Of a stretch of 64,000 nucleotides of DNA, positions 1 to 64,000 are shown in pieces. Under the pieces are notes generated by a model. It saw only the letters and a program-made list of their open reading frames with translations, was not told where the DNA came from and made no database searches. Both the position numbers and the translations under genes were made by a program. The DNA is from Blastochloris tepida (GTDB lineage: Bacteria > Pseudomonadota > Alphaproteobacteria > Rhizobiales > Xanthobacteraceae): positions 174,001 through 238,000 of the forward strand of contig NZ_AP018907.1 of the NCBI RefSeq assembly GCF_003966715.1. The letters are read 5' to 3'. Each line of letters begins with the position of its first letter. Within the stretch, counting starts at the first letter, position 1.

Positions 1-1
1 G

Positions 2-229
2 CCGTTCGAGCCGTTCACGCTGGTGTTCTGCGATCCGCCCTACCGCCGGGGCCTTGCCGAAGTCGCTCTCGCTGGCGCCCGCGACGGCGGCTGGCTCGCG
101 CCCGAGGCGCTGGTGGTGGTGGAGGAGGCGGCCGAGGCCGGCTTCACCGCGCCCGAGGGCTTCGCCGAACTGGAGCGCCGAAGCTATGGCGAGAGCGAGG
201 TGACGGTGCTGCAGCACACGGGCGCTTGA
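2..229 (+). CDS. rsmD: 16S rRNA (guanine-N2)-methyltransferase RsmD, 3' part
   Basis: The last 75 residues of an RsmD-type methyltransferase are present; the 5' part lies outside the window. RsmD methylates G966 of 16S rRNA using S-adenosylmethionine in the cytoplasm. The visible stretch carries the catalytic motif (V/L)FCDPPY close to the window edge, followed by the usual C-terminal beta strands. The next gene on the opposite strand ends only 3 bp away, so the two converge tail to tail. The DPPY motif also occurs in other N-methyltransferases, but the length after it and the pattern FEPF-x-LVFCDPPY fit RsmD well. Confidence 0.85.
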   Translation, partial: PFEPFTLVFCDPPYRRGLAEVALAGARDGGWLAPEALVVVEEAAEAGFTAPEGFAELERRSYGESEVTVLQHTGA

Positions 230-232
230 GCT

Positions 233-574
233 CTACGCTTGGAACATCGTGACAAGCGTCTCCAGCATCTCACCGGCAACTGCCGGATCGAGCGTTCCCA
301 ACCGGCGCCGCAGCCGCTGCTTGTCGACCGAGCGGATATGATCGAGCGCAATATCGCCGGTCCTGCCGCCGAACTCGACCACGACCCGGCTCGGCCAGCG
401 TTTGTGCGTGCTGGTCAAGGGCGCCACGATCACGGTGGCGAGGACGGCGTTCATCTGGTCCGGCGAAATCACCACGCAAGGCCGAACCTTGCTGATCTCC
501 GATCCGATTGTCGGATCGAGTGCGACCTGCCAGACCTCGAACCGTTTCGGCTCGGGTCGCACCTGTTCGCTCAC
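233..574 (-). CDS. MazF/PemK-family toxin (endoribonuclease)
   Basis: A 113-residue protein starting at a GTG. It has the MazF/PemK pattern: an early FEVWQVALDPTIGSE segment (the G-[ST]-E motif), then K-x-RPCVVIS, then VAPLTS in the middle, and an L-D-x-I-R-S-VDK(Q)R segment after residue 75. Family members are mRNA interferases kept inactive by a partner antitoxin. The start codon overlaps the stop of the upstream antitoxin gene by 4 bp (GTGA), which supports the GTG start and translational coupling. No promoter of its own is visible. The substrate sequence cannot be predicted. Confidence 0.85.
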   Translation of the reverse strand: MSEQVRPEPKRFEVWQVALDPTIGSEISKVRPCVVISPDQMNAVLATVIVAPLTSTHKRWPSRVVVEFGGRTGDIALDHIRSVDKQRLRRRLGTLDPAVAGEMLETLVTMFQA

Positions 575-825
575 CACGTCCAGTCCTTGTCGTCGAACTC
601 GGTCAGGCTGCCGGCCCCGGCCCAGGGATTTTCGTCGTCGGGCCGCGGCGGGTCGGCCCGGAACGCCTCCTCCCAGCCGGCGCGGGGGTGGGTGACCGGG
701 CTCAGCACCAATTCGCCGCCGCGTACGGTCATCTCGACCGCGTCGGTGAAGCCGAGCTGGTCGCGGATCGCCTTGGGGATCCGTACGCCCTTGGAATTGC
801 CGATCCTGACGAGACTGGTCCGCAT
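571..825 (-). CDS. AbrB/MazE-type antitoxin
   Basis: An 84-residue protein with an N-terminal SpoVT/AbrB DNA-binding fold: VRIGNSKGVRIPKAIRDQLG at residues 6-25, the hallmark swapped-hairpin sequence of MazE-like antitoxins, followed by a short beta stretch and an acidic, disordered C-terminus that would wrap the toxin. The ATG at 825 is chosen because GGAGG lies about 5 nt upstream; a GTG one codon earlier is too close to that site. It forms a two-gene operon with the MazF-like toxin and probably represses its own promoter, as is usual in the family. The pair sits between rsmD and mutL, a position with no known functional link. Confidence 0.85.
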   Translation of the reverse strand: MRTSLVRIGNSKGVRIPKAIRDQLGFTDAVEMTVRGGELVLSPVTHPRAGWEEAFRADPPRPDDENPWAGAGSLTEFDDKDWTW

Positions 826-879
826 CACATCCTCCGGACTTACAATGTAGGTCCTCGTCCGTGGCCGAACAAGCGCAGG

Positions 880-2664
880 TTATCGCCGCCCGAACAGCCG
901 CTCGATGTCGGCCAGCGACAGCGTGACATAGGTCGGCCGGCCGTGATTGCACTGGCCGGCGTTCGGGGTGGTCTCCATCTCGCGCAGCAGCGCGTTCATC
1001 TCCTCCGGCTTGAGGCGGCGGCCGGCGCGCACCGAGCCATGGCAGGCCATGGTGGCGGCGACGTGCAGGAGGCGCCGCTCCAGCGGCAGCGCGTCGTCCC
1101 ATTCGGCGAGGTGGTCGGCGAGGTCGCGCACCATCTTCACCACGTCGGCTTCGCCGAGCAGCGCCGGCACCTCGCGCACCATCACCGCGCCGGGGCCGAA
1201 ACCCTCCAGCACCAGCCCGAAGCCGGCCAGCACTTCGGCCCGCGCCGCGAGCCTTGCCGCGTCGTCGGGGTCCATCTCGATCACCGCCGGCACCAGCAGC
1301 ATCTGGCGGGCGATGCCGCCATTGGCGAGCTGTCGCTTCATGCGCTCATAGACGAGGCGCTCATGGGCGGCGTGCTGGTCGACGATGACGAGGCCACCCT
1401 CGGTCTCGGCGATGATGTAGGTGGTGTGAAGCTGGGCGCGGGCGGCGCCGAGCGGGTGGCCCGCCGGCTCGTTGGCTGGTGCGGCTTGGCCGGCGCGGGC
1501 ATCGGCCGAGGGCGCAAGGTCCGCGAACGCCGCCTGCCGCGGTTCGCACAGTCCGGGAGGTGCGGCCGGCGAGGTCTCCGGCCGCCAGCCGGCGATGCCG
1601 GCGGGACGCGGCGGGCTCATTGGCCTCAGCGTCTGGAACGGCCGGGCGGGGGCGGCAGCCGAGCGGTGGCTTTCGCCGTGCAGTGCGGCGCGCAGGCCCG
1701 AGACCAAGAGCCCGCGCACCAGCCCGGCGTCGCGGAAGCGCACCTCGGTCTTGGCGGGGTGGACGTTGACGTCGACCTCGCGCGGGTCGAGTTCCAGCCA
1801 CAGCGCGGCGGCGGCGAAGCGGCCGGCCGGCACGAGGTCGGCATAGGCCGCGCGCAGCGCGCCGAGCAGCAGCTTGTCCTTCACCGGCCGGCCATTGACG
1901 AACAGATATTGCGACAGCGCATTGCCGCGGGCCACCGCCGGCAGGCCGGCGACGCCGGCAAGCCTCACGCCCTCCTTCTCGGCCGACACCGGCACGGCGT
2001 TGGCGCGGAACTCGGGGCCCAAGATGTCGCCGACGCGGGCGAGGCGGGCGGCGATGTCGTGGCCGCGCGCGGCATAGGTGACGGGGTCGCGCTCTTCGGT
2101 GACCAGCGTGAAGCCGATGTCCGGCCGGCTCATGGCCAGCCGCTTGACGACGTCGGCGGCTGCCGAACTCTCGGCGCGCTCGCTCTTGAGGAACTTCAGC
2201 CGCGCCGGCGTGGCGAAGAACAGGTCGCGCACCTCGACGCGGGTGCCGGCGGTGAGCGCTGCCGGCCTGAGGGCGGATTTCCGTCCGGCCACCACCTCGA
2301 TCTGATGGGCCTCGCCGCCCTGGGTGCGCGAGGCGATCAAGAGTTTCGCCACCGCGCCGATCGAGGGCAGCGCCTCGCCGCGAAAGCCGAGCGTGGCGAT
2401 GGCGAGCAGGTCGGATTCGGCGGTGAGCTTGGAGGTGGCATGGCGCTCGACCGCGAGTTCGAGGTCGGAGGGCGCCATGCCGATGCCGTCATCGGCAACC
2501 CGGATGAGGCGGCGCCCGCCGCCATCCACCACCACCTCGATGCGGCTTGAGCCGGCATCGAGCGCATTCTCGACCAGTTCCTTGACCACGGAGGCCGGCC
2601 GCTCGACCACCTCGCCAGCGGCGATGCGGTCGATCACGACGGGAGGCAGCAGGCGGACCGGCAT
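880..2664 (-). CDS. mutL: DNA mismatch repair protein MutL
   Basis: A 594-residue MutL. The N-terminal GHKL ATPase is complete: KELVENALDAG (catalytic Glu and Mg-binding Asn, residues 29-38), DDGIGM (58-63) and GFRGEAL (93-99). The C-terminal endonuclease motif DQHA-x2-E-x4-E is intact (DQHAAHERLVYE, residues 429-440), as are ACHGSVR and CNHGRP (near 572). MutL with this metal-binding endonuclease site nicks the nascent strand itself, so the organism should use MutH-independent, methyl-independent mismatch repair. The ATG at 2664 begins the canonical MPVRLLPPVVIDRIAAGEVV; an upstream in-frame extension through a repeat element is not coding. Confidence 0.97.
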   Translation of the reverse strand: MPVRLLPPVVIDRIAAGEVVERPASVVKELVENALDAGSSRIEVVVDGGGRRLIRVADDGIGMAPSDLELAVERHATSKLTAESDLLAIATLGFRGEALPSIGAVAKLLIASRTQGGEAHQIEVVAGRKSALRPAALTAGTRVEVRDLFFATPARLKFLKSERAESSAAADVVKRLAMSRPDIGFTLVTEERDPVTYAARGHDIAARLARVGDILGPEFRANAVPVSAEKEGVRLAGVAGLPAVARGNALSQYLFVNGRPVKDKLLLGALRAAYADLVPAGRFAAAALWLELDPREVDVNVHPAKTEVRFRDAGLVRGLLVSGLRAALHGESHRSAAAPARPFQTLRPMSPPRPAGIAGWRPETSPAAPPGLCEPRQAAFADLAPSADARAGQAAPANEPAGHPLGAARAQLHTTYIIAETEGGLVIVDQHAAHERLVYERMKRQLANGGIARQMLLVPAVIEMDPDDAARLAARAEVLAGFGLVLEGFGPGAVMVREVPALLGEADVVKMVRDLADHLAEWDDALPLERRLLHVAATMACHGSVRAGRRLKPEEMNALLREMETTPNAGQCNHGRPTYVTLSLADIERLFGRR

Positions 2665-2820
2665 CGGGGTTCGGGGCTCAGGGAGGAGGGGCAGCTCGTC
2701 TGGGTGGCTCGCCCGGGCAGGGCGGAATAGCGTCAGCGTAATCCGCCAAAATCTTCTGCCAAGATCAGTCCGGAATCGAGATGGGCGCAACACGCTGACC
2801 CTATTGCGCACGCCGCGCTC

Positions 2821-2922
2821 GTCATCCCGGCCAAGCGGCGAAGCCGCGCGCGCCGGGATCGTCCGCAGGAAAAGGCACCCTTTCCGGAGAACGGTCCCGG
2901 CTCGGCGCTTCGCGCCGTCCAG
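2821..2922. repeat. REP-like palindromic element (family A), uninterrupted copy
   Basis: Two facing hairpins separated by a short linker: GTCATCCCGGCCAAGCGGCG paired with CGCGCGCCGGGATC, then GTCCGCAGGAAAAGG, then a second palindrome around GGTCCCGGCTCGGCGCTTCG. The same arrangement, in the opposite orientation and split by an insertion sequence, occurs at 22.1 kb and 43.9 kb, so this copy shows what the empty target looks like. It fills the gap between mutL and the acuI-like gene. No gene function is implied. Confidence 0.75.
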
Positions 2923-2935
2923 GAATACCAGCGCG

Positions 2936-3919
2936 TCACCCGATCTCGACCACCAGCCGGCCGCGGACGTGCCCGGCGAGGATGTCGCGGCCGGCTGCCT
3001 CGACATCCTTGAGCCCGATGGTGCGGGTCATGGCCGCGAGCTTGGCGCGGTCGAGGTCGGCGGCGAGCCGCGCCCACCCCTCGCGGCGGCGCGGGCCGGG
3101 GCACATCACCGAATCGATGCCGAGCAGCGACACGCCGCGCAGGATGAACGGCGCCACCGAGGTGGGGAGGTCCATGCCGGCGGCGAGCCCGCAGGCTGCC
3201 ACCGAACCGCCATAGCGGATCATCGACAGCATGTTGGCGAGCGGGGTGGAGCCGACGGTATCGATGCCGGCGGCCCAGCGCTCCTTGGCGAGCGGGCGGG
3301 GGGCGCCGGCGAGCTCCGCGCGGTCGATCACCTCGGCGGCGCCGAGCTCCTTGAGGTAGTCCGCCTCATTGAGGCGCCCAGTCGAGGCGACGACATGCCA
3401 GCCGAGCTTGGCGAGCAGCGCGATCGCCACCGAGCCGACGCCGCCGGCCGCCCCCGTCACGATCACCGGGCCGCGGTCGGGCGACAGCCGCTGGCGCTCC
3501 AGCGCCATCACGCTCAGCATGGCGGTGAAGCCGGCGGTGCCGATGGCCATAGCCTCGGCCGCGCTCAGGCTCTCGGGCAGCGGCACCAGCCAGTCGCCCT
3601 TGACGCGGGCCTTCTCGGCAAAGCCGCCGAGATGCGTCTCGCCGACGCCCCAGCCATTCAGAATCACCGCATTGCCAGGCTTCCAGTCCGGGTGCGAGGA
3701 GGCCTCGACCTCGCCGGCGAAGTCGATGCCGGGGATCATCGGCCAGCGCCGCACCACCGGCGCCTTGCCGGTCAGCGCCAGCCCGTCCTTGTAGTTCACC
3801 GTCGAGTGGGTGATGCGCACCGTCACGTCGCCATCCATCAGCTCGGCCTCGTCGAAATCGACGAGGCCGACCGTCTGGCCGCCATCGGTCTTGTCCACCC
3901 GGATTGCCTTGAAGGTCAT
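2936..3919 (-). CDS. MDR-family NADPH oxidoreductase (acrylyl-CoA reductase AcuI / YhdH type)
   Basis: A 327-residue zinc-independent medium-chain dehydrogenase/reductase. Visible hallmarks are an N-terminal GroES-like domain with [13 protein letters not shown] and PGIDFAGEV, and a Rossmann domain with [17 protein letters not shown] for NADPH binding. These match the AcuI/YhdH group, which reduces acryloyl-CoA to propionyl-CoA or acts as a quinone-oxidoreductase-like enzyme. The ATG at 3919 has GGGGAGG six bases upstream; a GTG two codons earlier lies inside that ribosome binding site and is less likely. It stands between mutL and an MFS transporter on the same strand, with no pathway partner nearby, so the in vivo substrate is not fixed. 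Confidence 0.85.
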
Positions 3920-3964
3920 CGTCACCTCCCCTTGCCGCCGGGTCTCTGCCCGCCGGTCTTCTTG

Positions 3965-5233
3965 TCACGCCGAAACCGGCGCCGCCCGCACCACGGCGCG
4001 TTCCTGGATCGGCAGGTGAACCAGCGCCGCGAACAGGCCGAGCGCGACGCCGAGCCACCACACCACGTCATAGCTGCCGGTGGAATCATAGAGGAGCCCC
4101 GCCAGCCATACGCCGAGGAACCCGCCGATCTGGTGTGACAGGAACACCACGCCGAAAAGCATCGCCATCCAGCGCGGGCCGAACATCACCAGCACCAGGC
4201 CGGAGGTTGGCGGCACGGTCGACAGCCACAGAAGGCCGATGCCGGCGCCGAAGGCGAGCGCGGTCAAAGGCGTCAGCGGCAGCAGCACGAAGCCGACGAT
4301 CAGGGCAGCGCGAGCCGCATAGATCGCCGACAGGAGGTAGGGCTTCGACACCTTGCCACTCCAATAGCCGGCGAGCAGCGAGCCGGCGAGGTTGAACAGG
4401 CCGATCAGCGCCATCACCCAGCCGCCGACGGCGTTCGAGATGCCGTGGTCCACCAGATATTTCGGCAGATGGATGGTGATGAAGGCGAGGTGGAAGCCGC
4501 ACACGAAGAAGCCGGCCACGAGAAGATTGTAGGAGCGGTGGCCGAACGCCTCGGCGAGCGCCGCCTTCAGCGTCTGGGTCTCGGCGGCCGATGGGTCGCC
4601 GGCCGGTTCTTCGGCGCGCGGCGTCATCAGCACCACCGACAGCGGCAGCACCATCACCATGGCGGCGCCGAACAGCGTCAGCGTCGCCTCCCAGCCGATG
4701 GTGCCCTTCAGGAACACCGTGAGCGGGGCGAACAGGAACTGGCCGAACGAGCCCGCCGCCGAGCCGGCGCCCAGCGCCATCGGCCGCCAGGACAGCGGCA
4801 AGAGCTTGCCGAAGGCCGCCAGCACCAGATTGAACGAGCAGCCGGCGAGGCCGAAGCCGATCAGCACGCCCGCCGACATATGAAGCGAGAACGGGTCGGC
4901 GGCGTGGGCCATCCAGACGAGGCCCAGCGCGTAGAGCACCGCGCCGGCCATCAGCACGCGGGTGACGCCGAAACGGTCGGCCAGCGCCCCGGCGAAGGGC
5001 TGGCCGATGCCCCACAGGATGTTCTGGATGGCGGCCGACAGCGAAAACACCGCCAGCGCCCAGCCGCGGTCGACCGACATCTCGTTGGTGAAGAAGCCCA
5101 TGGCCGAGCGCGGGCCGAACGAGATCATGGCGATCAGGCAGCCGGCGAGCACGATCACGCCCGGCGTGCGCCAGCCCGGCCGCGACGCGGAGACGGTGGC
5201 CGGGCGCGCGGCGGGGGCGGGCGTCGCGGTCAT
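3965..5233 (-). CDS. Major facilitator superfamily transporter
   Basis: A 422-residue membrane protein with about twelve hydrophobic segments and the MFS layout of two six-helix halves; the first half contains GALADRFGVTRVLMAG, the inter-helix 2-3 loop motif. The sequence resembles the NarK/OFA-like branch (monocarboxylate or oxalate/formate style carriers), but the substrate cannot be named. The ATG at 5233 is preferred because CGGAG lies about nine bases upstream and the first helix follows after a short polar N-terminus; an earlier in-frame ATG lacks a ribosome site. It is 45 bp upstream of the acuI-like gene on the same strand and might be co-transcribed with it. Confidence 0.85.
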   Translation of the reverse strand: MTATPAPAARPATVSASRPGWRTPGVIVLAGCLIAMISFGPRSAMGFFTNEMSVDRGWALAVFSLSAAIQNILWGIGQPFAGALADRFGVTRVLMAGAVLYALGLVWMAHAADPFSLHMSAGVLIGFGLAGCSFNLVLAAFGKLLPLSWRPMALGAGSAAGSFGQFLFAPLTVFLKGTIGWEATLTLFGAAMVMVLPLSVVLMTPRAEEPAGDPSAAETQTLKAALAEAFGHRSYNLLVAGFFVCGFHLAFITIHLPKYLVDHGISNAVGGWVMALIGLFNLAGSLLAGYWSGKVSKPYLLSAIYAARAALIVGFVLLPLTPLTALAFGAGIGLLWLSTVPPTSGLVLVMFGPRWMAMLFGVVFLSHQIGGFLGVWLAGLLYDSTGSYDVVWWLGVALGLFAALVHLPIQERAVVRAAPVSA

Positions 5234-5656
5234 CAGAAAGGCTCCGGAGAATGGTCGCAGAAACAACCATGACCGCCCGGCGGACGCAATGCATGGGCCC
5301 GACACGACGGCGTGACGCAACTGCATGGCTGGCGGTCGCAGAATGATGCGGTTTCCGGCGGGGCGGCCGTAGGGGCATCGCCGGGGCGCGCCTCACCCTC
5401 CCGCTCGGGCCATATTGTGACCCTGAGGACACACCCCGCGGAAAATCGCGGATGGACATGCGGTTACGGAAGGGCTGGGTCTGGCCGCCGGCCGGCGGCG
5501 GCTCGGGGGCGGGCTCTCAATAAGGCAGGCGAGTCAGTATTTTGCCGGCAACACGGACTTGGCCGTGGCAGGCGGCGGTGGCGCGCCGGGCATTTGTCGA
5601 CGCCTTCGAGCGGACCAAACATCGCACTTCTCATTTTTGTGACGATGGGGTATAAG

Positions 5657-5681
5657 GGATGTGCTCTAAATGAGAATAAGT
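5657..5681 (+). promoter_or_regulatory. Possible second, degenerate NadQ-type operator
   Basis: TGCTC, five bases, then GAG and AATA reproduces the core spacing of the perfect palindrome at 5912-5938 (TGCTC, five bases, GAGCATA). The outer arms diverge. It lies about 258 bp upstream of the main site, centre to centre. It could support looping or be chance. Confidence 0.3.
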
Positions 5682-5911
5682 GCTCGGTTCGACGTGCCGG
5701 CGAACCAGCCATCCGCGCCCGGACTTTCGACCGATGGGGCGCGACGGAAGACGAACTTGCGGCTGCGATGACCGTTCGACTGCGATAACCGTGCGACCGG
5801 CACGACCTTCGCGACAAGATCGGGCTTGCGCGAGCGACAGGCGCTTGCGCGACCTATGACATTCCGCACGAGACGCTGGCGGGTCCGGCTTGCGCCGGGT
5901 ATTTCGCAACC

Positions 5912-5938
5912 CATATATGCTCAAATTGAGCATATATG
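5912..5938 (+). promoter_or_regulatory. 27-bp perfect palindrome, candidate NadQ operator of nadABC
   Basis: Two 13-bp arms, CATATATGCTCAA and TTGAGCATATATG, flank a single central A. The palindrome ends 16 bp before the nadA start codon and just before its ribosome site (AGGAGG at about 5941-5946), so a bound protein would block transcription initiation or early elongation. The NAD-pathway regulator NadQ (NUDIX-like sensor with winged helix), which in alphaproteobacteria controls nadABC, is encoded in this same window at 15669-16646. Assignment of NadQ to this site is inference from the pairing. Confidence 0.8.
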
Positions 5939-5954
5939 ACAGGAGGGACTGCCG

Positions 5955-7052
5955 ATGGCCGCTCTTCATTCCGTTGCTGCACTGCGGGCGGTGCCGACCG
6001 CACTGGAAGCGCTGCCGGCCACCGGGCAAGGCCTGCGCTTTCCGCCGGTCCAGGTGCCGGACCTGACCTATACGCCCGAGGTGGCGCGCGAGACGGCGCA
6101 TCTCTACGACAAGGTCGCGCGGGTCATTCCGCCGGTCGAATGGCCGTTCTTCGCGCCCTATGTGCGGGCGATCAATGAGGTGAAGCGGCAGCGCAACGCC
6201 GTCATCCTGGCGCACAACTATCAGACGCCGGAAATCTACAACTGCGTTGCCGACGTGGTTGGGGATTCGCTGCAGCTTGCCCGCGAGGCAGCGCGCGCCG
6301 ATGCCGAGGTCATCGTGCAGGGCGGCGTGCATTTCATGGCCGAGACTTCGAAGATCCTCAGCCCCGACAAGACGGTGCTGATCCCGGACAGCCGTGCCGG
6401 CTGCTCGCTCGCGTCCTCGATCACGGGAGCCGACGTACGGGCGCTGCGCGCCAGCTATCCGGGCGTGCCGATCGTCGCTTATGTCAACACCTCGGCCGAG
6501 GTGAAGGCGGAGGTCGACATCTGCTGCACCTCATCCAACGCCATCCATGTGGTCGAGAGCCTCGGCGTGCCGCGGGTGATCATGGTGCCGGACCAGTTTC
6601 TGGCCAAGTTCGTCGCCGCGCGCACCAAGGTCGAGATCATCGCTTGGCACGGCGCCTGCGAGGTGCACGAGCGTTTCACGGCCGACGAGATGCGCCGCTT
6701 CAAGCTCGACGATCCGTCTGTGCGCATCGTCGCCCATCCGGAGTGCCCGCCGGAGGTGATCGCCGAGAGCGATTTCGCCGGCTCGACCGCGGCGATGATC
6801 GACTGGGTGAAGAAGAACCGGCCCGGCCGGGTGGTGCTGGTCACCGAGTGCTCGATGGCCGACAATGTGATGGCGGAGACGCCGGACGTCGAGTTCGTGC
6901 GCCCGTGCAATCTCTGCCCGCACATGAAGCGCATCACGCTGCCGAAGATCCTCGACAGCCTCGTCAACATGACCGAGGAGGTCGTGATCGACCCCGACGT
7001 CGCGGCGCGCGCCCGGCGCTCGGTCGAGCGGATGATCGCGCTGAAGGCTTGA
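5955..7052 (+). CDS. nadA: Quinolinate synthase A
   Basis: A 365-residue NadA, which condenses iminoaspartate with dihydroxyacetone phosphate to give quinolinate, using a [4Fe-4S] cluster. The three cluster cysteine regions are visible by comparison with the E. coli enzyme: SRAGCSLA (C150), HGACEVH (C235) and PCNLCPHM (C318/C321). Substrate-binding segments [27 protein letters not shown] and [10 protein letters not shown] are intact. The ATG at 5955 follows AGGAGGGACTGCCG. It is the first gene of nadA-nadB-nadC, preceded by the 27-bp operator palindrome, so the pathway is probably repressed as a unit when NAD precursors are plentiful. Confidence 0.97.
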
Positions 7053-7352
7053 TGCGAAGCGCCGGCTCACGGGCCGGCGTTTCGACGCGTGCGTTTCCGG
7101 GCGATGTCATTGAACCCGGAAACCGGATGACACGGCCTCCGCGAGACCGCTTTGCGATCGCGGTTGCCGGCGAGGCTCGTTGCGGGGCATCGGCTCCGCC
7201 GGCCTCCTGGGGATGCGCCAGGGTCTGGAGACGCGCCGACGTCGTGCGATGCGTCCGGACCCTGGGACGTCCCGGGGCGCGTTCCGCGCCGACTGCTGAA
7301 CCGGGCCGCTCTTCCAGCTGTGGGAGAGGCGTCCGGGAGAGGATCAAGTCTG

Positions 7353-8975
7353 ATGTCTGATGAAGCCAAGACCGCCCCGACGCTCGCGCCAGCCTCGTGG
7401 GGCGGCATCGACGATGTCGTCATCGTCGGCGGCGGGCTGGCCGGTCTGTTCTGCGCGCTGAAGCTGGCGCCGCGGCCGGTCACCATCGTCACCGCCGCGC
7501 CGATGGGCGAGGGTGCCTCGTCGGTCTGGGCGCAGGGCGGCATCGCCGCCGCGCTCGGCGAGGGCGACACGCCCGAGGCCCACGTGGCCGACACCATCGC
7601 CGCCGGGGCGGGCATCGTCGATGTCCGCATGGCCGAGCTGATGGCGCGCGAGGCCGACGAACGCATCCGCGATCTGCTGCGCTACGGCGTGCCGTTCGAC
7701 CGCGACCTCGAAGGCCGGCTTGCGCTGTCACGCGAAGCGGCGCATTCGGCGCGGCGCATCGTGCGGGTGCGCGGCGACCGCGCGGGCGCCGCCATCATGG
7801 CGGCGCTGGTGTCGGCGGTGCGCGCCACGCCGTCGATCCGCATTCTGGAGAACTATGTCGCCGAGGATCTGGCGCACGAGGGCCGCTTCGTCGCCGGTCT
7901 CGTCGCGCGCCCGGCCAAGGGCCGCGCCGCGGTGCCGGTGATCCTGCCGGCCCGCGCGGTGGTGCTGGCCTCGGGCGGCATCGGCCACCTCTATGCCGTC
8001 ACCACCAATCCGGTGCAGGCGTGCGGCGGCGGCCTCGCCATGGCGGCGCAGGCCGGCGCGGTGATCGCCGATCCTGAATTCGTGCAGTTCCACCCGACCG
8101 CGATCGCGGTGGGGCTCGATCCCGCTCCGCTCGCCACCGAGGCGCTGCGCGGCGAGGGCGCGGTGCTGATCGACCGCGACGGCAACCGCTTCATGGAAAG
8201 CCTGCACCCGGCGGCGGAGCTGGCGCCGCGCGACGTGGTGGCGCGCGGCGTGTTCGCCTCGATCGCCGCCGGCAAGGGGGCGTTCCTCGATGCCCGCAAG
8301 GCGGTGGGCGCAGCGTTCCCCGACAAGTTCCCCACCGTGTTTGAGGCCTGCCGCGAGGCGGGGCTCGACCCGGTTACCCAGCCGATCCCGATCGCGCCGG
8401 CGGCGCACTACCACATGGGCGGCATCCTCACCGACGCCAACGGCCGTACCTCGCTCGACGGGCTGTGGGCGGCGGGCGAGGTGGCCTCCACCGGCGCCCA
8501 CGGCGCCAACCGGCTGGCGTCGAACTCGCTCCTGGAGGCCGTGGTGTTCTCCGCCCGCATCGCCGAGGACATCCAGGGCCTGTTGCCGGTGTCGAACCAG
8601 CTGCCGCTCAGGGTGGCCAATGGCCAGCTCGCGCTTGCCGGCCCCTCCGGCCAGGAGGCCGAGCAGATCACCCGGCTGCGCGGGACGATGAGCGCCGATG
8701 TCGGCGTGGTGCGCGCGCATGCCGGGCTCGAACACGCGCTCGTGGTGGCGCGCGACCTTCTGGGGCAGGCGCGCACGGCGCGGCTGAAGGCGATGGCCAC
8801 ATGCGCCCTGCTGATCGCATCGGCGGCGCTGCGCCGCACCGAAAGCCGCGGCGCCCACTGCCGCTCCGACTGTCCGCAGACCGAGCCCGCCTGGGCGCAC
8901 CGCACCTTCACCAGTCTGGACGAGGCGAAGACGCTGGCCGATGCCATCGCCGCCAAGGCGGGCGTGGCGGCGTGA
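7353..8975 (+). CDS. nadB: L-aspartate oxidase
   Basis: A 540-residue FAD enzyme that oxidises L-aspartate to iminoaspartate for NadA. The N-terminal dinucleotide fold [15 protein letters not shown] is near residue 20; [54 protein letters not shown] and [16 protein letters not shown] are the succinate-dehydrogenase-flavoprotein family motifs, including the HxMGG substrate/FAD region. The ATG at 7353 has GGGAGAGGA just upstream; the longer in-frame extension reads through non-coding sequence. It starts 300 bp after nadA and continues toward nadC. That 300-bp gap holds no gene and no clear terminator. Confidence 0.96.
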
Positions 8976-8995
8976 TGATCCGGGGCTGCAACCTG

Positions 8996-9210
8996 TCGTC
9001 CCCGGCGAGCATGGCGAAGCCATGCGAGGGAAGGGGACCCAGGACCTGCACCGTGGACCTGCACTGTTGCCCAGACTTTGGGTTTGGGGTGCCACGGAGT
9101 TTCCTTCGGACGCACCGCCCTTCGTATCCAGCGTATCCAGCCGCCTACGCGTGGTCCCTGGGTCCCCTTCCCGCGCGCGATGCTGGCGCGTCGCCCGCGC
9201 CGGGGACGAC
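8996..9210. repeat. Large inverted repeat of the REP-like type between nadB and nadC
   Basis: Two facing arms: GTCGTCCCCGGCGAGC...AGGGAAGGGGACCCAGG at 8996-9042 and CCTGGGTCCCCTTCCC...CGCCGGGGACGAC at 9157-9210. Each arm is itself a hairpin (for example GCATGGCGAAGCCATGC). The 110-bp core between them reads as unique sequence of unknown nature. A similar facing pair occurs at 30202-30343. It fills the nadB-nadC gap and could act in mRNA processing or termination. Confidence 0.7.
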
Positions 9211-9237
9211 CGCGTGGCCTTTGATTTGGATTCATTC

Positions 9238-10104
9238 ATGACACCGCTTGCGCCCAATGCCTTCCTGTCGCCGCTGATCGTCGAGGACGCGGTGCGCCGC
9301 GCGCTCGACGAGGATCTCGGCCGGGCCGGCGACATCACCTCGATTGCGACGATTCCCGCGGGTGCAGCGGCGCGCGCGGTGTTCGTGGCGAGGAAGCCCG
9401 GCGTCGTGGCCGGCTTGCCGCTGGCCGATGCCGCGTTCCGGCTGATCGATCCCGCCGTGCGCTTCACCGCTCACGTCGCGGACGGCAGGCGTATCGCACC
9501 CGGCGACGTGCTGGCGACCGTCGAGGGGCCGGCGCGGGCGGTGCTGTCGGGCGAGCGGGTGGCACTCAATTTCCTCGGCCACCTGTCGGGCATTGCCACC
9601 GCCACCGCCGCCTATGCCGACCGCATCAAACACACCAAGGCCAGGATCACCTGCACTCGCAAGACCACGCCGGGCTTAAGGGCGCTGGAGAAGTACGCTG
9701 TGAAATGCGGCGGCGGCTCCAACCACCGCTACGGCCTTGATGATGCGGTGCTGATCAAGGACAACCACATCGCGGTGGCCGGCGGTGTTGCCGCTGTGCT
9801 GGGGCGCGCTCGCGCCGCGGTCGGCCATCTCGTGCGCATCGAGATCGAGGTCGATACGCTCGACCAGCTTGCCGAGGTGCTCGCAGCCGGCGGCGCCGAC
9901 GTGGTGCTGCTCGACAACATGCCGCCCGCCGTGCTGCGGCAGGCGGTGGAGCTTGTGGCCGGGAAGCTGGTGACCGAGGCCTCCGGCGGCATCAATCTCG
10001 ACACGGTCGCCGCGGTCGCCGAGACCGGGGTCGACTACATCTCGTCGGGCGCGCTCACCCATTCGGTGACCACGCTCGACATCGGCCTCGACATCGAGAT
10101 GTGA
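9238..10104 (+). CDS. nadC: Nicotinate-nucleotide pyrophosphorylase (carboxylating)
   Basis: A 288-residue quinolinate phosphoribosyltransferase, converting quinolinate and PRPP to nicotinate mononucleotide, the third step of de novo NAD synthesis. The signature [21 protein letters not shown] followed by [17 protein letters not shown] covers the quinolinate- and PRPP-binding core, and the C-terminal [11 protein letters not shown] and [11 protein letters not shown] segments are typical. The ATG at 9238 sits directly before the conserved N-terminus. It is separated from nadB by a 262-bp gap filled by a large inverted repeat, so it may be read from the nadA promoter or have a weak promoter of its own. 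Confidence 0.96.
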
Positions 10105-10149
10105 GGTCATTCGGTTTCCGGCCTGCAGGGTCGGAGAACCGTAGTCCGA

Positions 10150-10875
10150 TCAACCTCCCGGCTTCGTCGCGATGTGGATGGCGGCGATGCCGAAGGACAG
10201 GTCGATCCAGCGCACGCCCTCCAACCCCGCCTCGCCGATCAGGCCGGCGAACGCCTGCTGGTCGGGGAAGCGGCGGATGGATTCGATGAGGTAGCGGTAG
10301 GCGCTGGGACTGCCAGCGACGCCCGCGCCGAGAACCGGGATCACGGTCGAGGACCATGCCCGATAGAAGGGGTGGATCACCGGGTGGGCGCGCGAGAATT
10401 CCAGGCACAGGAAGCGTCCGCCTGGCTTCAGCACCCGGCAGATCTCGGTCAGCGCCCGTCCCAGATGGGTGACGTTTCGGATGCCGAACGAGACGGTGAG
10501 GCAGTCGATCGAGTTGTCGGCGAACGGCAGGTGCTCGCCCTCGCCGCCGACGAACAGGACCCGGTCATCGGGCCGGCGGCCGGCCAGCATCATCGCGGTG
10601 GACGGGTCGACCACCAGCACCGCGGCGCCGCTCTGGGCCATCAGACGTGCGACGTCGCCGGTGCCACCGGCAAGGTCGACCACCGTCTCGCCGGGCTTCG
10701 CCGCGGCCAGCGCCGCGAACCGGCGCTTCCACAGCCGGTGGATGCCGAAGCTCATCAGGTCGTTCATCAGGTCGTAGCGCGGGGCGACCTCGACGAACAC
10801 GCGGCGGATCAGTGCGCGGCGTTCCTGCGGCGAGACGGTCGTGGTGCCGAAGCTTTCGGACAGCGGGTCGGTCAT
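10150..10875 (-). CDS. UbiE/COQ5-family SAM-dependent methyltransferase
   Basis: A 241-residue class I methyltransferase. Motif I is TVVDLAGGTGDVA, and the UbiE-specific segment SFGIRNVTHLGRALTEICRVLKPGG is followed by a UbiE-like SAYRYLIESIRRFPDQ. This group makes the C-methyl group of ubiquinone and menaquinone. The gene is divergent from hemA and shares its 331-bp control region, and it is not beside ubiB or other ubiquinone genes. It may therefore be a UbiE paralogue used in tetrapyrrole or photosynthetic metabolism rather than the housekeeping copy; this is inference. The ATG at 10875 is chosen because the conserved SPQERRALIRRVF region follows about 15 residues later. Confidence 0.8.
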   Translation of the reverse strand: MTDPLSESFGTTTVSPQERRALIRRVFVEVAPRYDLMNDLMSFGIHRLWKRRFAALAAAKPGETVVDLAGGTGDVARLMAQSGAAVLVVDPSTAMMLAGRRPDDRVLFVGGEGEHLPFADNSIDCLTVSFGIRNVTHLGRALTEICRVLKPGGRFLCLEFSRAHPVIHPFYRAWSSTVIPVLGAGVAGSPSAYRYLIESIRRFPDQQAFAGLIGEAGLEGVRWIDLSFGIAAIHIATKPGG

Positions 10876-11101
10876 GGCGTGCGCATCCTCTCTGCCGGGC
10901 GGCCGGTGGGTCCTGCAAGGTGGATTCTGCATGCGGGATTCCCGCGCGGATTGCCACCGTCAAGCCGTCGGATCCGGCCTTCGCCGCCCGGGCCGGCAAG
11001 CGCACTGAAATACCACTGTCAGGGCAGATTGACGCAGCCCCTTTCCATCCTGCTGCATCTGCCTGAAAAATAGGCCTGCGCGGCGCGCGATCGGCGGTCT
11101 T

Positions 11102-11119
11102 TGTCACTTGGTGTTGACA
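11102..11119 (+). promoter_or_regulatory. TGT-N12-ACA motif, possible CrtJ/PpsR site
   Basis: TGT at 11102-11104, twelve bases, and ACA at 11117-11119 fit the loose consensus of the photosynthesis repressor CrtJ/PpsR. It overlaps the FNR-type box by six bases. The motif has only six fixed positions, so chance is a real possibility. Confidence 0.35.
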
Positions 11120-11127
11120 CAGATCAA
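11114..11127 (+). promoter_or_regulatory. FNR/FixK-type box upstream of hemA
   Basis: TTGAC-ACAG-ATCAA matches the FNR-family consensus TTGAT-N4-ATCAA with one substitution. FnrL or FixK control of hemA is known in photosynthetic and microaerobic alphaproteobacteria, where haem and bacteriochlorophyll demand rises at low oxygen. Confidence 0.75.
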
Positions 11128-11206
11128 GGCCGTTGCGCGCGACCGGAGTCCATGCTGATTAAAGCATGCACTGGACCGGCCCCAAGAGGGCTCCGAGGAG
11201 CGTAGC

Positions 11207-12436
11207 ATGGATTACCAAGATTTTTTCCGCGGTGCCGTCGATAGTCTGAAGGCCGAACGCCGCTATCGCGTTTTCGCCGAACTGGAGCGGCGCGCCGGGG
11301 AATTCCCTCACGCCACGTGGCACTCGCCCGAGGGGCCGCGCGACGTGGTGATCTGGTGCTCCAACGATTATCTCGGCATGGGCCAGCACCCGGCGGTGGT
11401 CGCGGCGATGACTGAGACAGCATCCCGCATGGGAACCGGCGCCGGCGGCACCCGCAACATCTCTGGCACCAACCATCCGCTGGTGATGCTGGAGGCCGAA
11501 CTTGCCGATCTGCACGGCAAGGAAGCGGGCCTCGTCTTCACCTCCGGCTACGTCTCCAATCAGACCGGCATCTCCACCATCGCCAAGCTGATGCCGGACT
11601 GCCTGATCCTGTCGGACTCGCTCAACCACAACTCGATGATTGAGGGCGTCAAGCAGGCCGGCTGCGAGAAGAAGGTGTTCCGCCACAACGACATGGAACA
11701 CCTCGAAGACCTGCTGAAGGCTGCCGGCAAGGACCGCCCGAAGCTGATCGTGTTCGAGAGCGTCTATTCGATGGACGGCGACATCGGCAAGATCCGCGAA
11801 ATCTGCGATCTCGCCGAGAAATACTGGGCGATGACCTATATCGACGAGGTGCATGCCGTCGGCATGTACGGACCGCGCGGTGCCGGCATTGCCGAGCGTG
11901 ATGGCCAGATGCACCGCATCGACGTGGTCGAGGGTACGCTGGCCAAGGCGTTCGGCTGCCTCGGCGGCTACATCACCTCCACTGCGGCCGTCGTCGACGC
12001 CGTCCGCTCGCACGCGGCGGGCTTCATCTTCACCACCGCGCTGCCGCCGGCGATCTGCGCCGCCGCCACCGCCTCGATCCGCCACCTCAAGGCCTCGGGC
12101 GCCGAGCGCCAGGGCCAGCAGGCTCAGGCGGCGCGTACCAAGGCGGTGCTGTCGGCTGCCGGCCTGCCGGTGATGCCGACCGACACCCACATCGTGCCGG
12201 TGATGGTACGCGACGCCGAGAAGTGCAAGGCGGCCACCGACATGCTGCTTGCCGAGCACGGCATCTACATCCAGCCGATCAATTACCCGACCGTGCCGGT
12301 CGGCACCGAGCGGCTGCGCATCACTCCCTCGCCGTTCCACCATGACGGGCTGGTCGACGAGCTCGCCACGGCGCTGGTGGCGGTGTGGAAGAAGCTCGGC
12401 CTGCCGCTCAACCGTCAGGCGATCGCCGCCGAGTGA
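11207..12436 (+). CDS. hemA: 5-aminolevulinate synthase
   Basis: A 409-residue PLP enzyme of the alpha-oxoamine synthase family; it condenses glycine and succinyl-CoA to 5-aminolevulinate, the first step of tetrapyrrole synthesis in alphaproteobacteria (C4 pathway). Visible are the N-terminal substrate segment [13 protein letters not shown], the glycine-rich [15 protein letters not shown], the [12 protein letters not shown] cofactor Asp/His region and the PLP lysine K247 in [12 protein letters not shown]. Length and motif order are standard for HemA. The gene has GAGGAGCG before its ATG, an FNR-type box about 80 bp upstream and a rho-independent terminator after it, so it appears to be a single-gene unit under oxygen control. 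Confidence 0.97.
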
Positions 12437-12507
12437 GGCGGGCCCCGGGCCGGCTCAGACGGAGAACGTTTGAGCGCGCCGGCGTCCGGCGCCGATAGAC
12501 TGCAATC

Positions 12508-12538
12508 AAGCCGCCGGCCTCACGGTCCGGCGGCTTTT
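12508..12538 (+). terminator. Rho-independent terminator after hemA
   Basis: AAGCCGCCGG, an eight-to-nine base loop, and CCGGCGGC followed by TTTT form a strong GC-rich hairpin with a short U-tract about 70 bp after the hemA stop codon. Confidence 0.85.
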
Positions 12539-12611
12539 GCGTCTCTGGCGGCTCTTGCGTCCGGGCGCGGCGCTCGCGTCTGCGTCTCTCGCGTCTGTGG
12601 TTACGGCGCTA

Positions 12612-12710
12612 TACGGTTTCCGGTTGATCCCTTCGGAATACCGGAAACAGTCTCGCCGAAAATCCCGTGTCCGATAACGGGATTTTCGACGATCGGAATA
12701 CGGTTCTCCA
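12612..12710. repeat. Structured intergenic repeat, family B
   Basis: Two adjacent hairpins: TACGGTTTCCGG...CCGGAAAC, a linker TCTCGCC, then GAAAATCCCG...CGGGATTTTC, ending with CGGAATACGGTTCTCC. Related copies stand at 46275-46396 and 48143-48265, and a one-hairpin form at 58381-58421. It lies between the convergent ends of hemA and the glycosyltransferase gene. Confidence 0.75.
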
Positions 12711-12732
12711 GCTTGATCAGCCGGAAACCATA

Positions 12733-13971
12733 TTACACCCTGATCCGCCGCCGCTGGAAGCTGCGGCTGATGATCTGGTTCAGGATGGTGGCGATCTCGA
12801 ACACCGCGAAATTCTTGGGAACGTTCTGGTCGATGTTCTTCCTGTAGGTGTCGAGGTCGCGCAGCATCGTCTGGATCGCCTCGACGATGTCCTTCTCGAA
12901 GGACTTCACGGCGATGCCGACGCCCATCTCCAGGATCCAGTCGACATTGGGCCGTTCCTGAACCATGGTGTCGGCGTTGCTTTCGACGATCACCGGGCAG
13001 CCCATATGGATGGCTTCGCTGACGGAGCCGGGGCCGGGCTTGCCGATGAAGACGTCGGCCAACTGCATGTAATCGGCGACATTGGACACGAAGCCGACGG
13101 CGCGGCAGCCGGCACGGCCGCGCACATTGGCAAAGAGCTTCTTGTTGTGGCCGCACATCACGATCATCTGCAGATTCAGCTTGGCCGCCTCGATCTGGTT
13201 GATGATGTCGATGGTTGCCGCAAAGGTGCCGTTGCCGCCGAACATGATGATGGCAGTGGGCACGTCGTCGCGCAGGTTGAGATCGCGGCGGGTCAGCCTG
13301 ACCTCTCCGGGCTTCCGGTAGAAGGACTTCCGCAGGATCATGCCGGAGACCTCGAAGATGTTCTCCGGCCGGTAGAACCGCGTTGCCTTGGCCTGTCGCA
13401 CCGCCTTCTTGGTGCCGCAGATGATGAACTGGTCCTGCTTCTCCATCCAGAAGTGCGGCGGGCAGTCCACCATGTCGGTCATGATGGTGACGAAGGGCGT
13501 TGCCGGGTAGACGTCCTTCAGGGCGCGGAAGATGACGCCATTGAAATTGGGCACCACCGACACCACGAGGTGCGGCTGCTCGGCGCCCGGCTGGCGCCAG
13601 TGCCGCTGCAGGATGGCTTCGATCTTCGGGGCGTTGAGCTCGATATACATCTGCAGGATCGGCTGGATGGCGCCGAGCCCCAGCGACACCCCGCGCTTCA
13701 GCGCCGTATTGTAGATGTCCTGCGCCTGCACCGGGCCGACCGTGAGGTTCGGCGCGATCGGCTCCAGGAACCGGTGCAGCGGTCGTGAGATGGTGTTGGT
13801 GAGGCGGTGGATCGGGTCAGCCGGCTCGAGCAGCTTCTGCAGATCTACGGGCTTGACGTGCCACGCCGGGTAGCGCGCGTCGAGAAGTTCCTTGAGCGCG
13901 CTCATGGCGCTGCGGTGACCGCCACCTGCATCGAAATACAGGATCTCGATCACAGCCCGGTGTCTGATCAT
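12733..13971 (-). CDS. GT28-type glycosyltransferase, galactosyldiacylglycerol-synthase-like
   Basis: A 412-residue protein with the MGDG-synthase/MurG fold signs: a nucleotide-sugar glycosyltransferase N-terminus EILYFDAGGGHRSAMSALKELL (glycine-rich acceptor loop), a long alpha-rich segment typical of the MGDG_synth domain, a central IIMFGGNGTFAAT, and the C-terminal donor site FIGKPGPGSVSEAIHMGCPVIV with NADTMVQERPN. The family moves a sugar from UDP-sugar onto diacylglycerol at the inner membrane face, producing glycolipids. The ATG at 13971 gives a compact N-terminus; the longer in-frame extension runs through a 15-bp tandem repeat and is not coding. Acceptor and sugar are not predictable. 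Confidence 0.75.
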   Translation of the reverse strand: MIRHRAVIEILYFDAGGGHRSAMSALKELLDARYPAWHVKPVDLQKLLEPADPIHRLTNTISRPLHRFLEPIAPNLTVGPVQAQDIYNTALKRGVSLGLGAIQPILQMYIELNAPKIEAILQRHWRQPGAEQPHLVVSVVPNFNGVIFRALKDVYPATPFVTIMTDMVDCPPHFWMEKQDQFIICGTKKAVRQAKATRFYRPENIFEVSGMILRKSFYRKPGEVRLTRRDLNLRDDVPTAIIMFGGNGTFAATIDIINQIEAAKLNLQMIVMCGHNKKLFANVRGRAGCRAVGFVSNVADYMQLADVFIGKPGPGSVSEAIHMGCPVIVESNADTMVQERPNVDWILEMGVGIAVKSFEKDIVEAIQTMLRDLDTYRKNIDQNVPKNFAVFEIATILNQIISRSFQRRRIRV

Positions 13972-14389
13972 GCGACGCGACTCTGCGGCCGGGCAGGGGC
14001 GCGACTGGCTGGGGCGCGACTGAAAAGGGCGCGATTGGCAGGGACGATCGGCATCGGCGTGATTGGCGTGGGCATGTGCTCGGAGATGTGCTTGGGCGTG
14101 ACTGGGTGGAACCGACCGTGTCCGTCCGGGTGGCCCGCAGACGGCGGAAGACGCAACCTCATGCCCACACTCCTGCCGCACCCCGGCCAGCATGCCCGAT
14201 GAGCCGGACGGATCGATCCCGCCCGGCGGGCGCCCGACACTTTGTTATCCCACCGGCGGGGATCCGGATAGGGCGTCCACGGACGGGCCTGGGGGCTGGC
14301 CGCATCCCCGTTCGGCCGGCCGGCGCGGCCCACTGGTGCCGCTCGCGAGGCTTGCCCGCCGCCGCCGCCTCCTGTAGCCCGCACGCACC
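13972..14389. other. 418-bp divergent intergenic region with a 15-bp tandem array
   Basis: No gene is visible. The part next to the glycosyltransferase holds a degenerate 15-bp tandem array (13996-14070). The rest is GC-rich sequence with no recognisable motif; it should contain the divergent promoters of the glycosyltransferase and the HD-domain gene. Confidence 0.5.
13996..14070. repeat. Degenerate 15-bp tandem repeat array (five units)
   Basis: Five consecutive 15-base units: GGGGCGCGACTGGCT, GGGGCGCGACTGAAA, AGGGCGCGATTGGCA, GGGACGATCGGCATC and GGCGTGATTGGCGTG. The first three are close copies; the last two have drifted. The period equals that of the array at 35008-35095. Confidence 0.7.
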
Positions 14390-15001
14390 ATGGCCCGTCC
14401 CGATACGTCTGAAAAACCGCGAGCCTGGCAGCGCATGCTGTCCGGCCGCCGGCTCGATCTGCTCGACCCCTCGCCGCTCGACATCGAGATCGAGGACATC
14501 GCCCATGGGCTTGCGCGGGTCGCCCGCTGGAACGGCCAGACCAAGGGACCGCACATCTATTCGGTGGCGCAGCACGTTCTCCTGGTCGAATCGATTTCGC
14601 GGCGGATGGCGCCCAATGTCGACCGGTCGTGGCGGCTTGTCGTGCTGCTGCATGATGCGCCCGAATATGTGATCGGCGACATGATTTCGCCATTCAAGGC
14701 GGTGATCGGCGGCGCCTACAAGTCGGTGGAGGCGCGGCTGCTGGCCGCCATCCATATCCGCTTCGGCCTGCCGCCGCTGCAGCCGCCGGAACTGGTGAAG
14801 CTGACCAAGGCGGCCGACCGCGGCGCGGCCTATCTGGAGGCGACGCGGCTCGCCGGCTTCTCGGAGGAGGAGGCGCGGCGCTTCTTCGGCGCCCCGCCCG
14901 AGCTCGATCCCGCCAGCACCGAGCGGCTGCTCGCGCCGTGGACCGCCGGCGAGGCCGAACGGAAATTCCTGACGCGTTTTCGCGCCCTGTCGGGGAATTG
15001 A
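14390..15001 (+). CDS. HD-domain phosphohydrolase (YfbR-like)
   Basis: A 203-residue HD-superfamily protein. The metal-binding HD signature is seen as YSVAQHVLLVE (first His), then LLHDAPEYVIGDM (His-Asp pair) and a later conserved Asp in KAADRGAAYLEA. This arrangement matches the YfbR-type 5'-nucleotidase and COG1896-related phosphohydrolases, which act on nucleoside monophosphates. The exact substrate is not fixed by sequence. It is followed after 46 bp by a tyrosine-phosphatase gene and then by the NadQ regulator, so the three may be transcribed together. Confidence 0.8.
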   Translation: MARPDTSEKPRAWQRMLSGRRLDLLDPSPLDIEIEDIAHGLARVARWNGQTKGPHIYSVAQHVLLVESISRRMAPNVDRSWRLVVLLHDAPEYVIGDMISPFKAVIGGAYKSVEARLLAAIHIRFGLPPLQPPELVKLTKAADRGAAYLEATRLAGFSEEEARRFFGAPPELDPASTERLLAPWTAGEAERKFLTRFRALSGN

Positions 15002-15047
15002 TCGGATTGCACGCACAACGATCACAACAGTTTCGAATTGGGGCCGC

Positions 15048-15587
15048 ATGATATCGGCCATGTCTCAGGTCTGTTCGATCCATGTCTGCTCGCTCGCCCG
15101 CCTGCACGACACGGTGGCAACCACGGGTGCCCGCCATGTGGTGACGCTGATCAATGCCGCAACCTCCGTGGCGCGGCCGGCAGCGATCGCCGAATCGAAT
15201 CATTTGTTCATCGGCATCAACGACATCGTCGAGGAGGTGCCGGGCTTCGTCGCGCCGGGCGAGGCGCACGTGGTCCGGCTGCTCCATTTCGTGCGGGCGT
15301 GGCACGCTGAGCGCGCGGCGCCGCTGGTGGTGCATTGCTGGGCCGGCATCAGCCGCTCGACGGCGGCGGCGTTCACCACCGTCTGCGCGCTGGCGCCGGG
15401 CCGCGACGAGCTGGAGATCGCGCGGGCGTTGCGCGCTGCCTCGCCGACCGCCACGCCCAATCTGCGCATCGTTCGTCACGCCGATGCGCTGCTCGGCCGC
15501 GGCGGCCGCATGGTGGCGGCGGTCGAGGCGATCGGCCGCGGCGTCGAGAGCCCGGAAGGCACGCCCTTCAGCCTCTCGCTCGATTGA
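15048..15587 (+). CDS. Dual-specificity-type protein tyrosine phosphatase
   Basis: A 179-residue protein with the C-x5-R phosphatase loop VVHCWAGISRSTAAA (C97, R103) and an upstream Asp (D59 in GINDIVEE) that can act as general acid. This fits the cysteine-dependent phosphatase fold found in many Hyphomicrobiales as a protein-tyrosine-phosphatase-like protein. A second in-frame ATG lies four codons downstream. No kinase partner is near. It stands between the HD phosphohydrolase and NadQ genes on the same strand. Confidence 0.8.
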   Translation: MISAMSQVCSIHVCSLARLHDTVATTGARHVVTLINAATSVARPAAIAESNHLFIGINDIVEEVPGFVAPGEAHVVRLLHFVRAWHAERAAPLVVHCWAGISRSTAAAFTTVCALAPGRDELEIARALRAASPTATPNLRIVRHADALLGRGGRMVAAVEAIGRGVESPEGTPFSLSLD

Positions 15588-15668
15588 GCCGCGCCCGCGC
15601 CTCGCGCATAAGGGTGGTACCACCACACGGAACCCGGTGAGCGTCAGTTGCGGACCAGCGATTTGCGG

Positions 15669-16646
15669 ATGAGCGATCAGCGCACGCCCCTCGAGATCGG
15701 CCTCGCCGCCGCCATCGTCGCCGTCGATGCCGACCAGCCGCTGATCCTGGCGGCGCGCACCGGCCGCGAGCTCGGCCTGCCCTACGGGCCGTTCGATCCG
15801 CTCGCCCACCGGACGTTCGAGATCGCGCTGCGCGCGTTCGTCGCCGAGCAGAGCGCGCTCGACATCGGCTATGTCGAGCAGCTCTACACCTTCGGCGACC
15901 GCGGCCGCCACGCCCGCGAGGGCGACACCGGCCCGCACGTGGTGTCGGTGGGCTATCTGGCGCTCACCCGCCTGCCGGAGGACAAGGCGGCGCTGGCCGC
16001 CGCCGGCGCCGGCTTCCTGCCGTGGTACCGGTTCTTCCCGTGGGAGGACTGGCGGGGCGGGCGGCCGCGCATCCTCGACGAGCTGGTGCTGCCGGCGATC
16101 GACCGCTGGGCCAAGGCCGGCTCGGGCTGCGAGCCCGGCCGGGCGCTCGGCCGGCGCGAGCGGGTGCGGCTCGCCTTCGGCGGCGAGGCGGTGCCGTGGG
16201 ACGAGGAGAAGGTGCTCGACCGCTACGAGCTGCTCTACGAGGCCGGGCTGGTGGCGGAGGCCAAGCGAGATGGCCGCGAGGCGGCGCTGGCGCGGCCCGA
16301 CCTGCCGCCGCTCGGCGAGCCGATGCGGTTCGACCACCGCCGCATCCTCGCCACCGCCATCGCCCGGCTGCGCGCCAAGCTGAAGTACCGCCCGGTGGTG
16401 TTCGAGCTGATGCCGGCCGAGTTCACTCTCACCACGCTGCAGCGCACGGTCGAGGCGATCTCCGGGCGGCACCTGCACAAGCAGAACTTCCGGCGGCTGG
16501 TGGAGGCCGGCGCGCTGGTGGAGCCGACCGGCGAGACCTCGATGACCACCGGCGGCCGGCCGGCGGCGCTCTACCGCTTCCGCCGCGAGGTGCTGCAGGA
16601 GCGCCCGGCGCCCGGCCTGCGGCTCGGCGGCAGCCGGGCCGGCTAG
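15669..16646 (+). CDS. nadQ: NAD-biosynthesis regulator NadQ (NUDIX-like domain plus winged helix)
   Basis: A 325-residue protein with an N-terminal NUDIX-like fold (LEIGLAAAIVAVDADQPLILAAR, later VVSVGYLALTRLP) and a C-terminal winged-helix of the NrtR type (YRPVVFELMPAEFTLTTLQRTVEAI, HKQNFRRLVEAG, GGRPAALYRF). The NUDIX box is broken: where REUxEE should be the chain reads TFEIALRAFVAEQSAL, so it likely senses an ADP-ribose-like ligand without hydrolysing it. This is the architecture of NadQ, an alphaproteobacterial repressor of de novo NAD synthesis. nadABC with its palindromic operator lies 6-10 kb away in this window. The ATG at 15669 is taken; a TTG seven codons earlier is an alternative. 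Confidence 0.8.
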   Translation: MSDQRTPLEIGLAAAIVAVDADQPLILAARTGRELGLPYGPFDPLAHRTFEIALRAFVAEQSALDIGYVEQLYTFGDRGRHAREGDTGPHVVSVGYLALTRLPEDKAALAAAGAGFLPWYRFFPWEDWRGGRPRILDELVLPAIDRWAKAGSGCEPGRALGRRERVRLAFGGEAVPWDEEKVLDRYELLYEAGLVAEAKRDGREAALARPDLPPLGEPMRFDHRRILATAIARLRAKLKYRPVVFELMPAEFTLTTLQRTVEAISGRHLHKQNFRRLVEAGALVEPTGETSMTTGGRPAALYRFRREVLQERPAPGLRLGGSRAG

Positions 16647-16675
16647 GCGATACGGTATCTAAGCACCGTAAGCCG

Positions 16676-18019
16676 TCACCCCACCTTGCGGATCGCTCCG
16701 GCCAGGATGCCGGTGAGCCGGCCGATGGTGGCGTCGTCGACGATCAGCGGCGGCGACAGCGCGATGGTGTCGGCGGTGACGCGCACCATGGCGCCAGCCT
16801 CATAGGCCGCCACCATCACCTCATAGGCCCGCCGGCCGGGCGCGCCGGGGCGCGGGTCGAGGTCGATGCCGGCCGCGAGCCCGACGGTGCGGATGTCGAG
16901 AATGCCGGGCAGGGACTTCAGCGCCATCACCGCGTCGGCCCATCGCGGCTCCAGCGCGCGGGCGCGCTCGAACAGGCCCTCGTCGCGATAGAGGTCGAGC
17001 GCGGCGACGGCCGCCGCCGCCGCCAGCGGGTGGCCGGAATAGGTGTAGCCGTGCGGCAGCTCGATCGCGCCCTCCGGCCCCTGCATGAAGGCGTCGAACA
17101 CCGGCTTTCTCACAATCGCGCCGCCCATCGGCACGGTGCCGGAGTTCACCGCCTTGGCGAAGGTGAGGATGTCCGGCACCACGCCGTAGCGCTCGGCGGC
17201 GAAGGCAAAGCCCAGCCGGCCGAAGCCGGTGATCACCTCGTCGAATATGAGCAGTATCCCGTAACGATCGCAGATCGCCCGCAGCTTCTGCAGGTAGCCC
17301 TTGGGGGAGGGCAGCACGCCGGTCGAGCCGGCCATCGGCTCGACGATGACGGCGGCGATGGTCGAGGCGTCGTGCAGGCCGACGATGCGCTCCAACTCGT
17401 CGGCGAGGTGGGCGCCCCACTCCGGCTCGCCTTTCGTGAAAGCTTGCTGTTCGCGACTGTAGATTGTCGGCAGATGATCGACGCCGGTGAGCAATGTGCC
17501 ATACATCTTGCGGTTGCCGACGATGCCGCCGACCGAGATGCCGCCGAAGCCGACGCCGTGATAGCCGCGCTCGCGCCCGATCAGCCGGGTGCGGCCGCCC
17601 TTGCCGGTAACATTCTGATAGGCCAGCGCAATTTTGAGCGCGGTGTCGACCGCCTCCGATCCCGAATTGGCGAAGAACACGTGGTCGAGGTCGCCCGGCG
17701 CCAGGGCGGCGATGCGGCTTGCCGCCTCGAACGCCTTGGGATGGCCGAACTGGAAGGGCGGGGCATAGTCGAGCTCGCCGGCCTGGCGGCGGATCGCCTC
17801 GACGATCGGCGCGCGATTATGCCCGGCATTGCAACACCATAGGCCGGATGTGCCGTCGATGACGCGGCGGCCGTCGGTGGTAACATATTCCAATCCCTCG
17901 GCGCCGACGATCAGCCGCGGCGCCGCCTTGAACGCCCGGTTGGGCGTAAACGGCATCCAGAAGCTTTCGAGATCGTTGGGCGTTGGATTGGCGGCGGCGC
18001 GCGCGGACGGAGCGGTCAT
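16676..18019 (-). CDS. Class III aminotransferase, omega-amino acid--pyruvate type
   Basis: A 447-residue PLP transaminase. Signature segments: DGTSGLWCCNAGHNR, FFANSGSEAVDTALKIAL (phosphate cup), YHGVGFGGISVGG, PMAGSTGVLPSPKGYL, LIFDEVITGFGRLG with the cofactor Asp, and TFAKAVNSGTVPMGG with the Schiff-base lysine. This pattern is that of beta-alanine/omega-amino acid:pyruvate aminotransferases. It would transfer the amino group of an omega-amino acid or amine to pyruvate. The ATG at 18019 gives the usual N-terminus with LESFWMPFTPNR about 18 residues in. It diverges from a sigma-54 activator gene 242 bp away, which might regulate it. Confidence 0.85.
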   Translation of the reverse strand: MTAPSARAAANPTPNDLESFWMPFTPNRAFKAAPRLIVGAEGLEYVTTDGRRVIDGTSGLWCCNAGHNRAPIVEAIRRQAGELDYAPPFQFGHPKAFEAASRIAALAPGDLDHVFFANSGSEAVDTALKIALAYQNVTGKGGRTRLIGRERGYHGVGFGGISVGGIVGNRKMYGTLLTGVDHLPTIYSREQQAFTKGEPEWGAHLADELERIVGLHDASTIAAVIVEPMAGSTGVLPSPKGYLQKLRAICDRYGILLIFDEVITGFGRLGFAFAAERYGVVPDILTFAKAVNSGTVPMGGAIVRKPVFDAFMQGPEGAIELPHGYTYSGHPLAAAAAVAALDLYRDEGLFERARALEPRWADAVMALKSLPGILDIRTVGLAAGIDLDPRPGAPGRRAYEVMVAAYEAGAMVRVTADTIALSPPLIVDDATIGRLTGILAGAIRKVG

Positions 18020-18261
18020 CTCGGCTTTCCCTGTGCGGATGGTTCGGGCCACACTGGTCCTGCCGCCGGTGCCTGTCAAAGTACCATGGGGAAAGCACTG
18101 CGGGCGCAAACGCCGGCCCGGCTTCACAATTTCCTGGGCAATTTCCGGGAAGGCCGCAGTGCCAACGCTTTTTTTACCCTGTTGGGCGAAGGTTGCGCCA
18201 TGCGGAGCGGGGCATCCCGGCTGGCTCCGCGCAATCGTCCTGGTCGAGGGGTCGCCTGGAC

Positions 18262-19641
<1,380 letters not shown>

Positions 19642-19655
19642 GTTTTGGTTCTGGG

Positions 19656-19763
19656 GTCATCCCGGCCAAGCGGCGCCAGCCGCGCGAGCCGGGATCGCCT
19701 GCCGACGTGTGACCTTTTCCGGATGACGTTCCCGGGTCTCGCGTCGCTCGCCCGGGACGACGG
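19656..19763. repeat. REP-like palindromic element (family A)
   Basis: GTCATCCCGGCCAAGCGGCG...CGAGCCGGGATCG followed by a linker with CCTTTTCCGG and a second hairpin CCCGGGTCTCG...CGCTCGCCCGGG. Same two-hairpin plan as at 2821-2922. It separates two convergent genes and has no insertion sequence. Confidence 0.75.
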
Positions 19764-19783
19764 CCGCCCGCGACGCGCCCCTC

Positions 19784-20215
19784 TCAATTGCCGTTGATGC
19801 AGGCGTTGCCGAAGGCCGCCCGGTTCTTGGAGCCGTAGAGCCCGCCATATTGGTTGCAGCGGATGGCGCGGTCCTGGAACGTCTCGTTGGGCCGCACTTG
19901 GCCGGGCACCTCGATGCGCCCGCCATAGGGCGCACTCGGCATCGGCACGGTGGCGCTGCGGTTGTCGTAGCGCTGCGGCGGCGCCGCCTGGATGCGGGGC
20001 GTGGGGCGCTGGCGGCGCGCGTTCGCGCCGGTCTCGGGCACGTAGACCTTCAGCCCGGACGACGAGGTCGACGGCATCCGGGTGGTGGGGGCCGAGCCCA
20101 TGCTCGGCACATAGACCGGCGTCTGGGCGAGAGCCGGCGGCGGCGCGATGGCGAGGCCGGCCGGCATGGCCAAGCCGACCAGCATGGCAGTGAGGACGGC
20201 GGGTTTTGCGATCAT
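19784..20215 (-). CDS. Small exported protein of unknown function
   Basis: A 143-residue protein with a clear signal peptide (MIAKPAVLTAMLVGLAMPAG..., cleavage likely after ALAQ near residue 31). The mature part is rich in Pro, Ser and Thr, then ends in a more conserved block, VPGQVRPNETFQDRAIRCNQYGG...GNACINGN, with two cysteines that could form a disulfide. I do not recognise a named family. The C-terminal block resembles small periplasmic proteins found widely in Hyphomicrobiales. It converges with the sigma-54 activator gene and diverges from hisS. Confidence 0.65.
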   Translation of the reverse strand: MIAKPAVLTAMLVGLAMPAGLAIAPPPALAQTPVYVPSMGSAPTTRMPSTSSSGLKVYVPETGANARRQRPTPRIQAAPPQRYDNRSATVPMPSAPYGGRIEVPGQVRPNETFQDRAIRCNQYGGLYGSKNRAAFGNACINGN

Positions 20216-20433
20216 GGATCCAAGATAGTGTCGGCCGGCGCGGCCGCCAGCCCCCGCCCCGGGCCGCGACGCACCGTTCGCAAAACCGGTTTCCACTTTC
20301 GCGGAGAATGCGCTAGCACCCGGCCGAGCGTGTTTTCCGCCAGGGCCGAGCCGGTTTCGCGGCAGACGACGCGAGACTGCAAGCGTTGGAGCCCCGGTCC
20401 GGACCGGAGCGAGGCTCCGGACCCGAGAGAGCC

Positions 20434-21987
20434 ATGTCCGAATCGAAGTCCGAATCGAAGCCCGACAAGAAGCCCCACCGCGTGAGCGCCCGCCTGCCGC
20501 GCGGCTTTGCCGACCGCGGCCCGGCCGAGCTTGCCGCCACCCGCGACATGCTGGACACCATCCGCAAGGTCTATGAGCGCTACGGCTTCGAGGCGGTCGA
20601 GACCCCGGCGTTCGAATACACCGACGCGCTGGGCAAGTTCCTGCCCGATCAGGACCGGCCGAACGAGGGCGTCTTTTCGCTGCAGGACGACGACGAGCAG
20701 TGGCTCAGCTTGCGCTACGACCTGACGGCGCCGCTGGCGCGCTTTGTCGCGGAGAATTTCGACCGGCTGCCCAAGCCCTACCGCAGCTATCGGGCGGGCT
20801 GGGTGTTCCGCAACGAGAAGCCGGGGCCGGGCCGCTTCCGCCAGTTCATGCAGTTCGACGCCGACACGGTGGGGTCGGGCTCGGTCGCGGCCGATGCCGA
20901 GATCTGCATGATGGCCGCCGACACGCTGGAGGCGCTGGGCATCGCGCGCGGCGACTATGTGATCAAGGTCAACAACCGCAAGGTTCTCGACGGGGTGATG
21001 GAGGCGATCGGCCTCGCCGGCGACGAGAATGCCGGGCGGCGGCTGACGGTGCTGCGGGCGATCGACAAGCTGGACCGACTGGGCGTCGAGGGCGTGCGGT
21101 TGCTGCTGGGGCCGGGCCGTAAGGACGACAGCGGAGATTTCACAAAAGGAGCGGGGCTGAATGAGGAGCAGGTTCAGCGGTTGCTGCTTTTCACAGGGTG
21201 GGGTGAGCCTACTGGCGCAGAACGTGCCGTATCTGTGAACAAGCTTCGGCTGGACAGCTTTGAGAGGGCGGTTGGAGAATCTTCATCTGGTCTCGCGGGA
21301 CACGCTGAGCTCGTTGAGCTTCGCGAATATTGCAAATGCTCCGGCTACGATGATCGAATTATTATAGATCCCTCCGTCGTCCGCGGGCTGGAATACTACA
21401 CCGGCCCGGTGTTCGAGGCCGAGCTGACCTTCGAGATCCCCGGCGATGACGGCAAGCCGGTGCGCTTCGGCTCGGTCGGCGGCGGCGGGCGCTATGACGG
21501 GCTGGTCTCGCGCTTCCGCGGCGAGAAGGTGCCGGCCACCGGCTTCTCGATCGGCGTCTCCCGCCTCGCCGCAGCACTTCAGAAGCTCGGCAAGCTGGCC
21601 TCCGCCGAGCCGGTCGGCCCCGTCGTGGTGGTGCCGCGCACCGCGGCGCTGGCGCCGCACTGCATGCGGCTGGTGCAACAGCTTCGCGACGACGAGAGCT
21701 TGCGCGCGCTGCCCGGCTTCGCCGCCGAAATGTATCTCGGCGGCGGCTCGTTCAAGGGCGGCCTGCGCTATGCCGACAAGCGGCGCTGCGTCGTCGCCAT
21801 CATGATCGGCGAGAGCGAGATTGAGGCCGGCAAGGCGGTGGTGAAGGACCTGATCGAGGGCACCGAGCAGGCCAAGGCGATCGAGACCAACGCCGAATAC
21901 CGCGCCCAGCGCCTCGCCCAGTTCGAGGCCACCGAGGCCGAGCTTCCGGCCGCGATCCGCGAGATCCTGGCGCGGCATTCGGCTTGA
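20434..21987 (+). CDS. hisS: Histidyl-tRNA synthetase
   Basis: A 517-residue class II synthetase that charges tRNA-His. Motif 1 to 3 regions and the histidine-specific signatures are visible: [81 protein letters not shown] and a C-terminal anticodon-binding domain. The ATG at 20434 gives the standard alphaproteobacterial N-terminus. The stretch 21133-21375, between motif 2 and RGLEYYTG, uses many codons (ACA, AAA, GGA, ATA, TCA, AGG, CCT) that are rare in the rest of the gene, suggesting a recombined internal segment. The reading frame stays open across it and the protein looks functional. Confidence 0.95.
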
Positions 21988-22009
21988 TGCGCGTTGCCGG
22001 GCTGTCGTC

Positions 22010-22149
22010 CCGGGCAAGGGCGCAAAGCGCCCGCGACCCGGGACCGTTTTCCGTTTCGCGTCGTCCCGGACGGCGCGGGATGCGCAGCATCCGGCGCCGA
22101 GCCGGGACCGTTTTCCGGAAGGGGGCCTTTTCCTGCGGACGATCCCGGG
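22010..22149. repeat. REP-like elements (family A), left flank of IS110 copy 1
   Basis: A run of two REP-like units after hisS: GTCGTCCCGGGCAAGGGCGC...GACCCGGGACCG, then GCGCCGAGCCGGGACCG-TTTTCCGGAAGG and CCTTTTCCTGCGGACGATCC, ending in CCCGG where the insertion sequence begins. The interrupted hairpin resumes at 23304 on the other side of the element. Confidence 0.75.
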
Positions 22150-22151
22150 TT

Positions 22152-22329
22152 GGAACGGCGAACTGTGCTTTGATGGGTGCACCGGCTCGGGGTGGCCACC
22201 CCGAGCCGGTGCGGGCGGCACGCCGTGTCCCGGGTGAGCCTTCGAGGCCGTCGCGAGCAGAAGCGGCCGTCCGTCCCAAGCCAACCCGAACAGTTGCACG
22301 GGGCTTTTGACCCCGCTTCCAAGCCTGGG
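22152..22329 (+). ncRNA. Candidate bridge-RNA region of IS110 copy 1
   Basis: The 178-bp non-coding left end of the element contains a 34-bp perfect palindrome (22179-22212; arms of 17 bases beginning GCACCGGCTCGGG) and then a conserved stretch up to the transposase start. In IS110-group elements such as IS621 the 5' non-coding end encodes a structured RNA that base-pairs with donor and target DNA. The position, size and structure fit; the call is inference and no loop-target pairing has been computed. Confidence 0.5.
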
Positions 22330-23298
22330 ATGCTTGCCATGCTGCCACACCCGACGCCGCTTGCCACCCACCTTGTGGGCATCGATGTCTCCAAGGACTG
22401 GCTCGACATCGCCTTCGACGACACCAAGGTCGAGCGCGTCGATAACACCCCCGCGGCTCTCCAGCGCTTGGCCAGGCGCCTGGTGAAGGCCGGGCTCACC
22501 ACCGCCGGCCTGGAGCCGACCGGCGGCTATGAACGCCTGGCGGTCGCGGTGCTGCGCGAGGCCGGCCTCACCGTGCTGCAGGTCGACAGCTGGCGCTGCC
22601 GCCAGTTCGCCAAGGCCTGCGGCCAGCGCGCCAAGAGCGATCCGCTCGACGCCCGCATCATCCGCGCCTTCATGCTGCATCACCCCTGCCGGCCGTTCCC
22701 GGAGCCCTCGCAAGCGCAGAGCGACCTGACCGCCTGGGTGCGCGAAATCACCCGCGCCGAGGCCGACATCCGCCGCCTCGAGAACCGCAAGGCCCACCCC
22801 ACCCTGGCGGCCATCACCGCCCGGCTCGATGCCGAAATCGCCGCCCTGCGCGAGACCGTCGCCGCGGCCGAACAGGCCATCGAGGCGTTGATCGCCGCCG
22901 ATCCGGCGATGGACGCCAAGGCCAAGATCATCACCTCGGTGCCGGGGATCGCCAACAAGACGGCCCGCGTCCTGCTCGCAGAAGCTCCCGAACTCGGCCG
23001 GTTCACCCCCCGCCAAGCCGGTGCCATCGGCGGCTGCGCACCCTATCGCAACGACAGCGGCAAAGCGCGGCGGCCGGCCCATATCGAGGCCGGACGCCGC
23101 GCGCTCAAGCGCGCCTGCTATCTCGCCGCCTTCGCCGCCATCCACTGGAACCCGTGGGCCAAACAGCTCTACGCCGACCTCAAAGCCCGCGGAAAACCCG
23201 CTAAGGTCGCCCTCATCGCCATCGCCAGAAAGCTCCTGACCATCCTCAACGCCATGATTCGAGACAACAAACCCTGGCGAGACCCCAAAACCGCATGA
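22330..23298 (+). CDS. IS110-family transposase (DEDD recombinase), copy 1
   Basis: A 322-residue transposase with the N-terminal RuvC-like DEDD domain (GIDVSKDWLDIAF with the first Asp, GLEPTGGYERL with Glu, KSDPLDARIIRAF with the two last Asp) and the C-terminal transposase_20 domain (SVPGIANKTARVLLAEAPELG, GGCAPYRNDSGKARRP with the conserved serine region). All catalytic residues are present. The ATG at 22330 is taken; a second ATG three codons later is equally possible. The protein differs from copy 2 only by A/V and L/F changes near the N-terminus. The antisense frame is open over its length but is not a gene. Confidence 0.92.
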   Translation: MLAMLPHPTPLATHLVGIDVSKDWLDIAFDDTKVERVDNTPAALQRLARRLVKAGLTTAGLEPTGGYERLAVAVLREAGLTVLQVDSWRCRQFAKACGQRAKSDPLDARIIRAFMLHHPCRPFPEPSQAQSDLTAWVREITRAEADIRRLENRKAHPTLAAITARLDAEIAALRETVAAAEQAIEALIAADPAMDAKAKIITSVPGIANKTARVLLAEAPELGRFTPRQAGAIGGCAPYRNDSGKARRPAHIEAGRRALKRACYLAAFAAIHWNPWAKQLYADLKARGKPAKVALIAIARKLLTILNAMIRDNKPWRDPKTA

Positions 23299-23303
23299 CA
23301 GTT

Positions 23304-23427
23304 GCTCTTCGCTTCGCTCCGCCCGGGATGACGAGGCACGGAGAAGGGCGATCCCGGCTTTCGCTTTCGCTCGGCCGGGATGACGAGGCACGGAGAAGGG
23401 CGACCCCGGGCCACGATCTCGCTCGCT
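23304..23427. repeat. REP-like elements (family A), right flank of IS110 copy 1
   Basis: The interrupted REP resumes as GCTTCGCTCC-GCCCGGGATGACGAGG. Then comes a direct repeat of GATGACGAGGCACGGAGAAG around another hairpin, CGATCCCGGC...GGCCGGGATGACG. The repeat cluster ends before the HAD hydrolase gene. Confidence 0.7.
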
Positions 23428-23540
23428 CATGACGGCCATTCCGCGCGCCGCCATTTGCGGCGGCGCGCGTTCGGCCTATGTGTTCGCCCGCCGAGTCGCC
23501 CCATCCGCCAATCGTCCTCGTTCCAACCTCACGGCCCCCC

Positions 23541-24416
23541 ATGCTCACAACCTCCCTGCCGCCGATGATCGCCGGCCTGTCGGCGCTGGCCGGCCGCTAT
23601 GACGTGCTGCTCTGCGACGTGTGGGGGGTGATCCATGACGGCGCCGCGGCCCACGCGCCGGCCTGCGAGGCGCTGCAACGCTTCCGCGCGGGCGGCGGCA
23701 CCGTGGTGCTGGTCTCCAATGCGCCGCGGCCGGGCCGGGCGGTGATGCCGCAGCTTGCCGGCTATGGCGTGCCGGACGGGACGTTCGACGCCATCGTCGC
23801 CTCGGGCGACGTGTCGCGCGCGGTGCTGGCGGCGCGGCCGGGCGTGCGGGTGTTCCATATCGGGCCGGACCGCGACCTGCCGCTGTTCGAGGGGCTCGAC
23901 GCAAGGCGGGTGCCGCTCGACGAGGCCGAGCTGGTGCTGTGCACCGGGCCGTGGAACGACGAGGTCGAGACGCCCGAGGACTACCGGGCGCTGCTGCAGG
24001 ACGTGCTCGCGCGCCGGCTGATGATGGTGTGCGGCAACCCGGACGTGGTGGTGGAGCGCGGCGGCCGGCTGATCTATTGCGCCGGCGCCATCGCCGATCT
24101 CTACGCCGCTATGGACGGCGAGGTGCTCTATGCCGGCAAGCCGCACCCGCCGATCTATCGGCAGGCGCTGGCCGCGGCCGAGGCGCTGCGCGGCGCGCCG
24201 GTCGATCCGGCCCGCGTGCTGGCGATCGGCGACTCGGTGCGCACCGACCTTGCCGGCGCGGCGGCGCAGGGGCTCGACTGCCTGTTCATCCTGGCCGGCA
24301 TCCATGCCGGCGAGATCGGCGACCCCGCCACCCGCGAAGGGGCGGCGGCGCTGGCGACGCTGTTCTCGGCGGCGCTGGTGCAGCCGGTGGCGACGATGCA
24401 CCATCTGGCGTGGTGA
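23541..24416 (+). CDS. TIGR01459-type HAD-superfamily hydrolase
   Basis: A 291-residue HAD-like hydrolase of the class IIA (NagD-like) type. Motif I is DVLLCDVWGVIHDG with nucleophile and acid/base Asp positions DxW; motif II is VVLVSNAPRP; the cap region follows; motif III is GKPHPPIY; motif IV is AIGDSVRTDLAGA. TIGR01459 proteins are conserved in alphaproteobacteria near ribF and ileS, as here, but the substrate is not established; phosphosugars or nucleotides are typical of the class. The ATG at 23541 is chosen from the conserved N-terminus. Confidence 0.85.
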   Translation: MLTTSLPPMIAGLSALAGRYDVLLCDVWGVIHDGAAAHAPACEALQRFRAGGGTVVLVSNAPRPGRAVMPQLAGYGVPDGTFDAIVASGDVSRAVLAARPGVRVFHIGPDRDLPLFEGLDARRVPLDEAELVLCTGPWNDEVETPEDYRALLQDVLARRLMMVCGNPDVVVERGGRLIYCAGAIADLYAAMDGEVLYAGKPHPPIYRQALAAAEALRGAPVDPARVLAIGDSVRTDLAGAAAQGLDCLFILAGIHAGEIGDPATREGAAALATLFSAALVQPVATMHHLAW

Positions 24417-24442
24417 GGCCGGGAAACCGTATCAGTTTGCCA

Positions 24443-24520
24443 CCGGAAACCCGACCCGCCGGCGAGGAAAACGCCTCGCCGCCGGGAGCCGTCGGGGTGC
24501 GGTTGACCCGGACACTCTCG
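24443..24520. repeat. Intergenic repeat, family C copy 1
   Basis: CCGGAAACCCGAC...GGCGAGGAAAACGCCTCGCC...CCGGACACTC. The inner hairpin GGCGAGG-AAAA-CGCCTCGCC is strong. The reverse complement of this stretch recurs at 59550-59632. It shares CCGGAAAC with family B, so the two may be related. Confidence 0.65.
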
Positions 24521-24549
24521 GTTTCGACGACGCGCGCCGGGGCGTTCTG

Positions 24550-24674
24550 CCCCCCACCCCCGACCCCTCCCCACCATTCACTGCGTTCATGGGGGGAGGG
24601 GAGAAGCGGCGCGCCCCCTTCTCCCCTCCCCCCGCGAGCTTTGCGAGCGGTGGGGAGGGGTCGGGGGTGGGGGG
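24550..24674. repeat. Nested inverted-repeat element between HAD gene and cheZ
   Basis: An outer perfect 26-bp inverted repeat (24550-24575 and 24649-24674, starting CCCCCCACCCCCGACCCC) encloses an inner perfect 16-bp inverted repeat (24591-24606 and 24618-24633, GGGGGGAGGGGAGAAG) and a smaller stem near GCGAGCTTTGCGAGC. Folded, the single strand gives a cruciform with branches. It lies between two convergent genes and may serve as a bidirectional transcription barrier. Such C/G-tract elements occur in other alphaproteobacterial intergenic regions. Confidence 0.8.
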
Positions 24675-24691
24675 CTTCGGACGCTTCCTGT

Positions 24692-25591
24692 TCAGGCGAA
24701 CAGCTTGTCGATATCGTCCTGGCTGGCCTTGTCCTCGGCCGCGTCCGGCGCGGTCGGCGGCGCCTTGACCGGCGCGGCGGCGACGGCGGGCTTGGGCGCA
24801 GCGGCGGGCTTGGGCGCGGCGGCGGGTTTGGGCGCGGGCGCAGGGGCGGCGGCGGCCTTTGCCGGGGCGGGCTGGGCCGGTTTGGCTGCGGGCTGGGCCG
24901 GCGTGCCGCTCAGCATGCTGTCGACGTCCGACTGGCTGACGCCCTGGCCGGCGAGCTGCGGCCCGTGCAGCAGCAGCTTCTCGGCGCGGGCGGCCTTGGC
25001 CGCCTCCTCGGCGGTGGCGAAGCCGCGGGCGTCGCGGGTGCGGGTGGCGGCGGCGAAGCGGCCGACGCGGGTCTCGATCGCCTTCAGCGTCTGCACCACC
25101 TTGGCGACGCGCTGGCCGGTGATGTCCTGGAACGAGCAGGCCTCGAACACCGCCATCATGCGCTCGTCGACGAACGCCTTGTAGGCGTCGGGGTCGGAGG
25201 CGTCCGCGGCCATGATCTCCTCGGCCGCGGTCATGATGGTGTTGGTGGCGGCTTCCGTCGCCTTGACGATGGCGTCGAGCTCCTGGCCGGCCGCGGGGAT
25301 GCGCGTTTCCTTCAGGTCGTGAACCTGCAGCGCACCGATCTCCTCCTTCATCGACTGGATGTATTCGGCGATCTCGCGCAGCTCGCGATAGACCGCCTTG
25401 TCCAGCGTCAGGAAGAATGCCTGCAGAGATTCGGCCGTGATCTCGGCGAGGGCCACAACGTCCGAGAGGGACACTTCAACCCCCTTCTTGTCTCTGAGGA
25501 AACCGACGATACGCTCAAGGTGCTCCGTCTGGTAGGCGCTCACGGAACTTACTCCCCGGGACGGCCCGTCCTGGACCGCCATCGCTGTCAT
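24692..25591 (-). CDS. cheZ: Chemotaxis protein phosphatase CheZ
   Basis: A 299-residue CheZ, which dephosphorylates CheY-P. The catalytic helix ACSFQDITGQRV holds Asp156 and Gln160, equivalent to the essential Asp/Gln pair of the family. A long helical hairpin precedes it. The C-terminal third is an Ala/Pro/Lys-rich linker (repeats of APKPAA) flanked by two short peptides, SQSDVDSML (219-227) and SQDDIDKLF (290-298); the last one corresponds to the usual C-terminal CheY-binding helix. Both resemble the FliM N-terminal CheY-binding peptide. The gene follows cheY after 33 bp. The start at 25591 has no strong ribosome site; another ATG lies three codons later. Confidence 0.88.
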   Translation of the reverse strand: MTAMAVQDGPSRGVSSVSAYQTEHLERIVGFLRDKKGVEVSLSDVVALAEITAESLQAFFLTLDKAVYRELREIAEYIQSMKEEIGALQVHDLKETRIPAAGQELDAIVKATEAATNTIMTAAEEIMAADASDPDAYKAFVDERMMAVFEACSFQDITGQRVAKVVQTLKAIETRVGRFAAATRTRDARGFATAEEAAKAARAEKLLLHGPQLAGQGVSQSDVDSMLSGTPAQPAAKPAQPAPAKAAAAPAPAPKPAAAPKPAAAPKPAVAAAPVKAPPTAPDAAEDKASQDDIDKLFA

Positions 25592-25624
25592 CGCTTCGTG
25601 TTCTTGGTGTTTTCTTGAAAACCG

Positions 25625-26008
25625 TCAGTCCGCGAAGACGGCCTCGATCTTGGTCTTGAGCGTCTGCGCGTTGAACGGCTTGACGATGTAGTTGTTGACG
25701 CCGGCCTTCTTGGCGGCGATCACGTTCTCGGTCTTGGACTCGGCGGTGACCATGATGAAGGGCGTCTTGGCCAGCGACGGATCGCCGCGGACCTCCTTCA
25801 GAAGCTCGTATCCGGTCATCGGCTCCATGTTCCAGTCGGAGATCACGAGGCCGTAGCGCTTCTCGCGCAGCTTGCCGAGCGCAGCAGAACCGTCGGCGGC
25901 GTCATCGATATCCTCGAAGCCGAGCTGCTTCAGAAGATTACGAATGATGCGCACCATCGTGCTGTAATCGTCGACAACCAAGATGGGCATCGAAAGGTCG
26001 ACAGCCAT
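25625..26008 (-). CDS. cheY: Chemotaxis response regulator CheY
   Basis: A 127-residue single-domain receiver. All phosphorylation residues are present: D13 and D14 in VVDDYS, D58 in VISDWNM, T88 in MVTAE and K110 in VKPF. The sequence ISDWNMEPMTGYELLK and Y108 in NYIVKPF are CheY-like. Phospho-CheY binds the flagellar switch. CGGAG lies eight bases before the ATG. It is directly upstream of cheZ on the same strand, making a CheY-CheZ signalling and termination unit; no CheA gene is in the window, so the kinase is encoded elsewhere. Confidence 0.93.
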   Translation of the reverse strand: MAVDLSMPILVVDDYSTMVRIIRNLLKQLGFEDIDDAADGSAALGKLREKRYGLVISDWNMEPMTGYELLKEVRGDPSLAKTPFIMVTAESKTENVIAAKKAGVNNYIVKPFNAQTLKTKIEAVFAD

Positions 26009-26219
26009 TTCTTCTACTCCGTCGGCATTCTGGCGGCGTTGCGCCTATTATGGACTAATCCGGCAGAGTCTCCCTCTGTCCGAACGTCCCCCTGTACTTG
26101 GGCAATTTAGCGAAGAGCTTTGAACATCCGGTTAATCGCCCGGAGCGATGGCCGCGACCTTCGGCGTATTGCGGTGCAGCACGAAGTTCAGCATCCTGAT
26201 ACCAAACACGGAGGCCGAA

Positions 26220-26678
26220 TTGAGCGACGTTCAGACCCGCCTGGGCATGCGCAGCCTGTATTTCGAGGATCTCGCGGTCGGCATGCGCGAGAGCATCATG
26301 AAGACGGTGATGGCCGACGACATTGTCGGCTTCGCGGATCTGTCGGGCGACCACAACCCGATCCATCTGTGCGACCTCTATGCTGCCGGCACGCGGTTCG
26401 GCGGCCGCATCGCCCATGGCCTCTACACGGCAAGCCTGATCTCGGCCGTGGTCGGCACCCGGCTGCCCGGCCCCGGCGCGATCTACCGCTCGCAGACGCT
26501 GAACTTCCACGCGCCGGTGAAGATCGGCGACGTGGTGGCGGTGTCGGTGGAGGTGGCCGAGCTGGTCGAGAAGGGCCGGCGCGCCCGCCTGCACTGCGAG
26601 GCGACGGTGGACGGCAAGGTGGTGCTGGACGGCGAAGCCTGGGTGTCGGTGCCGCCGCGGCCGCAACCGCACGCTTGA
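26220..26678 (+). CDS. MaoC-family hot-dog dehydratase
   Basis: A 152-residue MaoC-like protein. The hydratase-2 motif is FADLSGDHNPIHLCDLYAAGTRFGGRIAHGLYTASL, with catalytic Asp and His (D-x4-H). The family hydrates enoyl-CoA thioesters with R stereochemistry; a few members act on other acyl-CoAs. I choose the TTG at 26220 because GGAGG lies five bases upstream and the conserved RLGMRSLYFEDL follows; an upstream ATG lacks such a site. It is followed by a 226-bp gap and ribF on the same strand. No polyester or fatty acid genes are near. Confidence 0.85.
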   Translation: MSDVQTRLGMRSLYFEDLAVGMRESIMKTVMADDIVGFADLSGDHNPIHLCDLYAAGTRFGGRIAHGLYTASLISAVVGTRLPGPGAIYRSQTLNFHAPVKIGDVVAVSVEVAELVEKGRRARLHCEATVDGKVVLDGEAWVSVPPRPQPHA

Positions 26679-26904
26679 CGGGACAGGGTGGCGGGGGGCA
26701 GGGTGCCGCCCACGCGCATCGCCGCCGGCGGGCGGGACGGTTCCCGGTAACGCCGTCGGATACCCAGCCAGCGGACGTGTGGGTGGGACCGGTTAGCTCC
26801 GCGCGAACGGTCCTCAATCGCAAGCGGATCCCGTACATCAGCGGACCCAAGCGCCAGCATACGCGACCGCGGCATCCCCGTTACCGTCTCCGCAACCGAT
26901 TGCC

Positions 26905-27867
26905 ATGACCCCCTTCGATCTCCCTTCCGCGCCCGCCTTCCGGGTGGTTCGCGACCTTGAACCCGTGCCCGCCGACCTGAGGGGCGCAGTGGTGGCGATC
27001 GGCAATTTCGACGGCGTCCATCGCGGCCACCGGGCGGTGATCGACGCCGCCGCCGAACGGGCGCGGGCGCTCGGCCGGCCGGTGGCGGCGCTGACCTTCG
27101 AGCCGCATCCGCGCGCGGTGTTCGCGCCGCACGCGCCGCTGTTCCGGCTGACGCCGGAGCCGGTGAAGCTGGCGGCGCTGGCGCGCGCCGGCTGCGATGC
27201 CGCATTCGTGATGACGTTCGATGCCGCCTTTGCCGGCGTCAGCGCCGATGACTTCGTCGACCAAGTGCTGGTGGAGCGGCTCGCCATCTCCGGCGCGGCG
27301 GTCGGTTTCGATTTCCATTTCGGCAGCAGGCGGGGCGGCTCGCCCGCCTTCCTGGTGCAGGCCGGCGCCCGCCGCGGTTTCGCGGTCGATGTGGTCGGCC
27401 CGCTGCATCATGAGGGGCGGCCGGTGTCGTCGAGCGCCATCCGCAGCCTGCTCGCCTCGGGCCGCATCGCCGAGGCCAACGACCTGCTCGGCTATCCGTG
27501 GTTCATCATCGGCACGGTGATCCGCGGCGACCAGCGCGGCCGCACGCTGGGCTATCCCACCGCCAATATCCGGCTCGATCCAGCCTGCGGTCTGGCGCAT
27601 GGCATCTATGCAGTGCGCGCAGATGTCGCCGGCCGCCGCTACGACGCGGTGGCGAGCTTCGGCCGCCGGCCGACCTTCGACAATGGTGCGCCGCTTTTGG
27701 AAGTGTTCCTATTCGACTTCTCGGGCGACCTCTATGGCGCCGAGTTGGCGGTTACCTTCCACGCCCGCCTGCGCGAGGAGCGCAAGTTCGACAGCGTGGC
27801 GGCGCTTGTGACTCAGATGAATGCGGATTCCGCCGACGCGCGCCTCGCTCTGGCCGGCTGCGCCTGA
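26905..27867 (+). CDS. ribF: Bifunctional riboflavin kinase/FAD synthetase
   Basis: A 320-residue RibF that phosphorylates riboflavin to FMN and adenylates FMN to FAD. The N-terminal nucleotidyltransferase domain has AIGNFDGVHRGHRAVI and TFEPHPRAVF, plus SSSAIRSLLASGR (the ISSTxIR-like adenylation motif). The C-terminal riboflavin kinase domain has RGDQRGRTLGYPTANI and ASFGRRPTFDN with LEVFLFDFSGDLYG. Length and domain order are standard. It precedes a chemoreceptor gene and ileS on the same strand. Confidence 0.96.
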   Translation: MTPFDLPSAPAFRVVRDLEPVPADLRGAVVAIGNFDGVHRGHRAVIDAAAERARALGRPVAALTFEPHPRAVFAPHAPLFRLTPEPVKLAALARAGCDAAFVMTFDAAFAGVSADDFVDQVLVERLAISGAAVGFDFHFGSRRGGSPAFLVQAGARRGFAVDVVGPLHHEGRPVSSSAIRSLLASGRIAEANDLLGYPWFIIGTVIRGDQRGRTLGYPTANIRLDPACGLAHGIYAVRADVAGRRYDAVASFGRRPTFDNGAPLLEVFLFDFSGDLYGAELAVTFHARLREERKFDSVAALVTQMNADSADARLALAGCA

Positions 27868-28107
27868 GGGCGCGGCAGCCGCCATCCGCGGCACTGGCGG
27901 CCGGACGATTTTAGGAAAATATACCCGAGACGCGCCAGCCATCCGCGCGCCGCTCGGCGGCCCGCGCCTCAACCTCCGGCAGCACGAAATGCCTCCGGCC
28001 ACGCGATGGTGAAGACGGAATTTCTCCGGCCTGTCGTAATTCCGTGACTCGATTACCATCCGTTAGGATCCCCTGCCCATTTTCACGCCACCTGCAGGGA
28101 GGGGAAC

Positions 28108-30072
28108 ATGAGGCTTCAAACCGGGCTGACACTGGCAATCTGCGGCAGCCTTGCGGTAGCGGCAGTCGGGTTCTTTTCGACCAGCCGGTGGTTCACCGAA
28201 AAAATCGTCTCGGAAAGCCTGCACAGCCGGTTGGCCAGCGAGTCGGCCCGGTTCGAGAGCGAGGTGGCCTCGCAGGCGATGCGGGCGCTGTCGCTGTCGC
28301 GGCTGGTCGCCAGCCTGCCGGAGGTGAAGCGCGCCTTCGCCGCCGGGGAGCGCGATGCGCTTCACACCATGCTGGCGCCGGCCTTCGCGGCGCTGCGCGC
28401 CGACGGCATCGAGCAGTTCCAGTTCCACACCCCGCCGGCCACCTCGTTCCTGCGGCTGCACAAGCCGGAGCGGTTCGGCGACGACCTGTCGGGCTTCCGC
28501 CCGACCGTGGTCGAGGCCAATGCCCGCAAGTCCGAGGTCCACGGCCTGGAGAACGGCGTTGCCGGCGCCAGCGTGCGCGGGGTGGTGCCGGTGCAGGATG
28601 GCGACGCCCATATCGGCTCGGTCGAGTTCGGCATCGCCTTCGGCGAGGACCTCGCCATGCAGTTCACCCAGCGCACCGCCACCTGGGTGGCGCTGTTCGT
28701 CGACGGCAAGACCGGCTTGACCCAGGTCGCCTCGACCTTCCCCAACGGTTTTGCCCCGACGCCCGAGCAGCTTTCGGCCGCCCGCAACGATGCGGTGCTG
28801 GACGACCACGCCATCCTCGACGGCTCGTCGCTGGCGATCAAATACGCGCCGCTGAACGACCTCGAGGGCCGCACCGTCGGCGTCGTCGCGCTCGGCATCG
28901 ACCGCACCGACCTCGACGCCATGCAGTGGCAGTCGACAATGGTGTTCGGCGCGGTGTCGCTGGCCGCCCTGCTGCTGGGCTTCGGCATCGCCTTCCGGCT
29001 CAATGGCGTCATCGCCAAGCCGCTGAATTCCCTGGGCAGCTGCATGAAGGAGCTGGCCGGCGGCTCGACCGCGACCGCCATTCCGCCCAAGACCCAGATC
29101 GACGAGATCAACCAGATGACCGAGACGGTCGCGGTGTTCCGCGACACCGCGATCGAGCGCGAGCGGCTGGCGGCCGAGACCGCCCGCGCCCAGGCCGAGC
29201 GCGACCGCGCCAACCAGCGCATGGAGGCGGCGATCGAGAGCTTCCGCACCTCGGTGGCCGGCGTGCTCGACGCGGTGGACGCCAATACCGAGCGGCTGCG
29301 CGGCACCGCCCATGCGCTGGGCGACCTCGCCGGCAATGCCAGCCGCGAGGCCGGCTCGGCCGCCGTCGCCTCGGAGGAGACCACCTCCTCGGTGCAGGCG
29401 GTGGCGAGCGCGGCGGAGGAGCTGTCGTCGTCGATCCAGGAGATCGCCCGGCAGGTGGCCACCGCCAGCGGCGTCATCACCCAGGCCGGCACCACCACCG
29501 AGGCTTCGGCGCGCGAGATCGAGGCATTGGCCGCGGCCGGCGCCAAGATCGGCGCGGTGGTCGACCTGATCCAGGCGATCGCCGCCCAGACCAACCTGCT
29601 CGCGCTCAACGCCACCATCGAGGCGGCGCGGGCGGGCGACGCCGGCCGCGGCTTCGCGGTGGTCGCCTCCGAGGTCAAGTCTCTGGCCGCCCAGACCGCC
29701 AGCGCCACCGAGGAGATCGCCAGCCAGATCGCCACGATTCAGGCCTCGACCAAGACGGCGGTGGGGGCGATCCGCGAGGTGTCGCACGCGATGAGCGACA
29801 TCCAGGGGGTCACCGGCTCCATCGCCTCGGCGGTCGAGCAGCAGAGTGCCGCGACCAACGAGATCGCCGCGAGCATCCAGCGCGCCGCCGACGTCACCAC
29901 TTCGCTGGCGGCCAATGTCTCGGGCGTCACGGTGGCGATCAACGAGACCGGCACCTCGGCGACCGAGGTGCAGTCGGCCTCCGACGACCTCGCCCGCCAG
30001 TCGGAGCGGCTGGCGGCGGAGGTGAAGGACTTCCTGCACCGCCTGCGCAGCGACGACGCCGCGGCGGCGTGA
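28108..30072 (+). CDS. Methyl-accepting chemotaxis protein with periplasmic Cache-like sensor
   Basis: A 654-residue transmembrane receptor. TM1 is near residues 8-25, a periplasmic segment of about 260 residues resembles double-Cache sensors ([32 protein letters not shown]), TM2 is near 285-300 ([18 protein letters not shown]), followed by a HAMP domain and a cytoplasmic coiled-coil. The signalling tip is [29 protein letters not shown], which binds CheA/CheW. No C-terminal pentapeptide for CheR is seen. GGGAGGGGAAC precedes the ATG. cheY-cheZ lie 2 kb away on the opposite strand. The ligand is unknown. Confidence 0.92.
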
Positions 30073-30201
30073 CACCAAGGGCAAGACGTGCGGGATCCGG
30101 CCTGAGCGGCCGGGTCCCGTTTCGTTTTCGGGGCAGGGCTGGTTGGCGGGCGGGCGCGCTCGGTCCGGCGGCGACGTGTGGGGGCGCGTGGAGGCAGCGT
30201 G

Positions 30202-30343
30202 TGGGTTCCCTTCCCCTCGCCGCTTCGCGGCTCGGCCGGGAACGACCGCGGCGTTTGGACCGCAGCGCTCATGAAGGATGGCCGGGAGCCACGGCCGGTC
30301 GTTCCCGGCGAGCGCACCTGCGGTGCGCGAGGGAAGGGAACCC
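30202..30343. repeat. Facing REP-like arms upstream of ileS
   Basis: GGGTTCCCTTCCCCTCGCCG...GGCCGGGAACGACCG at 30202-30249 faces CGGTCGTTCCCGGCGAGCGC...GAGGGAAGGGAACCC at 30296-30343. Each arm holds its own small hairpin (for example CGCACCTGCGGTGCG). The plan equals the element at 8996-9210. Confidence 0.7.
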
Positions 30344-30377
30344 AGAAGAAGGGAACCTAGTTGAAGGGAACCCAAGC
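30333..30377. repeat. 15-bp direct repeat, three units
   Basis: GAAGGGAACCCAGAA, GAAGGGAACCTAGTT and GAAGGGAACCCAAGC follow each other without gaps at the end of the REP-like pair. The unit is the last part of the REP arm, so it may have arisen by slippage there. Confidence 0.75.
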
Positions 30378-30619
30378 GCCTCCTCCCGCCGATCCGGCGC
30401 GACCCGGCGCACGGAATGACCTGCGACCGGCCGGAACATGGCGCGCGACGCTTTATCCGCGCCGCCGGGCTTGCTAAGAGGGGCGCATGCAGCGCGCGCC
30501 CGTTCGTCTCCACGTCACGGCACGAATTCGCCGCCCGGCCTCCGGCCGGGCCTGACGGTCCGTCGGGGGTCGGGATCGCCGCCCGAAATCCGTCCCTTTG
30601 CTGCCCAAAGCACACCGCC

Positions 30620-33600
30620 ATGACCAAGACTGACGCCGGCGCCTCCGACGCCAACACCGCTTCGACTGAAACCGGGTTCGACTATTCGCAGACCCTGTTC
30701 CTGCCGCAGACCGCGTTTCCGATGCGCGCCGGCCTGCCGCAGAAGGAGCCCGAGCTTCTGAAAGCCTGGGAGGAGGGCGACCTCTACGGCAAGCTGCGCC
30801 AGGCCGCGGCCGGCCGGCCGAAATTCGTGCTGCACGACGGCCCTCCCTACGCCAACGGCAACATCCACATCGGCCACGCGCTCAACAAGATCCTCAAGGA
30901 CGTGGTGACCAAGTCCCAGCAGATGCTGGGCTTCGACTCCAACTACGTGCCGGGCTGGGACTGCCACGGCCTGCCGATCGAGTGGAAGATCGAGGAGCAG
31001 TACCGCGCCAAGGGCAAGAACAAGGACGCGGTGCCGGTGGTGGAGTTCCGCAAGGAGTGCCGCACCTTCGCCGAGCATTGGCTTGACGTGCAGCGGGGCG
31101 AGTTCAAGCGCCTCGGCGTGATCGGCGACTGGGACCACCCGTATTCGACCATGAGCTTCCCGGCCGAGGCCCAGATCGCCCGCGAGATCATGAAATTCGC
31201 CATGACCGGCCAGCTCTATCGCGGCTCCAAGCCGGTGATGTGGAGCGTGGTCGAGAAGACGGCGCTGGCCGAGGCCGAGGTCGAGTACGAGGACCACGCG
31301 AGCGATACGGTGTGGGTGAAGTTTCCGGTTGTGAGGAAGGCCTACTTCGGGCGCACTACTCCCACGCCCGAGGATATCCTGCCGCGAGAAGACTTGCGCG
31401 AAGCCCACGTCGTCATCTGGACGACCACGCCCTGGACCATCCCCGGCAACCGGGCGATCAGTTTCTCGTCGCGCATCGCCTACGGCCTCTATGAGGTGAC
31501 CGAGGCGCCGGCCGACAATTGGGCCAAGGTTGGCGAAAAACTGATCCTGGCCGACAAGCTGGCGGAAGACGTGTTCAAGCAGGCGCGGGTCACCGCCTAC
31601 GCTCGCCGGGCCGACATGCCGGCAGAGGTGCTGAAGGATCTCGTTTGTGCTCATCCGCTGCAGGGGGTAGGCGGCGGCTATTACTTCGACGTCCCCCTGC
31701 TCGACGGCGACCATGTCACCGACGATACCGGCACCGGCTTCGTCCACACCGCGCCGGGCCACGGCCGCGAGGACTTCGAGATCTGGATGGCGAACAAGCG
31801 CGCTCTCGAAGCGCGCGGCATCGAGTCCACCATCCCCTACACCGTTGAGGCCGACGGCACCTACACCAAGGAGGCACCGGGTTTTGTCGGCAAGCACGTA
31901 ATCACCGCCAAGGGCGAGCAGGGCGACGCCAACAAGGCGGTGATCGCCGCGCTGACCGAGGCCGGCGCGCTGATCGCCCGCGGCAAGCTCAAGCACCAGT
32001 ACCCGCACTCCTGGCGCTCCAAGAAGCCGGTGATCTTCCGAAACACCCCGCAATGGTTCATCGCGCTGGACAAGCCGGTCGAGACGCTCGACGGCGCCAC
32101 ACTTCGCGAGGTGGCGCTGCGCTCGATCGCCGAGACCCGCTGGGTGCCGGCGGCCGGCGAGAACCGCATCAATGGCATGATCGCCAACCGCCCCGATTGG
32201 GTGGTGTCGCGCCAGCGCGCCTGGGGCGTGCCGATCACCGTGTTCGTCAACCGCGAGACGGCTGAAATCCTCAAGGACGAGCGGGTGAATGCCCGCATCG
32301 CCGACGCCTTCGCCAAGGAGGGTGCGGACGCCTGGTTCGCCGATGCCGACGGGTCGCGCTTCCTCGCGCCCGACCACGATCCGAAAGACTGGGAGAAGGT
32401 CACCGACGTGCTCGATGTGTGGTTCGATTCCGGCTCGACCCACGCCTATACGCTCGAAGACCCGGTGCATTTCCCGGGCCTCGCCGGCATCCGGAGGAAG
32501 CGCGACGGCGGCACCGACACCGTGATGTATCTGGAGGGCTCCGACCAGCACCGCGGCTGGTTCCACTCCTCGCTCTTGGAAAGCTGCGGCACGCGCGGCC
32601 GCGCCCCCTATGACGTGGTGCTGACCCACGGCTTCGTGCTGGACGAAGAGGGGCGCAAGATGTCGAAGTCGCTCGGCAACACGGTGGCGCCGCAGGACGT
32701 CATCAAGGCGTCGGGCGCCGATATCCTCAGGCTCTGGGTGTGTGCGTCGGACTATTCCGACGATCTGCGCATCGGCCCGGAGATCCTCAAGACCACCGCC
32801 GACACCTATCGCAAGCTGCGCAACACGCTGCGCTGGATGCTGGGCTCGCTCGCCCATTTCCGCGACGAGGACCGGGTGGCCTTCGCCGACATGCCCGAGC
32901 TCGAGCGGCTGATGCTGCACGAGCTCGCCCTGCTCGATCCCGTGGTGCGGCAGGCCTATGCCGACTTCGACTACAAGAAGATCCACGCGGCGCTGACCGC
33001 GTTCATGACCTCGGATCTCTCGGCGTTCTATTTCGACGTGCGCAAGGACGCGCTCTATTGCGAGCCGATCTCGTCGGTGAAGCGCAAGGCGGCGCTCACC
33101 GTCATCGACCGGCTGTTCCACGCGCTGGTGACGTGGCTGGCGCCGGTGCTGTCCTTCACCGCCGAGGAGGCGTGGCTGGCGCGCTACGGGTCCGGCTCGG
33201 TGCATCTGGAGCTGTTCCCGGCCATCCCGGCCGAGTGGCGCGACGAGGCGCTGGCTTCGAAGTGGGAGCAGATCCGCCGCGTCCGCCGCGTCGTCACCGG
33301 CGCGCTGGAGATCGAGCGGGCGAACAAGCGCATCGGATCGAGCCTGGAGGCGGCGCCGGTGGTGTTCTTCACTGAGGACGCGTTGCGGGCGGTGATCGGA
33401 AGCGTCGATTTCGCCGAGGTGTGCATCACCTCCGGCCTCAAGCTTGAGGCCGGGACCGGTCCGGCCGAGGCCTTCCGCCTTGCCGAGGTCGAGGGCGTTT
33501 CGGTGGTGCCGGCCAAGGCGGAGGGGAAGAAGTGCGCCCGCTCCTGGCGCATCACTGCCGACGTCGGCGCCGACCCGGCGTTTCCGGACCTCTCCTTGCG

Positions 33601-33643
33601 CGACGCGCAGGCGATGCGAGAATGGAAAGCGGCGCATGGCTGA
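30620..33643 (+). CDS. ileS: Isoleucyl-tRNA synthetase
   Basis: A 1007-residue class I synthetase that charges tRNA-Ile and edits valine. The HIGH motif is in [20 protein letters not shown]; the KMSKS motif is in [16 protein letters not shown]. The CP1 editing domain is present ([14 protein letters not shown] and the [14 protein letters not shown] region). The C-terminus is short, without the zinc-binding cysteine cluster of the E. coli type. The ATG at 30620 gives the usual [20 protein letters not shown] start; an upstream extension would run through repeats. Its last eight bases overlap lspA (ATGGCTGA), so the two genes are translationally coupled. Confidence 0.97.
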
Positions 33644-34157
33644 GATGGACCCCGCGACTGCGGAGACCGGGGCGCGGCGGCATGTCCGCCTCGGCCTGAT
33701 CGCCCTTCTTCTCACCCTGGCGATCGATCAGGGCTTCAAGCTGTGGATGATCCACGGCTTCGACATCGCCGACCGCGGCATCGTCGCCGTCGGCCCCTAT
33801 CTCGATCTGGTGATGGCCTGGAACAAGGGCATCTCCTACGGCCTGTTCCAGCAGGACGGCGAGACCGGCCGCTGGGTGCTGGTCGGCATCAAGGCGGTGG
33901 CGGCGGTGGTGTTCGGGGCGTGGCTGCTCCGGGCCGAGACCCGGCCGACCGCGATCGGGCTCGGGCTGATCATCGGCGGGGCGCTCGGCAACGCCATCGA
34001 CCGGGTGGCGTGGGGGGCGGTGGCCGATTTCTTCTCGTTCCACGTCGGCACTTTCCGCTGGTACGTGTTCAATCTGGCCGACGCCGCCATCGTGCTTGGG
34101 GTTATCCTGCTGCTTTACGATGCGCTTTTCGGCCCTGCCGCAAAAAAGCCGGCATGA
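33636..34157 (+). CDS. lspA: Lipoprotein signal peptidase II
   Basis: A 173-residue inner-membrane aspartyl protease with four hydrophobic segments. The catalytic aspartates are D122 in [10 protein letters not shown] and D149 in VFNLADAAI, both in their conserved contexts; the N-terminal [11 protein letters not shown] and [17 protein letters not shown] blocks are also typical. It removes signal peptides from lipoproteins after diacylglyceryl transfer; one client lipoprotein is encoded at 38.3 kb. The ATG overlaps the end of ileS, an arrangement common in bacteria. Confidence 0.95.
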
Positions 34158-34289
34158 GGGACGAGTGAGGGAGTTCAGAGGAAGGGGAGTCGAGGGCCGT
34201 CCGGCCGTCGCCCGTTCCGGTCGAATTTCCACGCGATCCCGGCCGCCCTGCCGGCCGCCGCCCTGACCGCGTTTCGAAGGAGTGTCGCG

Positions 34290-34991
34290 ATGAAGGCCCG
34301 TCTCGTGCGCCACGTTCTTCCCCTCGTCATGCTCGCCGCGGTGGCAGCGCCGCAGACCGTGCGGGCCGACGATGAGGAGCCCTCCTTCGAGCAGAAGATC
34401 ATCAAGCAGATCCTCGGCGGCGTCGGACTGATCGAGGACAGGGCGCCGATCGACTATCGCGAACGGGCGCCGCTGGTGGTGCCGCCGACCGCCGAGGCGC
34501 TGCCGCCGCCGGCCTCCGAGGACGTCACCGCCGCCAATCCGGCCTGGCCGAAGGATCCGGACGTCGCCCGCGCCAAGGCCGCCGAGGCGGGTTCGGACAA
34601 GCCGGTCGTGCGGCTCGATGCCGGGCGCACGCTGGGCATCGACGAGATCCGCCGCGGCACCAGCAAGACCAAGCAGGCCAAGAGCGACCGGCCCGAGACG
34701 TCGAGCGACCGCTTCGAAGGCGCCAACGACCGTCTGTCGCCCACCCAGCTCGGCTTCAAGGGCTGGGGCTCGAAGAAGGAAGAGAAGATCGTCTTCACCG
34801 GCGAGCCCGAGCGCACGCGCCTCACCCAGCCGCCGCCGGGCCTGCAGACGCCCTCGCCCGACCAGCCCTATGGCGTGGTCGGCGACGACAAGCTCGACGA
34901 CAACTGGCTGAACCGCATCTTCTCGCCGAGCAAGGTTGCCGAAGGCCGCGACACCGGCGGCAGCCGCACGGCGCGCGACAGCACGCGCTGA
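34290..34991 (+). CDS. Exported protein of unknown function (possibly DUF3035-like)
   Basis: A 233-residue protein with a signal peptide (about 1-26, cleavage near VRADDE). The early mature part has IDYRERAPLVVPP-x3-LPPP, reminiscent of DUF3035 proteins that assist outer-membrane assembly in alphaproteobacteria. The rest is polar, charged and probably disordered, ending with WLNRIFSPSK. AGGAG stands about eight bases before the ATG. It sits between lspA and the M16 peptidase pair on the same strand, a neighbourhood of envelope-protein processing. The DUF3035 link is a guess from a short motif. Confidence 0.65.
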   Translation: MKARLVRHVLPLVMLAAVAAPQTVRADDEEPSFEQKIIKQILGGVGLIEDRAPIDYRERAPLVVPPTAEALPPPASEDVTAANPAWPKDPDVARAKAAEAGSDKPVVRLDAGRTLGIDEIRRGTSKTKQAKSDRPETSSDRFEGANDRLSPTQLGFKGWGSKKEEKIVFTGEPERTRLTQPPPGLQTPSPDQPYGVVGDDKLDDNWLNRIFSPSKVAEGRDTGGSRTARDSTR

Positions 34992-35007
34992 GCGCTCGCC
35001 GTCCTGA

Positions 35008-35095
35008 GAGGGCCGGATTTGCGATGGCCGGTCTTGCAGTAACCGGGTTTGCGATGGTCCGGCCTGCGAAAACCGGACCCCTGATGACCGGACTG
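35008..35095. repeat. 15-bp tandem repeat array (about six units)
   Basis: Consecutive units GCGATGGCCGGTCTT, GCAGTAACCGGGTTT, GCGATGGTCCGGCCT, GCGAAAACCGGACCC and CTGATGACCGGACTG, preceded by a partial unit. The period of 15 and the central CCGG recur; the array occupies most of the gap between the exported protein and the M16 gene. Confidence 0.75.
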
Positions 35096-35182
35096 TGATC
35101 GCACGCCGGGCGAGGCGGGCCGGACTTTGCCGCGGTTTCATGTGACAGTCTGGCCGAATCCCCGCCCCGGAGGGAGCCAGTC

Positions 35183-36559
35183 TTGCTGAAAGCCGCGATG
35201 CGAACACTTGCCGCCGCCGCCACCGCCGCCACCCTCGCCTGCCCTGCCCACGCGAAACCTGCCGAGGTCAAGCAGGGTCCCGATGTCTCCCATTTCACGC
35301 TGGCCAACGGGCTGGAGGTTGTGGTGATCCCCGACCACCGGGTGCCGGTGGTCACGCACATGATCTGGTACCGGGTGGGCGCGGCCGACGAGCAGCCCGG
35401 CAAGTCGGGCATCGCCCACTTCCTCGAACACCTGATGTTCAAGGGCACCAAGGCCAATCCGGCCGGCGTGTTCTCGGCCATCGTCGCCGAGGTCGGCGGC
35501 CAGGAGAACGCCTTCACCTCCAACGACTACACCAGCTACTTCCAGCGCGTGGCGCGCGACGAGCTGGAGACCATGATGCGGCTCGAGGCCGACCGCATGA
35601 CCGGTCTCGAACTCACCGACGCGGTGGTGCTGCCCGAGCGCGACGTGGTGCTGGAGGAGCGCCGCATGCGCACCGACAACGACCCCGCCGCCCAGCTCGG
35701 CGAGGAGATGGCGGCGTCGATGTTCCGCAACCACCCCTATGGCGTGCCGGTGATCGGCTGGGAGCACGAGATCAAGGGGCTCGACCGCGACGACGCGCTG
35801 GCGTTCTACCGGCGCTTCTACACCCCCAACAACGCCATCCTGGTGGTGGCCGGCGACGTCACCGCCGACGAGGTGCGCACGCTGGCCGAGCGCACCTATG
35901 GCAAGATCGCGCCGCGCGCCGAGGTGACGCCGCGGGTGCGGCCGGCCGAGCCGCCGCCGCGCGCCGGCCGGCTGGTGACGCTGGCCGATCCGCGCGTCGC
36001 CCAGCCCTCCATCCAGCGCCAGTATCTGGTGCCGTCCTATTCGCGGGCGGCGCCGCGCGAGGCCGAGGCGCTCGACCTCTTGGCCCAGGTGCTGGGCGCC
36101 AGCCAGACCAGCCGCCTGCACCGCAAGCTGGTGGTGGAGAAGAAGCTCGCCACCTCGGCTTCGGCCTGGTACCACGGCTCGGCCTATGACGAGACGCGGT
36201 TCGGGGTGTGGGCGAGCCCGCGCCCCGACGTGTCGCTGGAAGACCTCGAGGCGGCGATCGACGCCGTGCTGGCCGAGGTGGTCGAGACCGGCATCTCCGA
36301 GGACGAGCTTGCCCGCGCCAAGACCCGCCTCGTCGCCGACACCGTCTATGCCCAGGACAGCCAGACCGCGCTCGCCCGCATCTATGGCGTGGCGCTCACC
36401 ACCGGCTCGTCGATCGAGGATGTCCGCGCCTGGCCCGAGCGGGTGAAGGCCATCTCCGCGGCCGAGGTGCAGGCGGCGGCGCGCAAATGGCTCGACATGC
36501 GGCGGTCGGTGACCGGCCATCTGGTCAAGGCGCCGCCGGCCGGGGAGAAGCGCTCGTGA
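35183..36559 (+). CDS. M16-family zinc metallopeptidase, catalytic partner
   Basis: A 458-residue exported pitrilysin-family peptidase. A signal peptide ends near PAHA (residue 25). The inverted zinc motif H-x2-E-H is intact in GIAHFLEHLMFKGT, and the distal zinc-ligand glutamate lies in the following helix region (ENAFTSNDYTSYF, METMMRLEADRM). The TTG at 35183 is preferred over an ATG five codons later because CGGAGGGA sits seven bases before it. It overlaps the next M16 gene by 4 bp (GTGA). In such pairs one subunit binds zinc and the other does not, as in mitochondrial processing peptidase; the two probably form a periplasmic heterodimer that degrades peptides. Confidence 0.92.
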   Translation: MLKAAMRTLAAAATAATLACPAHAKPAEVKQGPDVSHFTLANGLEVVVIPDHRVPVVTHMIWYRVGAADEQPGKSGIAHFLEHLMFKGTKANPAGVFSAIVAEVGGQENAFTSNDYTSYFQRVARDELETMMRLEADRMTGLELTDAVVLPERDVVLEERRMRTDNDPAAQLGEEMAASMFRNHPYGVPVIGWEHEIKGLDRDDALAFYRRFYTPNNAILVVAGDVTADEVRTLAERTYGKIAPRAEVTPRVRPAEPPPRAGRLVTLADPRVAQPSIQRQYLVPSYSRAAPREAEALDLLAQVLGASQTSRLHRKLVVEKKLATSASAWYHGSAYDETRFGVWASPRPDVSLEDLEAAIDAVLAEVVETGISEDELARAKTRLVADTVYAQDSQTALARIYGVALTTGSSIEDVRAWPERVKAISAAEVQAAARKWLDMRRSVTGHLVKAPPAGEKRS

Positions 36560-37995
36560 CCGGTCTCCATGCGTTCGGGCGCCGGCTCGGCGTTCCGCTG
36601 CTTGCCGCAACATCTCTCACTCTGTCGCCGGTCACCTTGATGCCGCTCACCGCCACCACGCTCGCCCTGGTCTCCGAAGCCGATGCCGAAACCGCGACCC
36701 GCATCGAGCGGGTGGCGAGCCCCGGCGGCATCGAGGCGTGGCTGGTGCGCGAGCCGGCGGTGCCGCTGATCGCGCTGGAATTCGCCGTCACCGGCGGCTC
36801 GACCCAGGATGCGCCCGGCAAGGCCGGCACCGCCAATCTGGTGTCCGGCCTGCTCGACGAGGGGGCGGGCGATCTCGACAGCGCCGCCTTCCAGGACCGG
36901 CTCGAAGCCAAGGCGATCGAGCTGCGCTTCAGCGCCGGCCGCGACCATCTGAGCGGCAGCCTCAAGACGCTCGCCGAGAACCGCGACGAGGCGTTCGGCC
37001 TGTTGGCGCTGGCGCTGAACACGCCGCGCTTCGACGCCGAGCCGGTGGAGCGGGTGCGCCAGCAGGTGCTGGCCGGCATCCGCCGCAAGTCCACCAATCC
37101 CAACTCGCTGGCGTCGGAGGCGTGGTGGGCGGCGGCCTTTCCCGGCCACGTCTATGGCCGCCCGGTCGAGGGCACGGCCGAGACCGTCGCCGCGATCGGG
37201 CCGGAGGATCTGCGCGCCTTCGTCGGCCGGGTGCTGACTCGCGACACGCTGAAGATCGCCGTCGTCGGCGACATCGACGCCGCCACCCTGGCGCCGCTGC
37301 TCGACAAGGTGTTCGGCCCGCTGCCGGCCAAGGGCCAGCGGCTGGCCGTCGCCGAGGCCGCGCCGCAGGGGCTCGGCCAACGGCTGGTGATCGATGTCGA
37401 CGTGCCGCAGACGGTGCTGACCTTCGGCTGGCCCGGCCTGAAGCGCAGCGATCCCGATTTCGTGCCGGCCTATGTGCTGAACCACATCCTGGGCGGCGGC
37501 ACCTTCTCCTCGCGCTTCTACCGCGAGGTGCGCGAGAAGCGCGGGCTGGCCTATTCGGTCTACAGCTACCTGATGCCGCTCGACCATGCCGGGCTGATGA
37601 TCGGCGGGGTGTCCACCCGCAACGACCGGGCCGCCGAATCGCTGTCGGTGATCGAGGCCGAGATCGCCCGCCTCGCCAAGGAGGGGCCGAGCGCCGACGA
37701 GCTGGACAAGGCCAAGAAGTACCTGATCGGCGCCTACGCGCTGCGCTTCGACACCTCCGGCAAGATCGCCGGCCAACTGCTGCAGATCCAGCTCGACGAT
37801 CTCGGCATCGACTATATCCACCGCCGCAACGGTCTGGTGGCGGCGGTGACGATCGAGGATGTCCGGCGCGTCGCCGCCCGGCTGCTGAACGACAAGCTGC
37901 TGGTGACCGCGGCCGGCCGGCCGGTGGGGATCGGCGGCGCGGCCGGCGGCGGGCAGAGCGGCACCGGGCAGGGCGGCACCGGGCAGGGCGGCTGA
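36556..37995 (+). CDS. M16-family peptidase-like protein, non-catalytic partner
   Basis: A 479-residue M16 homologue starting at a GTG that overlaps the upstream stop. The zinc motif is lost: where H-x2-E-H is expected the chain reads TANLVSGLLDEGAG. The C-terminal R/Y pair region FSSRFYREVREKRGLAYSVYSYL, used in substrate binding, is kept. This is the usual inactive subunit of a two-gene M16 pair. A hydrophobic N-terminus of about 50 residues indicates export or membrane anchoring. The C-terminus ends in a short repeat of SGTGQGG coded by tandem DNA copies. Function should depend on the catalytic neighbour. Confidence 0.9.
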   Translation: MTGLHAFGRRLGVPLLAATSLTLSPVTLMPLTATTLALVSEADAETATRIERVASPGGIEAWLVREPAVPLIALEFAVTGGSTQDAPGKAGTANLVSGLLDEGAGDLDSAAFQDRLEAKAIELRFSAGRDHLSGSLKTLAENRDEAFGLLALALNTPRFDAEPVERVRQQVLAGIRRKSTNPNSLASEAWWAAAFPGHVYGRPVEGTAETVAAIGPEDLRAFVGRVLTRDTLKIAVVGDIDAATLAPLLDKVFGPLPAKGQRLAVAEAAPQGLGQRLVIDVDVPQTVLTFGWPGLKRSDPDFVPAYVLNHILGGGTFSSRFYREVREKRGLAYSVYSYLMPLDHAGLMIGGVSTRNDRAAESLSVIEAEIARLAKEGPSADELDKAKKYLIGAYALRFDTSGKIAGQLLQIQLDDLGIDYIHRRNGLVAAVTIEDVRRVAARLLNDKLLVTAAGRPVGIGGAAGGGQSGTGQGGTGQGG

Positions 37996-38290
37996 GCGCT
38001 CCCCGCGCAGGCGGACCGGCTTGACCGGACCGGCTTGGCCCGATCGGCGCGGTGGAGAACCGGGGCGGCGAGGGGCCTGAACGTCGTTCCGGTCGAACGG
38101 CTGCCGCAAAGTGGCCCTAATCCACAGTCGAAACCATCCATGGTTTCCGGGTGATCGGCTCGGAGGAGCTGCCGGCTGGAGCTGCTCTTCTTCGCTCCGT
38201 CGCGAGAGCGCGCGCATGCGAGCGCGCGCCCGGCCGGGAGAGGGAAGGAAGAGCGGGTCGATCATCCGGACTGCGTATGAGGGGGCGTCG

Positions 38291-38974
38291 ATGACGATGA
38301 GGGGTTGGCGGATCGCGGGCCGGCTCGGGCCGGCGGTGGCGGTTGCATTGGCGGTGGCCGGCTGCGGCACCACCGGACAGATCGGCGAGACGTCGGCGGG
38401 ATCGGGGGGATCGGGGGGCGGCACCTCGTTCACCGACCGGGTCGGCCGGATGTTCGCGACCGGGGCGTCCTCGCCCGAGCCGGCGCCGGAGGAGACGGGC
38501 AAGATGACCCATTACGAGTGCCCGATGGTGACCGTCCGCACCGGCGCGGCCGCCTATCAGGTGTTCGCGAACACCCGCGATGCCGGCCAGCAGCTGCGCT
38601 ATCAGGCGACGTTCGGCCAGACCGCGCGCGAATGCGCCGCGCTCGGCCAGATGATGACCATGAAGGTGGGCGTCGAGGGCCGGCTGCTCGCCGGGCAGGC
38701 CGGCGGCCCCGGCAAGGTCGACGTGCCGCTGCGCATCGCCGTGGTGCACGAGGGCACCACGCCCAAGACGGTGTGGACGCAGTTCTATCTGGTGCCGGCG
38801 CAGATGCCGGACGGACGCACGCAGTCGACCTTCCTGCACATCGAGGAAGACGTCAGTTTTCCGCTGCCGAAGGCGGACGATCTTGAAAACTACGTCGTCT
38901 ATGTCGGGTTCGATCCCACCGGAAAGCCCGACAAGCCCGGGCGGAAGGCGAAGACATCCGGGCGCAGCGGTTGA
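38291..38974 (+). CDS. Lipoprotein of unknown function
   Basis: A 227-residue protein with a lipobox VALAVAGCGTTG (lipidated Cys near residue 25) after a short basic N-terminus, then a Gly/Ser linker. The folded part contains THYECPMVTVRTGAAAYQVF and ARECAALGQMMTMKVGVEGRLL, with a pattern of beta strands; FPLPKADDLENYVVYVGFDP closes it. I recognise it only as a conserved type of alphaproteobacterial lipoprotein. GAGGGGG precedes the ATG. It follows the M16 pair by 295 bp. That gap holds no gene. Confidence 0.75.
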   Translation: MTMRGWRIAGRLGPAVAVALAVAGCGTTGQIGETSAGSGGSGGGTSFTDRVGRMFATGASSPEPAPEETGKMTHYECPMVTVRTGAAAYQVFANTRDAGQQLRYQATFGQTARECAALGQMMTMKVGVEGRLLAGQAGGPGKVDVPLRIAVVHEGTTPKTVWTQFYLVPAQMPDGRTQSTFLHIEEDVSFPLPKADDLENYVVYVGFDPTGKPDKPGRKAKTSGRSG

Positions 38975-39093
38975 CGGCCGCGGCGGACCTTTCCGGGCTC
39001 CCGGCGCGAACGGGGCGTCGGCCGGCGGGGATGTGCGGGCCGGGCGCAATCGCCGCTTGCCCTGGCGCGCGTTCGGGTCTGAACTCCCGTCTG

Positions 39094-39157
39094 TGCCTGA
39101 AGCCGTGCCGCGCCTGAAGTCCTGCCGCGTCCGAAGTTTTGCCGCGTCCGAAGTCCT
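39094..39157. repeat. 17-18-bp tandem repeat before gcvT
   Basis: GTGCCGCGCCTGAAGTCCT, GCCGCGTCCGAAGTTTT and GCCGCGTCCGAAGTCCT follow each other just before the gcvT start, with a partial copy upstream. No glycine-riboswitch-like structure was recognised in the leader. Confidence 0.65.
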
Positions 39158-39173
39158 GTCCGAGGCCAAGCCC

Positions 39174-40367
39174 ATGACCGATCAATCGACGACCGATCAG
39201 CCGTCCGACCGGCCGACCGACGCGCCTGCCGCCGAGCCCCGGCAACCGCTTCGGCAGACGCCGCTCCATGCCCGCCACGCCGCGCGCGGCGCCCGGTTCG
39301 TCGGCTTTGCCGGCTATGAGATGCCGGTGCAGTATCCCGCCGGCATCCTGGCCGAGCACGCCCACACCCGCACCAAGGCCGGCCTGTTCGACATCTCGCA
39401 CATGGGGCAGGCGTTCCTGCTCGGCCCCGACCACGAGACGACGGCGCGGGCGCTGGAGGCGCTGGTGCCGGCCGACATTGTCGGCCTGAAGCCGGGGCGG
39501 CTGCGCTACACCCAGCTTCTCAACGACGAGGGCGGCATCCTCGACGATCTGATGGTCACCCGCTCCGACGAGCCGGGCGAGGACGGGGTGCTGATGCTGG
39601 TGGTCAACGCCGCCAACAAGGCCGCCGATTTCGACCGGATCGAGCGGCACCTGCCGGACGCCGTGCGGCTGATGCGGGCCGACCACCGGGCGCTGCTGGC
39701 GCTGCAGGGGCCGACCGCCGCCGAGGTGCTGGCGCGCCATCTGCCCGGCATCGCCGACATGGTGTTCCTGTCGGCGAAGAGCTTCCGCATCGGCCGCATC
39801 GAGGTGTTCGTCTCGCGCTCCGGCTACACTGGCGAGGACGGCTTCGAGCTGTCGGCGCGGGCCGACCGGGTGGTCGAGCTGTGGGACATCCTCTCGGCCG
39901 ACCGCGACGTGATGCCGGCCGGGCTCGGCGCCCGCGATTCGCTGCGGCTCGAAGCCGGCCTGCCGCTCCATGGCCACGACATCGACGCCGCGACCACGCC
40001 GGTCGAGGCGGGGCTCGCCTGGTCGATCCCGCCGCGGCGGCGCGCCGAGGGCGGCTTCCCCGGTGCCGAGCGCATCCTCAAGGAGATCGCCGAGGGGCCG
40101 GCGCGGCTGCGGGTCGGCCTGTTGCCGGAGGACCGGGCGCCGGCCCGCGAGGGCGCCGAGATCGTCGATACCGAGGACCGGCCGGTCGGCACGGTGACCT
40201 CGGGCGGGTTCGGCCCCAGCGTCGGCGGGCCGGTGGCGATGGGCTACGTCAACCGCCGCTTCGCCGAGCCGGGAACGCCGGTGAAGCTGATGGTGCGGGG
40301 AAAACCCCTGGCCGCGCGGGTGGTGGCGCTGCCATTCGTGCCGCATCGCTATGTCCGGGGCGTATGA
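39174..40367 (+). CDS. gcvT: Glycine cleavage system aminomethyltransferase (T protein)
   Basis: A 397-residue GcvT; it takes the aminomethyl group from lipoyl-H protein and gives methylene-tetrahydrofolate and ammonia. Signature stretches: RFVGFAGYEMPVQYPAGILAEH, GLFDISHMGQ, GILDDLMVTR, SRSGYTGEDGFELS and GLGARDSLRLEAGLPLHGHD. The N-terminus has about 25 extra residues, rich in Asp, Gln and Pro, ahead of the conserved core; a later start is possible but the ATG at 39174 is the only nearby one. It starts the gcvT-gcvH-gcvPA-gcvPB cluster, spaced 80, 58 and -1 bp. Confidence 0.95.
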   Translation: MTDQSTTDQPSDRPTDAPAAEPRQPLRQTPLHARHAARGARFVGFAGYEMPVQYPAGILAEHAHTRTKAGLFDISHMGQAFLLGPDHETTARALEALVPADIVGLKPGRLRYTQLLNDEGGILDDLMVTRSDEPGEDGVLMLVVNAANKAADFDRIERHLPDAVRLMRADHRALLALQGPTAAEVLARHLPGIADMVFLSAKSFRIGRIEVFVSRSGYTGEDGFELSARADRVVELWDILSADRDVMPAGLGARDSLRLEAGLPLHGHDIDAATTPVEAGLAWSIPPRRRAEGGFPGAERILKEIAEGPARLRVGLLPEDRAPAREGAEIVDTEDRPVGTVTSGGFGPSVGGPVAMGYVNRRFAEPGTPVKLMVRGKPLAARVVALPFVPHRYVRGV

Positions 40368-40447
40368 TTGCTGCCGATTCCGGTGGAGCGCGCGAGGGCG
40401 TGTGCCGTTTCCGCGAGCATCACGAAGCTGAGAGATGAGGGGTCAGA

Positions 40448-40825
40448 ATGCCGAACACGCGCTACACCAAAGAGCATGAATGGGTTCGCCTGGAGGGCGA
40501 TGCCGCCGTCGTCGGAATCACCGACTACGCCCAGACCCAGCTCGGGGATGTGGTCTATGTCGAGCTCCCGGCCGTCGGCGCCACGCTGGAGAAGGGCGCG
40601 GAAGCGGCGGTGGTCGAGAGCGTGAAGGCGGCGAGCGAAGTCTATGCGCCGTTGGCCGGCGAGGTGGTCGCGGTCAATGACCGGCTGGTCGACGCGCCGG
40701 GCCTCGTCAATGAGGATGCCGAGGGGCGCGGCTGGTTCATCAAGCTCAAGCTCAACGACCCGGCCGCGCTCGAGACGCTGATGACAGCCGATCAATACAG
40801 ATTGTACATAGAAACCGTCAGTTGA
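40448..40825 (+). CDS. gcvH: Glycine cleavage system H protein
   Basis: A 125-residue lipoyl carrier protein. The lipoylated lysine is K60 in [19 protein letters not shown], and the fold is marked by [32 protein letters not shown] and GWFIKLKL. It shuttles the aminomethyl group between P, T and L proteins. GAGGGGTC stands before the ATG. The L protein (dihydrolipoyl dehydrogenase) is not encoded here. Confidence 0.97.
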
Positions 40826-40883
40826 GATTCCTTGAGGCTCCCCCCGTCGGTGTCGCGAGCCGGAGCCACCGAAAGACAGGATA

Positions 40884-42245
40884 ATGCGCTATCTGCCGCT
40901 GACGCCCGAGGACCGCGCCGAGATGATGGCGCGGGCCGGCATAGAGGGCGTCGATGAACTGTTCGCCGACGTGCCCCCCGGCAAGCTGCTCGGCGACCTG
41001 CCCGATCTGCCGCCCGCCAAATCCGAGATCGAGGTCGAACGGCTGATGGGGCGCCTCGCGGCGCGGAACGTCGCCGCCGGCGCGGTGCCGTTCTTCTGCG
41101 GCGCGGGCGCCTATCGCCACCACGTGCCGGCCAGCGTCGACCACCTGATTCAGCGCTCGGAATTCCTCACCAGCTACACGCCCTATCAGCCCGAGATCGC
41201 CCAGGGCACGCTGCACTATCTGTTCGAGTTTCAGACCCAGGTGGCGCTTCTCACCGGCATGGAGGTGGCCAACGCCTCGATGTATGACGGCTCGACCGCC
41301 GCCGCCGAGGCGGTGCTGATGGCCCACCGCATCACCCGCCGCCGGAAGGCGGTGCTGGCCGGCAACCTCCACCCGCACTATCGCGACACCATCGCCACGC
41401 TCTCGCGCATGGCCGGCGACGAGCTGGTGGTGGCGCCGCCCGCGCCGAGCGACGCCGAACGGCTCGCCGCGCTGATCGACGATGAGACCGCCTGCGTGGT
41501 GGTGCAGACGCCCGACGTGTTCGGCCACCTGCACGACCTCCACACCATCGCCGCGGCCGCCCACGCCAATGGCGTGCTGGTGATCGCGGTGGTGACGGAG
41601 GCGGTCTCGTTCGGCCTTGTTTCCCCGCCCGGCGCCATGGGCGCGGACATCGTGGTGGCCGAGGGCCAGTCGTTGGGCAACGGCCTCAATTTCGGCGGCC
41701 CCTATGTCGGGCTGTTCGCCACCCGCCAGAAGTTCGTGCGCCAGATGCCCGGCCGCCTCGCCGGCGAGACGGTGGATGCCGATGGCCGGCGCGGCTTCGT
41801 GCTGACGCTGTCGGCGCGCGAGCAGCACATCCGCCGCGAGAAGGCGACCTCCAACATCTGCACCAATTCCGGCCTGTGCGCGCTGGCCTTCACCATCCAT
41901 TTGACGCTGCTGGGCGAGACCGGCCTGCGGCGCCTCGCCGAATTGAACCACGCGGGCGCGGTGGAATTGGCCGACCGGCTCGCCGCCATTCCCGGTGTCA
42001 GCGTGCTCAACCACACCTTCTTCAACGAGTTCACCGTGAAGCTGCCCAAGCCCGCCGCCGGCGTGGTGGAGGCGCTGGCCGCGCGCGGCGTGCTGGGCGG
42101 CGTGCCGTATTCGCGGCTCGATCCCGGCCATCCCGAGCTCGCCGATCTCCTGATCGTCGCGGCGACGGAGACCGCGACCGCCGAGGATCGCGCGGCGTTC
42201 GTCGCGGCGCTGACGGACTTGCTGGCCGGCGGGGAGGGCGCGTGA
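40884..42245 (+). CDS. gcvPA: Glycine dehydrogenase (decarboxylating) subunit 1
   Basis: A 453-residue N-terminal-half GcvP. Marks: [75 protein letters not shown] and a C-terminal [22 protein letters not shown]. With the second subunit it forms the two-part P protein that decarboxylates glycine using PLP. The split form is common in Gram-positive bacteria and archaea; in many alphaproteobacteria gcvP is one long gene. ACAGGA precedes the ATG. Its stop overlaps the next start by one base (TGATG). Confidence 0.95.
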
Positions 42246-43795
42246 TGCTGAACCGCCAGGGCCGCCCCACCGATATCGGCGAACCCACCGAAGCCATCCC
42301 GGAGACCTTCACCGGCAATCGCGCCCTCATCATCGAGGAGCCGCTGATCTTCGAAAGCGGCCGGCCGGAGGTGACGGGCGTCGATCTGCCGGAGGCGCCG
42401 AAGGTGGCCCACCGGCTGGGCGCGCTTGCGCGATCCGCCCCGATCGGCCTGCCCGGCCTCTCCGAGCCCGAGGCGATGCGCCATTATGTGCGGCTGTCGC
42501 AGAAGAATTTCGGCATCGATTCGGGCATGTTCCCGCTCGGCTCGTGCACGATGAAGCACAATCCGCGCCTGGGCGAGAAGATGGCGCGGCTTGCCGGCTT
42601 CGCCGACATCCATCCGCTGCAGCCGCTCTCGACCGTGCCCGGCGCGCTCGAGCTGATGGAGCGGCTGGCGCAGGCGCTGCTCGAACTCACCGGCATGCAG
42701 GCGGTGGCGCTGACGCCGAAGGCCGGCGCGCACGGCGAGTTGTGCGGCATGATGGCGATCAAGGCGGCGCTTGAGGCGCGCGGCGAGGGCCAGCGCAAGG
42801 TGGTGCTGGTGCCCAATTCGGCGCACGGCACCAACCCGGCCACCGCCGCGCTGCTCGGCTTCCAGGTGTCGCCGCTGGCGGCGCGCGACGACGGCACCGT
42901 CGATCCCGCCGAGGTCGTCGACCAGCTCACGCCGGACGTCGCGGCGATCATGCTCACCAACCCCAACACCTGCGGGCTGTTCGAGCGCGACGTGGTGCAG
43001 ATCGCCGAGCTGATCCATCAGGCCGGCGGGCTGGTCTATGCCGACGGCGCCAATTTCAACGCCATCGTCGGCAAGGTGCGGCCGGGCGATCTCGGCGTCG
43101 ACGCCATGCACATCAACCTGCACAAGACGTTCTCGACGCCGCACGGCGGCGGCGGGCCGGGGGCGGGGCCGGTGGTGCTGTCCGAAACGCTGGCGCCGTT
43201 CGCGCCGGTGCCGTTCCTGCGCCGCGACGGCGGGCGGCTCACGCTGGTCGAGCACGAATCGGGCGAGGGCGTTTCGCCGTTCGGCCGCATGTCGGCGTTC
43301 CACGGCCAGATGGGCATGTTCGTGCGCGCGCTCGCCTACATCCTGTCGCACGGCGCCGATGGCCTGAAGCAGGCGTCGGAGGATGCGGTGCTGAGCGCCA
43401 ACTACATCAAGGCGTCGCTGGCCGACGTGATGTCGCTGCCCTTCCCCGACCGGCCGGCGATGCACGAGGTGCTGTTCGACGATTCCTGGCTGGAGGATAC
43501 CGGCGTCACCACGCTCGACATCGCCAAGGTGCTGATCGACGAGGGCTTCCACCCGATGACGGTGTATTTCCCGCTCGTGGTGCACGGCGCCATGCTGATC
43601 GAGCCGACCGAGAGCGAATCGAAGGCGTCGCTCGATCTGTTCATCGCCACGCTGCGCGACATCGCGATGAGCGTGCGGCGTGGCGATACGGCGCGGTTTG
43701 CCGGCGCGCCGCACTTCGCGCCGCGCCGCCGTCTCGACGAGACCCGCGCCGCCCGCACGCCGGTGCTGCGCTGGACGAGGCCCGTGGTGGAGTAG
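42245..43795 (+). CDS. gcvPB: Glycine dehydrogenase (decarboxylating) subunit 2
   Basis: A 516-residue C-terminal-half GcvP that carries PLP. The Schiff-base lysine is in MHINLHKTFSTPHGGGGPG; other family marks are FPLGSCTMKHNPR, MQAVALTPKAGAHGELCGMMAI, VPNSAHGTNPATA, NPNTCGLFE and YFPLVVHGAMLIEPTESE. The ATG at 42245 overlaps the gcvPA stop, so translation is coupled. Downstream lies a REP-like element interrupted by the second IS110 copy, which marks the end of the cluster. Confidence 0.96.
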   Translation: MLNRQGRPTDIGEPTEAIPETFTGNRALIIEEPLIFESGRPEVTGVDLPEAPKVAHRLGALARSAPIGLPGLSEPEAMRHYVRLSQKNFGIDSGMFPLGSCTMKHNPRLGEKMARLAGFADIHPLQPLSTVPGALELMERLAQALLELTGMQAVALTPKAGAHGELCGMMAIKAALEARGEGQRKVVLVPNSAHGTNPATAALLGFQVSPLAARDDGTVDPAEVVDQLTPDVAAIMLTNPNTCGLFERDVVQIAELIHQAGGLVYADGANFNAIVGKVRPGDLGVDAMHINLHKTFSTPHGGGGPGAGPVVLSETLAPFAPVPFLRRDGGRLTLVEHESGEGVSPFGRMSAFHGQMGMFVRALAYILSHGADGLKQASEDAVLSANYIKASLADVMSLPFPDRPAMHEVLFDDSWLEDTGVTTLDIAKVLIDEGFHPMTVYFPLVVHGAMLIEPTESESKASLDLFIATLRDIAMSVRRGDTARFAGAPHFAPRRRLDETRAARTPVLRWTRPVVE

Positions 43796-43819
43796 GGCAG
43801 GGTCCACCATTGCAGGCAC

Positions 43820-43928
43820 GTCGTCCCGGGCAAGCGGCTGAAAGCCGCGCGACCCGGGACCGTCTTCCGGAAGGGGGCCTATTTTCTGCGGACGGAAGGG
43901 GGCGTCATGTTCTGCGGACGATCCCGGG
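43820..43928. repeat. REP-like element (family A), left flank of IS110 copy 2
   Basis: CGTCGTCCCGGGCAAGCGGC...GCGCGACCCGGGACCG, then a linker containing GGAAGGGGGC and TCTGCGGACG. GGAAGGGGGC and TTCTGCGGACG occur twice here, a short local duplication absent at copy 1. The block ends with GATCCCGG at the IS edge. Confidence 0.75.
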
Positions 43929-43930
43929 TT

Positions 43931-44108
43931 GGAACGGCGAACTGTGCTTTGATGGGTGCACCGGCTCGGGGTGGCCACCCCGAGCCGGTGCGGGCGGCAC
44001 GCCGTATCCCGGGTGAGCCTTCGAGGCCGTCGCGAGCAGAAGCGGCCGTCCGTCCCAAGCCAACCCGAACAGTTGCACGGGGCTTTTGACCCCGCTTCCA
44101 AGCCTGGG
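43931..44108 (+). ncRNA. Candidate bridge-RNA region of IS110 copy 2
   Basis: The 178-bp non-coding left end repeats that of copy 1, including the 34-bp palindrome; I noticed a single change (GTATCCC instead of GTGTCCC) and one near the start codon. Conservation of a non-coding stretch in both copies is expected for a recent duplication and so is not independent support for function. Confidence 0.45.
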
Positions 44109-45077
44109 ATGCTTGTCATGCTGCCACACCCGACGCCGTTTGCCACCCACCTTGTGGGCATCGATGTCTCCAAGGACTGGCTCGACATCGCCTTCGACGA
44201 CACCAAGGTCGAGCGCGTCGATAACACCCCCGCGGCTCTCCAGCGCTTGGCCAGGCGCCTGGTGAAGGCCGGGCTCACCACCGCCGGCCTGGAGCCGACC
44301 GGCGGCTATGAACGCCTGGCGGTCGCGGTGCTGCGCGAGGCCGGCCTCACCGTGCTGCAGGTCGACAGCTGGCGCTGCCGCCAGTTCGCCAAGGCCTGCG
44401 GCCAGCGCGCCAAGAGCGATCCGCTCGACGCCCGCATCATCCGCGCCTTCATGCTGCATCACCCCTGCCGGCCGTTCCCGGAGCCCTCGCAAGCGCAGAG
44501 CGACCTGACCGCCTGGGTGCGCGAAATCACCCGCGCCGAGGCCGACATCCGCCGCCTGGAGAACCGCAAGGCCCACCCCACCCTGGCGGCCATCACCGCC
44601 CGGCTCGATGCCGAAATCGCCGCCCTGCGCGAGACCGTCGCCGCGGCCGAACAGGCCATCGAGGCGTTGATCGCCGCCGACCCGGCGATGGACGCCAAGG
44701 CCAAGATCATCACCTCGGTGCCGGGGATCGCCAACAAGACGGCCCGCGTCCTGCTCGCAGAAGCTCCCGAACTCGGCCGGTTCACCCCCCGCCAAGCCGG
44801 TGCCATCGGCGGCTGCGCACCCTATCGCAACGACAGCGGCAAAGCGCGGCGGCCGGCCCATATCGAGGCCGGACGCCGCGCGCTCAAGCGCGCCTGCTAT
44901 CTCGCCGCCTTCGCCGCCATCCACTGGAACCCGTGGGCCAAACAGCTCTACGCCGACCTCAAAGCCCGCGGAAAACCCGCCAAGGTCGCCCTCATCGCCA
45001 TCGCCAGAAAGCTCCTGACCATCCTCAACGCAATGATTCGAGACAACAAACCCTGGCGAGACCCCAAAACCGCATGA
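44109..45077 (+). CDS. IS110-family transposase (DEDD recombinase), copy 2
   Basis: A 322-residue transposase with all the DEDD residues and the C-terminal serine-containing domain described for copy 1. Amino-acid differences seen are a Val for Ala and a Phe for Leu close to the N-terminus; other base changes are silent. The ATG at 44109 is used as for copy 1. The frame is intact, so both copies could supply recombinase. Confidence 0.92.
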   Translation: MLVMLPHPTPFATHLVGIDVSKDWLDIAFDDTKVERVDNTPAALQRLARRLVKAGLTTAGLEPTGGYERLAVAVLREAGLTVLQVDSWRCRQFAKACGQRAKSDPLDARIIRAFMLHHPCRPFPEPSQAQSDLTAWVREITRAEADIRRLENRKAHPTLAAITARLDAEIAALRETVAAAEQAIEALIAADPAMDAKAKIITSVPGIANKTARVLLAEAPELGRFTPRQAGAIGGCAPYRNDSGKARRPAHIEAGRRALKRACYLAAFAAIHWNPWAKQLYADLKARGKPAKVALIAIARKLLTILNAMIRDNKPWRDPKTA

Positions 45078-45082
45078 CAGTT

Positions 45083-45112
45083 GCTCGCTGCGCTCGCCCG
45101 GGATGACGAGGC
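45083..45112. repeat. REP-like half-site, right flank of IS110 copy 2
   Basis: GCTCGCTGCGCTC-GCCCGGGATGACGAGG completes the hairpin interrupted by the insertion sequence. The next feature is the atp terminator. Confidence 0.7.
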
Positions 45113-45136
45113 CCAAGGTGTTGTTGCAAGCGCCCA

Positions 45137-45163
45137 ACAAAAAAGGCCGCTCGCGCGGCCTTT
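45137..45163 (-). terminator. Rho-independent terminator of the atp F0 operon
   Basis: Read on the minus strand: AAAGGCCGC, loop GCGA, GCGGCC, then TTTTTT. A six-pair GC stem with a U-tract, 25-50 bp after the atpF stop codon. Confidence 0.88.
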
Positions 45164-45187
45164 CTCAATCGCAATTCGTAAGCCGGC

Positions 45188-45673
45188 TCAGTTCAGCCGG
45201 GCCTTGACGGCGTCGAGGCCGCTGCCGAGCAGATCCTCGGCGACCTTGCCCTTCACCTCGCGCACCAGCAGGTGCTCGGCGGCCTTGGCGGCAGCCTCGG
45301 CGGCGGCGGCGCGCACCTCCTCCATGGCCTGGGCCTCGGCCTGGGCGATCTTGGATTCGGCGAGCTTGGTACGGCGGGCGACGAACTCCTCGACCTTGGC
45401 CTTGCCTTCGGCCGCGATGCGCTCGGCCTCCTGGCGGGCGAAGGCGATGATGGCGTCAGCCTCGGCGTGGGCCTCTTCCTCGCGCCGCTTGTAGTCGGCC
45501 AGCACCTTGGCGGCCTCCTCGCGCAGGCGGCTCGCCTCGGCGATCTCGGTGCTGATCCGCGCTGCGCGCGAATCGAGCGAGGCGACCATCAGCGTGTGCA
45601 CCTTGAAGTAGCCAAGGATGCCCAGGAAGATGAAGAAGGCGACGCCGACCCAGAATTCAGGCGACTCGATCAT
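45188..45673 (-). CDS. atpF: ATP synthase F0 subunit b
   Basis: A 161-residue b subunit: one N-terminal transmembrane helix (WVGVAFFIFLGILGYF) followed by a long, Ala/Glu/Arg-rich helical stalk (IAEASRLREEAAKVLADYKRREEEAHAEADAII) that links F0 to F1. It is the last gene of atpI-atpB-atpE-atpF'-atpF on the minus strand; its start overlaps the stop of the b' gene by 4 bp (ATGA). A terminator follows. The F1 genes are not in the window, the usual split in alphaproteobacteria. Confidence 0.95.
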   Translation of the reverse strand: MIESPEFWVGVAFFIFLGILGYFKVHTLMVASLDSRAARISTEIAEASRLREEAAKVLADYKRREEEAHAEADAIIAFARQEAERIAAEGKAKVEEFVARRTKLAESKIAQAEAQAMEEVRAAAAEAAAKAAEHLLVREVKGKVAEDLLGSGLDAVKARLN

Positions 45674-46215
45674 GCCCGTCCTCCCCGCGTCGCGTCGGCC
45701 ACCGCAGTGCGGACGGCGTCGGACGACGGCGTCTTGCCGATCAGCTTCTCGACGATGGCTGATGCCGCCTCACCGGCGATCGCCTCGACATTGGCCATCG
45801 CCTTGGCCTTGGTGTCGGCGATCGTGGTCTCGGCGGCGGCGAGCTTCTCGGCGAGCTGGGCCTCGATGGCCTTGCGGCGCTCGTCGGCCTCGGCGTTGAG
45901 CTTGTCGCGAGTCGCCCCGGCAATGGCGTGCGCCTTGCCGCGGGCTTCGGCCAGCGCCTTCTCGTAGGCGGCGACGGCGGCCTCGCTGTCGCGCTTGAAC
46001 TGCTCGGCCTCGGCGATGGCGCCGTCGATGTGGCCGCGCCGCTCCTCGAGGATCGAGCCGATGCGCGGCAGCGCCACCTTGGCCATCATCACATAGAGCA
46101 GGATGAAGGTGATCCCGAGCCAGGTGAGCTGGGAGGGGAATGTCTCCTTGTTGAACGGAGGAAACACGCCCTTGTGCCCGCCCGGCACCTCGGTATGCGC
46201 AGTGGTTTCAGCCAT
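45670..46215 (-). CDS. ATP synthase F0 subunit b'
   Basis: A 181-residue b' subunit. A polar N-terminus with HKGVFPPFNKETFPSQLTW precedes the single membrane helix LGITFILLYVMMAKVALPRI, then comes the long helical stalk with EERRGHIDGAIAEAEQFKRDSEAAVAAYEKAL. Alphaproteobacteria, like chloroplasts, build the peripheral stalk from b and b'. It often carries the symbol atpG or atpF2; I leave it open. It is 176 bp downstream of atpE, and the gap holds a family B repeat. Confidence 0.93.
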   Translation of the reverse strand: MAETTAHTEVPGGHKGVFPPFNKETFPSQLTWLGITFILLYVMMAKVALPRIGSILEERRGHIDGAIAEAEQFKRDSEAAVAAYEKALAEARGKAHAIAGATRDKLNAEADERRKAIEAQLAEKLAAAETTIADTKAKAMANVEAIAGEAASAIVEKLIGKTPSSDAVRTAVADATRGGRA

Positions 46216-46274
46216 CGGCCGACTCCCCGATCACGGCGTCACGCGAAAGCGTCGCGACGTGCTGGTTCTCCAAA

Positions 46275-46396
46275 GGGTTTCCGGCCGCCCCCTGCGGGGT
46301 GCCGGAAACGGCCTCGCCGAAAATCCGCGACGGAGATGGGATTTCCGGCAACCGGACTACGGTTCTCCGGCCGGACCGGCCGGACTCCGTATCAGA
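46275..46396. repeat. Structured intergenic repeat, family B, inside the atp operon
   Basis: GGGTTTCCGG...CCGGAAAC, linker GGCCTCGCC, second stem GAAAATCC...GGGATTTCCGG, then CGGACTACGGTTCTCCGG and a third stem around GGCCGGACCGGCC. It lies between atpE and the b' gene, so it is transcribed within the operon and could act in mRNA processing or differential stability of the atpE message. Confidence 0.75.
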
Positions 46397-46619
46397 GGGC
46401 GAACAGCAGCAGCAGCGCGATCAGCAGCGAGAAGATGCCGAGCGCTTCGGTCACGGCGAAGCCGAAAATCAGGTTGCCGAACTGGCCCTGCGCGGCCGAC
46501 GGATTGCGCAGCGCGGCAGCGAGATACTGACCGAAGATGGTGCCGACGCCGACGCCGGCGCCACCCATGCCGATGCAAGCGATACCAGCGCCGATGTACT
46601 TCGCGGCGATCGGGTCCAT
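46392..46619 (-). CDS. atpE: ATP synthase F0 subunit c
   Basis: A 75-residue proteolipid with two membrane helices joined by the polar loop [11 protein letters not shown]. The proton-carrying carboxylate is E58 in [12 protein letters not shown]. The first helix has the GxGxGxG packing motif ([14 protein letters not shown]), so it packs into the c ring. GAAGGAGC stands just before the ATG. It lies 33 bp after atpB. Confidence 0.97.
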
Positions 46620-46652
46620 AACGCAGCTCCTTCTTGAGGTTGAACCGGCGCC

Positions 46653-47402
46653 TCAGTGGCCCGGGTGGATCGCATCGTTGAGATAGATGCAGGTGAGGAT
46701 GGTGAAGACGTAGGCCTGGAGGAACGCCACCAGGAATTCCAGCGCGGTCAGCGCCACCACCAGCGCCAGCGGCAGCGCGGCGCCGAGCCAGCCGGCCACG
46801 CCGAAGCCGCTGAGCATGACGATGAAGCCGGCGAACACCTTCAAGGTGATGTGGCCGGCCAGCATGTTGGCGAACAGACGGACGCTGTGGGAGACCGGGC
46901 GCGACAGGAACGACATCACCTCGATCAGCACGATCAGCGGCAGGATGTAGATCGGCACGCCGCTCGGCACGAACAGCTTGAAGAACTTGAAGCCGTTCTT
47001 CCAGAAGCCGTAGACCAGCACGGTGGCGAACACCAGGAGCGCCAGCGCCGCGGTGATGATGATGTGGCTCGTCACCGTGAAGGCACCGGGAATCATGCCG
47101 ATGAGGTTGGCGACGAGGATGAAGGTGAACAGCGAGAACACCAGCGGGAAGAAGCGCATGCCCTCCCGGCCCGCGGTCGATTGTATGGTGTTCGCGACGA
47201 ATTCGTAGCTCAGCTCGGCCACCGATTGCAGCCGGCCCGGCACCACTGCGCGCGACGTCGTCGACAGCAGCAGGAAGCCGACGATGATCACCGTGGTGGC
47301 GATCATGAACGCCGCCGAGTTGGTGATGCTCATATCGGCGGGGCCGATATTGGCGAGGGGAACGAGAGTTTTGATCTCGAACTGGTGGATCGGATCGGCC
47401 AT
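46653..47402 (-). CDS. atpB: ATP synthase F0 subunit a
   Basis: A 249-residue membrane protein that forms the proton half-channels. The essential arginine is in [29 protein letters not shown] and [24 protein letters not shown] are other fixed parts of the family. About six hydrophobic segments are seen. It follows atpI after 44 bp and precedes atpE. Confidence 0.97.
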
Positions 47403-47446
47403 CGCCCGCCCCGGCTCCTCATTGCGGGCTCAGCGCCCGGTCCACA

Positions 47447-47824
47447 CTACCGGTCCGGCGCGCCCGGACCCGATCCGCTCTCCTTCGCCGCCGCGCGCAT
47501 CACGTTGAGCACGCCGGCCGCGAAGCCGAGCATTAAGAAAACGATCATCCCCCACGGCGTGATGCCGAGGACACGATCAAGCAGCCACCCGAGACCGCCG
47601 CCGACCAGCACGCCGCCGACGAACTCGCTCGACAGGCGGGCCGCCCGGGCGTACCCGGACCCGGCCGATTGCGGACTTGGTTCCCCGGTCGCCTGCCCGG
47701 ATTTCTCCTTGCCCTGCAGCAAGTCGATCTTCCGGCCCAGCCGTTCCAGGCGCGCCGCGAGCTCGGCCTCGCTCGGCCGTTTCCCGGCGCCGTCGCGTCC
47801 GTCGCTCGTGCCGCCATTGGTCAT
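47447..47824 (-). CDS. atpI: AtpI/AtpZ-type F0F1-ATPase assembly protein
   Basis: A 125-residue protein with an acidic/basic soluble N-terminus (AELAARLERLGRKIDLLQG, a short helix) and two membrane helices, FVGGVLVGGGLGWLLD and WGMIVFLMLGFAAGVLNVMRA. The GGGxGxxxD motif is that of AtpI/AtpZ, which help assemble the c ring or import magnesium. It is the first gene of the F0 operon. The ATG at 47824 is favoured because an earlier start would add an unrelated basic stretch. Confidence 0.85.
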   Translation of the reverse strand: MTNGGTSDGRDGAGKRPSEAELAARLERLGRKIDLLQGKEKSGQATGEPSPQSAGSGYARAARLSSEFVGGVLVGGGLGWLLDRVLGITPWGMIVFLMLGFAAGVLNVMRAAAKESGSGPGAPDR

Positions 47825-48263
47825 AGCCTGGCACCGCTCCCGACTCGACGTTTCGCGGATGGGTTTGAGAGACGCTCCGGCCGCCAACTCCCGCGCCCGG
47901 ACCACACGACTTCTGCCGCGCCGAAAATGGCGGGCTCCACCCCTGAAAGTCGGCGCGGACCATAGTGACGGCCCGGAACCGTGTCAAGAAACGAGCCAAC
48001 AGAAGAAGTGTTTGAAACGAAAGTCGGAACAAGCGCGGAACAGGATTCTGCCGGTATTGCGCGGCAGGTTTTTCCGCGCCGCGCGACAAGGCTGTGGACG
48101 ACTCGGCCGACCGGGCCAAGATGGCGGTAAGAAGGTCCTCTCATGCGGTTTCCGGTCGATCCCTTCGGGATACCGGAAACGGTCTCGCCGAAGAATTCTT
48201 GATCAGATGAGGATTCTTCGGCGAACGGCATGCGGTTTCCGGCCTTGCAGGCCGCAAACCGCA
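47825..48263. other. 439-bp intergenic region: atp promoter side and family B repeat
   Basis: No gene is seen. The part next to atpI should hold the promoter of the F0 operon. The part next to the smc stop codon is filled by a family B repeat (48143-48265). Between them is a moderately AT-rich stretch (47985-48060) without a motif I can name. Confidence 0.5.
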
Positions 48264-48265
48264 TC
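48143..48265. repeat. Structured intergenic repeat, family B, after smc
   Basis: TGCGGTTTCCGG...CCGGAAAC, linker GGTCTCGCC, second stem GAAGAATTC...GGATTCTTCGGC, then ATGCGGTTTCCGGCCTTGC...GCCGCAAACCGCAT, a third stem. The second stem differs in sequence from the copy at 12612 but still pairs (AAAATCCC/GGGATTTT there, AAGAATTC/GGATTCTT here), suggesting that pairing is maintained. Confidence 0.75.
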
Positions 48266-51200
48266 ACGCCACGTTCCGGTAGCTCTGGGCCTCTTCCAGA
48301 TCGACCGCGACGAGCTGGGAGACGCCGCGCTCGGCCATGGTGACGCCGTAGAGCCGGTTCATCCGCGCCATGGTGATCGGGTTGTGGGTGATCACCAGGA
48401 ATCGCGTGTCGGTCGAGCAGGCCATCTCCTCCAAGAGGTTGCAGAAGCGGTCGACATTGTGGTCGTCGAGCGGGGCATCGACCTCGTCCAGCACGCAGAT
48501 CGGCGCCGGATTGGTGAGGAACACCGCGAAGATCAGCGCCATGGCGGTCAGCGCCTGCTCGCCGCCCGAGAGCAGCGACAGCGATTGCGGCTTCTTGCCC
48601 GGCGGCTTGGCGAGAATCTCCAGGCCCGCCTCCAGCGGATCGTCCGAATCGGTGAGCTGCAGTTCCGCCACGCCGCCGCCGAACAGCTTCTCGAACAGGG
48701 TGCGGAAATGGCCGTCGACGGTGGTGAACGAGGCGGCCAGCCGCTCGCGCGCCTCGCGGTTGAGATTGGCGATGCCGGTGCGCAGGCGGCGAATCGCCTC
48801 GATCAGGTCGTCGCGCTCGCTCGTCAGGCCGTCGTGCTGGGTCTGGACCTCGGTCAGTTCCTCGTCGGCGCGCAGATTGACCGCGCCCAGCCGCTCGCGG
48901 TCGCGCCGGGCGCGCTCAAGCTCGGCCTCGAGCTCGGCGGGATCGGGCAGCGGCTTGCCGGGCTTGAAGTCGGCGTGCTTCACCGCGTCCTCGGGCGCGC
49001 AGTCGAGCGTCTCGGCGATCTCGCGGATCGCCGTCTCCAGCCGCTCGCGGCCCTGGGAGAGGCGCTCCTGGGTGCGCACCGCGTCCTCGCGCGCGGCGCT
49101 CATCTCGGTCAGCGCGGTGCGGGCGCGCCTGTCGGCGTCGGCCAGCGCGGCCTCGGCCTCGGCCAGCCGGTCGGCGGCCTCGCGCCGGGTGGCCTCGGCG
49201 GTGGCGATCTCGCTCATCAGCGCCCGGCGCTGCTCGGCGAATCGCGAGGGCAGGTCGTCGAACTCGGCGCGCTCGGCGGCGGTCTCGTCGCGCCGCGCCT
49301 CGATGTCGGCGATGCGGGCGCCGGCGCCGGCCGAGCGATCGATCCACTGCCGCCGCTCCTCGGCGATCGCCTTGAGGCGGCGGGCGGCGGCGTCGCGTTC
49401 GCGCTCGATGGTCTGCACCTCGGCGCGGATCTCGGCGAGCTGGGCGCGGTCCAGAGCGAGCCGGGTCTTGGCCTCGTCGAGCGCGCGGTCGAGCTCGGGG
49501 GCGGCGGCGAGACCGGCTTCGGCCGCTTCCGCCTCGGCGAGGCTGGCGGCGGCCTCCTCGCGGCTGTCGCCAAGGCGCGCCTTGGCCTCGGCGAGGGCGG
49601 ACAGGCGCTGGGCGCGCTCGGCGGTGCGCCGCTCGGCTGTGGCCAGCGCCTCGCGGGCCGCGTCGAGCTGGCGGCGGGCGGTGCGCACGCCCTCGCGCGC
49701 CGCGGTCTCGGCGCTGGCGGCGGCGCGCAGCCGGGTCTCGGCCTCGTCGAGCACGCTCTTCAGCCGGGCGGCCTCGCGCCGCGCCTCGTCCAGCGTCTCG
49801 GTGAGGTCGCCGAGCCGGTTCTTCTCGGCCAGCCGCCGGGCGGCGGCGGTCGGGGCGTGGGCGGCGGCGACGAAGCCGTCCCAGCGCCACAGATCGCCTT
49901 CCGGTGACACCAGCCGCTGGCCGGGCTTGAGCCTGTCGCGCAGCGCCGGGCCGTCGGCGCGGGCGACCACGCCGATCTGGGCGAGGCGCCGGGCCAGCGC
50001 CTCGGGCCCCTGCACGAAACGGCTCAGCGGCTCGACGCCTTCGGGTAGCGCCGGGTCGGCGGGGTCGAGCGCGGCGCCGCCCCAATGCACCGGCGCGCTG
50101 GGCTCGGCGGGAACTTCGAGGTCGTCGCCAAGCGCCGCGCCGAGCGCGGTCTCGTAGCCCTTGGCGACCACCAGCTGCTCCAGCACCGGCGGCCACAGAT
50201 CGCCGGTGGTGGGGGCGAGCAGCTTGGTCAGCGTGCGCACCTCGGCATCGAGGCGCTGGGCCCTGGTCTCGGCGTCGCGCTGCGGCTTCCTGGCGGCCTC
50301 GATCGCCTCGCGGGCCGCTTCGTGCGCGGCCTCCGCGTCGATGGCGCGCTCCTCGGCATAGGCGAGCGACTCCTGGGCCTCCATCATGGCTTCGCGCCGC
50401 GCTTCCAGGTCGTCGTCGACGCCGGCATCCGCCAGCCGGGCGAGGTCGGCCTCGACGCCGGCCATCTGGCTATCGAGGCGGCTCAGCCGTTCGCGATGCT
50501 CGCGCACCGCACGCTGGGCCTGGGCGCGCTGGGCGGCGAGGTCGGCGGCGGCCGCGGTCGCCTCGGCGAAGCGCTTCTCGCTCTCGGCCAGCGCGCTCTC
50601 GGCGGCGGCAAGGCGCGGGCCGGCGGACAGGGCGGCCTCCTCCTGGCGGGCGCGTTCGGCCGCAACCTCCGCCTCCTCGGCGTCGAGCCGCGCCAGCACG
50701 GACTGCGCATCGGTGGCCAGCGTCTTCTCGCGGGCAATATCGTGGGCGAGCTGGGCAAGCTGGCGGTCGAGCTCGTCGCGGCGCTGGGCGGCGCGCTGCT
50801 CCTCGCGCTCCAGCGCGTCGCGCGCCGCCGACAGGCGGGCCAGCGCCGCGCCGGCCTTGGCCTCGGTGTCGCGCAGCGGCGGCAGGGCGTGGGCCGCGAC
50901 CGCCTGATCGCGGGCGGCCTCGGCCTGCAGCCGGGTCTTCTCGGCGACGTCCCGCTCGCCCTCGCGCAGCGCCGTCTCGGCAGCGGCGAGCAGCTTGTTC
51001 GCCTCGCTCCAGCGCAGGTGCAGAAGGCCGGCTTCCGCCTTGCGGATCTCGGCCGACAGCGCGCGGTAGCGCACCGACTGGCGGGCCTGGCGCTTCAGCG
51101 CATCGATCTGGCCTCCGATCTGGCCGATCACGTCGTCGAGCCGGGTGAGGTTGGTCTCGGCGGCCTTGAGGCGGATCTCGGCCTCGTGGCGGCGGGCGTG

Positions 51201-51719
51201 CAGGCCGGCGACGCCGGCCGCTTCCTCCAGGATGCGGCGGCGCGCCGACGGCTTGGCGTTGATGATCTCGGCGATCTGGCCCTGGCGCACCAGCGCCGGC
51301 GAGCGTGAGCCGGAGGAGGCGTCGGCGAACAGCAGCGTCACGTCGCGGGCGCGGGCCTCGCGGCCATTGATGCGGTAGGCCGAGCCGGCGTCGCGCTCGA
51401 TGCGGCGCGACACCTCGATGGTCTCGTGCTCGTTGAAGGCGGCGGGCGCGGTGCGCGAGGAATTGTCGACCGACAGCACCACCTCGGCGGCGTTGCGCGC
51501 CGGCCGGTTGTTGGTGCCGGAGAAGATGACGGCTTCCATGTCGTTGGCGCGCATCGCCTTGTGGGACGATTCGCCCATCACCCAGCGCAGCGCCTCGACC
51601 AGATTGGACTTGCCGCAGCCATTGGGGCCGACCACCCCGGTCAGCCCCGGCTCGATCGGCACGTCGGTCGGCTCGACGAAAGTCTTGAAGCCGATCAGCC
51701 GCAACCGCGTGAATTTCAT
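48264..51719 (-). CDS. smc: Chromosome segregation ATPase SMC
   Basis: A 1151-residue SMC protein. The N-terminal ATPase half has the Walker A loop VVGPNGCGKSNLVEALRWVMGE; two very long Ala/Glu/Arg-rich coiled coils flank a central hinge (LLAPTTGDLWPPVLEQLVVAKGYETALGAALGDDL and FVQGPEALARRL); the C-terminal half has the ABC signature LLSGGEQALTAMALIFA and Walker B ICVLDEVDAPLDDHN. It condenses and segregates the chromosome with ScpA/ScpB. GGAGG stands before the ATG at 51719. The gene is downstream of the DsbA-like and DUF721 genes on the same strand, a common alphaproteobacterial order. Confidence 0.96.
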   Translation of the reverse strand: MKFTRLRLIGFKTFVEPTDVPIEPGLTGVVGPNGCGKSNLVEALRWVMGESSHKAMRANDMEAVIFSGTNNRPARNAAEVVLSVDNSSRTAPAAFNEHETIEVSRRIERDAGSAYRINGREARARDVTLLFADASSGSRSPALVRQGQIAEIINAKPSARRRILEEAAGVAGLHARRHEAEIRLKAAETNLTRLDDVIGQIGGQIDALKRQARQSVRYRALSAEIRKAEAGLLHLRWSEANKLLAAAETALREGERDVAEKTRLQAEAARDQAVAAHALPPLRDTEAKAGAALARLSAARDALEREEQRAAQRRDELDRQLAQLAHDIAREKTLATDAQSVLARLDAEEAEVAAERARQEEAALSAGPRLAAAESALAESEKRFAEATAAAADLAAQRAQAQRAVREHRERLSRLDSQMAGVEADLARLADAGVDDDLEARREAMMEAQESLAYAEERAIDAEAAHEAAREAIEAARKPQRDAETRAQRLDAEVRTLTKLLAPTTGDLWPPVLEQLVVAKGYETALGAALGDDLEVPAEPSAPVHWGGAALDPADPALPEGVEPLSRFVQGPEALARRLAQIGVVARADGPALRDRLKPGQRLVSPEGDLWRWDGFVAAAHAPTAAARRLAEKNRLGDLTETLDEARREAARLKSVLDEAETRLRAAASAETAAREGVRTARRQLDAAREALATAERRTAERAQRLSALAEAKARLGDSREEAAASLAEAEAAEAGLAAAPELDRALDEAKTRLALDRAQLAEIRAEVQTIERERDAAARRLKAIAEERRQWIDRSAGAGARIADIEARRDETAAERAEFDDLPSRFAEQRRALMSEIATAEATRREAADRLAEAEAALADADRRARTALTEMSAAREDAVRTQERLSQGRERLETAIREIAETLDCAPEDAVKHADFKPGKPLPDPAELEAELERARRDRERLGAVNLRADEELTEVQTQHDGLTSERDDLIEAIRRLRTGIANLNREARERLAASFTTVDGHFRTLFEKLFGGGVAELQLTDSDDPLEAGLEILAKPPGKKPQSLSLLSGGEQALTAMALIFAVFLTNPAPICVLDEVDAPLDDHNVDRFCNLLEEMACSTDTRFLVITHNPITMARMNRLYGVTMAERGVSQLVAVDLEEAQSYRNVA

Positions 51720-51782
51720 GCACAGCCTCCGGCCACGGGCCACCGCCGCCCAGGCCGCGCCGGCCGTCGAGTCAGCCGAACG

Positions 51783-52439
51783 TCAGCGGACGAGCGGGTC
51801 GAGTATCTTGGCGAGATCCTCGAAGGACATGGCCCCGACGTGCTTTTCGCCATTGATGAAGAAGGTCGGAGTCGAATTGACGCCGAATTTCTCCGAGCCG
51901 CGTGTGCGGACAGCCTCTATTCCTGACAACACCTGCTGATTCTTCAAGCAGGCTTCGAAAGTTTCCTGTGAGAAACCGGCCTGCTTGGCAAACTGCAGCA
52001 GCGAATTATACGGGGTCTTGGTGAAGGCCCAGCCCTTCTGGGTGGCGAAGAGCGCTTCGACCAGTGGGAAATATTTGTCGTCACCGGCGCAGCGCGCCAG
52101 CATGTAGCCGGCGGCGGACACCGGATCGAGCGGAAATTCCCGCAGGATCAGCCGCAGCTTGCCGGTGTCGATATAGTCCGACTTGAGCCGGGGGTAGACG
52201 TCGGCATGGAAATGCGCGCAGTGCGAGCAGGTGAGCGACGAGTATTCGATCATCGTCACCGGCGCGCTGGCGCTGCCCAGCACCTTCTCGGGCAGCGGGC
52301 CGGGCACCAGCAGGTCGGCGGCAGCGAAACTTTCGGCGCCGGCCGGGCCTGCGAACGGGGCACCCGCGAGCGGGGCCAGGGCCAGCGGGGCCAAGGCGGC
52401 AAGGCCGGCGGCCAGCACGGTTCTGCGCGTCGGGGTCAT
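51783..52439 (-). CDS. DsbA-family periplasmic thiol-disulfide oxidoreductase
   Basis: A 218-residue thioredoxin-fold protein with an active site TCSHC (C71, C74) in MIEYSSLTCSHCAHFH and a cis-proline region NSTPTFFING. The export signal begins MTPTRRTVLAAG and is rich in Ala, Leu and Pro, cleaved near AGAES; the twin arginine resembles a Tat signal, though a Sec route is also possible. Proteins of this group lie beside smc in many alphaproteobacteria and are often annotated as DsbA or outer-membrane-protein-associated. GGAGAGACAGG precedes the ATG at 52439. Confidence 0.88.
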   Translation of the reverse strand: MTPTRRTVLAAGLAALAPLALAPLAGAPFAGPAGAESFAAADLLVPGPLPEKVLGSASAPVTMIEYSSLTCSHCAHFHADVYPRLKSDYIDTGKLRLILREFPLDPVSAAGYMLARCAGDDKYFPLVEALFATQKGWAFTKTPYNSLLQFAKQAGFSQETFEACLKNQQVLSGIEAVRTRGSEKFGVNSTPTFFINGEKHVGAMSFEDLAKILDPLVR

Positions 52440-52535
52440 CCTGTCTCTCCGTCCGATCCGGCGTGTCGGGTAGCGTGATCGGCCGACGGTGGCAAGGTTG
52501 CGGCGGCCGGTGTTCACGCCTTCGTCAGCGTGCTC

Positions 52536-53015
52536 TCACCGCTTGCGGCCGTGCACGAAGGCGCCGAGCCGCGCCAGACTCTCCTTCAGCCCGTCATCGG
52601 CGATCGCGTCGAGCTGCGCGCGCTCCTGCGCCACCAGGTCGGGGTCGGGCTCGGGCGGCGGCGGAGGCGGCCCGGCCTTCGGCGTCACCGGCCCCTGCCG
52701 CAGCGCCAGCCGGCCGACGCAGGCCCAGCCGAAGGTGCGGTTGATGCGCTCGACCACCTGCGGGGCGGCGAACTGCAGGTCGAGCGCATGGGTGCCTTCG
52801 ACCCGCACCACCAGCGTGGCGCCGCGATTGTTGGGGTCGTCCTTGGGCGGCCACACCAGCCGCACCGGCTCGCTCGCCGCCGCGAGATCCTCGCCGACGA
52901 TCTCCGGCCAGTGGGTCAGAAGCTCGACGGCGGCAAATCCGTGGGCGCGGGCCGCCTCGCCGAGCGAGCCGGCGATCAGGTCGGCGAGCGGCCGGACGCG
53001 CGGGCGTTTGGACAT
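52536..53015 (-). CDS. DUF721/DciA-like protein
   Basis: A 159-residue protein with the DUF721 pattern: ADLIAGSLGEAARAHGFAAVELLTHWPEIVGEDLAAASEPVRLVW near the N-terminus and LVVRVEGTHALDLQFAAPQVVERINRTFGW. A Pro-rich linker and a helical C-terminus follow. Members related to DciA load or assist the replicative helicase DnaB in bacteria without DnaC/DnaI; whether this one does so is inference. It is divergent from mutY with only 18 bp between the two start codons, so the promoters must overlap the opposite genes. Confidence 0.82.
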   Translation of the reverse strand: MSKRPRVRPLADLIAGSLGEAARAHGFAAVELLTHWPEIVGEDLAAASEPVRLVWPPKDDPNNRGATLVVRVEGTHALDLQFAAPQVVERINRTFGWACVGRLALRQGPVTPKAGPPPPPPEPDPDLVAQERAQLDAIADDGLKESLARLGAFVHGRKR

Positions 53016-53033
53016 CGGGTGGCGGCGCCTAAT

Positions 53034-54164
53034 ATGAATCGCGTGGATTCAACAGCGAACCTATCAGCGGCGACTCCCGCCGGGAAGCGCGCCGCGCCCG
53101 CGGCCGAACACCTGCTCGTGTGGTACGACCGCCATCGCCGGCGCCTGCCGTGGCGGGCCGAGCCGGGCGTCGCGGCCGACCCCTACAAGGTGTGGCTGTC
53201 GGAGATCATGCTGCAGCAGACCACGGTGAAGGCGGTCGGTCCCTATTTCGCGGCGTTCCTCGATGCCTTCCCCACCGTCGAGGCGCTGGCGGCGGTGCCT
53301 CTGGAGGAGGTGCTGCGGCGCTGGGCCGGCCTCGGCTATTACGCGCGCGCCCGCAACCTGCACGCCTGTGCCCGCGCGGTGGTGGAGCGGCACGGCGGCC
53401 GCTTCCCGGACACCGAGGCGGGCCTGCGGGCGCTCCCCGGCATCGGCCCCTACACCGCCGCGGCGGTGGCGGCGATCGCCTTCGACCAGCCGGCGGCGGC
53501 GGTGGACGGCAATGTCGAGCGGGTGATCGCCCGCCTCGTCGCGCTGGAGACACCATTGCCAGCCGCGAAACCGGAAATCCGGGCGCTGGCCGAACGTCTG
53601 GTGCCTCTGGCGCGGGCCGGGGATTTCGCCCAGGCGCTGATGGATCTCGGTGCCACAATCTGCACGCCGCGCGCGCCGGCCTGCGTGCTCTGCCCGTGGG
53701 GTGAGGCCTGCGCGGCGCGGGCCGCCGGCACCCAGGAGACGTTTCCGCGCAAGGTCGCCAAGGCGGCGCGGCCGCTCAAGCGCGGCGCGGCGTTCTGGTT
53801 GGTGCGCGGCGGCGCCGAGGTGCTGCTGCGCCGCCGGCCGCAGAAGGGGCTGCTCGGCGGCATGGCCGAGGTGCCGGGGACGGCGTGGCAGGCAGAGTTC
53901 GATGCGGCCGGGGCGCTCGCTGCGGCGCCGCTCGCGGCAGACTGGCGCAGGCTCGCCGGCACGGTGCGCCACGGCTTCACCCATTTCGAATTGGAGCTTC
54001 TGGTGTTCGCCGCCGACGTGCCGGCCTCGACGCCGGTGCCGGACGGCGGCTGGTGGCAGCCGGTTGAGGACATCGACGGCGCCGGCCTGCCGACGGTGAT
54101 GATGAAGATCGCCCGGCTGGCGTCAGCAGTGCGGGACTCTGACCGGGACGGGCGAAGCTGGTAG
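53034..54164 (+). CDS. mutY: A/G-specific adenine glycosylase
   Basis: A 376-residue MutY that removes adenine paired with 8-oxoguanine. The HhH-GPD core has catalytic Glu57 (WLSEIMLQQTTV), the helix-hairpin-helix LPGIGPYTAAAVAAIAF and catalytic Asp158 (AVDGNVERV). The [4Fe-4S] cluster ligands C210, C217, C220 and C226 fit C-x6-C-x2-C-x5-C. The C-terminal NUDIX-like domain that reads 8-oxoG is present (FWLVRGGAEVLLRRRPQKGLLGGMAEVPG). The ATG at 53034 or a GTG three codons later could be the start. With mutL this is the second repair gene of the window. Confidence 0.96.
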   Translation: MNRVDSTANLSAATPAGKRAAPAAEHLLVWYDRHRRRLPWRAEPGVAADPYKVWLSEIMLQQTTVKAVGPYFAAFLDAFPTVEALAAVPLEEVLRRWAGLGYYARARNLHACARAVVERHGGRFPDTEAGLRALPGIGPYTAAAVAAIAFDQPAAAVDGNVERVIARLVALETPLPAAKPEIRALAERLVPLARAGDFAQALMDLGATICTPRAPACVLCPWGEACAARAAGTQETFPRKVAKAARPLKRGAAFWLVRGGAEVLLRRRPQKGLLGGMAEVPGTAWQAEFDAAGALAAAPLAADWRRLAGTVRHGFTHFELELLVFAADVPASTPVPDGGWWQPVEDIDGAGLPTVMMKIARLASAVRDSDRDGRSW

Positions 54165-54287
54165 GATGAGACGGTCGGGCTCTTCGGCAGGCGTGGCCAG
54201 TTATGCACCAGTAGCCAAGCCCGGGGAGAGCCCTAAGTGTGCCTGGGGTGCCGGCGTCGGCCGAGCCCCTGCCGGAGACTGCGATCG

Positions 54288-54860
54288 ATGTCGTTTCCCC
54301 CCAAATCCGCCTCCGCCCAATCCGCCTCTGCCAAGCCGTCTCTCGTCAAACCGTCCCTTCGCGAATCCGAGCCCGGCACCGGCCGGCCGCTGACCGGCCG
54401 CGCGGTGCTGGTCTGGATTCTCGGCTTCTTCGCCGTGGTCATCTGCGTCAATGCGGCGATGGCGTGGCTGGCGATCTCCAGCTTCAGCGGCACGGTGGTC
54501 GACAGCGCCTATCGCGCCGGCCAGGACTTCAACCACGAGATCGAGGCCGCCCGCGCCCAGGCCGCCCGCCACTGGGCGGTGAGCGTCGATGTCGCCCGTA
54601 CCGCCGAGGGCGGCGCCGAATTGCGCCTCACCGCGCGCGACGGCGACGGCCAGCCGGTCGGCGGCCATCACGCGCGGGTGGAGCTGCAGCGGCCGGCCGA
54701 CCGGCGCGGCGACGTGGTGCTGGAGCTGAACGAGGCGGGCGGCGGGCTGTTCACCGGCCGGGTGGCGGCGCTGGAGGCCGGCCAGTGGGACGTGGTGATC
54801 GCCATCGAGGGGCGCGACGGGCCGGTGTTCCGCTCGCGCAACCGCCTCGTCGTGCCGTGA
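54288..54860 (+). CDS. fixH: FixH-family protein (cbb3 oxidase assembly)
   Basis: A 190-residue protein: a Ser/Ala/Pro-rich cytoplasmic N-terminus of about 40 residues, one membrane helix (AVLVWILGFFAVVICVNAAMAWLAI), then NHEIEAARAQAARHWAVSVDVA and a beta-rich periplasmic domain with LEAGQWDVVIAIEG. This is the FixH/CcoH layout; the protein is needed for cytochrome cbb3 oxidase assembly. The ATG at 54288 is taken. It is followed after 10 bp by fixI and then ccoS. The usual upstream partner fixG and the fixNOQP oxidase genes are absent here. Confidence 0.85.
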   Translation: MSFPPKSASAQSASAKPSLVKPSLRESEPGTGRPLTGRAVLVWILGFFAVVICVNAAMAWLAISSFSGTVVDSAYRAGQDFNHEIEAARAQAARHWAVSVDVARTAEGGAELRLTARDGDGQPVGGHHARVELQRPADRRGDVVLELNEAGGGLFTGRVAALEAGQWDVVIAIEGRDGPVFRSRNRLVVP

Positions 54861-54870
54861 GGGCGCCGCG

Positions 54871-57150
54871 ATGACCACGGGGCGGGACCTGTCGGCGCGG
54901 GATCTTTCGGTTTTCGTCACCCGCCTCGATGGCGGCGTCGCCCGCATGGACCTCGCCGTCGAGGGCATCACCTGCGCCGCCTGCATGATCGAGATCGAGG
55001 GCGGGCTTTCGACGCTGCCGGCGGTCACCCGCGCCCGCGTCAACCTCACCAACCGCCGCGTCGTGGTGGAATGGAAGGACGGCGAGGTCGATCCGGCGCG
55101 GCTGATCGACCGGCTCAGCGAACTCGGCTACCGCGCCCATCCGTTCGACCCCGCCCAGGCCGAGGCCGAGGAGGCGCGCGAGGCGCGCTGGCTGCTCACC
55201 TGCCTCGCGGTCGCTGGCTTCGCGGCGATGAACATCATGCTGCTGTCGGTGTCGGTGTGGTCGGGCAATGTGAGCGACATCACGCCGGAGACGCGCGACT
55301 TCTTTCATTGGCTGTCGGCGCTGATCGCCATTCCCGCCGTCGCCTATGCCGGCCAGCCGTTCTTCCGCTCGGCGATGCGGGCGCTGCTGCACGGCTCGCT
55401 CAACATGGACGTGCCGATCACGCTCGGCGTGCTGCTCGCGGTCGGCATGAGCGTGGTCGAGACCATGAACCACGCCGAGCACGCCTATTTCGACTCGGCG
55501 GTGATGCTGCTGTTCTTCCTGCTCACCGGCCGCTTCCTCGACATCAACATGCGCCGCCGCACCCGGGCGGTCGCCGGCAATCTCGCGGCGCTGAAGGCCG
55601 AGACTGCCGTCAAGTTCATCACCCCCGCCGAGATTTCCGAAGTGCCGGTGGCGGCGATCAGGCCGGGCGACCTCGTGCTGGTGCGGCCGGGCGAGCGCAT
55701 CGCCGTCGACGGCGTGGTGGAGGAGGGCCGCTCCGAGGTCGATGCGGCGCTGGTGACCGGCGAGAGCGCGCATGCCGAGGTCGAGCCCGGCACGCCGGTC
55801 TATGCCGGCACGGTCAATATCAGCGGCACGCTGCGGGTGCGCGTCGCGGCGGCGGCTTCAGGCACGCTGCTCGACGAGGTGATGCGGCTGCTCGACCATG
55901 CGGTGCAGGCGCGCTCGCACTATGTCCGCCTCGCCGACCGCGCGGCGAGGCTCTACGCGCCGATGGTGCATCTCACCGCGCTGCTCACCTTCGCCGGCTG
56001 GATGCTGGTTGGCGCCACTTGGCAGACGGCGCTGGTGGTGGCGATCACCGTGCTGATCATCACCTGCCCGTGCGCGCTGGCGCTGGCGGTGCCGACGGTG
56101 CAGGTGGTGGCCTCGGGCGCTCTGTTTCGCCGGCAGGTGCTGCTCAATGCCGGCGACGCCATCGAGCGCTTCGCCGCGGTCGATACCGTGGTGTTCGACA
56201 AGACCGGCACGCTGACCGCGCCGGAGCCGGCGGTGGCCAATCGTGACGCCATCCCGCCCGACGTGCTGGAACTCGCCGGCCGGCTGGCGCTGGGCAGCCG
56301 CCACCCGATGGCGGCGGCGCTGGCGCGGGCCGCCGGCGCCCGCCAGCCGCTGGCGGGGGCGCGCGAGGAGCCCGGCCAGGGCGTTGCCGCCACGCTGGAT
56401 GGCGTCGAGATCCGGCTCGGCCGGCCGTCCTTCTGCGGCGCCGAGGCGGAGGCCGCGGCGCTGGCCGAGGCCGAGCCCGACGCCTCGCTGATCGCGTTCG
56501 CGCGCGGCGAGGCGCGCTGCGTGTTCGCGCTGCGCCAGATGCTGCGGCCGGACGCCGCCGCGGTGGTGGCCGAGATTGCCGCGCGCGGCTACGCGATCGA
56601 GATGCTGACCGGGGACCGCGAGGCCCCGGCGGCGCAGGTGGCCGAGGCGCTGGGATTTGCGAACTGGCGCGCCGGACTGACGCCGGCCGAGAAGATCGCC
56701 CGCATCGCCGAACTCAAGGCCGCCGGCCGCACGGTGATGATGGTCGGCGACGGGCTGAACGACGCGCCCGCGCTCGCCGCCGCCGACGTGTCGCTGTCGC
56801 CGGTCACGGCGGTGCATCTGGCGCAGGCGGCGGCCGATGCGGTGTTTCTCGGCGATCGCCTTGCGCCGGTCGCGGCGACACTGGCGATCTGCGGCAATGC
56901 GCGGCAGCTCATGCGCCAGAACCTGATGCTCGCCGTCGTCTATAATGCGATCGCCGTTCCGGTGGCGGTCGCCGGGATGGTGACGCCGCTGATCGCGGCG
57001 CTGGCGATGTCCGGCTCCTCGCTGCTGGTCACCGTCAATGCGCTGCGGGCGGGCGTGGGCGCGGACGGGCCGCGTCCTGCCGACGACCAGCCGGCGGATG
57101 CGCCGCCGGTGAACCGGCAGCCGGCGCGGGAGCAGGTGGCCGAAAGTTAG
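54871..57150 (+). CDS. fixI: Cu+-transporting P-type ATPase FixI/CcoI
   Basis: A 759-residue P1B-type ATPase. N-terminal metal-binding domain with EGITCAACM (C35, C38); membrane CPC motif in IITCPCALALAVPTVQV; actuator TGES; phosphorylation site FDKTGTLT; nucleotide-binding SRHPMAAAL (the HP motif); hinge MVGDGLNDAPAL. FixI exports copper for the CuB site of cbb3 oxidase. Its C-terminus ends in a short Pro/Asp/Gln-rich tail. It lies between fixH and ccoS with 10- and 26-bp gaps, an operon. Confidence 0.95.
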   Translation: MTTGRDLSARDLSVFVTRLDGGVARMDLAVEGITCAACMIEIEGGLSTLPAVTRARVNLTNRRVVVEWKDGEVDPARLIDRLSELGYRAHPFDPAQAEAEEAREARWLLTCLAVAGFAAMNIMLLSVSVWSGNVSDITPETRDFFHWLSALIAIPAVAYAGQPFFRSAMRALLHGSLNMDVPITLGVLLAVGMSVVETMNHAEHAYFDSAVMLLFFLLTGRFLDINMRRRTRAVAGNLAALKAETAVKFITPAEISEVPVAAIRPGDLVLVRPGERIAVDGVVEEGRSEVDAALVTGESAHAEVEPGTPVYAGTVNISGTLRVRVAAAASGTLLDEVMRLLDHAVQARSHYVRLADRAARLYAPMVHLTALLTFAGWMLVGATWQTALVVAITVLIITCPCALALAVPTVQVVASGALFRRQVLLNAGDAIERFAAVDTVVFDKTGTLTAPEPAVANRDAIPPDVLELAGRLALGSRHPMAAALARAAGARQPLAGAREEPGQGVAATLDGVEIRLGRPSFCGAEAEAAALAEAEPDASLIAFARGEARCVFALRQMLRPDAAAVVAEIAARGYAIEMLTGDREAPAAQVAEALGFANWRAGLTPAEKIARIAELKAAGRTVMMVGDGLNDAPALAAADVSLSPVTAVHLAQAAADAVFLGDRLAPVAATLAICGNARQLMRQNLMLAVVYNAIAVPVAVAGMVTPLIAALAMSGSSLLVTVNALRAGVGADGPRPADDQPADAPPVNRQPAREQVAES

Positions 57151-57176
57151 AGTGTCCGTGGGAGGAGAGGCGCGCG

Positions 57177-57389
57177 ATGGAGGTTCTGGTCTATCTCGTG
57201 CCGATGGCGCTTCTGCTCGGCCTGCTGGGGCTCGGCGCGTTCGTGTGGTCGATGAAGACCGGCCAGTTCGACGATCTCGACGGCGCGGCGTGGCGGGCGA
57301 TCATGGACGATGACGACGCGCCGCCGCGCCGCCCGGACCAAAGCGAGCCCGCCGCGAAGGCTGCCCCGCCCGGCAAGCCGGCGACGTGA
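57177..57389 (+). CDS. ccoS: Cytochrome oxidase maturation protein CcoS
   Basis: A 70-residue protein with one membrane helix (YLVPMALLLGLLGLGAFVWSMKTGQFDDLDGAAWRAIMDDD). The block FxWxxKxGQFDDLDxxxxRILxDD is the CcoS/FixS hallmark; the protein is needed for cofactor insertion in cbb3 oxidase. GGGAGGAGAGG precedes the ATG. It closes the fixHI-ccoS operon; downstream are 181 bp without a gene and then the stress protein. Confidence 0.93.
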   Translation: MEVLVYLVPMALLLGLLGLGAFVWSMKTGQFDDLDGAAWRAIMDDDDAPPRRPDQSEPAAKAAPPGKPAT

Positions 57390-57570
57390 AACAACGCTCT
57401 CCCTCCCTGAAAGCACGGATTTGGTCCGCCGGGATGCCGCCGGGCGGCCTCGCCGGCTGGCACCCCCGACCAAGGATGGTTTGACGCGGCGCACGAATTT
57501 TCGATGATGTTGGTCCAACGACATCCGGCAGCACGCACGCCGGCAAAGACTTCAGGGAGGACTGACGACT

Positions 57571-58380
57571 ATGGCGCTTGCGAACATCCTGGTTCATCTC
57601 GATTCGACCCCGCGCACCGGCGTGCGGCTGGCCTTGGCGGTCCGCCTCGCCGAGCGGTTCGGCGCCCGCCTTACCGGGCTGTTCGCGGAGGTCTCGGAGG
57701 CCTACCGCGTCGGCGTCGTCGCCACCTGGCCGAGCGCCGAGCATGTGGCGGCGGTGGCCGCCGCCCGCACCGCCTTCGCGGTCGCGACCGCCAAGCTCGG
57801 CGAGCGCGCCGCCTTCGATGAGGTCAATCGCGGCGGCGAGCAGGAGATCCTGGCCCGCACCACCGATATCGCCCGCACCTTCGACCTCGTGATCCTCGGC
57901 CAGACCGAGGAGGGCGTGCGAGTGCCGGTCGATCTGCCCGAGCAGGTGATCCTGGAAAGCGGCCGGCCGGTGCTGGTGATCCCCTATGCCGGCAGCTATT
58001 CCGATCTCGGACGCCGGCCGCTGTTCGCCTGGAACCGCTCGCGCGGCGCCGCCCGCGCGCTGCACGACGCGCTGCCGCTGATCGCCGAAGGCGCGGCGGG
58101 GCTGGTGGTGGAGGCACGCCGCCCCAGCGAGCCGCTCGACGAATTCGCCGAGATGGTGATAGCCCAGCTCGCCGCCCATAAGGTCGCCGCGCGCTTCCAG
58201 GGCGTGGTCGTCGACGAGATCAAGCTGATGGATACGCTCTTGAATCAGGCCGCCGACCATTCGGCGGACCTGCTGGCGATCGGCGCGTTCGACAGCAGCG
58301 GCTTCTCCTTCCTCGGCCGCGGCTCCGGCACCCGCTACATCCTGCGCCACATGACGCTGCCGACGCTGTTCTCGCATTGA
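57571..58380 (+). CDS. Universal stress protein (UspA family, tandem domain)
   Basis: A 269-residue protein with two Usp-like alpha/beta domains. The first starts ALANILVHLDSTPRTGVRLALAVRLAERFGARLTGLF; the C-terminal part has ADLLAIGAFDSSGFSFLGRGSGTRYILRHMTLPTLFSH, which matches the nucleotide-loop region G-x2-G-x9-G-(S/T) only loosely (GRGSGTRYIL). Usp proteins act in stress and low-oxygen survival; the position after fixHIS suggests a link to microaerobic growth. AGGGAGGACTG stands before the ATG. A family B hairpin begins right after the stop codon. Confidence 0.88.
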   Translation: MALANILVHLDSTPRTGVRLALAVRLAERFGARLTGLFAEVSEAYRVGVVATWPSAEHVAAVAAARTAFAVATAKLGERAAFDEVNRGGEQEILARTTDIARTFDLVILGQTEEGVRVPVDLPEQVILESGRPVLVIPYAGSYSDLGRRPLFAWNRSRGAARALHDALPLIAEGAAGLVVEARRPSEPLDEFAEMVIAQLAAHKVAARFQGVVVDEIKLMDTLLNQAADHSADLLAIGAFDSSGFSFLGRGSGTRYILRHMTLPTLFSH

Positions 58381-58421
58381 TACGGTTTCCGGTTGATCCC
58401 TTCGGGATACCGGAAACCGTA
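58381..58421 (+). repeat. Family B hairpin (single stem form) after the stress-protein gene
   Basis: TACGGTTTCCGG and CCGGAAACCGTA form a perfect 12-bp stem around TTGATCCCTTCGGGATA. It starts at the base after the stop codon and may stop transcription or protect the mRNA end, although no T-tract follows. Confidence 0.75.
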
Positions 58422-58504
58422 TGAGGCCGGCGGCCCGGGCCGGCGCTTGCGGCGATCAATAGGTTTTGATGCTGCCTGCGCCGAAGGCAAGGTTCAAAAG
58501 CGGC

Positions 58505-58545
58505 TCTCCTGAACGTTGAACGCCATCGTGCACGCGTTCAGGAGA
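58505..58545 (+). promoter_or_regulatory. Hairpin that would sequester the ribosome binding site of the AhpD-like gene
   Basis: TCTCCTGAACG (58505-58515) is the exact reverse complement of CGTTCAGGAGA (58535-58545); the right arm contains the AGGAGA ribosome site, seven bases before the ATG at 58552. The 19-base loop is TTGAACGCCATCGTGCACG. If transcribed, the RNA could switch translation by opening or closing. Confidence 0.55.
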
Positions 58546-58551
58546 ACTTCC

Positions 58552-59058
58552 ATGCGTAGAGCACATCAAGTCATCGCCCTGATCGGTCTCGCCGTCTCGG
58601 CGAATGCGTCAACTCAACTGGTTGCGCCAGCCGCCGCGCAGAATGCTTCGGCTCAAGCTGCCTACCAGGACATCGAGCAGACTTTCGGCTTCGTGCCGGA
58701 CTTCTTCAGGAAGGTGCCGGAAGCAGCCATCGCCGGGGCCTGGATGGAGATGAAGTCGCTTCAGCTGAACCCGAAGACGAAGCTCGACGGCAAGACCAAG
58801 GAGCTGATCGGCCTTGCCGTCTCGGCCCAAGTGCCGTGCCACTACTGCATCTACTTCCACACCCAGGCCGCCAAGGCCTCTGGTGCCACCGACGAGGAGA
58901 TCAAGGAGGCGGTGGCGATGGCCGGGATCACCCGCCACTGGAGCACGGTGCTGAACGGCATGGACATCGACCTCGCCGCCTTCAAGCGCGACACCGACGC
59001 GGCCTTGAAGGCGGCCGGCGAGCGTACCGGCTCGACCACCGGCATGAGCACGCGGTGA
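58552..59058 (+). CDS. Exported carboxymuconolactone-decarboxylase/AhpD-like protein
   Basis: A 168-residue protein with a signal peptide (cleavage near PAAAQ, residue 30) and a CMD/AhpD-like helical domain. The redox motif CHYC (C96, C99) lies in SAQVPCHYCIYFHTQAAKASGATDEEI, followed by the proton-relay histidine region. AhpD-type proteins act as alkylhydroperoxidases; an exported form is less usual. The ATG at 58552 has AGGAGA seven bases upstream, inside a hairpin. A TTG twelve codons earlier would remove the clean signal peptide. Confidence 0.83.
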   Translation: MRRAHQVIALIGLAVSANASTQLVAPAAAQNASAQAAYQDIEQTFGFVPDFFRKVPEAAIAGAWMEMKSLQLNPKTKLDGKTKELIGLAVSAQVPCHYCIYFHTQAAKASGATDEEIKEAVAMAGITRHWSTVLNGMDIDLAAFKRDTDAALKAAGERTGSTTGMSTR

Positions 59059-59256
59059 GGCCGGCCGAAGGCGATGGCGCGCCGATTCCGCGCGGGCAGT
59101 GTTGCGAAATTTTACCTCCGCGCGGCAACGAAGTGTTTCAACTCCGGTCCGGAGGAGTACGATGAGCGTGGAAAGGCGGGGATTCGCAAGCATTTGCCGG
59201 CGCGGGCGGCGAGATGGCCGGCGCGTGATGGATTTGGGCTCACGCAGGAGGGCAGG

Positions 59257-59493
59257 ATGCAGGAAGAGGCGCAGACCGAGGGGGTGGTGAAGATCGAGGC
59301 CGCCGTCAAGGGACGTCTCCCGTTCGCCGCTGCATTGGTCGCCGTGCTGGCCGTGCTTGCCGTCTACATGCTCATCGCGTGGCTGATCTATGCGCTGGCG
59401 GTTCATCTGTGGCCGGTGTTCATCGCGCTGGTGCTGCTGGCGGCGTGGTGGATTTCCCGCCGCCCCGGCGACGGCTTGCCGACGTTGCGCTGA
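59257..59493 (+). CDS. Small membrane protein of unknown function
   Basis: A 78-residue protein with a short polar N-terminus (MQEEAQTEGVVKIEAAVKGR) and two long hydrophobic helices, FAAALVAVLAVLAVYMLIAWLIYALA and VFIALVLLAAWWIS, separated by a few residues. CAGGAGGGCAGG precedes the ATG, which makes it a credible gene although the frame extends further upstream. I do not recognise a family. It lies after the AhpD-like gene with a 198-bp gap. Confidence 0.65.
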   Translation: MQEEAQTEGVVKIEAAVKGRLPFAAALVAVLAVLAVYMLIAWLIYALAVHLWPVFIALVLLAAWWISRRPGDGLPTLR

Positions 59494-59549
59494 GCGGCCG
59501 GCCGGCGCTCCGGCCGGGGGCTGCGCCCGCGTCTCCAGGGGCTCCGGCT

Positions 59550-59632
59550 CCAGACAGAAAGTGTCCGGGCCGGGCCACCCCCAACGACTTCCGGCGGCGA
59601 GGCGTTTCCTCGTCTGTGTGTCGGGTTTCCGG
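59550..59632. repeat. Intergenic repeat, family C copy 2 (inverted)
   Basis: On the minus strand this reads CCGGAAACCCGAC...GACGAGGAAACGCCTCGCCGCC...CCCGGACACTTTC, matching the element at 24443-24520 in order and spacing with several differences. Confidence 0.65.
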
Positions 59633-59699
59633 TCGAAAGCCGAGACGGCTTTTCGCCAATTTCCGGTTTCGAGCTGCGCCGCGCCCCCTCGATTGTTCA

Positions 59700-59744
59700 A
59701 CCGGGAAGATGGTCGACACTTTGGACCGGGATGATGGTCGACAG
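59700..59744. repeat. Two 20-bp direct repeats, possible IS21-type terminus remnant
   Basis: ACCGGGAAGATGGTCGACAC (59700-59719) and ACCGGGATGATGGTCGACAG (59725-59744) are 25 bp apart, with two mismatches. Read on the minus strand the outer one begins TGTCGACC. Multiple 20-25-bp terminal repeats starting with TG are typical of IS21-family ends. No istA or istB gene is next to it, so this would be a solo end. Confidence 0.4.
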
Positions 59745-60181
59745 GTCTGGGTCGGGGTTTGCGGTTCGTTCCGCCGCTTCGCGGAGCCCCCGACGAAAGC
59801 GCCGGCCCGGCGGGGACGGGCGGGCGCCTGTGCGGGGCCATGGGGGGGCGGCGGACCCTGGCGGCTGGTCCGATCGTCGCCCGGGAGGGGCGGGCCTGAC
59901 CGCGCCGCCCGGCTGTCAACGGGAGCGGCCGGGCATGCTCCGGATGTCGAACAAAGTCGAAATCGTTACCATATCGTTTAACTATAGTTATTAACCGTAG
60001 GCGCCCTGCGTCATCTTCAGAATATCGCACCATAAACCAGACGGGTTAAGCCTAATCCACAGATATTTTAGCCAACTCAATATTGAATGATACGTTCCGT
60101 GCCGCTTCTGTGGCCGGTCATGACGCTTCCATCAGGCGAGTGACCGGTCAGACCAAGGATAATGGCACGAGGAGTTCCTGT

Positions 60182-60775
60182 ATGACGATCCTGAGGGGCG
60201 CTGTGATCGCCGCAGCGGTATCGATTGTTTTGCCCTTTTCCTCAATGGCCTACAGCAAGGAGGCGCGCACCGAGCAGGTTCGGGGTCACAGCGCCGGAAA
60301 GACGTGCGCGAAGACGGGGCAGACGGCGTCGAAGAGCTCGCATGCAGCCCGGACCAAGCGCGCCGGGATCAAACGCACCGGGGCCGCGCGCGCCGGGCGC
60401 GCGCGCACCCTTGCGGCGCGCGATCCCTCGGGGCTGGCGCTGACCGCCGGCGTGGTGAAGCCGCTGGCCGACAAGGCCGCCGAGATCGTCGCGGCCTGCG
60501 GCGCGCGCGTCATCAGCGGCGTCCGCCACACCCGCGTCGCCGGCACCCGGACGATGTCGCTGCACGCCAGCGGCCAGGCGATCGACATGCGGGGCAATCC
60601 GGCCTGCATCTACCGGCACCTGCAGGGCTGGCCCGGCGGCTACACCACCGATTACGGCCGCGCGCAGCACGTCCACATCAGCTATGGCGGGCGGGAGCAC
60701 GGGCTGCGGTTCGCCCATGGCGGAAAGTCCCCGTCGCGCAAGGCAAGCCGCAATATCCAGATCGCCCGCCGTTGA
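60182..60775 (+). CDS. Exported M15-type peptidase-like protein
   Basis: A 197-residue protein. Signal peptide 1-24 (VIAAAVSIVLPFSSMAYS), then a basic Lys/Arg/Ala/Thr-rich linker (25-80) and a compact domain with the M15 zinc ligands: SLHASGQAIDMRG (H128, D135) and QHVHISYGG (H163 or H165). The M15A/DacC-like group cleaves peptidoglycan stem peptides or acts as D,D-/L,D-carboxypeptidase. GAGGAGTT precedes the ATG; the upstream region is AT-rich. Function is inferred from the ligands only. Confidence 0.8.
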   Translation: MTILRGAVIAAAVSIVLPFSSMAYSKEARTEQVRGHSAGKTCAKTGQTASKSSHAARTKRAGIKRTGAARAGRARTLAARDPSGLALTAGVVKPLADKAAEIVAACGARVISGVRHTRVAGTRTMSLHASGQAIDMRGNPACIYRHLQGWPGGYTTDYGRAQHVHISYGGREHGLRFAHGGKSPSRKASRNIQIARR

Positions 60776-61089
60776 GGGGGACCATCCCGCCGGCCGCTGG
60801 CGACGAAAAGTCCCGTAGGCATGCTCGGCGCGGATTGGTATGCGGGCGGGATTTTCAGGAAAGGGCGGAGTTAGGGAAACGGGGTGCGAGTCTTCTAGAC
60901 TGGCTTGTTCGTAAATGCTCGTAAATTGTGGAAGGTCGAGAATGTTGCGACTAGACCATCCGAGACCGCCGCAGAGCCTCAAGAATCCGATGCGCTCAAT
61001 CGACTCGCACCTCGATTCGCCGCTTCCGTCGAGCCGCCGCATAAGGCAAGAAGAACCTCTGGTCTACGCCGCTACGCCGAGAGCCTGAT
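60776..61089. other. 314-bp intergenic region before the ImmA/IrrE gene
   Basis: No gene, terminator or repeat is evident. Base composition falls toward AT from about 60890, where the presumably acquired ImmA/IrrE-DUF4411 module begins. A short direct repeat TCGTAAAT occurs twice at about 60909-60926. Confidence 0.5.
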
Positions 61090-62265
61090 ATGCCTCGATC
61101 CGCACCAGTCATTGGCGTAACGCCAGCTGTTTTGAGATGGGCGCGCGAGAGTGCGAACATGTCGACGGCCGACGTCGCCGAACGGCTTAAGAAAGCGGTC
61201 GAACTTATCGAGGCTTGGGAGAGCGGTGAGGATGCGCCGACTTATCCCCAGTTGGAGACGCTGGCCTACGAGGTCTACAAGCGTCCGTTGGCCCTGTTCT
61301 TTATGCCGTTCCCGCCGGATGAGCCGCGCGCCCGAGCCGAATTCCGCTCGTTGCCTGATGCCGACCTTGCCCATCTTGCGCGCGAGACGACCTTGCTGAT
61401 CCGCAAGGCGCGCGCCTTTCAGTTTGCCCTAATCGATCTGTATGGCGATCGGAACCCGGTCGCACAGCCTATCTGGCGACAGGTGCGGGTGGACCCGCGC
61501 GGCAATGTTGCGCGGCAGGCTGCGCTCGTCCGGCACGCGTTGGGCGTCAGCCTCGAGGACATTAGGCAGCAGCCTGACGATGACAGCGCCCTGAAACTGT
61601 GGCGCCGTGCCATCGAGCGTAGCGGTGTTCATGTCTTCAAGGAGAGTTTCAAGCAGAGAGAACTCTCCGGCTTCTGCCTGTGGCATCCAGAGTTCCCGGT
61701 CATCCTAATCAACAATAGCACGACGAAGACCCGGCAGGTTTTCAGCCTGATGCACGAGCTAGCACATTTGCTGTGCGACCGCAGCGGCATAAGCCGGTTC
61801 GATGATAGGGGCATTGATGACCTCCCCCCGCCCGATCGGGCCATCGAGCGTTTCAGCAATGCGTTGGCGGGGGAAATACTCGTGCCCATGGTGGACTTTG
61901 CGGCCGCCACTGCAGCATTCGCGCCTGACCGGGCCAGCGATGAGCAATTTTCCGCGCTGGCCGCGCGCTATCGTGTGAGCCGGAGCGTGATCCTGCGCCG
62001 TTTCGTCGAGCGCGGTGCGGCGACAATGGATTTCTACCTCGCAAAGGACCGCGAGTGGGCGGAGCAACGCCGCGAAACGGCAGGTGGTGGCGGAAGCTAC
62101 TACAACACCCAAGGGGCTTATCTTAGCGAGCAGTTCCTTCGGGAAGTCGTGTCGCGCTATTCGCGCCGTCTCCTGACCAAGGCCGAAGCGGCAGACCTTA
62201 TCGGCGTGAAGCCGCGCAATTTCGAGCGGTTCGAAGAACTCGTGCTGCGGGGTGCCGCCGCATGA
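61090..62265 (+). CDS. XRE-HTH and ImmA/IrrE metallopeptidase fusion (antitoxin-like)
   Basis: A 391-residue protein: an N-terminal helix-turn-helix of the XRE type (LRWARESANMSTADVAERLKKAVELIEAWESGEDAPTYPQLETLA) and an ImmA/IrrE domain with the zinc motif H222-E-L-A-H226 in SLMHELAHLLCD. ImmA-type peptidases cleave repressors; fused with XRE and placed before a PIN-like gene they serve as the antitoxin half of predicted toxin-antitoxin modules. Codon use is less GC-biased than in the neighbours. It overlaps the downstream gene by 4 bp (ATGA). Confidence 0.9.
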   Translation: MPRSAPVIGVTPAVLRWARESANMSTADVAERLKKAVELIEAWESGEDAPTYPQLETLAYEVYKRPLALFFMPFPPDEPRARAEFRSLPDADLAHLARETTLLIRKARAFQFALIDLYGDRNPVAQPIWRQVRVDPRGNVARQAALVRHALGVSLEDIRQQPDDDSALKLWRRAIERSGVHVFKESFKQRELSGFCLWHPEFPVILINNSTTKTRQVFSLMHELAHLLCDRSGISRFDDRGIDDLPPPDRAIERFSNALAGEILVPMVDFAAATAAFAPDRASDEQFSALAARYRVSRSVILRRFVERGAATMDFYLAKDREWAEQRRETAGGGGSYYNTQGAYLSEQFLREVVSRYSRRLLTKAEAADLIGVKPRNFERFEELVLRGAAA

Positions 62266-62729
62266 TCTACGTCTTCGATACAAACACGTTTTCGGAGATG
62301 AGCCCTCTGCTTCCGGACGTCTTCCCCGCATTCTGGGTACGATTTGAAGCGGCCGTTGCCGCTGGTGAGATCACTTCAACACGTGAAGTGCTACGAGAAC
62401 TCAGCGACGGCGCAAATAACCATGTGCTTGATTGGTGTAACCGTAACAGGACGATTTTCGCAACGCCTAACGATGCTGAGACCTCGTTCCTCCCGCGCAT
62501 CTTCGCGGTGCCCCACTTCCAGCAGATTATCAGCGAGAAAGCGCGTCTTCGTGGCACCCCAGTTGCCGATCCCTTCATCATCGCGCGGGCTCACGCGCTG
62601 GGCGGAACCGTGGTGACTGAGGAAAGCCCACGCCCCAACAAGCCCAACATTCCCGCCATTTGCCAGCATTTCAACATACCCTGCATGAAGCTTGGCGACT
62701 TCATGCGAGCTATGCGCTGGACATTCTAA
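62262..62729 (+). CDS. DUF4411 PIN-like protein (toxin-like)
   Basis: A 155-residue protein with PIN-domain-like acidic residues: IYVFDTNTFSEM (D6), TSTREVLREL (Glu) and TPVADPFIIARAHALGGTVVTEE (Asp). DUF4411 proteins are found next to XRE-ImmA/IrrE genes and are predicted RNases of toxin-antitoxin modules. It starts inside the stop of the upstream gene. The pair lies immediately before a tRNA-Ser gene on the opposite strand. Confidence 0.85.
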   Translation: MIYVFDTNTFSEMSPLLPDVFPAFWVRFEAAVAAGEITSTREVLRELSDGANNHVLDWCNRNRTIFATPNDAETSFLPRIFAVPHFQQIISEKARLRGTPVADPFIIARAHALGGTVVTEESPRPNKPNIPAICQHFNIPCMKLGDFMRAMRWTF

Positions 62730-62796
62730 GGCGCCATCTGGGCAGTACGATTCAATTGATAGCAGCCTTTCGCAATTCTGCGAATTTCTGCGCAAA

Positions 62797-62890
62797 TGGC
62801 GGAGCCGGAGGGATTCGAACCCTCGATAGGGCTTTACAACCCTATAACGGTTTAGCAAACCGCCGCCTTCAGCCTCTCGGCCACAGCTCC
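62797..62890 (-). tRNA. tRNA-Ser (anticodon GCT)
   Basis: Minus strand, 94 nt. The acceptor 5' GGAGCTG pairs with CGGCTCC, followed by discriminator G and encoded CCA. The anticodon loop TTTGCTAAA gives GCT, reading AGC/AGT serine codons. The long variable arm (GGGTTGTAAAGCCC) is the class II feature of tRNA-Ser, and the T arm GGTTCGAATCC is canonical. It is a possible integration site for the adjacent toxin-antitoxin-like module, but no integrase or second attachment copy is seen. Confidence 0.97.
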
Positions 62891-63167
62891 GTGCGCACAG
62901 CTATGCCCGACGACGGCGAGGCTGGCAAGCCGGCTGTGCATACCGAAGTGCGTCCGCCGATCCGATCGCACCAGGCGGGCGCCCCAAGCTCTTGAGGTGT
63001 CGCCACCTCCTGCGCAAAACCGGCCCCGCTGTTGCTGAGAATGCTCCGGCACGATGGCACCGTGCCGAGCCTCTGCCTCGCGGGTGCCGCCGGTCGGCCG
63101 CGCCGTGGCTTGCGCCGTTGCGAGGTGGCGCCGTCGAAGGTCGCTGCGATCCGGTTGGCGGCCGTCG

Positions 63168-63437
63168 TCAACGTCCCTTGGCCCATTCGCGGGCGGCGCG
63201 CAGCGCGGTGGCGATCTCGGCCTCGGTCATCTCGGCCGCCAGTTCGCGGCGCAGCCGGATCGCCTCGGCATTGCCGCGCATCGCCGCCAGATTGAACCAT
63301 TTGTGGGCCGTCACCCGGTCCGTCTCCACCGCGCCACCCGTCGAGTACATCAGGCCCAAGCGGTAGAAGATGTCGCCCGATGCCTGCCCGGCGGCGATCG
63401 CGGCGGTCTCCAATTCGGCGATCTCGTAACGCCCCAT
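63168..63437 (-). CDS. Sel1-repeat-like small protein
   Basis: An 89-residue protein containing one Sel1-like unit: GDIFYRLGLMYSTGGAVETDRVTAHKWFNLAAMRGNAEAI, which matches the A-x2-xLGxxYxxGxGV-xxDxxxAxxWFxxAAxxGxxxA pattern, followed by a helix rich in Ala, Glu and Arg. Sel1-like repeats mediate protein-protein contacts. Similar single-repeat proteins are common in Hyphomicrobiales; no function is known. It lies between the tRNA and glucokinase genes. Confidence 0.8.
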   Translation of the reverse strand: MGRYEIAELETAAIAAGQASGDIFYRLGLMYSTGGAVETDRVTAHKWFNLAAMRGNAEAIRLRRELAAEMTEAEIATALRAAREWAKGR

Positions 63438-63716
63438 GCTACTCTCCCGTCGGATACCGGCGGTATTGCCGGTGGACTATCCTGTCGCGCCTCCCAAGCC
63501 CGACGATCGAAACAATGAAGACAACAATTGAATCGTCGTTTAATCATTGCGCCTAATGAATCGTTGTTTTCGAAAATGGTGGTCGCCATTCAGGACGCGT
63601 TAAGCAATACATTTGGTTAAGCCCGACGGCCTCTCCGATGCGGCGGGCGGGCCGCGCGGCTGGCCGGGCCGGGATCGGGGTTGCGCCGTGGCACCCGCTG
63701 GCTTAGGCCGGGCGGC

Positions 63717-64000
63717 ATGACCACCGCGCCGGCCGTTCCCGAAGCCACGCTGCTCGCCGATCTCGGCGGCACCAATGCCCGGTTCGCGCTGCATGAGGGC
63801 GGCCGGCTCGGCCGCATCGTCCGCCTGCCGGTGGCCGAGCATGCGAGCCTGCCGGCGGCGATTTCCGCGTTCCTGGCCGCTGAGGGCGCCGGCCGGCGCA
63901 TCGGCCGCGCCGTGCTGGCGATCGCCGGGCCGGTGGAGAACGGGCGCGCCGACTTCACCAATACCGATTGGGTCGCCGATTCAGACGAGCTGGCGCAGCG
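63717..64000 (+). CDS. glk: Glucokinase, 5' part
   Basis: The first 94 codons of a glucokinase are present; the gene continues past the window. The ATP-binding motif is TLLADLGGTNARFALHEGG near the N-terminus, and AVLAIAGPVENGRADFTNTDW follows, as in the Glk family (cytoplasmic ATP:glucose 6-phosphotransferase). The ATG at 63717 is used. The 279 bp upstream are AT-richer than average around 63500-63620 and may contain its promoter. Partial length leaves family-level but not allele-level confidence. Confidence 0.9.
   Translation, partial: MTTAPAVPEATLLADLGGTNARFALHEGGRLGRIVRLPVAEHASLPAAISAFLAAEGAGRRIGRAVLAIAGPVENGRADFTNTDWVADSDELAQ

What the first reader, a model, noticed from the sequence alone, without database searches (positions are those of the whole stretch)
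22150..22329. IS110 element with a palindromic non-coding left end: candidate bridge RNA
The IS has about 180 bp of non-coding sequence before the transposase, including a 34-bp perfect palindrome with no loop (22179-22212) and a second conserved stretch. In IS110-group elements the 5' non-coding end gives the bridge RNA that pairs with donor and target DNA (IS621 is the studied case). The element sits inside a REP-like hairpin, as IS621 does in E. coli, so the target-binding loop may be readable by comparing both insertion sites with the empty REP at 2821-2922.
Basis: partly seen in the sequence, partly recalled or inferred. Interest (0 to 1): 0.72.

Follow-up and report, generated by a model that had tools for sequence, protein, structure and literature searches.

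The report
IS110 element with readable bridge RNA
This jumping DNA element appears to carry a small guide RNA whose letters match both its own ends and the repeated landing site that it uses in this genome, so it probably works like the known IS621 system; copies with a one-letter difference in the guide tend to sit in sites that differ in the same way.

Summary
In detail: 22151-22338 is the 188-nt non-coding left end of an IS110-group element present in 22 copies (98.2-100% alike), with a perfect 34-bp palindrome at 22179-22212.

The bridge-RNA reading is supported. Four guides lie in order in the published IS621 register: left target 9 nt, left donor 8/8, right donor 7/7, right target 5/6 for GT-CGCG targets. 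The target-loop stem covaries among 46 left ends. The palindrome is no guide; it lies where relatives have the 5' hairpin and is longer than any found there.

Donor is ACAGTTG-CT-TGGAA, target (A/G)TCCCGG-GT-CGCG.

Beyond the finding, guide base 1 is polymorphic. All 18 A-guide copies sit in A sites although empty CCCGGGTC repeats are mostly G (16 A, 59 G). The only two occupied G sites carry G-guide copies; the sister genome, with one readable guide (G), shows 7 of 7 G sites.

Against: the window copy's own right target fits poorly, and no junction promoter stood out. Nothing was expressed or transposed. A new member of a known kind.

The parts
22142..22150 (+). Left target in the REP: ATCCCGG plus the target's core GT (22149-22150)
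   Evidence: flank comparison of 22 copies; orthologous site empty in G002, with one G fewer
22151..22338 (+). Non-coding left end (188 nt), starting with right donor TGGAA (22151-22155)
   Evidence: start homologous to TGTAA of relatives
22179..22212 (+). [quoted passage not shown]
   Evidence: folds with z -6.28; relatives have shorter hairpins at this place
22211..22274 (+). Target-binding loop: outer stem 22211-22219 with 22266-22274, inner stem-loop 22238-22248
   Evidence: Covariation over 46 aligned left ends; single-sequence fold z -1.14
22227..22235 (+). Left target guide GTCCCGGGT; first base is A in 18 of 22 copies, G in 4 including this one
22252..22257 (+). Right target guide CGCGAG (complement CTCGCG)
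   Evidence: AG columns conserved in relatives
22274..22330 (+). Donor-binding loop: outer stem 22274-22278 with 22326-22330, stem-loop 22300-22314
   Evidence: single-sequence fold z -0.77, and it pairs part of the donor guide
22290..22297 (+). Left donor guide ACAGTTGC, identical to the right end 23298-23305
22317..22323 (+). Right donor guide TTCCAAG, complement of CTTGGAA (core plus 22151-22155)
22339..23298 (+). IS110 recombinase, 319 aa
   Evidence: PF01548 and PF02371; D16, E59, D101, D104 and S240 invariant in 5 aligned proteins
23298..23306 (+). Left donor ACAGTTG plus donor core CT (23305-23306); overlaps the last base of the stop codon
   Evidence: relatives end ACAGTCG-CT
23307..23336 (+). 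Right half of the REP target, CTTCGCTTCGCTCC...
43919..45100 (+). Second copy in the window (L008, guide A): left core 43928-43929, left end 43930-44117, palindrome 43958-43991, recombinase 44118-45077, left donor 45077-45083, right core 45084-45085

Best explanation
This is an IS110-group insertion sequence that encodes its own bridge RNA in its 188-nt left end. The RNA (inferred span about 22179-22333) would start with the palindrome folded as a long 5' stem-loop, followed by a target-binding loop and a donor-binding loop. The donor loop recognises the joined ends of the excised circle (ACAGTTG-CT-TGGAA). The target loop recognises a REP arm ((A/G)TCCCGG-GT-CGCG). The recombinase joins the two at the core dinucleotide, leaving the target's core at the left junction and the donor's CT at the right. 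Shown from sequence: element boundaries, target, guide matches, structure covariation, association of the guide variant with its sites. Inferred by homology to IS621: transcription, RNP formation, circle intermediate, strand exchange.
For: Guides in order and in the IS621 register. Boundaries agree between empty REPs, orthologous empty sites and relatives. Covariation: 96.8% of cells paired against 84.0% in shuffles, 14 of 19 pairs changed on both sides. Catalytic residues invariant. Right core CT in 22 of 22 copies, left core as in REPs for 18 of 22 and two bases further on in 4. Guide-base variant matches sites beyond availability.
Against: No Rfam family matched this stretch at its gathering score. 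The four nucleotides after the core match the right target guide fully in 11 of 22 copies; the window copy's own right half (CTTC) fits poorly. Single-sequence folds of the two loops are not significant and the donor guide is partly paired in one. The best junction promoter candidates score no better than shuffles. Two sites reading CCCGGG(TC)TTGCTC without the element exist, one in G000 and one in G001. No expression data.
Confidence: 0.9

Rival explanations
1. The left end is only a structured 5' untranslated region or DNA platform of the transposase, and the protein or the REP hairpin itself picks the target; the palindrome would be a regulator or a cruciform.
For: ISPpu9, another REP-targeting IS110 element, has a structured tnp 5' untranslated region and an antisense RNA (abstract of PMC8450116). 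The palindrome is by far the strongest fold here.
Against: Guide matches to both element ends and the target in the IS621 register, a target-loop stem conserved by compensatory change, and the match of guide variant to site variant.
Confidence: 0.05
2. Core TT with target GATCCCGGGTTGCTC; TTGC is part of the target.
For: TTGCTC follows the right end in 22 of 22 copies, and CCCGGGTTGCTC (G000) and CCCGGGTCTTGCTC (G001) each occur once without the element.
Against: Empty REPs read CCCGGGTC in all but 3 listed rows (G000 and G002 rows only, lists cut). Orthologous sites in G002 lack TTGC. Relatives end ACAGTCG-CT. The right donor guide pairs with CTTGGAA, which needs C before TT.
Confidence: 0.03
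3. The A/G pattern at base 1 reflects REP subtype, copy relatedness or history rather than guide pairing.
For: L007 and L016 share another variant (22955) and may be sister copies. A and G tend to occur in different REP subtypes. Within this genome alone, guide against site gives only p 0.026. In G002 only one guide, of a truncated copy, is readable.
Against: Flanks of L007 and L016 differ beyond the REP. With the right half held to GT-CGCG, A sites are 5 of 7 occupied and G sites 2 of 27 (empty G sites counted from listed rows only), p 0.0014. The sister genome shows the reverse preference.
Confidence: 0.25

Closest known systems
IS621 (E. coli, IS110 group) and its 177-nt bridge RNA (PMC11208160, PMC11208158)
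   Same: DEDD and Tnp domains, RNA in the left end, order 5' hairpin - target loop - donor loop, guide lengths and register, donor core CT, insertion in REPs, a G guide base facing T in part of the targets
   Different: Other REP sequence; target core mostly GT; right donor guide pairs 7 nt without a gap (IS621: nine RNA bases with seven donor bases, discontiguous); 5' hairpin is a 17-bp loopless palindrome; 6-nt right non-coding end; no RNA data
IS110 relatives in Rhizobiales, such as the copies in Bradyrhizobium sp. CCGUVB4N (L164, L166, L169, L170, L172, L197)
   Same: 37-39% recombinase identity in the best segment, same RNA architecture, left donor ACAGTCG, core CT
   Different: Target CTCATC-CT-GAGG; hairpin at the place of the palindrome short (6 bp with a loop in L170 and L197)
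ISPpu9 and other REP-targeting IS110 elements (PMC8450116 abstract and passages; PMC1525189 abstract)
   Same: IS110 family, multiple copies at a fixed place in REPs, structured region upstream of tnp
   Different: In ISPpu9 an antisense RNA was described; here a sense bridge RNA is inferred; not compared by sequence
ISEc21 and ISMch6 (PMC11187229 section 12)
   Same: Upstream non-coding RNA guides the target; ISMch6 is a published case of natural redirection by changed guide bases
   Different: There three bases between two elements; here one base among near-identical copies of one element

Membership tests
IS110 group of insertion sequences | PF01548 and PF02371 domains in one recombinase | tested here: met
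IS110 group of insertion sequences | DEDD residues and conserved serine | tested here: met
   D16, E59, D101, D104, S240 invariant in 5 proteins; assignment to DEDD and catalytic serine by homology
IS110 group of insertion sequences | Left non-coding end longer than right, carrying the RNA | tested here: met
   188 nt against 6 nt
[quoted passage not shown]
   Covariation; 5' hairpin; single-sequence folds of the loops not significant
IS110 bridge RNA | Guides complementary to both strands of target and donor, core included | tested here: met
   right target half fully matched in 11 of 22 copies
IS110 bridge RNA | Guide and target vary together | tested here: inconclusive
   One polymorphic base: p 0.026 within the genome, stronger with site availability and G002
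IS110 bridge RNA | Promoter formed across the joined ends | tested here: inconclusive
   Best consensus score 7; 709 of 1000 shuffles reach 7 or more
IS110 bridge RNA | Transcript bound by the recombinase; RNA-dependent recombination | not testable with these tools
   No RNA or bench data
IS1111 group | Long right end carrying the RNA | tested here: not met
   Right non-coding end 6 nt; subterminal inverted repeats were not tested as such

The most novel reading that the evidence does not exclude
The copies form a natural specificity experiment. One guide base (22227) splits one element into lineages using different REP subclasses: G guides can use A sites through G:T pairing, A guides are restricted to A sites. 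In addition, where the target offers two cores 2 nt apart (GT-CT-CGC), the left guide favours one and the right guide the other, and the conflict can leave a 2-bp loss: 5 of 9 insertions in REPs of that type lack a CT, one of them compared with an orthologous empty locus.
Probability: 0.35. Interest if true: 0.6.

Novelty: new member of a known kind. Interest (0 to 1): 0.42.

Why it matters
It adds a bridge RNA whose four guides, target and donor can be read from sequence, with 22 insertions in one genome and two empty loci in a sister genome as controls. The one-base guide polymorphism gives a within-genome view of how such elements could change target. The long palindrome and the 2-bp losses are specific, testable departures from IS621.

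Tried and rejected
Rejected: the palindrome as a guide (no guide match falls in it, and it is placed like the 5' hairpins of relatives). Rejected: my own first boundary with core TT and target TTGCTC, written in notes 19 and 33 and overturned; the 'target nearly saturated' idea in note 33 fell with it. Rejected: the hit in G001 at 886434 as a remnant of the element; it lies in a coding sequence that I recalled as pdxJ. Note 44 gives RDG and RTG coordinates off by one or two bases; the report uses.

Led nowhere: Rfam, junction promoter, papers on Blastochloris insertion sequences (the genus was my guess, no call identifies the organism). Searches for bridge RNA, IS110 and seekRNA listed no title or abstract start that described this element; they cover only the held open library, and I did not open most of the listed papers.

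Not resolved: whether the REPs of L004, L011, L012 and L017 had one or two CT units before insertion. For L008 the sister genome has three tandem units at the locus, all with two CT-type units, two with the same hairpin and one with another, so the exact ancestral unit is uncertain. L009 could be a gain of CT or a rare CTCT repeat. L011 and L012 were left out of the GT-CGCG count because their REP type elsewhere reads GT-CT-CGCG; counted in, occupied A sites would be 7. The lists were cut (no G001 row listed). A third Fisher test used a rough count and is not used.

Full report
What is there. The window lies in a 3.95-Mb single-contig genome, unnamed here. The transposase ORF 22339-23298 matches PF01548 and PF02371. 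The element occurs in 22 copies, 98.2-100% identical to the window copy, two of them in the window. The 34-bp perfect palindrome 22179-22212 is real; in 500 mononucleotide shuffles of the left end no loopless arm exceeded 10 bp, against 17 observed. It is unchanged in 21 of 22 copies; L052 has A-to-G in one arm, which would leave a G-U pair in RNA.

Where the element ends. But unoccupied REPs of the three genomes in this genus (77 matches in G000, 47 in G001, 203 in G002) read CCCGGGTC in all but three of the rows listed (rows of G002 and G000 only; the list was cut), and none of the listed rows reads TTGCTC. Against this, one TTGCTC site without the element exists in G000 (2834843) and one in G001 (1537952); I read them as possible excision scars, untested. 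In the sister genome G002 the locus of window copy 1 is empty and reads GATCCCGG-TCTTCGCTTCG, one G shorter. The locus of copy 2 is empty and holds three tandem REP units, two of them reading GATCCCGGGTCTCGCTGCG, the third GATCCCGGGTCTCGGCTTGCG. None of these holds TTGC. In all 14 related loci printed, the right end is ACAGTCG-CT and the left end starts CT-TGTAA. So the right end is ACAGTTG with core CT (23298-23306), the left end starts TGGAA (22151), and the right non-coding end has 6 nt.

The guides. With those boundaries the left end holds, in order, LTG GTCCCGGGT (22227-22235), RTG CGCGAG (22252-22257), LDG ACAGTTGC (22290-22297) and RDG TTCCAAG (22317-22323). In IS621, LTG pairs with target 1-9, RTG from 8, LDG with donor 1-8, RDG with donor 8-14 with gaps (PMC11208158 section 8). 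Here LDG pairs 8/8 and RDG 7/7. LTG pairs 9/9 where guide and site base 1 agree; the window copy itself has guide G on an A site, so 8 plus a G:T pair. RTG pairs 5/6 with GT-CGCG. The four bases after the core are CGCG in 11 of 22 copies, and the window copy's own (CTTC) fit poorly, so the right half is the weak part of the match. In 20,000 dinucleotide shuffles of 22213-22338 an LTG match occurred 35 times, LDG 57, RDG 332, the 5-nt RTG core 4,780, and all four in order never. The guides were defined after looking, so this gauges rarity and is no formal test.

Structure. The scan of genome contigs kept 80 of 236 related loci, 33-42% identical. A3 holds 45 of them plus the window; a script alignment held 64 sequences. 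For 19 named pairs on A3, 96.8% of cells pair against 84.0% in shuffles, 14 pairs change on both sides, and covariation is 0.435 against 0.176 in shuffles and at most 0.136 in slid versions. Single-sequence folds are weaker: target loop z -1.14, donor loop z -0.77 with part of LDG paired, whole left end z -1.86, palindrome z -6.28. At the place of the palindrome at least 12 relatives have a hairpin with arms of 6-13 bp and a loop (L215 13 bp; L209, L221, L232 11 bp). No arm of 17 bp was found in the 79 upstream stretches that are not masked, a few of which are too short to reach that place. In IS621 the 5' stem-loop is structurally conserved but diverse in sequence; its deletion reduced binding and slightly reduced recombination (passage of PMC11208158). 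I take the palindrome as an extreme form of it; why it is so long is unknown.

Junctions. In IS621 both top strands are cut after the core (PMC11208158 section 12), which predicts the target's core at the left junction and the donor's at the right. Observed right core: CT in 22 of 22. Left core: GT in 16, CT in L010 and TT in L051 (both also seen in unoccupied REPs as CCCGGCTC and CCCGGTTC), and CT two bases further on in L009, L013, L018 and L019. A promoter across the joined ends was not evident: the best candidates score 7, which 709 of 1000 shuffles reach or exceed.

A natural guide variant. Position 22227, the first guide base, is A in 18 copies and G in L001, L004, L007 and L016. All 18 A-guide copies are in A sites; the G-guide copies are in two A and two G sites. 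A G guide can pair with both through G:T, as reported for IS621 at target position 4 (PMC11208160 section 9). Empty CCCGGGTC repeats number 16 A and 59 G here (20 A matches less 4 occupied), against 18 A and 2 G occupied CCCGGG sites (p 2e-8; occupied sites include CCCGGGTT left flanks). In G002 all 7 readable left flanks are G sites, against 108 A and 97 G empty (p 0.006); its only readable guide, in a truncated copy, is G. With the right half held to GT-CGCG, A sites are 5 occupied and 2 empty, G sites 2 occupied and 25 empty among listed rows (p 0.0014). Guide against site within this genome alone is weaker (p 0.026), and L007 and L016 may be sister copies.

Two-base losses. In REPs of the form GGGT-CT-CGC, nine insertions fall in three classes: crossover at GT (L003), at CT (L013, L018, L019), or left junction at GT and right junction at CT with one CT gone (L004, L008, L011, L012, L017). 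L008 is compared with the sister locus, where all three units have the longer form. Short REPs with a single CT were not found in this genome (0; 2 each in G001 and G002), while 9 two-CT ones are among the listed rows; p 0.03. LTG favours GT and RTG favours CT here, so a conflict of registers is my proposal; native REP variation remains possible, above all for the four copies without a sister locus. The IS621 study mentions off-target sites with insertions in the target.

Verdict. It works like, and by the features testable here is, an IS110-group element with a bridge RNA: a new member of a known kind. Papers seen: PMC11208160 (abstract, sections 5, 6, 7, 9, 12, passages), PMC11208158 (abstract, sections 7, 8, 12, passages), PMC11187229 (abstract, section 12), PMC8450116 (abstract, passages), PMC1525189 (abstract).

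Noticed in passing
L149 / G000:C1:2834843-2834856 and L103 / G001:C1:1537952-1537966: Two REPs without the element read CCCGGGTTGCTC and CCCGGGTCTTGCTC; TTGC would fit a scar left by loss of the element.
   Followed up: partly
L017, position equivalent to window 22407: A one-base deletion shifts the recombinase frame in this copy (the protein match is split), so it was either moved in trans or broken later.
   Followed up: no
L016, position equivalent to window 22163: L016 has A where the other 21 copies have C; the 7 left ends of G002 also have A there, so L016 may be closest to the sister-species lineage.
   Followed up: no
L147 / G002:C66:129300-130300: A truncated copy: the first 98 nt of the left end run directly into REP sequence.
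   Followed up: no
L095-L097 (G001): A related element in 3 copies, about 35% identical in protein; by my reading it has core CT, and its left end shows no long palindrome.
   Followed up: partly
G030: Fourteen matches to a relative's C-terminal end in one genome, many at contig ends, which suggests another multi-copy element collapsed in assembly.
   Followed up: no
L164, L166, L169, L170, L172, L197 (Bradyrhizobium sp. CCGUVB4N): Relatives sit in CTCATC-CT-GAGG repeats, and their RNAs carry CCTCAG, complementary to CTGAGG.
   Followed up: partly
window 33432-33453, 3843-3870, 5912-5938: Other strong hairpins in the window: a loopless 22-bp palindrome and two with 13-bp arms and 1-2-nt loops; nature not examined.
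   Followed up: no
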